Origin: Candidatus Bathyarchaeum sp.
GTDB lineage: Archaea; Thermoproteota; Bathyarchaeia; Bathyarchaeales; Bathyarchaeaceae
NCBI GenBank assembly: GCA_003096235.1
Contig: PIXT01000021.1
Coordinates: forward strand, 1-18,443
DNA: 18,443 bases
Direction of reading: 5' to 3'
Shown here: positions 1 to 18,443 of the stretch, piece after piece
Layout of the letters: each line of letters starts with the position of its first letter
Position numbering within the stretch: position 1 is the stretch's first letter
The notes under the pieces: model-generated
What the model was told of the DNA's origin: nothing
Seen by the model: the letters and a program-made list of their open reading frames with translations, nothing else
Database searches by the model: none
Made by a program: the position numbers and the translations under genes

Positions 1-333
1 CACATGAACCAAGAGAATAGACCAAGAATTATGGTCTGCTCTGACTATGATTTTGCGTTTGATCTTAAAGGAATAGAGTTTGATGAGCGAGATTCTCATG
101 CGGGTACAATCGAAACTTCTAGAGTGATGGCGATTCGTCCAGACTTGATGAAAGGAAAAGGAACACGAAATTATCCAGATTTGCCCAGATTCGAGATTAC
201 TCCAGACCCTGAACGATACTTCCCAAGCGGAGTTATGGGTGACCCGACAATAGCGGCTGCTAAGAAAGGACAAAAAATAAACGAGTACGTTATAGAACAG
301 ATAGTGAAACTGGTCAAAGAATTAGAACAATAA
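1..333 (+). CDS. Creatininase-family amidohydrolase, C-terminal part (5' end outside window)
   Basis: The reading frame is open from the first base; the ATG at position 4 is probably internal, because creatininase-family proteins are usually around 240 residues and only about 110 are present. The diagnostic D-S-H-A-G-x-x-E-T-S block of the family (D30 to S39 counting from that ATG) lies in the visible part, followed by the usual R-P-D-L segment and a C-terminal helix. Members are metal-dependent amidohydrolases acting on cyclic amides such as creatinine or formamidopyrimidine intermediates; the archaeal ArfB enzyme of riboflavin/F420 biosynthesis belongs here, but substrate cannot be told from this fragment. 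The N-terminal metal ligands and the N-G-H-G-G-N motif would be upstream. It stops 16 bases before the DJ-1 gene, so the two are probably cotranscribed. Confidence 0.8.
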   Translation, partial: HMNQENRPRIMVCSDYDFAFDLKGIEFDERDSHAGTIETSRVMAIRPDLMKGKGTRNYPDLPRFEITPDPERYFPSGVMGDPTIAAAKKGQKINEYVIEQIVKLVKELEQ

Positions 334-349
334 AGGATGTAATGTACAT

Positions 350-913
350 ATGGCTAAAGCATTAGTTTTTCTTGCAACAGGATTTGAAGAAATCGAAACA
401 GTAACAATCGTAGATGTCCTTAGAAGGGCAGGCATACAAACAACAGTTGCAGGCTTAACCGCAGAGGCAGTTGAAGGCGCACACTCAATGAAGATTATTC
501 CAGACAAAAACCTCGACGAGGTAAACGTAGATGATTTTGATGCAGTTGTAGTTCCGGGAGGCAACCCAGGCTACAAGAATCTTAGAAACGACCCACGAGT
601 AATAAGCATGGTCAAAGAAGCATTCAACTCCAAAAAGCTAGTGGCTGCAATCTGTGCTGCTCCCGCGGTTCTTTCAGACGCTGGAATACTGGAAGGTAAA
701 GCTTGCACGATTTATCCTGGAATGGAAGCTGAACTGGAGAAAGGCGGAGGCAAACCAAAACAGGACATCGTTGTTGTTGACGGCAGCATTATAACAAGTA
801 AAGGACCCGCAACAGCGCTTCCGTTTGCTCTTGAAATTGCGCAAAGATTGGCTGGAAAACAGGTTGCTGAGGCTGTTAGCAAGAAGACTATGGCAAATAT
901 TCTGGAATGGTAA
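350..913 (+). CDS. DJ-1/PfpI family protein
   Basis: A full-length (187 residue) member of the DJ-1/ThiJ branch. The conserved acidic residue lies in G-F-E-E-I-E (Glu16), the G-G motif in V-V-P-G-G-N (around 66-72), and the nucleophile elbow in A-A-I-C-A-A-P with Cys102. The residue matching His126 of human DJ-1 is Tyr (I-Y-P), a replacement I would expect to be tolerated in prokaryotic relatives. Family members act as cysteine-dependent glyoxalases or chaperones, and some have been proposed to be deglycases; the exact role is not set by sequence. No signal peptide is visible, so it should be cytosolic. ATG 350 follows a weak GGATG-like site and lies 16 bases behind the creatininase stop; a strong hairpin terminator follows the gene. 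Confidence 0.9.
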   Translation: MAKALVFLATGFEEIETVTIVDVLRRAGIQTTVAGLTAEAVEGAHSMKIIPDKNLDEVNVDDFDAVVVPGGNPGYKNLRNDPRVISMVKEAFNSKKLVAAICAAPAVLSDAGILEGKACTIYPGMEAELEKGGGKPKQDIVVVDGSIITSKGPATALPFALEIAQRLAGKQVAEAVSKKTMANILEW

Positions 914-947
914 TGTAAGTCGAGCCTAAAAAGAGAAAAAGGGTTTT

Positions 948-976
948 GCTGGAGGATTCTCCAGCGTTTTATTTTT
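948..976. terminator. Hairpin terminator between converging genes
   Basis: A perfect 7-bp stem (GCTGGAG at 948-954 pairs with CTCCAGC at 959-965) with a GATT loop is followed by a T-rich stretch (967-976) on the plus strand. On the minus strand the same stem is followed by A-rich then T-rich sequence. It sits between the DJ-1 gene (+) and the surface-protein gene (-), whose stop codon lies inside the T-rich stretch, so it can serve both directions. Confidence 0.6.
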
Positions 977-1337
977 GTGTTTTCTTTCGTTTTAGTAATG
1001 CTGCGGCTGCAGTTGCGATTACGGCTAGTGAGACTGCAGTGTATACGTGTATGTTTTCGGGCACTTGCGCTGGCGATTCGACTTCTGCGATGGTCCATGT
1101 CGAGAAGTGATCGGTGTCGCATACCAAGTATCCGTTTTGGTCCATGTAGGTTTCAACCGGAACCCACTGGGCTTGAGTTTGGTTCCAGTACATCCATATT
1201 AGTTTGGAAGCGTTGACTTCTCGGTCAAGTTCTGCGCTGAGCTCGGTCTGATTAATGAGTAATCGTAGTTGGGCTTGCAGTTGGAGTGGATTGTCAGGTT
1301 CTAGCTCCATGTAAAAGTTTAATGGATGTTGCATCAC
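969..1337 (-). CDS. Surface protein, C-terminal portion with membrane anchor
   Basis: 122 residues, family not recognised. It has three N-x-S/T sequons, a motif H-F-S-T-W-T-I (about residues 77-83) of the kind found near the end of archaeal secreted surface proteins, a C-terminal hydrophobic helix (about 97-115) and a basic K-R-K-K tail, i.e. an outward-facing protein held by a C-terminal anchor. It has no signal peptide of its own. It lies in the same frame as, and only nine bases after, the signal-peptide-bearing ORF upstream; the two look like the halves of one type I membrane protein separated by a TGA. The ATG is preceded by GAGGTGA, which overlaps that TGA, so separate translation by reinitiation is also possible. 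Confidence 0.6.
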   Translation of the reverse strand: MMQHPLNFYMELEPDNPLQLQAQLRLLINQTELSAELDREVNASKLIWMYWNQTQAQWVPVETYMDQNGYLVCDTDHFSTWTIAEVESPAQVPENIHVYTAVSLAVIATAAAALLKRKKTQK

Positions 1338-1346
1338 TGCTTCACC

Positions 1347-1721
1347 TCAGGGCGGAAAAGCGGTGATGTTCATGGTTAGCGTCATTGTTCGGTTAGGGTC
1401 AACATTGATGGAAACGATTTTGTTTTGAACGTGCTCATCTATGGTTATGTTCATTTCGCAGTTTTGGGTGCAGTTCATCATTAAAGTAGCGTTTCTGTAG
1501 AAGAATACGCCCAGCTCCATCGCCTGTATTGATTCAATGTGACCGGAGGGAGTGATGTCAGTTCGATTATACTGGAAAGCAGTTTCAGGCATGTCAGGTG
1601 GAGTGTTGTTTGAATTGGTTTGTCCAGTTGCATTAACAGTAACAAAAGCGGAAAACGTCAACAACGTCATTAAGAGACATAAAGCTGTGAAGCATACAGT
1701 GTATTTTCTTTTCAGAGTCAT
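1347..1721 (-). CDS. Secreted surface protein, N-terminal portion with signal peptide
   Basis: About 124 residues beginning with a basic n-region, a hydrophobic stretch and a small-residue cleavage zone (a Sec signal peptide of about 30 residues). The mature part is short beta-like sequence with about eight N-x-S/T sequons, so it is probably glycosylated and extracellular, and has a Cys pair (N-C-T-Q-N-C). No family recognised. I chose ATG 1721 rather than the TTG two codons upstream because a GAGGT site is eight bases before the ATG but too close to the TTG. It ends at TGA 1347-1349; the frame continues in register into the anchor-bearing ORF, so this may be the front half of a single interrupted gene. 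Confidence 0.6.
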   Translation of the reverse strand: MTLKRKYTVCFTALCLLMTLLTFSAFVTVNATGQTNSNNTPPDMPETAFQYNRTDITPSGHIESIQAMELGVFFYRNATLMMNCTQNCEMNITIDEHVQNKIVSINVDPNRTMTLTMNITAFPP

Positions 1722-1747
1722 TCTCAATTACCTCACATCTTCTATGT

Positions 1748-1772
1748 CAATATATACTACAGACTATAAGAT
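1748..1772 (-). promoter_or_regulatory. Probable promoter of the surface-protein gene
   Basis: The spacer between the CDF gene and the surface-protein ATG (1721) holds two AT-rich TATA-like elements on the minus strand, one over 1748-1756 (TATATA) and one near 1762-1772. The more distant one would place a transcription start about 26 bases downstream, just in front of the GAGGT ribosome binding site at 1731-1735. Placement is by pattern only. Confidence 0.3.
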
Positions 1773-1825
1773 AAGGGACATTATGGAAAAAGCATTCCAA
1801 AAACTGAAACGGCTTTTCATGCACA

Positions 1826-2680
1826 CTACTTTTTGGGCGGCTCAACATGAATTGTCAGTTTTACGTTTGGCTGCTCCTCGTTCAATTCTGCTTCTAAATG
1901 ATCAGTAAGGTCATGAGCCTCCTTAACACTCAAAGACCCATCAACCGAAAGATGCAGCTCCGCAAAAACTTGGTTCCCATGTCTACGGGTTTTCAGATTA
2001 TGAAAATCTATGAACTGAAAAGTGTGCCTGTCAAGAACTTCGATTATTTTCTCCTCTTCTTCTGTACACGATTGATCCATTAGCCGATTTGAAGACTTCA
2101 AAACAAGCCCCACACCCACCCGCACAACCAAAGCCGCAACAACAAACGCCAAAACAGAATCCAAAAATCCCCAACCCGTTAATTGGGCAACAAAAAGACC
2201 AATCCATACACCCACAGTAGAAATTACGTCAGAAAAAAGGTGCTTCGCATCGCCTTCAAGAGCGGTTGAACCACAACTTTTAGCAGTCCTTATTAACACA
2301 TAAGAGAGCCCCGCATTTAGTGCAGTAGCGAAAACTGAGATGCCAATGGCTAGGTCTAGTTTTAGCAGTTCAGTGGAGTCGAAGAGTCGTCCTGCGGCTG
2401 CATTGATGATGAGAAGCGCAGCAACGATTACGAGGAATCCCTCAATGAGGCTTGATAGGTCCTCGACTTTTTCGTGACCATACTTGTGGTTACTGTCTGG
2501 TGCTCGTTCTGAAACGCAAACAGAGAACAGCATTAGCCCTGAAGCTGCTATGTTAACGATAGATTCCAAGGCATCAGAGAGCAACGCTACAGAATTAGAA
2601 ATGGAGTAGGCTACTATTTTTATGCCAAAAATGGCGATGCCGCAAATCACGGCTAAAACTGCAACTTGCTTTTTGTCCAT
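1826..2680 (-). CDS. Cation diffusion facilitator (CDF) family metal transporter
   Basis: 284 residues with the CDF plan: about six transmembrane helices over residues 7-195, then a cytoplasmic ferredoxin-like domain (about 205-284). The H-K-Y-G-H-E-K loop motif after helix 2 is at 65-71, and the helix 5 metal site is H147-x3-D151. The helix 2 site, D-x3-D in FieF-type and H-x3-D in many zinc exporters, reads here E39-x3-N43 inside S-D-A-L-E-S-I-V-N. The family exports divalent cations (Zn, Mn, Fe, Co) by proton antiport. The ATG at 2680 has no clear ribosome binding site. An iron-uptake operon is nearby, but no shared promoter is visible. Metal specificity cannot be assigned. Confidence 0.9.
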   Translation of the reverse strand: MDKKQVAVLAVICGIAIFGIKIVAYSISNSVALLSDALESIVNIAASGLMLFSVCVSERAPDSNHKYGHEKVEDLSSLIEGFLVIVAALLIINAAAGRLFDSTELLKLDLAIGISVFATALNAGLSYVLIRTAKSCGSTALEGDAKHLFSDVISTVGVWIGLFVAQLTGWGFLDSVLAFVVAALVVRVGVGLVLKSSNRLMDQSCTEEEEKIIEVLDRHTFQFIDFHNLKTRRHGNQVFAELHLSVDGSLSVKEAHDLTDHLEAELNEEQPNVKLTIHVEPPKK

Positions 2681-2743
2681 AAGGGCTAGTTCGGTTATCT
2701 CTTGCTTTTAGGTGTTGCCCCTACTAAAAATGCAATGCCAGTG

Positions 2744-2860
2744 TTATTGCATTGTGTACGCTTTTTTGCAGTAAACATTTTCTAATTTTGTTCCACAATA
2801 GGGACAAAAGTTGAAGTGATCAGGAAACGAATGATGACTGCACCTAATTGGACATTCCAT
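2744..2860 (-). CDS. Small zinc-ribbon-like protein (38 residues)
   Basis: A short minus-strand ORF whose translation begins M-E-C-P-I-R-C and contains F-C-P-Y-C-G-T-K-L, the classic second knuckle of a zinc ribbon. Cysteines are at 3, 7, 19, 22 and 31, with His 9, 10 and 15 between the pairs. Four cysteines as C-x3-C and C-x2-C could bind one zinc. The start is uncertain: ATG 2860 is used, with in-frame TTG and GTG codons just upstream and an AGGAG at about 2872-2876. It ends 63 bases before the CDF gene and could share its transcript. Function unknown; the knuckle is the main reason to believe it is real. Confidence 0.5.
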   Translation of the reverse strand: MECPIRCSHHSFPDHFNFCPYCGTKLENVYCKKAYTMQ

Positions 2861-3149
2861 CAAGTTGTAAACCACACTCTCCTGTGCTCTCTACTAATAT
2901 GGTCTTATCAGTGGGTAAAAATTGGGTTTAAACGTAAGGATGTTTTGAGGCGTCGGTCACAACAAATGTTACCCGTTAATATGGCTTAGGAACATGCTTT
3001 GCGTGTAGAACAGGGTAGTCACCTAAAAAGTAACTTAATTCTACAAAAAAGGATACAAAATATACTGTTATCCAAAAACATCGTGTGCAAAAAGCCCTTC
3101 CGTTAGTAACATTTATTGAGTTTGATGAACATATGTTTGAAGAAGCACC
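2861..3149. other. Intergenic region with no convincing gene
   Basis: Neither strand shows a credible reading frame or a recognisable RNA here. The right end should hold the promoter of the Isf gene: AT-rich sequence near 3106-3114 is a possible TATA element, and a 10-bp palindrome AACATATGTT (3128-3137) lies 12 bases before its ATG. The left end should hold the start region for the small zinc-ribbon ORF. Confidence 0.4.
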
Positions 3150-3746
3150 ATGATTGTTGGCATCTGTGGAAGCCCCAGAAAAGGTGCAACAGAACATGTT
3201 CTAAAAGAAGCCCTAAACAGGCTAGAAACTCTAGGGTTCAAAACAGAGTTTTTCACGGTTAGAAACAAAAAAATCGGTTTTTGCATCCACTGTGACCACT
3301 GCCTAAAACATAAAGAATGTATAATAAAAGATGACATGAACACAGTCTACAGTCTGCTAAAAGATGCAGATGGGATAATTTTTGCAACCCCAGTTTACAA
3401 CGGAGGAATTAGTGCCCAAACAAAAGCAGTTATGGATAGATGTAGAGCACTCTTAGCCGCAGACCCAAACAGTCTAAGACACAAGATAGGCACAGCCATA
3501 ACTGTTGGAGGAGACAGAATTGGAGGACAAGAACTGGCAATCCAGCAGATTCATACGTTCTACATCCTAAATGGTGTCATACCTATCAGTGGCGGTTTTT
3601 TTGGAGCAAATCTGGGAGCAAATTTCTGGTCAAAAGACACCCTAGAAGATGTGAAAGAGGACACTGAAGGTTTTAGAAGCCTAAAAAAGACTGTTAAAAG
3701 ATTCGCTGAAGCCCTGAATAAAATTGAGATAAAAGAGCAGATTTGA
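3150..3746 (+). CDS. Iron-sulfur flavoprotein (Isf) / NADPH-dependent FMN reductase family
   Basis: 198 residues with a flavodoxin-like fold. The N-terminal phosphate loop is G-S-P-R-K-G-A-T (7-14), and T-P-V-Y-N-G-G-I-S-A-Q-T-K (80-92) is the FMN-binding segment of the FMN-reductase group. The compact motif C45-x2-C48-x2-C51-x5-C57 is the signature of archaeal Isf proteins, binding a 4Fe-4S cluster close to the FMN. Isf passes electrons between ferredoxin-type donors and unknown acceptors, possibly O2 or H2O2 detoxification in methanogens. The next gene, 12 bases downstream, is an AfpA homologue, a described partner of Isf in Archaeoglobus. The ATG has no strong ribosome binding site; leaderless or short-leader translation is possible. 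Confidence 0.9.
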   Translation: MIVGICGSPRKGATEHVLKEALNRLETLGFKTEFFTVRNKKIGFCIHCDHCLKHKECIIKDDMNTVYSLLKDADGIIFATPVYNGGISAQTKAVMDRCRALLAADPNSLRHKIGTAITVGGDRIGGQELAIQQIHTFYILNGVIPISGGFFGANLGANFWSKDTLEDVKEDTEGFRSLKKTVKRFAEALNKIEIKEQI

Positions 3747-3758
3747 AGTTGATTTAGA

Positions 3759-4349
3759 ATGGCTGTTGAAAAAGAGATGAAAGAAAAACAGAGAAGGGTT
3801 GCTTGGGGAATCACAGGCAGCGGAGACCGACTTGGTGAAACAATAGAAGCTATGAAGCAAATCAACAAGCAATACCAAGATGATGTTAGAATAACAGTTT
3901 ATCTTTCGAAAGCTGGAGATCAAGTAGTAAAATTTTATGGATTATTTAAGGGAATGAAAGAAAACTTTGAGAAAATCAGACTTGAAGCAAACTCTAACAT
4001 TCCGACTCTTGCGGTTCAACTACAAAGCGGCAAGATTGAATTCTTGTTGATTGCCCCAGCGACATCAAACACAGTTGCAAAACTTGCAAATGGGATATCA
4101 GATACGCTTCTGACTAACGCGGCGATAATGGCGTTGAAAGCCTTTGTTCCGGTTTATGTTATGCCGTGTGACTACAAGGAAGGCGTGACAGTTACGCAGC
4201 TCCCAGACGGCAGCGACATGAAGATACGTGTGAGAAAAGAAGATGTTGCGCAGACCAAAAAGTTGGCTGCCATGGATGGCGTCTTTATTTTGGAAAAGCC
4301 AGAAGATATTGCTCAGGTTTTTCAAAAATATTTTAGGCCTGAAAAGTAG
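3759..4349 (+). CDS. afpA: Archaeoflavoprotein AfpA (MJ0208-type flavoprotein)
   Basis: 196 residues resembling the AfpA/MJ0208 archaeal flavoprotein group, related to the HFCD/pantothenate-decarboxylase flavoproteins. Visible family features are W-G-I-T-G-S-G-D near the start (flavin phosphate loop), S-K-A-G around residue 50, the long A-P-A-T-S-N-T-V-A-K-L-A-N-G-I-S-D-T block (about 100-117) and V-M-P-C-D. Archaeoglobus AfpA takes electrons from ferredoxin and passes them to Isf; a methanogen relative (DmrX) reduces dihydromethanopterin. The gene lies 12 bases after the Isf gene, so an AfpA-Isf electron pair is the natural reading. The start could also be the ATG at 3777; ATG 3759 is kept. 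T-runs after the stop probably end the transcript. Confidence 0.85.
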   Translation: MAVEKEMKEKQRRVAWGITGSGDRLGETIEAMKQINKQYQDDVRITVYLSKAGDQVVKFYGLFKGMKENFEKIRLEANSNIPTLAVQLQSGKIEFLLIAPATSNTVAKLANGISDTLLTNAAIMALKAFVPVYVMPCDYKEGVTVTQLPDGSDMKIRVRKEDVAQTKKLAAMDGVFILEKPEDIAQVFQKYFRPEK

Positions 4350-4359
4350 GAAGAAACTG

Positions 4360-4373
4360 TTTTTTGCTTTTTT
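4360..4373 (+). terminator. Oligo-T terminator after afpA
   Basis: Two runs of six T (4360-4365 and 4368-4373) start 11 bases after the afpA stop. Archaeal RNA polymerase commonly terminates on such U-tracts without a hairpin, and the next gene has its own promoter. Confidence 0.4.
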
Positions 4374-4443
4374 ATGGCAGATTTTCGCTGGTTGACTGAT
4401 TTTTAGTGTATATTTTTTGTTTTAGATGATTGTGTATGGGAAG

Positions 4444-4506
4444 GTTTATCTAGGATCATGTAAATGTGGAATTACGAGAGGTCGTAGTCTACGAGTGCTC
4501 GTAATT
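4444..4506 (+). promoter_or_regulatory. Promoter and nested palindromic operator of the dtxR-feoA-feoB operon
   Basis: A TATA-like GGTTTATCTA at about 4443-4452 would set a start near 4474. Over that point lies a 37-base nested inverted repeat: AATTACGAG (4470-4478) pairs perfectly with CTCGTAATT (4498-4506), and inside it CGTAG (4483-4487) pairs with CTACG (4489-4493) around a central T at 4488. Binding there would block initiation. Since the first gene encodes a DtxR-type repressor, an autoregulatory, iron-dependent operator is the simplest reading; the site itself is inferred. Confidence 0.6.
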
Positions 4507-4523
4507 TCAGGCGTGTGAAACAC

Positions 4524-5207
4524 ATGAACCCTAAAGGAAAAACAGTCTCAAACCAAGCCGAAGAATACCTTGAAGCAATCTACCGCCTAGAAAACAAAGT
4601 AGGCTTCGCAAGAACCATGGACCTTTCCAGACAATTAGGCGTAGTCCCCGGTTCAATCACCAACACCATAGAAAACCTACAAAAAAAAGGGCTAGTCAGT
4701 CATGAGCCATACAAAGGAGTCAAACTAACTGACAGCGGACGAAAAATCGCTTCAAGCATCCTAAGAAGACACCGCCTAGCAGAACGACTACTAACAGACA
4801 TACTACACCTAGACTGGAGCGAAGTGCACGACCCCGCCTGCAAACTAGAACACGCCCTTTCACCAGAAATAATCAAACCACTAGAGAAAGCGTTAGGGCA
4901 CCCAAAAAGATGTCCTCACGGAAACCCGATACCCACAAACTGTGGAGGAATCTTTGAAGAAGAAACAGTAGCCCTCACTGAACTCGACGCCAAAACCAGT
5001 GGAGTTATTGTAAAAATAACTGAAGAAAAAGCTGAGATGCTAAAACAGCTTACTAGATTAAAACTTACACCCGGAGAAAGAGTAATAGTTGAGCATGTAG
5101 TTCCTACAGGTTCTGTCACAATCAACGTTAGGAACAAAAGATGCACAATCGAGCATAATGTGGCATCAATAATCTACGTTAAGAAAAATGAAGGAGAAAT
5201 GAACTGA
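4524..5207 (+). CDS. DtxR/IdeR-type metal-dependent transcriptional repressor
   Basis: About 227 residues with the three DtxR domains: winged helix-turn-helix (about 1-70), dimerisation domain with R-R-H-R-L-A-E-R-L-L (about 81-90), and a C-terminal SH3/FeoA-like domain (about 145-220). The primary metal site in the dimerisation domain reads A-C-K-L-E-H (C106, E109, H110), with the cysteine seen in iron-type DtxR/IdeR rather than the acidic residue of MntR; the position of DtxR Met10 is Glu14, so the match is not pure. The conserved G-N-P-I-P motif is present. It lies directly before feoA and feoB, so iron-responsive repression of its own operon is likely. ATG 4524 is preferred over GTG 4515 because a GTGTGA sits five bases before it. 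Confidence 0.9.
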   Translation: MNPKGKTVSNQAEEYLEAIYRLENKVGFARTMDLSRQLGVVPGSITNTIENLQKKGLVSHEPYKGVKLTDSGRKIASSILRRHRLAERLLTDILHLDWSEVHDPACKLEHALSPEIIKPLEKALGHPKRCPHGNPIPTNCGGIFEEETVALTELDAKTSGVIVKITEEKAEMLKQLTRLKLTPGERVIVEHVVPTGSVTINVRNKRCTIEHNVASIIYVKKNEGEMN

Positions 5208-5497
5208 TGGAACTGCCATTAACATCGTTGAAGAACGGCGAAACTGGAGTCATAACGTCTACAGATTTCAAGTCAAAACAGATGTGCAAACGCAGAGCAA
5301 GAAAAGGTTGGAAAAAACAGTTTACAACTGAGCTGTGCTTCAAAAGATTGACAGATTTGGGTTTGACTCCAGGCACCAAAGTGACCGTTGTGAAGTCAGC
5401 GCCATTCAACGGACCCCTAGAAATTAATGTTAGAGGTTCAAAGTTGGCGATAGGCAGAGGAATGGCCAGCAGAATAATGGTGGATGCAGACAGATGA
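5207..5497 (+). CDS. feoA: FeoA ferrous iron transport protein with a basic insertion
   Basis: 96 residues of the SH3-like FeoA family, with L-T-D-L-G-L-T-P-G-T, the A-P-F-N-G-P-L-E-I-N-V-R-G segment and R-G-M-A-S-R-I at the end. FeoA is a cytosolic accessory of FeoB. Most FeoA proteins are about 75-80 residues; here the first loop (about 19-42) is roughly 14 residues longer and loaded with Lys and Arg, with two Cys nearby (C27 and C44). Its ATG overlaps the last base of the dtxR stop and has AAGGAG at 5191-5196; its own stop overlaps the feoB ATG by four bases (ATGA), so the three genes are translationally coupled. Confidence 0.93.
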   Translation: MELPLTSLKNGETGVITSTDFKSKQMCKRRARKGWKKQFTTELCFKRLTDLGLTPGTKVTVVKSAPFNGPLEINVRGSKLAIGRGMASRIMVDADR

Positions 5498-7425
5498 GTG
5501 AGAAGCATTTTACAATAGCTTTGGCAGGAAACGCCAACGTAGGAAAATCAGTTATATTCAATCAGCTGACAGGTCTGCACCAGCATATTGGAAACTGGCC
5601 CGGAAAAACAGTTGAAAAAGCAGAGGGAACCCTACATTTCAAAGGCTACACAATAGACATCATTGACCTGCCTGGAATCTACTCGTTATCTACATTCTCC
5701 ATAGAAGAGCTGGTCTCACGGGAGTATATTGCAACCGAAAAGCCTGATTTGGTAATAAATGTTGTAGATGCTTCTCTTCTGGAAAGAAACCTGTTTTTCA
5801 CTTTACAGCTCATGGAACTGGAAACACCGCTACTTGTAGCATTAAACCAGATTGACATGGCAAAGAAAAAAGGGATTGTCATAAACTACGAGAAAGCAGA
5901 ACAGATTCTAGGAGTACCAGTTGTTCCAACCGTTGCAGTTAGTGGAAAAGGCGTGTCTGACATGCTGGAAACAGCTATCCAAGTCATCGAGAAAAAAAGG
6001 AAAACAGACCCCCTGAAACCACGGTACGGAAAAGAAATTGAAGAACGAATAGAAAAACTGGTCAAACTTCTCAACAAAGCACAGTTGAAGTACCCCGCTA
6101 GGTGGGTTGCAATAAAACTTTTGGACGAAGATAAAGAAGTAGAAAAAGATGTACTGCAAGTAAACCCAAAAATTGTGGCACTTGCTCAAAAGCTCAGAGT
6201 AGAACTTGAAGATATTCATGGTCATTCATGTCCAACTGTTGTCACTTCTGAAAGGTACCAAGTTGCAAGCAGGATTTCAAAGGAAATTCAGCATATAACA
6301 AAACCTCTGAAGACTCCGCCGCGAGAAAAACTACACACATTAACAACGCACAAAATTTTTGGCTACCCAATAATGCTAACTACGATAGTGGCAGTTTTTG
6401 TTGCAATATTTAGTTTCGGCGACTTCACATCTGCTCTTTTAGGCGACCTCTTTTTTGGTCTAAAGCCAGCCTTTGACAGCGTTCTTGGAACAGGAATTGT
6501 TGGAGAACTAGTTTGGGGCGGAATAATAGAAGGCGTTGTTGGAGGAATCACAGTTGCTTTACCGTACATTCTTCCATTCTACTTCATATTGTATCTATTC
6601 GAAGACTCAGGGTATCTAAGCAGAATCGCCTTTCTGATGGATAACCTAATGCACAAAATGGGACTGCATGGAAAAGCCTTCATTCCCGTAATGCTCAGCT
6701 TCGGATGCAACGTTCCAGGCTGTCTAGGATGCAGAATAATGGAAACAGCACGCGAGAGGCTACTAACAGCATTTGTTGTCACACTTGTTCCATGCGCCGC
6801 AACATCAGTCATCATTCTGGGATTAGTTGGAAACTTCGTAAGCATACAATGGGCACTAGCGCTCTACATAATTAACTTGGTCATCATTTTCGTTCTTGGA
6901 AGAATCGCATTCAAAGCACTACCCGGTGAACCAACAGAACTAATCATGGAAATGAGCGACTACAGAGTACCCCACATCAAAACAGTTGCCAAACAAACGT
7001 GGTTCAGGCTACGCGAATTCATAATCATGGCATTTCCCCTCATCATCGCAGGCAGCATTGTAATCAAAATCGCAGATATTGCAAACGTATTAGAACCAAT
7101 CGCCAATCTGGCAAGCCCATTAACAGTTGCTTGGCTTGGACTACCAGCTGTTACTGGAATAGCCCTAATCTTTGGGGTTCTACGAAAAGAGTTAACGCTG
7201 ATAATGCTTGCAACGTTGTTTGGAACAACAAACTTTGCTCAGGTCATGACTCCAGTTCAAATGATTGTCTTCACCTTAGTTGTCATGCTATACATACCGT
7301 GCATAGCCACTATAGGCGCCTTGGTCAAAGAATTCGGCTGGAAAAAAGCAACACTAATCACGGTGCTCGAAATCGCACTTGCTCTGCTTGTTGGCGGAAT
7401 AGCCTTCAGGCTACTCACAATCTAA
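5494..7425 (+). CDS. feoB: FeoB ferrous iron transporter
   Basis: 643 residues. The N-terminal G-domain has G1 G-N-A-N-V-G-K-S (12-19), the G2 threonine in G-K-T-V (T39), G3 D-L-P-G (58-61) and G4 N-Q-I-D (118-121), then a helical guanine-dissociation-inhibitor region (about 170-270). The membrane part (from about 285) carries two gate repeats with the characteristic F-G-C-N-V-P-G-C and P-C-A-A-T-S segments, L-R-K-E-L-T in the second half, and a final P-C-I-A-T motif. It imports Fe(II) across the cytoplasmic membrane with GTP hydrolysis. The length is somewhat below the 700-770 residues of many bacterial FeoB proteins, but all core elements are there. The gene overlaps feoA by four bases. Confidence 0.96.
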   Translation: MSEKHFTIALAGNANVGKSVIFNQLTGLHQHIGNWPGKTVEKAEGTLHFKGYTIDIIDLPGIYSLSTFSIEELVSREYIATEKPDLVINVVDASLLERNLFFTLQLMELETPLLVALNQIDMAKKKGIVINYEKAEQILGVPVVPTVAVSGKGVSDMLETAIQVIEKKRKTDPLKPRYGKEIEERIEKLVKLLNKAQLKYPARWVAIKLLDEDKEVEKDVLQVNPKIVALAQKLRVELEDIHGHSCPTVVTSERYQVASRISKEIQHITKPLKTPPREKLHTLTTHKIFGYPIMLTTIVAVFVAIFSFGDFTSALLGDLFFGLKPAFDSVLGTGIVGELVWGGIIEGVVGGITVALPYILPFYFILYLFEDSGYLSRIAFLMDNLMHKMGLHGKAFIPVMLSFGCNVPGCLGCRIMETARERLLTAFVVTLVPCAATSVIILGLVGNFVSIQWALALYIINLVIIFVLGRIAFKALPGEPTELIMEMSDYRVPHIKTVAKQTWFRLREFIIMAFPLIIAGSIVIKIADIANVLEPIANLASPLTVAWLGLPAVTGIALIFGVLRKELTLIMLATLFGTTNFAQVMTPVQMIVFTLVVMLYIPCIATIGALVKEFGWKKATLITVLEIALALLVGGIAFRLLTI

Positions 7426-7455
7426 AAAATACAAAAAAATAAAAAAGGCGGCGAT

Positions 7456-7493
7456 ACGCGCAAGTCTCTAACTTAGAGACCTTACGCGTTTTT
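7456..7493. terminator. Bidirectional hairpin terminator
   Basis: Between the converging feoB and redox operons, GTCTCTAA (7464-7471) pairs perfectly with TTAGAGAC (7473-7480), and outside it ACGCG (7456-7460) pairs with CGCGT (7485-7489). A T-run follows at 7489-7493 on the plus strand, and the A-runs at 7426-7446 become T-runs for the minus strand. It can end both transcripts. Confidence 0.75.
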
Positions 7494-7502
7494 CGGGCAC
7501 AA

Positions 7503-8699
7503 CTAAGTTTTTGTTACGATCTTCTTTGGATATGTTATCATTGTCCAGAATGGATAGCCTGAGATTTTCTTGGAAATCGACTTGGGTGTTATTGCGTTTG
7601 TTGGGCAGTAGTGGGCGCATGCTAGGCAGTGTGCACAATCGGTGCTTCCGAAGGGGTCGTTTAATCCAGTGATGGTGACGGTGTTGCTTCCTCTTCTGGC
7701 AAAGTTTATGACTTTTTGACCTGACAGATTGGCGCAAGCTCGAACACATCGTCCACACAGGATACAGCGGTTGGGGTCTTTGACAAGAACCTCGTTGGAA
7801 TCATCTACGGTTTCATTCTTTTTGGGAAGCTTGAATCGGTTTTCTGTGATTTTGTATCTGCGCATCCAGTAACGTATATCTCTACTTTGCTGTATTTCGT
7901 CTCCACATTCAGCGATAATCATCTGCAGAATCGACTTTCGAAGACTGGTTATTTCTTCGTCATCTGTTGTTACAATCATGCCTTCTTCGATCTGAGTGCA
8001 GCAGGATGGAATTAGACCTCGTTTGCCTTCAATCTTCACCAGACACATTCTGCAGGCTCCAATAGAACCTAAGCTGGAGTCGTAGCACAGATGTGGTATT
8101 CGTATTCGGTTAGCCGACAGCTCATCTAGCAGGTTAGCGTCTTTCTTTACTTCGAGAGGTTTGCCATCCACGGTTATGGTGATCTTTTCGGGGTTAGGCT
8201 GTTTGTCAGCATCAAAGAACTTGGGATACAAATTGAAAGTTTCTACTAGCTTGTTTAGAGTGTAACCTTCTGTTTCGGGAGCTAGACCTGTAGTGGGTAG
8301 AGGAGAAGTTAGGATTGGACCCTTTTTGTTGCTGAAGTTTCCGGAGCCAAACGTCTTCGCAGTTCCTATTACCTTCTTTTTGGGAAACACGGTTTTTACA
8401 CATTGATAACCAATTTCACATGTGAGAAGGATTATTGTGGTAGCATCGTTGAAGATGTCTTCGTGGGCTTTCTTGTGTTTCTTGGCGAGGTTAATCTGGC
8501 AGGATTCGCTTACGAGCTCCTTTTTGAGGACAGTGTAGCCATCTTCTTTTAGCAAATCTTCTAGGACAGACATCTTTTCCATTCCGGCGATGCCACAGTG
8601 CTTTACACACGTGTCACAGCTCCAGATTACAATTTTGTCGTCCGGGCTTAAGTTTCGTTTAAGTTCATCATATGATAAGGAACGAACAGAGATTATCAT
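7503..8699 (-). CDS. MetV-like domain fused to NuoG/HymC-like ferredoxin subunit
   Basis: 398 residues, last gene of the redox operon. Residues 1 to about 125 form a MetV-like (MTHFR C-terminal type) domain with C28, C31, C35, C67, C94 and C100. From about 172 a NuoG-type N-terminus follows: a 2Fe-2S domain (C205, C216, C219, C233), then a segment where the usual H-x3-C-x2-C-x5-C cluster is missing (only C265), then two 4Fe-4S motifs (C312, C315, C318, C322 and C355, C358, C361, C365). There is no molybdopterin or hydrogenase catalytic domain. It should relay electrons between the NuoEF-like pair and the MetV-like parts. ATG 8699 is preferred over GTG 8708: it forms an ATGA overlap with the gene before, has GAGGTG six bases upstream, and aligns the cysteines with the paralogue. 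Confidence 0.8.
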   Translation of the reverse strand: MIISVRSLSYDELKRNLSPDDKIVIWSCDTCVKHCGIAGMEKMSVLEDLLKEDGYTVLKKELVSESCQINLAKKHKKAHEDIFNDATTIILLTCEIGYQCVKTVFPKKKVIGTAKTFGSGNFSNKKGPILTSPLPTTGLAPETEGYTLNKLVETFNLYPKFFDADKQPNPEKITITVDGKPLEVKKDANLLDELSANRIRIPHLCYDSSLGSIGACRMCLVKIEGKRGLIPSCCTQIEEGMIVTTDDEEITSLRKSILQMIIAECGDEIQQSRDIRYWMRRYKITENRFKLPKKNETVDDSNEVLVKDPNRCILCGRCVRACANLSGQKVINFARRGSNTVTITGLNDPFGSTDCAHCLACAHYCPTNAITPKSISKKISGYPFWTMITYPKKIVTKT

Positions 8700-9178
8700 G
8701 CTGAGCACCTCACTTTGATTTTTTCGCCAACAAGTGGCTCTCCAGTGTTTATGCGGTATTCTTTGCCCATTTCGGATTCGTGATTCTTGTAGGGCATCAC
8801 TACTTTGAAGATTTCTTTGTCAGTATCAGTCAGAACCAAACCGATGTCTTCTGTGACCTGCACTACTTTCTTGTCAGCAAAGTTGCGGGTAAAGCAGGAC
8901 CAACCCGCAGAACAAGAAAGAACAATGATTGTGTTAGCTTCTAGATCGAGCTTTGCCTCTCTAAGGATAGGCTCTGAGCAAGCATACAGTATGACGGCTT
9001 CGTCGGTAACGTTGTAGCCATCACGTATTAGCCTTAGACCTAGTTCGTTGAGTTTGTTTATTCCACCATTTCCACAGGTTCTAGCACAAGTATTACAGCT
9101 GATTATAGCTATCTTGTCTTCTTTTTTGTCAAGTTTCTTGATTATTTCTTCATATTCCTCAATTTTTGAAAAGATCAT
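8696..9178 (-). CDS. MetV-like cysteine-rich protein
   Basis: 160 residues resembling the N-terminal part of MetV, the small subunit of acetogen methylene-tetrahydrofolate reductase: a hydrophobic strand, then S-C-N-T-C-A-R-T-C-G (C28, C31, C35), A-C-S (C67) and S-C-S-A-G-W-S-C (C89, C95). The C-terminal ferredoxin-like cysteines of full MetV are absent; one cysteine remains near the end (C158). The same cysteine positions occur in the N-terminal domain of the next gene, so the two are paralogues. They probably hold a metal or an Fe-S cluster. The ATG overlaps the nuoF-like stop by four bases (ATGA), and GAGGG lies just upstream, so it is coupled to the NuoF-like subunit. MetF itself is not nearby. 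Confidence 0.7.
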   Translation of the reverse strand: MIFSKIEEYEEIIKKLDKKEDKIAIISCNTCARTCGNGGINKLNELGLRLIRDGYNVTDEAVILYACSEPILREAKLDLEANTIIVLSCSAGWSCFTRNFADKKVVQVTEDIGLVLTDTDKEIFKVVMPYKNHESEMGKEYRINTGEPLVGEKIKVRCSA

Positions 9179-10449
9179 TGACAGCAGCCCTCCTCAAGTT
9201 TCACAGAGTTTTCACAAATCCTTCCAGCTACCTTTTCGATTGCACCAAAAGGACACGCCTCTAAGCAAGTTCCACATTTGATACACTTTGTTAGATCAAT
9301 AGTAGGTGTAGAGCCTTTTTCTCCTGAAATCGCCTGCACCGGACAACTTTTAACACACACCATACAGCCTTTGCATTTTTCGGAATCCATACAGTAGGTT
9401 ACAAGTGGTTTGCAGACTAACGCTTCACATTTCTTGGATTCTATGTGATCAGCATATTCTTTCTCAAAGTACCTAAGAGTTGTCAGTACTGGGTTTGATG
9501 CAGTTCTGCCTAGTGCACATAAACAGGCTTTTTGCATTACATCGCTGGTTTCTTTCAACAATTCTATGTCGTCAGCGGTGCCTTCACCGTTAGTGATCTT
9601 CTTTAAGGTCTCATGCATCAGCCGTGTTCCTATCCGTCCAACAGAGCATTTACCACAGGATTCAGCAGTTGTGAACGACAAAAAGAACCGTGCCATATCC
9701 ACCATGCAGTTAGTGTTATCCAGCACAACCATACCGCCAGAACCCATTATGGCACCTGCACTTTGAAGACTATCATAATCCATTGGCAAATCAAATCTGT
9801 CTACGGGAACGCAGCCACCGCTTGGTCCCCCAAGCTGAACAGCTTTGATGTTTTTGCCTTTTGGAGGTCCTCCAGCAATGTCATACAACAGCGTCTTTAT
9901 TGGAGTCCCAACTGGAACTTCGTAAGCTCCAGTTCTTGTTACAGCACCTGTTACACAGTACATCTTTGTTCCTTTACTTTTCTCGGTGCCCATTGCAGCA
10001 AATTTTTCCCAGCCTTCAGCCATGATTGTTGCTACATGCGCAAGCGTTTCAACATTGTTTATGATTGTGGGCATTCCCCAAAGACCCTTAACAGCCGGAA
10101 ACGGAGGTCTCTGGATAGGATTGGCTCTCTCTCCCTGTATTGCAGCGATCATTGCAGTTTCTTCACCACAAACGAACGCACCAGCACTCAGAAAGACTTC
10201 TATGTCAAAACAGTAACCGCTACCAAGAATATTTCCGCCCAAGAAACCTTTCTCTCTGGCGTCTTCAGCAGCTTTTAGCAATCTTTTAGCGGCTAACGGT
10301 TTTTCTGCACGCACAAACACAAAGCCCTTGTTTGCCCCGATTGTGTGCCCTGCTATGATTAAGCCTTCCAAGATTCTGTGAGGGTCAGATTCTGCCAAAA
10401 GCCGATTCATGAATGCTCCTGGGTCACCTTCATCACAGTTTGCGATCAT
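9175..10449 (-). CDS. NuoF/HymB-like NADH-binding subunit, C-terminal fragment
   Basis: 424 residues covering most of a NuoF/HydB-type subunit. It has the N-C-D-E-G-D-P-G-A-F segment (4-13) and A-G-A-F-V-C-G-E-E-T-A (89-99) for NADH and FMN, a SLBB-like middle, the N3 cluster region, and a C-terminal ferredoxin with two 4Fe-4S motifs (C359, C362, C365, C369 and C389, C392, C395, C399). The N3 motif, normally C-G-K-C-x-P-C, reads C265-G-K-C268-S-V-G271, so its third cysteine is lost; C309 and C311 follow. The frame is continuous with the N-terminal fragment through a TAA and 13 further codons. The ATG has no ribosome binding site and lies inside the conserved core, so it is not a natural start: this is the back half of a broken gene. 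Confidence 0.8.
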   Translation of the reverse strand: MIANCDEGDPGAFMNRLLAESDPHRILEGLIIAGHTIGANKGFVFVRAEKPLAAKRLLKAAEDAREKGFLGGNILGSGYCFDIEVFLSAGAFVCGEETAMIAAIQGERANPIQRPPFPAVKGLWGMPTIINNVETLAHVATIMAEGWEKFAAMGTEKSKGTKMYCVTGAVTRTGAYEVPVGTPIKTLLYDIAGGPPKGKNIKAVQLGGPSGGCVPVDRFDLPMDYDSLQSAGAIMGSGGMVVLDNTNCMVDMARFFLSFTTAESCGKCSVGRIGTRLMHETLKKITNGEGTADDIELLKETSDVMQKACLCALGRTASNPVLTTLRYFEKEYADHIESKKCEALVCKPLVTYCMDSEKCKGCMVCVKSCPVQAISGEKGSTPTIDLTKCIKCGTCLEACPFGAIEKVAGRICENSVKLEEGCCQ

Positions 10450-10488
10450 GTATTTTACATCGCTTTGCTGTTGTTTGCAGATGTTCCA

Positions 10489-11037
10489 TTATATCCAAGT
10501 TGGAAAACCTGCGCCTCCTCTGCCTCTGAGGTTTGCTTTCTTTAGTTCTTCGATTGTTTCTTCTGGGGTCATACTCAAACATTTTTTGAGTCCTTCATAG
10601 CCTCCAACAGCTACGTATTCATCTATTGATTCGGGGTTAATGATTCCAAAATTGCCCGAAAGCCATCTGACCTGATTCTTCCACACATCAAGCTCATCTA
10701 GAGAAGGAACACTTTCGCCGTCGATTTTTCCGGACCTGAATGCGTAAGCGCTTGAGTAGTCTTGATCTAAGTATTCGCGAATAATTTGTTCAACAATATC
10801 TGGGGTTACGTTAGCGTAAATCGTGGAGGGATATCCTTTCTTTGATAACTCAATCCAAGGATCAATAAAATCTAGCCCTACACAACCGACCGGAGTTACC
10901 TCAACATCTAAACCCATTGAGTCAACAACATGGTTTATACTCTGTAGAACTTCGTTAGCTCCTGCAGCAATTGTGCAGCTAGCCATTGGAACTCTGATTT
11001 TAAACCCTGTTTTACCATAGATTATTTCTTCTTGCAA
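10489..11037 (-). CDS. NuoF/HymB-like subunit, N-terminal fragment ended by in-frame TAA
   Basis: 182 residues: a thioredoxin-like N-terminus (about 1-90; C21 and C52, where the usual second cysteine of C-x-G-x-C is Asp), the linker typical of HymB proteins with [12 protein letters not shown], and the start of the FMN domain, G-R-G-G-A-G-F-P-T. In intact homologues this continues G-L-K-W; here it reads W-I-stop-W, with TAA at 10489-10491 in place of the lysine codon. Reading on in frame gives S-D-V-K-Y-M-I-A-N-C-D-E-G, exactly the family sequence. The TTG start overlaps the nuoE-like stop by 16 bases, with a GTGAT-like site upstream. Read as one gene with the downstream fragment, length would be about 620 residues, normal for the family. 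Confidence 0.75.
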
Positions 11038-11588
11038 ACTATCACTTTTCGTTTTGGTTCACTCTCCTGTTGTTTGGCTTTTTCTTTATATTCTGCCAAA
11101 ATTTTCTTCAATGCCTTCTGGTCAACATGACCATAAAGTCGCTGGTAACTACCTGTTTTATCAGTGACCATAATTACAGGCGCTAAACTACAACATCCAA
11201 AGCATCTTGCAGCCTCAAGGCTGAAAACTTTGTCTTTAGTAAGATGTTGATCATGCTTCAAATCGAGAAGCAGTTTGAGATGCTCAAAGTTGTCTGCGTT
11301 ACCTTTTGCGTGGCAACCTGTTCCCATACATACTTGTATCACATACATTCCAGGAGGCTGAAGCCTAAATTGATGGTAAAATGTTGCAACACCATAAACT
11401 TCACTGAAAGAAACTCCCAGATTAACTGCGACTTGTCTCAAACTTTCTTTTGGTAAGTATCCATATCGTTCTTGAACTGCTTGAAGCACCTGAATTAAAT
11501 CCTTTCGAACAGCACCTGTTGTGATCTTCAAAACGAACTGCTTCAGTTCAGTCTCTGCCGTAGATGGAAGAACTATAGATTTCTGCAT
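11022..11588 (-). CDS. NuoE/HymA-like 2Fe-2S thioredoxin-fold subunit
   Basis: 188 residues. The N-terminal helical bundle has R-Y-G-Y-L-P (41-46), and the thioredoxin-like domain has the 2Fe-2S ligands C87-x4-C92 (C-M-G-T-G-C) and C129-x3-C133 (C-F-G-C-C), with A-P-V after them, all as in NuoE/HymA. The last 25 residues are a Lys/Glu-rich tail longer than usual. NuoE sits next to NuoF in NADH-linked complexes and carries the N1a-type cluster. It begins 27 bases after the GcvH-like gene, with an A-G-G-G-G-G-T stretch before the ATG, and its end overlaps the nuoF-like start, so the subunits are coupled. All four ligands are intact, unlike the neighbouring NuoF. Confidence 0.9.
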
Positions 11589-11615
11589 TTGCTGGACCCC
11601 CTAGATTTTTCTGTA

Positions 11616-12152
11616 TTACAAAACCCTGAATGGAGATTTCTCTTGTTTTTCGAGCAATTTTTTGTATGTCTTCGCGGTGATGAGTTGGCTTAAATCACTT
11701 TTAGATTTAGGTGTAATAGTTACTATCCATCCATCATCGTAAGGACTGGCGTTTATGACGTCAGGGGTTTCCATTATCTGTTTGTTTATGTCAACTATTT
11801 TTCCGCTAATTGGGGCTATAAGATCAAACGCAACATACTCACAGCGCATATCATCAAGGTTTGCACATGGTCTTGCGTATATAGTGCCAAATACTTCTCC
11901 GACTTCAACGTCTTCACCGACTGTGGTGTTCTTGAAGATCTCTACTAGACCCACTTTTTCTCTTAGATGTTGTTGGGCATAATCTGTTACGCCAATTTTT
12001 TGATGACCTTCAACGGTATTCTTTACCCACATGTGAGTTTTAGTATAGTCTCTGTTAGTTTTAACACAGACTTCTTTGCCCTCACACTGGACAAGATAGT
12101 CGTTTTGGGCTGCATCTTCATCTGTTTTTAACATTGAAACGTTCTTGTACAT
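11616..12152 (-). CDS. GcvH-like protein lacking the lipoyl-lysine motif
   Basis: 178 residues, first gene of the redox operon. Residues about 36-150 have the glycine-cleavage H-protein fold: Y-T-K-T-H-M-W-V (36-43), G-V-T-D-Y-A-Q-Q-x-L (54-63), A-P-I-S-G-K-I (113-119) and N-A-S-P-Y-D-D-G-W-I-V (134-144). At the lipoylation hairpin, where true GcvH has E-S-V-K-A, the sequence is longer and reads A-R-P-C96 ... M-R-C104-E-Y-V-A-F-D-L, with no lysine. The N-terminal extension has C23 and C29. It therefore cannot be lipoylated at the usual place and is unlikely to serve in glycine cleavage; no gcvT or gcvP is present. A role within the NuoEF/MetV-like complex is inferred from the operon. Confidence 0.8.
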   Translation of the reverse strand: MYKNVSMLKTDEDAAQNDYLVQCEGKEVCVKTNRDYTKTHMWVKNTVEGHQKIGVTDYAQQHLREKVGLVEIFKNTTVGEDVEVGEVFGTIYARPCANLDDMRCEYVAFDLIAPISGKIVDINKQIMETPDVINASPYDDGWIVTITPKSKSDLSQLITAKTYKKLLEKQEKSPFRVL

Positions 12153-12187
12153 TTTTATCGTCTCAAGAATAGTAACATCAAAGAGGC

Positions 12188-12230
12188 GAGTATATACATT
12201 CTGTGATTAAAGTAACAAGGTATATATACC
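12188..12230. promoter_or_regulatory. Divergent promoters for the redox operon and the PhoU-family gene
   Basis: Two TATA boxes lie in the 120-base divergent spacer. TATATAC at 12191-12197 (read on the minus strand) would start the redox operon near 12168, some 15 bases before its ATG. The palindromic GGTATATATACC at 12219-12230 would start the plus-strand gene near 12250, ahead of its GGGAG ribosome binding site. Confidence 0.6.
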
Positions 12231-12272
12231 AACCACTACTGTAAATACAAATAAGATAAGAGGGAGAAAGCC

Positions 12273-13373
12273 ATGGAGTCCCGAAAAGTACAACGTGTTG
12301 GAGCCTCAAGCCTAGCGGTTTCACTTCCTAACGAATGGGTCAAAGAAGTGGGCTTGAAAAAAGGGCAACTAGTCTTCTTCAAAGAAGACGAAAGAAACAT
12401 ACTTCGAATAATGACCGCAGGACAAATAGAAAAACAGCCTGCTTCAACAGTTGAACTGAACGGAAACTTTTGTAAAGACCCAGAAATGCTAGGCAGAGCA
12501 CTAATGGGCGTATATTCCCTGGGGCATGACAGCATCAAAGTAGTTTCATCAAGCAGATTAACCAGCGAACAAGTGAACAAAATCAGGAACGTCACACGCG
12601 AACTGATGGGCATGGGCATCATGGAAGAAACACCGAATTCTTTGCTGATCCAATGCTCGATTGACGCAACAAAATTTCCAATAAATACTCTGCTTAGAAG
12701 GCTGTTCATAATTAGCTCAACAATGCACCGAGAAATGATAGATTCGTTGCCCAATTTTGATGTTGAACTCGCAAGCGAGGCAATACGTAGAGATAAAGAA
12801 GCATACACAATGTTTTGGGTAATAGTTCGCCTATTGAACAGCGGTCAAAGAGACAAAAGCGTAGCCAGCCAAATGGACATAGATAACCCATCTTTGATTA
12901 TTTGGTATCGCCTAATAGCCCAATATTTACGTCTCATTGCCGATTGGGCACATAAAACCGCGGAGAAAGTCGTTGCCTTAAACCAATCCAAAGAAAGGGT
13001 TGGAGAAGAATTACTACAAAAAATAATTGAAGTCAACGAACGCTCATATGGAATGTGCCACGAAGCAATAAACAGCTTCTTCTCAAGCGACATCCAAATG
13101 GCAAACAAAGCAATAGAAACATACCAAGAAATTCAGCGAACAGAAGAAATGCTGCAAGAAAGAGTGTGCAGTTCCGCTTATCTGCATGGAAAAAATTTTT
13201 CTGTAAGCAAATATTTCAAGGGCAAAAAACCGATAGAGGCTTGTGCCGTTGCTCAAATAAGCTTTCTTATTTGGGGTGCTCGAAGAATAGCTGAAATAGG
13301 TTCAGAAATAGCTGAAACTGCAATACATAGAGTCCTTTGTAAGGACACAAAGATGTGCAAAAGTCTGAAATGA
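12273..13373 (+). CDS. PhoU-family protein with AbrB-like N-terminal domain
   Basis: 366 residues. The first 47 are a SpoVT/AbrB-like swapped-hairpin domain (R-K-V-Q-R-V-G-A-S-S, then V-S-L-P-N-E-W-V and G-L-K-K-G-Q), typical of archaeal PhoU-like regulators. The rest is two PhoU-type helical bundles (about 120-230 and 235-350) with repeated acidic and hydrophobic helix faces. Such proteins are annotated as phosphate-uptake regulators, but no pst transporter is present here. Because it diverges from the redox operon across 120 bases, it may influence that operon; this is inference. The ATG is backed by AGAGGGAG. Four cysteines cluster in the last 70 residues, which is unusual but not a clear motif. 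Confidence 0.85.
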   Translation: MESRKVQRVGASSLAVSLPNEWVKEVGLKKGQLVFFKEDERNILRIMTAGQIEKQPASTVELNGNFCKDPEMLGRALMGVYSLGHDSIKVVSSSRLTSEQVNKIRNVTRELMGMGIMEETPNSLLIQCSIDATKFPINTLLRRLFIISSTMHREMIDSLPNFDVELASEAIRRDKEAYTMFWVIVRLLNSGQRDKSVASQMDIDNPSLIIWYRLIAQYLRLIADWAHKTAEKVVALNQSKERVGEELLQKIIEVNERSYGMCHEAINSFFSSDIQMANKAIETYQEIQRTEEMLQERVCSSAYLHGKNFSVSKYFKGKKPIEACAVAQISFLIWGARRIAEIGSEIAETAIHRVLCKDTKMCKSLK

Positions 13374-13400
13374 ACCCAGTCTAGACAAGTTAGTGCATAG

Positions 13401-13982
13401 TTAGCATTCAAGTGGACCTCGGTAGTAGCTCAATGATGGGCATCCAACACATTTTTGATCTTGAAATGATGGACAACCTTTACACTGGACACCACATGGA
13501 GCAACGTCGCCTTTTTCGCTTAGGGCGTCTGCCTTTAACGGTAAGAAGGGATAATGATGGACTCTTCCTATGAGATAGACTTCGGACCTTCGTATTCCTT
13601 CACCGCTCCTCAACGCACACTTTTCCATGCATTCGCTCTCAAGAGTGGCTTGGTCCTCCGCCATCACTAAAGCTATGAGATTATATCCGCCCATGGTTGT
13701 GAAGAAGTTGATGACGCGAGGGCATTTGCTGTAGCGCTCAATGATGTTTCTCATCGTTTGTGCACTTTCAATCTCTAGGAGAATCAATGCTAAACGCAAA
13801 TTTAGTTTACCCGTGTTTACGAGAGCTGAAATGTGAATTGTTTCACTCTTGAGCAGCTTATCAACTCTTTTTTTTGCGCCCAGACTAGTAAAGCCAATTG
13901 TTTCCCCTAAGGCCTTGAATGTTTTTCGTCCGTTAGTTTGGAGTTGTAGAATTAGCTTCCAGTCAATGTCATCTAAAGTCAA
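13401..13982 (-). CDS. Lrp/AsnC-type regulator with C-terminal cysteine-rich domain
   Basis: 193 residues. Residues 1-50 are an AsnC-type helix-turn-helix (D-D-I-D-W-K-L-I then a recognition helix around 32-45) and 52-145 a divergent RAM-like effector domain. The tail has C163-x3-C167-x2-C170, C178-x2-C181 and C193, in the pattern C-G-V-Q-C-K-G-C and K-C-V-G-C-P, which should bind zinc or an Fe-S cluster. A redox- or metal-sensing regulator is a reasonable inference. TTG 13982 is used because a TGA lies in frame just upstream and the helix-turn-helix begins at once. It diverges from the Mrp operon, with an inverted repeat between them. Confidence 0.8.
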   Translation of the reverse strand: MTLDDIDWKLILQLQTNGRKTFKALGETIGFTSLGAKKRVDKLLKSETIHISALVNTGKLNLRLALILLEIESAQTMRNIIERYSKCPRVINFFTTMGGYNLIALVMAEDQATLESECMEKCALRSGEGIRRSEVYLIGRVHHYPFLPLKADALSEKGDVAPCGVQCKGCPSFQDQKCVGCPSLSYYRGPLEC

Positions 13983-14004
13983 GTTCCATCAGCAGTTAGT
14001 TTAG

Positions 14005-14042
14005 TAAACGAAACGTTTATTAAATGTTTGGATTTGTAAACA
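14005..14042. promoter_or_regulatory. Inverted repeats in the lrp-mrp divergent promoter
   Basis: TAAACG (14005-14010) pairs with CGTTTA (14014-14019) around AAA, and a second weaker repeat pairs TGTTT (14025-14029) with AAACA (14038-14042). The TATA-like TTTATTAAA at 14016-14024 for the plus-strand operon overlaps the first repeat. This is a plausible binding site for the adjacent Lrp-type regulator. Confidence 0.45.
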
Positions 14043-14075
14043 AGACAGAGCTTGAAAATTAAATGAGTGATTAAA

Positions 14076-14960
14076 ATGGAAAAACAAGCCGCTACCGAGA
14101 AAAGAATCGCGGAGTTCACTGAAAAAGACCAGAAACTCAAAAACAACATGAATCGCATCAAACACAAAATTGCTGTAATCAGCGGAAAGGGCGGCGTAGG
14201 TAAAAGCACAGTAGCAGCAAATCTGGCAATGGCTTTTGCGCTACACGGCTACAAGGACCGTGTTGGAATACTAGACGTTGACATACATGGTCCATGCATA
14301 CCAAAACTTCTTGGCGTGAAAGGAAAAAAATGCCAGATTTCGCCTCTAGGCGCTTTACCCGTAACAGGTCCCGAGGGAATCAAAGTTGTATCCATGGATT
14401 TTCTAGTACAAAGCCAAGAAACTCCAGTTGTCTGGCGCGGTCCATTAAAGATGCAGGTAATTAGGCAATTCTTATCAGACTTCATGTGGGGTGAACTTGA
14501 TTTTCTTTTCATTGATGCGCCCCCAGGAACTGGCGACGAGCCACTAAGCGTCATGCAGCTCATGCCAGAAATGGACGGCACAATCATAGTTACAATACCC
14601 TCAGAGGTTTCCGAGGACGTAGTAAAGAAGGCTGTGACGTTCTCCAGACAAATGCAAATACCAGTTATAGGCATAGTGGAGAACATGAGCGGTTTTGTTT
14701 GTCCAAAATGTGGCGAAGAAGTGAACATCCTTGGGGCAGGGGGCGGAAAGCGGATAGCTGAAGAGTTAAATGTTCCATTTCTGGGACAAATCCCAATAGA
14801 CCCAAAAATCTGTGAAGAAGCAGACAAGGGCATATCATTCATAAAGGGACATGTGGACTCGCCTGCAGCTAAAGCTTTCAAAGAGATCGTAAAGAATGTG
14901 GAAGATTTTTTGAAAAACAAAAAAGTGGAACAAAATTCAAACAAAAAGGAAACAAAATAA
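14076..14960 (+). CDS. Mrp/NBP35 family iron-sulfur cluster carrier ATPase
   Basis: 294 residues. A charged N-terminal helix (1-30) leads to the deviant Walker A G-K-G-G-V-G-K-S (37-44); D-V-D-I-H-G-P (67-73) and F-I-D-A-P-P-G-T-G-D-E (145-155) complete the nucleotide site. C209-P-K-C212 is the C-x-x-C that holds a bridging 4Fe-4S cluster between two subunits in ApbC/Nbp35 proteins. It delivers Fe-S clusters to apo-proteins. The C-terminus is Lys/Asn-rich. ATG 14076 is chosen over GTG 14067 because GAGTGA lies five bases before it. It opens an operon with two NifX-type and two MinD-type genes. Confidence 0.92.
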   Translation: MEKQAATEKRIAEFTEKDQKLKNNMNRIKHKIAVISGKGGVGKSTVAANLAMAFALHGYKDRVGILDVDIHGPCIPKLLGVKGKKCQISPLGALPVTGPEGIKVVSMDFLVQSQETPVVWRGPLKMQVIRQFLSDFMWGELDFLFIDAPPGTGDEPLSVMQLMPEMDGTIIVTIPSEVSEDVVKKAVTFSRQMQIPVIGIVENMSGFVCPKCGEEVNILGAGGGKRIAEELNVPFLGQIPIDPKICEEADKGISFIKGHVDSPAAKAFKEIVKNVEDFLKNKKVEQNSNKKETK

Positions 14961-14981
14961 AACAGGAGGAAATGATCAAAA

Positions 14982-15356
14982 ATGAAAATGTGTGTTTCAG
15001 CATCTTCAGGTAGTCTGGATGCAAATGTGGATTCGAGATTCGGCAGATGCCCATACTTTGTAATAATTGATTCTGAAACTATGGAGTTCAACGCCATTTC
15101 AAATGATTCTACTAATGCTGCACATGGAGCTGGAATTCAAGCCGCTCAGACAGTAGCAAATATGGGTGTAAAAGTGGTGATTACGGGTAACGTTGGACCT
15201 AATGCATTCAATGTTTTGTCTGCAGCAGGAATAAAGATTGTTACAGGAGCTTCGGGCAGCGTTAAAGAGGCTGTTGAGAAATACAAAACGGGTCAACTCA
15301 AAGAGATAAGTAATCCAACTGTTGGTGGACATTTCGGAATGGGCAGAGGACGATAA
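14982..15356 (+). CDS. NifX/NifB-type (dinitrogenase Fe-Mo cofactor family) protein
   Basis: 124 residues of the ribonuclease-H-like NifX/NifB C-terminal fold: V-D-S-R-F-G-R-C-P-Y-F (17-27), A-A-H-G-A-G-I-Q-A-A near 46-55, and V-K-E-A-V-E-K-Y (about 92-99). Members bind Fe-S or FeMo-type cofactors, but most, like this one, occur without nitrogenase and have no known client. The end is Gly/Arg-rich (G-H-F-G-M-G-R-G-R). AGGAGG at 14964-14969 precedes the ATG by 12 bases. It follows mrp by 21 bases and so shares its transcript. Confidence 0.88.
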   Translation: MKMCVSASSGSLDANVDSRFGRCPYFVIIDSETMEFNAISNDSTNAAHGAGIQAAQTVANMGVKVVITGNVGPNAFNVLSAAGIKIVTGASGSVKEAVEKYKTGQLKEISNPTVGGHFGMGRGR

Positions 15357-15406
15357 AATGTTGTTCAGTAAACATCAAAGGTCATGTAAAAGGAGGTGGG
15401 AGTGAA

Positions 15407-15781
15407 GTGAATGTGAGAATTGTTGTTCCAGTCTCGGATGAAAAAGGTATTGATGCCCAGCTTTCGCAACATTTCGGCAGGGCACCTTTCTATGCTATCA
15501 TCGATTTAGACGAGAAAGGTCAGGTTATAGGCAAAGGGACAATAGCCAACACAAGTGAACATTTTGGCGGTGTAGGTCTTCCACCTGACCGAATTTTGCA
15601 ATTGAAACCAAAAGCACTTGTTACATATGGTTTAGGGTCCAAAGCGTTGCAAATGTTCCAAGCTGCGGGAGTGGCTGTGTTGCGAACCGAGGCAAACACT
15701 GTCAAAGAAGTCGTTAATGCATACAATAATGGTGAGCTTCAAGAGCTAACACAGGGCTGTCATCACGCCCACAACCACTAG
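15407..15781 (+). CDS. Second NifX/NifB-type protein with His-rich tail
   Basis: 124 residues of the same fold as the gene before it: L-S-Q-H-F-G-R-A-P-F-Y (19-29), E-H-F-G-G-V-G (about 51-57), and T-V-K-E-V-V-N-A-Y-N-N-G-E-L. The C-terminus C-H-H-A-H-N-H could bind metal. Despite the shared fold the two proteins differ clearly, so they are old paralogues rather than a recent duplication. The GTG start at 15407 is set by AGGAGGTG at 15391-15398; an ATG at 15411 is in another frame. Confidence 0.88.
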   Translation: MNVRIVVPVSDEKGIDAQLSQHFGRAPFYAIIDLDEKGQVIGKGTIANTSEHFGGVGLPPDRILQLKPKALVTYGLGSKALQMFQAAGVAVLRTEANTVKEVVNAYNNGELQELTQGCHHAHNH

Positions 15782-15829
15782 AAAAGTTGCACAGCGGACG
15801 TTATAGTATCAAAAAAGAAGATGAACTGA

Positions 15830-16654
15830 TTGATTATAACCGTTGCCAGTGGAAAAGGCGGAACAGGAAAAACAACAGTCGCTGTTAATATGGCGCTGTC
15901 TTTAGAAAACGTGCAACTCCTTGACTGCGATGTTGAGGAACCAAATTCCCATATTTTGTTACACCCTAAAATCGATGAAACAGAGCCAGTACATACTAAA
16001 GTCCCAGTGGTCTCTGAGGATTTGTGTGTTTACTGCGGAAAATGCTCAAAGTTTTGCGCCTACAATGCCCTGTTTGTTGCACCAAAAACGGTTATGGTTT
16101 TTCCCGAATTATGTCACAGCTGTGGTGGTTGCGCACTGGTCTGTCCCAAAAACGCAATAACCGAAAAAGAAAGACAAATAGGCGTTATCAAAAAAGGAAA
16201 AGCAAACGGTGTTGAGATAGTTTACGGGGAACTTAATGTTGGAGAAGCAATGGCTGTCCCACTCATACGGGCAGTCAAAAACCAAATGAAAAGCAACAAA
16301 AACGTTGTGATAGATGCACCACCCGGAACTGCTTGTTCGTTGGTTGCATCAGTGCACAAAACGGACTACTGCATACTTGTAACAGAACCAACACCCTTTG
16401 GTTTACATGACTTGAAGATAACGGTCCAAGTCTTAAAAGACCTTAAAGTTCCTATGGGCGTTGTAATAAACCGTGCAGGGCTCGGCGACAGAAAAGTCTA
16501 CGAATACTGCGAAAAAGAGAACATTCCATTGTTGTTGGAGATTCCATTCGACAAGAAAATTGCGGAGCTTTATTCTCGTGGAGTACCATTCGTGGCAGAG
16601 ATGCCCGAGTGGAAAGATAAGTTTCTGGAAATCAGGGACAAAATAAAGAGGTGA
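15830..16654 (+). CDS. MinD-like P-loop ATPase with inserted 2[4Fe-4S] ferredoxin
   Basis: 274 residues. The deviant Walker A is G-K-G-G-T-G-K-T (8-15). A ferredoxin domain is inserted after the first strands (C66, C69, C72, C76 and C95, C98, C101, C105), and I-D-A-P-P-G-T-A (about 161-168) forms the second nucleotide motif. Such MinD/Fdx proteins occur in pairs beside NifX-type and Mrp genes in anaerobes and presumably couple ATP hydrolysis to Fe-S electron or cluster handling; no precise reaction is known. The start is TTG 15830, forced by an in-frame TGA three bases upstream and by the strand that begins the fold. There is no good ribosome binding site. Confidence 0.88.
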   Translation: MIITVASGKGGTGKTTVAVNMALSLENVQLLDCDVEEPNSHILLHPKIDETEPVHTKVPVVSEDLCVYCGKCSKFCAYNALFVAPKTVMVFPELCHSCGGCALVCPKNAITEKERQIGVIKKGKANGVEIVYGELNVGEAMAVPLIRAVKNQMKSNKNVVIDAPPGTACSLVASVHKTDYCILVTEPTPFGLHDLKITVQVLKDLKVPMGVVINRAGLGDRKVYEYCEKENIPLLLEIPFDKKIAELYSRGVPFVAEMPEWKDKFLEIRDKIKR

Positions 16655-16660
16655 AAGAGC

Positions 16661-17521
16661 ATGGCAAAAGAGATTAACGTTTTAAGTGGAAAAGGTGGAA
16701 CAGGTAAAACAAGTGTGACTGCTTCGCTTGCAGTTTTAACCAAGAGCACAGTTATGACAGACTGTGACGTAGATGCGCCAGACCTTCATATGTTATTGAA
16801 GCCTGAGGTGCTGGAGACACAAGAGTTCAAAGCATCCAGAGTTGCTGTGATAGATCAAGAAAAGTGTGTCCAATGTGACAAATGTGAAGAGCATTGTAGA
16901 TTCGGCGCCATAAACAAGCATACTATTGATCCTGTTTTATGTGAGGGCTGCGGCGTTTGCGCATATATTTGTCCGGTGGCAGCAATAGAGCTTGAAAAAA
17001 GAGTTTCTGGTTATGCATTCATCTCAAAGACCAATTATGGTCCAATGTCCCATGCGTTATTGAATCCGGGTGAAGAGAATTCGGGTAAACTTGTGGCGCT
17101 GGTGAGGCAAAATGCCAAAAAAGTTGCTGAAAAAGAAAACTGCGAGTTAATTATTAACGATGGACCTCCTGGAATTGGTTGCCCTGTGATAGCGTCTTTG
17201 GGTGGAGTTGACATTGGCTTGATAGTTGTGGAGCCAACGTTGTCGGGAATTCATGACATGGAACGTGCGTTAAGTTTGCTTAATCACTTCAAGATATCTG
17301 CTCTTGTTTGTGTGAACAAGTATGACATAAACGAAGAAAACACAGAACGAATAGTCAAGTTTTGTGTGTCTAATGGCGTGAAAGTTGTTGGAAAGATACC
17401 CTTTGACCAGATCGTCACAGAAGCTATGGTAGCAGGAAAGCCCATCATTGAATATGCGCCAGAAAGTAGGGTTGCACAAGCCATTAAAGATATGTGGGAA
17501 CAAACAGTAGAACATGTCTAG
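16661..17521 (+). CDS. Second MinD-like P-loop ATPase with inserted 2[4Fe-4S] ferredoxin
   Basis: 286 residues of the same architecture as the preceding gene: Walker A G-K-G-G-T-G-K-T (10-17), ferredoxin insert with C69, C72, C75, C79 and C94, C97, C100, C104, and a second motif I-N-D-G-P-P-G-I-G-C where the partner has I-D-A-P-P-G-T-A-C. The two are diverged paralogues and probably form a heterodimer, since MinD-type ATPases work as dimers across the nucleotide. The gene starts 6 bases after its partner; the GAGGTGA ribosome binding site contains the partner's stop codon, so translation is coupled. Confidence 0.88.
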   Translation: MAKEINVLSGKGGTGKTSVTASLAVLTKSTVMTDCDVDAPDLHMLLKPEVLETQEFKASRVAVIDQEKCVQCDKCEEHCRFGAINKHTIDPVLCEGCGVCAYICPVAAIELEKRVSGYAFISKTNYGPMSHALLNPGEENSGKLVALVRQNAKKVAEKENCELIINDGPPGIGCPVIASLGGVDIGLIVVEPTLSGIHDMERALSLLNHFKISALVCVNKYDINEENTERIVKFCVSNGVKVVGKIPFDQIVTEAMVAGKPIIEYAPESRVAQAIKDMWEQTVEHV

Positions 17522-17588
17522 TTAGAGTCTGAGCGTCTAACGTTTATGCTGGAACCTAACTGCAGCATGTTCTTTGACGACTTTTTTT
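17521..17588 (+). terminator. Terminator region after the Mrp-MinD operon
   Basis: GTTAGA (17521-17526) pairs with TCTAAC (17536-17541) right at the stop codon, a second hairpin pairs ATGCTG (17546-17551) with CAGCAT (17563-17568), and a T-run follows at about 17582-17588. The next gene is on the opposite strand. Confidence 0.45.
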
Positions 17589-17604
17589 ATACCGTCATCT
17601 AATT

Positions 17605-17796
17605 CTAGTTTTGTGTATGGGTTGGAGATAGAATTAGCCGTTCTTGGGGTATGTTAACTTCTGTTATTGCGTGATTGTTGAACTCTTTCGAGTTTCCCAT
17701 TATGCCCTTGACAACTACTTTGTTTTCAACTGTTGTTGCATAAACTGCGTCTTCAAAAACTATCATTTTGTTTATGATTACTTTGAGTTCACACAT
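17605..17796 (-). CDS. CooT-like small protein
   Basis: 63 residues beginning M-C-E-L-K-V and built as a small beta barrel (V-F-E-D-A-V-Y-A, then V-V-V-K-G-I-M-G, K-E-F, and I-T-E-V). This is the pattern of the CooT family (COG1532); in Rhodospirillum CooT, Cys2 of a dimer binds nickel, and Cys2 is present here. Archaeal members are often annotated only as predicted RNA-binding proteins, and no carbon monoxide dehydrogenase gene is in view, so a nickel role is inference. The tail after I-L-S-P looks atypical, and another frame stays open past its stop. The ATG has no ribosome binding site. Confidence 0.7.
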   Translation of the reverse strand: MCELKVIINKMIVFEDAVYATTVENKVVVKGIMGNSKEFNNHAITEVNIPQERLILSPTHTQN

Positions 17797-17829
17797 TTCG
17801 TGTCTATGCTATGTATTAGTTGTCTGAGG

Positions 17830-18138
17830 TTATATGTTGTTTGTGACTGTTAGGGGTCTTCCTTCGGTTAGGGCTTGGGCTACTTTTTTTCTTGCGCTTT
17901 TGACGAGTCTCCAGATTGTTCCTCGTGATATGCCCATTTTTGTGCCTGCTTGTTCTTGTGATAGGCCTTCGAGGTCTACTAGTCGTATGGCTTCTAGTTC
18001 TGCGTGTTCAATTGTGATTGTGTTGGCGGTTGTTGTTGGTTGTGGGATGAATTTTCGTATTTTTGCTGGGGTTGGTATGGTTACTGGTTTTGGGAATCTT
18101 CCTCTTTGTCCTCGTCTATGTCTTCGTCCGCATGACAT
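17830..18138 (-). CDS. DUF134 family DNA-binding protein
   Basis: 102 residues. A basic N-terminus (R-R-H-R-R-G-Q-R-G-R) leads to a helix-turn-helix like sigma factor region 4: L-E-A-I-R-L-V-D-L-E-G-L-S-Q-E-Q-A (about 49-65), then G-I-S-R-G-T-I-W-R-L (70-79) and A-R-K-K-V-A-Q-A-L. This is the DUF134/UPF0251 family, predicted regulators often found beside NifX-type, MinD-type and DUF5320 genes. ATG 18138 is chosen over TTG 18147; a TATA box (about 18170-18178, minus strand) puts the start near 18148, giving a very short leader. It probably regulates its divergent neighbour. Confidence 0.85.
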   Translation of the reverse strand: MSCGRRHRRGQRGRFPKPVTIPTPAKIRKFIPQPTTTANTITIEHAELEAIRLVDLEGLSQEQAGTKMGISRGTIWRLVKSARKKVAQALTEGRPLTVTNNI

Positions 18139-18155
18139 TGTTATCAACTATGTTG

Positions 18156-18220
18156 TTGTGCAGTAACACTTATATATTTTTGTGCATTATCTAATAAATG
18201 TAAATTGTGCATAAACACAA
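18156..18220. promoter_or_regulatory. Divergent promoter with three TTGTGCA repeats
   Basis: TTGTGCA occurs at 18156, 18180 and 18205, spaced 24 and 25 bases. The third forms a perfect dyad TTGTG-N6-CACAA (18205-18220), the first an almost perfect one ending CACTT (18156-18171), and the middle copy only a half-site. A TATA-like stretch (18170-18178) lies between the first two. This looks like an operator array between the DUF134 gene and the DUF5320-type gene. Confidence 0.6.
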
Positions 18221-18238
18221 AAATAGAGGTGAAATAAC

Positions 18239-18443
18239 ATGCCAAGAGGAGATAAAACAGGACCCTGGGGCGCAGGACCCATGACAGGAAGAAGAGCAGG
18301 ATACTGTGCAGGCTACTCAGTTCCCGGATACATGAACCCCACAGGCGGATATGGAAGGGGAGGAGGAAGAGGACGCGGTAGAGGCTGGGGCAGAGGCTTT
18401 GGTAGAGGACGTTTTGGATACCCACAACCAGTAGCAGTTCCCG
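18239..18443 (+). CDS. DUF5320-type Gly/Arg-rich protein (3' end outside window)
   Basis: 68 residues are visible before the window ends. The N-terminus M-P-R-G-D-K-T-G-P-W-G-A-G-P-M-T-G-R and the A-G-Y-C-A-G-Y segment match the DUF5320 family, followed by a Gly/Arg/Phe-rich low-complexity stretch (about 37-60). Function is unknown; the family commonly sits beside NifX-type and DUF134 genes, as here, which suggests a metal or Fe-S related job. GAGGTGA at 18226-18232 precedes the ATG by six bases. The missing part in homologues is usually a short coiled-coil tail. Confidence 0.85.
   Translation, partial: MPRGDKTGPWGAGPMTGRRAGYCAGYSVPGYMNPTGGYGRGGGRGRGRGWGRGFGRGRFGYPQPVAVP

Follow-up and report, generated by a model that had tools for sequence, protein, structure and literature searches.

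A Bathyarchaeial gene cluster combining NuoE- and NuoF-like subunits, paired MetV-type domains and a GcvH-fold protein without the lipoyl lysine

Gene content and conservation of the cluster

The window analyzed here, 18,443 nt of a Candidatus Bathyarchaeum contig, carries on its minus strand (12152 to 7503) genes for a GcvH-like protein, NuoE, NuoF, a MetV-type protein and a MetV/NuoG fusion, in order of transcription. The first gene (11616..12152) encodes a GcvH-fold protein of 178 aa that matches Pfam GCV_H (PF01597, 6.8e-25). The second (11022..11588) encodes a NuoE/HydC/BfuC-like [2Fe-2S] thioredoxin-fold subunit of 188 aa (PF01257, 2Fe-2S_thioredx, 5.4e-41) in which the cysteine motifs CMGTGC and RCFGCC can be read. 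The third (9175..11037) encodes a NuoF/HydB/BfuB-like subunit with FMN/NAD(H), SLBB, 4Fe-4S and C-terminal 2x[4Fe-4S] domains, and its translation is interrupted by a TAA at 10491-10489. The last two genes encode a MetV N-domain-like protein of 160 aa (8696..9178) and the 398-aa fusion (7503..8699; PF13510 (Fer2_4) and Fer4), whose translation more likely begins at the ATG at 8699, given that homologues start MIIS. Stop/start overlaps had been described for the whole cluster; they hold for three of the four junctions (16, 4 and 4 nt), while the GcvH and NuoE genes are separated by 27 nt.

A divergent plus-strand gene (12273..13373) encodes a MazE/AbrB-type DNA-binding and PhoU protein (PF04014 and PF01895). 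It adjoins the GcvH-like gene in all five relatives whose contig extends that far, as judged by BLAST for L092, L094 and L095 and from N-termini read by eye for L143 and L144, and is a conserved neighbor, probably with a regulatory role, rather than a subunit gene. Among the window ORFs, no hydrogenase, formate dehydrogenase, MetF or gcvTP genes were seen adjoining the cluster, nor were any found by ORF reading in the readable flanks of L092, L094 and L095. Genes for a substrate-handling enzyme are likewise not linked to the cluster.

Across 256 genomes of this class, the fusion was found in six. Five of these six contain the full gene set, and in the sixth (G565) it ends at a contig edge. Three genomes carry the whole cluster on a single contig (L092, L094 and L095), and in two it is split across pairs of contigs that presumably join up (L091 and L143 in G446; L097 and L144 in G001). 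A profile of the GcvH-like protein matched at E ≤ 1.1e-78 in exactly five of the 256 genomes, every one fusion positive, with the next match at 6.8e-31. The five-protein composition given in the earlier note was confirmed by ORF reading and Pfam, and because the gene order is conserved in other genomes, the set is more than a chance arrangement. The co-occurrence that the note proposed to seek across archaeal genomes was found within this class, and the note's two reservations, that the order might be unique to this contig or that a catalytic gene might lie nearby in relatives, were not borne out in the relatives read. Bacteria carry a four-gene version of the module.

The GcvH-like protein and the MetV-type domains

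An AF2 model of the GcvH-like protein (pLDDT 83) gave its best target-normalized TM score, 0.93, against the E. coli H-protein 3ab9. In the alignment, lysine is absent from the lipoyl column in all 65 members of the window's clade but is present in all 69 other, ordinary GcvH sequences. A hairpin 11 residues longer, RPCANLDDMRCEYVAFDL, replaces the lipoyl hairpin (alignment A1), and 61 of 64 complete hairpin loops in the clade lack any lysine (P0179, which is cut, was left out). A working H-protein has its lysine in an ESVKA-type hairpin; the GcvH-like clade has no such residue and therefore should not function as H-protein. This form of GcvH is newly found and is confined to 5 of the 256 genomes. 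Ordinary GcvH is also present in all six fusion genomes; of its 10 copies, 8 were aligned, at least one per genome, and all 8 have the lipoyl lysine. The GcvH-like protein may belong to a putative complex with the other products. If so, a fixed gene set can retain GcvH even when its cofactor is lost.

The fusion joins a MetV N-domain-like region (about residues 1 to 140) to the N-terminal part of NuoG/HydA, with [2Fe-2S] and two [4Fe-4S] motifs; no catalytic domain was found in it. The MetV-like protein had no Pfam match. By hhalign, it aligned with the one true NGPCGG-type MetV sequence compared (probability 97.2%, E 3.3e-11, 112 columns), indicating homology to the N-terminal four-cysteine domain of MetV, and its alignment (A3) matched that of the fusion (A2) with a probability of 99.7% (E 4e-27). 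The conserved cysteines of the MetV-like protein (28, 31, 67 and 89) are present in 89 to 90 of 91 sequences, and both copies keep the four MetV-type cysteines almost without exception (91 MetV-like sequences and 120 fusion homologues). Neither protein matched PF12225, the NGPCGG C-terminal domain, in Pfam at E ≤ 0.01; the true MetV in L095 does so at 4.4e-33 over residues 107 to 201, its second half. The description "MetV-like" in the earlier note thus stands for the N-terminal domain but not for the PF12225 domain. That these proteins match the MetV N-terminal domain only, and occur as a pair, is newly found; if our reading is true, MetV-type domains serve outside MetF. PF10588, the NuoG His/Cys3 cluster domain, was listed for none of P0001-P0064, the groups holding the archaeal fusions, and for 50 of 52 of P0065-P0116.

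NuoF and the proposed function

The longer piece of the window's NuoF matched Complex1_51K (1.9e-29), NADH_4Fe-4S and Fer4. For the intact NuoF of L094, the closest PDB chains were 9bov_B, 9n5u_B and 8oh5_B, followed by NiFe-hydrogenase subunit B and HydB chains. NuoF (PF01512, PF10531, PF10589 and Fer4) and NuoE (PF01257) together hold the BfuB and BfuC domain set, given Pfam entries that we take to correspond to the InterPro numbers in the published account of the Bfu family. The passages of that account used here (Schut et al. 2022, PMC9304861) give the B2 ligands of bifurcating BfuB (NiFe-Bfu) as C438, C476 or Thr, H525, C531 and C536, and report the B2 His as missing in nonbifurcating homologues. 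By manual offset on the 9bov_B alignment, the Cys, His, Cys and Cys ligands of this list are kept in all six archaeal NuoF sequences, and the fifth position is Thr in five and Val in one (G614). The C-terminal ferredoxin domain is present in the five that reach the protein end; in the window copy it lies behind the TAA.

Two other sites are altered. The CxxCxxC motif reads CxxCxxG (third Cys to Gly) in all six archaeal sequences, and the N-terminal GCxGxC reads GCxGLD in all six covering it. Judging also by the PDB relatives, we take these motifs to be B1 and B5, respectively; with the standard ligands of both changed, the archaeal protein is filed as a Bfu-like variant and not as a standard member. 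Its resemblance to bifurcating BfuB, with B2 ligands and ferredoxin domain kept and B1/B5 altered, is newly recognized from sequence. All three bacterial relatives (L003, L098 and L107) are without the C-terminal ferredoxin domain and without the Cys and His of B2; bifurcating features are thus not a constant of the shared core.

With middling confidence, we propose that the cluster encodes a soluble oxidoreductase of Bfu-like type, acting on NAD(H) and ferredoxin, in which the MetV pair is the outlet and the lipoate-less GcvH an adaptor. An NAD(P)H-linked ferredoxin oxidoreductase had been one reading in the earlier note, and the Bfu-type NuoF with its 2x[4Fe-4S] domain and B2 ligands favors it. 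Beyond the gene set, cofactor ligands, lysine loss and co-occurrence seen in the sequences, we infer a complex, bifurcation or confurcation by it, and the adaptor role. NuoF (FMN, C-terminal ferredoxin-docking domain) and NuoE would form the NAD(H)/ferredoxin core. In the NuoG part of the fusion, electrons would pass the [2Fe-2S] and both [4Fe-4S] clusters before reaching the paired MetV-type four-cysteine sites, one in the fusion and one in the small MetV-like protein, from where they would go on to a third substrate. Having lost its lipoylation lysine, the GcvH-fold protein would not be a mobile carrier of lipoyl groups; we read it instead as a substrate mimic or a fixed adaptor. As a guess, the likeliest third substrate in the archaea would be a protein-bound dithiol/disulfide, for instance an ordinary lipoyl-GcvH of the same cells. 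Lipoyl-GcvH as a general substrate is made less likely by G003 and G160, two of the four bacterial genomes with the module, where GcvH was not found; the two marginal PF01597 matches in G003 span only about 30 to 77 of 122 positions, and the one examined resembles a biotin-carrier protein. The altered B1 and B5 ligands, the PF10588 pattern, the differing bacterial NuoF, the missing link to a substrate-enzyme gene and the interrupted NuoF of the window also count against the proposal.

Alternative readings and known systems

The cluster could instead be the electron-input module of a methylene-pterin reductase, with NuoEFG and the MetV domains feeding a MetF-type barrel encoded elsewhere, as in X-type and type III (RnfC2-MetV-MetF) enzymes. 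The MetV-domain homology found by hhalign is consistent with this, as is the X-type gene order, NuoEFG beside metFV, reported for Desulfobacterales and Chloroflexi in the part of PMC8515935 consulted. MetF is present in the bacterial module genomes G003, G758 and G160, where PF12225 MetV is absent, and G614 has two MetF, each adjoining a true MetV. In five of the six archaeal fusion genomes, however, neither MetF (PF02219) nor true MetV (PF12225 above cutoff) was detected, although these are metagenome-assembled and may be incomplete. The cluster proteins lack the MetV C-terminal domain, and by ORF reading the MetF in L108 adjoins a methionine-synthase-like ORF. The X-type arrangement (metF and true metV beside nuoEFG) was not seen in the window, L092 or L094, and L095 has a solitary metV on the opposite strand with no adjoining metF. 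G447 carries the N-terminal part of a Mer-type reductase at a contig end (TIGR03555, 244.8 bits, 193 of 325 positions) so another methylene reductase is probably present there. In G446, Mer is represented solely by a C-terminal fragment that stands alone (144.4 bits over 110 positions), with nothing of the N-terminal part found upstream of it. All other Mer matches in the six genomes are weaker and below cutoff, as they are in most controls. We consider this reading unlikely. With the lipoyl lysine absent and neither MetF nor true MetV detected in five of the six genomes, the earlier note's argument for one-carbon chemistry from MetV and GcvH is not upheld.

Somewhat harder still to credit is an NADH:lipoyl-protein oxidoreductase that works directly, in place of dihydrolipoyl dehydrogenase (L-protein) and with no ferredoxin coupling. 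In its favor are the GcvH-fold subunit of the archaeal operon, the position of a lipoate-protein ligase gene immediately upstream of the module in bacterial L003, and the clear GcvH of all six archaeal genomes with the fusion and of two bacterial ones (G758 and G002). Of three bacterial loci, though, one shows the ligase link (L107 does not have it, and a run of N lies upstream in L098), and neither G003, the genome with the ligase gene, nor G160 has a clear GcvH. Archaeal NuoF also retains its ferredoxin domain, and a CoA-disulfide-reductase-like flavoprotein (family tested in one) adjoins ordinary GcvH in three genomes.

The single in-frame TAA falls in the FMN-binding loop of NuoF (GFPTWI*W) and might mark a decaying cluster that has lost its function in the window's lineage; as sequenced, the population behind the window would have an interrupted NuoF. 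All five archaeal relatives covering that codon have AAA (Lys), the other four reading frames are open, and the contig is a single sequence that may hold a base error; we consider decay improbable. Least probable is a diaphorase module of a hydrogenase or formate dehydrogenase with its catalytic subunit encoded elsewhere: NuoE, NuoF and the NuoG N terminus are the usual diaphorase set and three genomes have VhuAG-HdrA-like genes (families tested for G450), but these come with their own HdrA, which has a VhuD-like C terminus, ORF reading placed no catalytic gene beside the cluster (L092, L094 and L095) or the bacterial module (L003 and L107), and the MetV pair occupies the place of the outlet domain.

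The Bfu-like oxidoreductase with a MetV-pair outlet remains our preferred reading. A bolder version, which we advance as a rather doubtful proposal, is a new bifurcating or confurcating class in Bathyarchaeia, in which a disulfide carried on a protein would be coupled to NADH and ferredoxin via the MetV-type pair of Fe-S domains, and a lipoate-stripped GcvH would serve as permanent docking subunit. If true, it would tie the NADH and ferredoxin pools to the lipoyl-GcvH/HdrA-VhuAG gene row of three genomes, with a lipoyl protein standing in for CoM-S-S-CoB. To our knowledge, little is established about how uncultured Bathyarchaeia balance NADH against ferredoxin. The cluster is known from a few sediment archaea, and its sharp co-occurrence makes the question testable through expression of one operon.

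The GcvH-like protein shares the H-protein fold with GcvH of glycine cleavage, which differs in keeping the lipoyl lysine. LbpA, the lipoate-binding protein of the sHdr pathway, also has this fold and, unlike the GcvH-like clade, retains the lysine, as stated in the part of PMC6067878 consulted. With the MetV and RnfC2 proteins of type II, III and X MTHFR, the cluster shares the MetV N-terminal domain, present as a pair of which one copy is fused to an NADH-handling protein, as excerpts of PMC8760232 and PMC8515935 describe; as described in print (PMC8760232), RnfC2 of type III MTHFR is a precedent for joining MetV to an NADH module. The cluster differs from these systems in having neither the PF12225 domain nor MetF in the operon. 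In the passages of PMC9304861 used, the Bfu family of HydABC-like bifurcating enzymes, Nfn-Bfu/Stn in particular, has in common with archaeal NuoF and NuoE the BfuB/BfuC domain set, B2 ligands and 2x[4Fe-4S] domain, and likewise a BfuA-like protein with [2Fe-2S] and two [4Fe-4S] motifs. The cluster departs from it in the altered B1/B5 ligands and in a BfuA that carries MetV at its N terminus and is without a catalytic domain. Neither a MetV-like nor a lipoate-less GcvH subunit figures among the third-substrate modules described in the first part of section 4 and in section 5 of that paper, which also counts 17 BfuB clades without assigned function. With a MetV-pair outlet on a Bfu-like core, this family would gain a further third-substrate module.

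Layout and distribution of the cluster

All five genes are encoded by the minus strand of the window (12152-7503). A gap of 27 nt separates the genes for the GcvH-like and NuoE-like proteins, and the next three junctions overlap by 16, 4, and 4 nt. In Pfam, the GcvH-like protein matched GCV_H, the NuoE-like protein 2Fe-2S_thioredx, the NuoF-like protein Complex1_51K, SLBB, NADH_4Fe-4S, and Fer4, and the fusion of a MetV-like N terminus to a NuoG-like part Fer2_4 and Fer4; the search gave no match for the small MetV-like protein. The nearest NCBIfam models were NuoE, NuoF, [FeFe]-hydrogenase A/HoxU, and GcvH, each below its curated cut-off. The NuoF frame of the window contains one in-frame TAA (10489-10491), which may be a base error or a real loss; the codon is AAA (Lys) in all five archaeal relatives covering the site.

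The earlier note had allowed that this gene order might be unique to the contig. The same order recurs in other genomes and, in the loci read, is whole on a single contig in genomes G447, G450, and G614, the last with a 77-aa open reading frame (ORF) inserted between GcvH and NuoE. The gene sets of G446 and of G001 are each spread over two contigs, and in G565 the sole remnant is a partial fusion match at a contig end. The five-gene observation is real, and the cluster is conserved. A PhoU/AbrB gene adjoins the GcvH-like gene in the window (12273-13373) and in the five relatives reaching that side (loci L092, L094, L095, L143, and L144), and this neighbor is kept even in G614 and G001, whose lineages are distant; it is a possible regulator. 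Elsewhere in the window (14067-17521), we named genes by eye as Mrp/MinD-type ATPases, two of which carry ferredoxin motifs, and as a pair of small NifX/NifB-like ORFs; this stretch has BLAST counterparts in L094.

The fusion had 338 homologues at E≤1e-3. Among the best 120 of these, identity was 73 to 93% for P0002-P0048, 51 to 57% for P0049-P0064, and 41 to 48% for P0065-P0116 (except P0115, a fragment at 79%); names in the last group include Acetothermia, Peptococcia, Spirochaetia, Clostridium, and Desulfobacterales. The nearest named homologue among the matches listed was P0002 (93%, Candidatus Bathyarchaeota). G001 is a Candidatus Bathyarchaeota metagenome-assembled genome (MAG); of 256 genomes from its class, at least 6 carried the fusion at E≤1e-90, a lower bound with up to seven candidates per genome scored among the matches listed.

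Bacterial loci L003, L098, and L107 have the module in the form NuoE-NuoF-MetV-fusion; in L003 and L107, where the adjoining upstream gene could be read, that gene is not a GcvH. In the phylum to which bacterial genome G003 belongs, at least 2 of 398 genomes had the fusion (four candidates per genome scored): G003 itself and G160, whose match spans 226 positions. The MetV-like protein was found in 2 of 247 genomes of the order of G003, G003 included, and in 0 of 113 genomes of the class of G657, a set without a positive control. The single match in 296 genomes of the phylum of G663 proved to be a true MetV of the NGPCGG type. A contig scan with patterns common to hydrogenases gave 80 loci; L001 to L003 aligned from residue 4; in the remaining 77, the alignment began no earlier than residue 130 and covered mainly the NuoG part.

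A GcvH-like protein without the lipoyl lysine

Of 268 GcvH-like homologues at E≤1e-3, the best 120 were examined. The matches listed showed a break: P0121-P0179 belong to the same clade as the window protein, and the rest are ordinary GcvH (34 to 43%). We aligned 65 clade members (the window protein, 59 database proteins, and 5 genome copies, with repeats possible) with 69 others. Lysine at the lipoyl-lysine column was present in 0 of 65 clade members versus 69 of 69 others. In the alignment, a hairpin with 11 additional residues takes the place of the lipoyl hairpin. Among 64 complete clade loops, 61 lack any lysine, the remaining 3 carry one elsewhere, and 51 have a Cys pair. The H-protein fold is retained in the AF2 model. 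A clade profile detected 5 of 256 genomes at E≤1.1e-78 (next best, 6.8e-31), and these are the fusion genomes minus G565, where the cluster is cut. Ordinary GcvH is also present in all six fusion genomes, with the lipoyl lysine in all 8 aligned copies (of 10). Because the lipoyl lysine is absent, the protein co-occurs with the fusion, and an ordinary lysine-bearing GcvH is also present, the GcvH-like protein appears to be a paralogue that accompanies the predicted complex and not the H-protein of the cell.

The ordinary GcvH of G446, G447, and G450 lies in a gene row (L133, 1045-11830; L134, 2206-13081; L135, 1-9124) with the order LipS2-like and LipS1-like lipoyl synthases, GcvH, a CoA-disulfide-reductase-like flavoprotein, VhuG- and VhuA-like hydrogenase subunits, and HdrA (VhuD-like end). 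The families of the row were tested for G450, and both LipS copies compared with the models, G450 LipS2 and G446 LipS1, scored over the cut-off. Two further ORFs after HdrA in G447 and G450 (L133 and L134) read as HdrC and HdrB; in G446 (L135) the contig stops within HdrA. In G001 and G565, ordinary GcvH adjoins ORFs read as GcvT and GcvP. The row suggests that an Hdr-VhuAG complex has a dedicated lipoyl protein as its disulfide partner. A paper on Culexarchaeia proposes that GcvH could carry disulfide for HdrB-type complexes. From this row and that proposal we would guess that a lipoyl protein is a candidate third substrate of the enzyme. Counting against it as a general substrate, bacterial module genomes G003 and G160 have no clear GcvH.

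Two further observations concern lipoyl genes. In L003, from a genome in which no GcvH was found, the bacterial module is immediately preceded by a lipoate-protein ligase gene (3970-4983); L107 has no such gene beside the module. In G614, three similar loci (L137, L138, and L139) each contain a GcvH with an FEAVK motif, a small ORF resembling a ferredoxin, and ORFs that resemble zinc-binding proteins.

MetV-like domains and methylene reductases

The small MetV-like protein aligns with a true MetV over that protein's N-terminal domain, and it is a paralogue of the N terminus of the fusion. In both, four cysteines are near-invariant, being kept in 89 to 90 of 91 small MetV-like proteins (one Phe, otherwise gaps) and in 111 to 117 of 120 fusion homologues (the remainder gaps); we infer a site holding Fe-S or Zn.

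The earlier note had taken the MetV-like and GcvH-like partners as pointers to one-carbon chemistry. This was not borne out, as MetF was undetected in five of the six archaeal fusion genomes and the lipoyl lysine is gone from the GcvH-like protein. The genomes without detected MetF (PF02219) are G446, G447, G450, G001, and G565, MAGs that may be incomplete; the absence is weak evidence for each and stronger over the five. G614 has PF02219 twice, and among 10 genomes only it and bacterial G002 have PF12225 over the cut-off. Mer (TIGR03555) had no match over the cut-off in any of the six. G447 has a strong N-terminal part of a Mer-type reductase, cut by the contig end (L174); G446 has an isolated C-terminal fragment (L175, contig C224, 1232-1561), and no N-terminal part precedes it on that contig; matches in the other fusion genomes were weaker, like those of most controls. 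Since a strong N-terminal Mer part occurs there and the others have a fragment or control-level matches, G447 is the only genome in which we consider another methylene reductase likely.

Behind the fusion, G614 also encodes a protein with [4Fe-4S] and FAD/NAD(P) domains (L095, 12143-13537) and, on the opposite strand, a solitary true metV (NGPCGG) that has no metF next to it (L095, 14902-15651).

NuoF and the Bfu-like core

The PDB chains closest to the NuoF of L094 were 9bov_B, 9n5u_B, and 8oh5_B, followed by NiFe-hydrogenase subunit B and HydB chains. We take 9bov and 8oh5 to be Sporomusa-type (Stn) enzymes and 9n5u to be the NfnABC transhydrogenase, names that the PDB matches themselves carry only in part. 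Archaeal NuoF has Cys, His, Cys, and Cys at B2 in 6 of 6 proteins; the fifth B2 position is Thr in 5 of these. A C-terminal ferredoxin domain is present in all 5 that reach that end. The third Cys of the motif taken as B1 is Gly, and the Cys of the motif taken as B5 is Asp, both in 6 of 6. Bacterial NuoF (L003, L098, and L107) lacks the B2 Cys, the His, and the ferredoxin domain in 3 of 3, and the bacterial module therefore looks non-bifurcating.

A literature search found no paper joining Bathyarchaeia, MetV, and NuoF. Sections 5 and 4 (part 1) of the Bfu paper (PMC9304861) name no such module, and the term "MetV" does not occur in its main text; the cluster may already sit among the Bfu clades that the paper leaves unassigned.

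The earlier proposal of an NAD(P)H-linked ferredoxin or C1 oxidoreductase did better in its ferredoxin half, which agrees with a Bfu-like NuoF, while the C1 half was not borne out. The cluster is best read as a Bfu-like core with a MetV-pair outlet and a lipoate-less GcvH. Schut et al. (PMC9304861) define the Bfu family via domain content and describe a His in the B2 cluster that is absent from non-bifurcating homologues. Compared with this standard, archaeal NuoF is alike in its B2 ligands and ferredoxin domain and altered in the motifs taken as B1 and B5. Because of this combination, we call the archaeal enzyme Bfu-like, as judged from sequence, and bifurcation would be its predicted activity.
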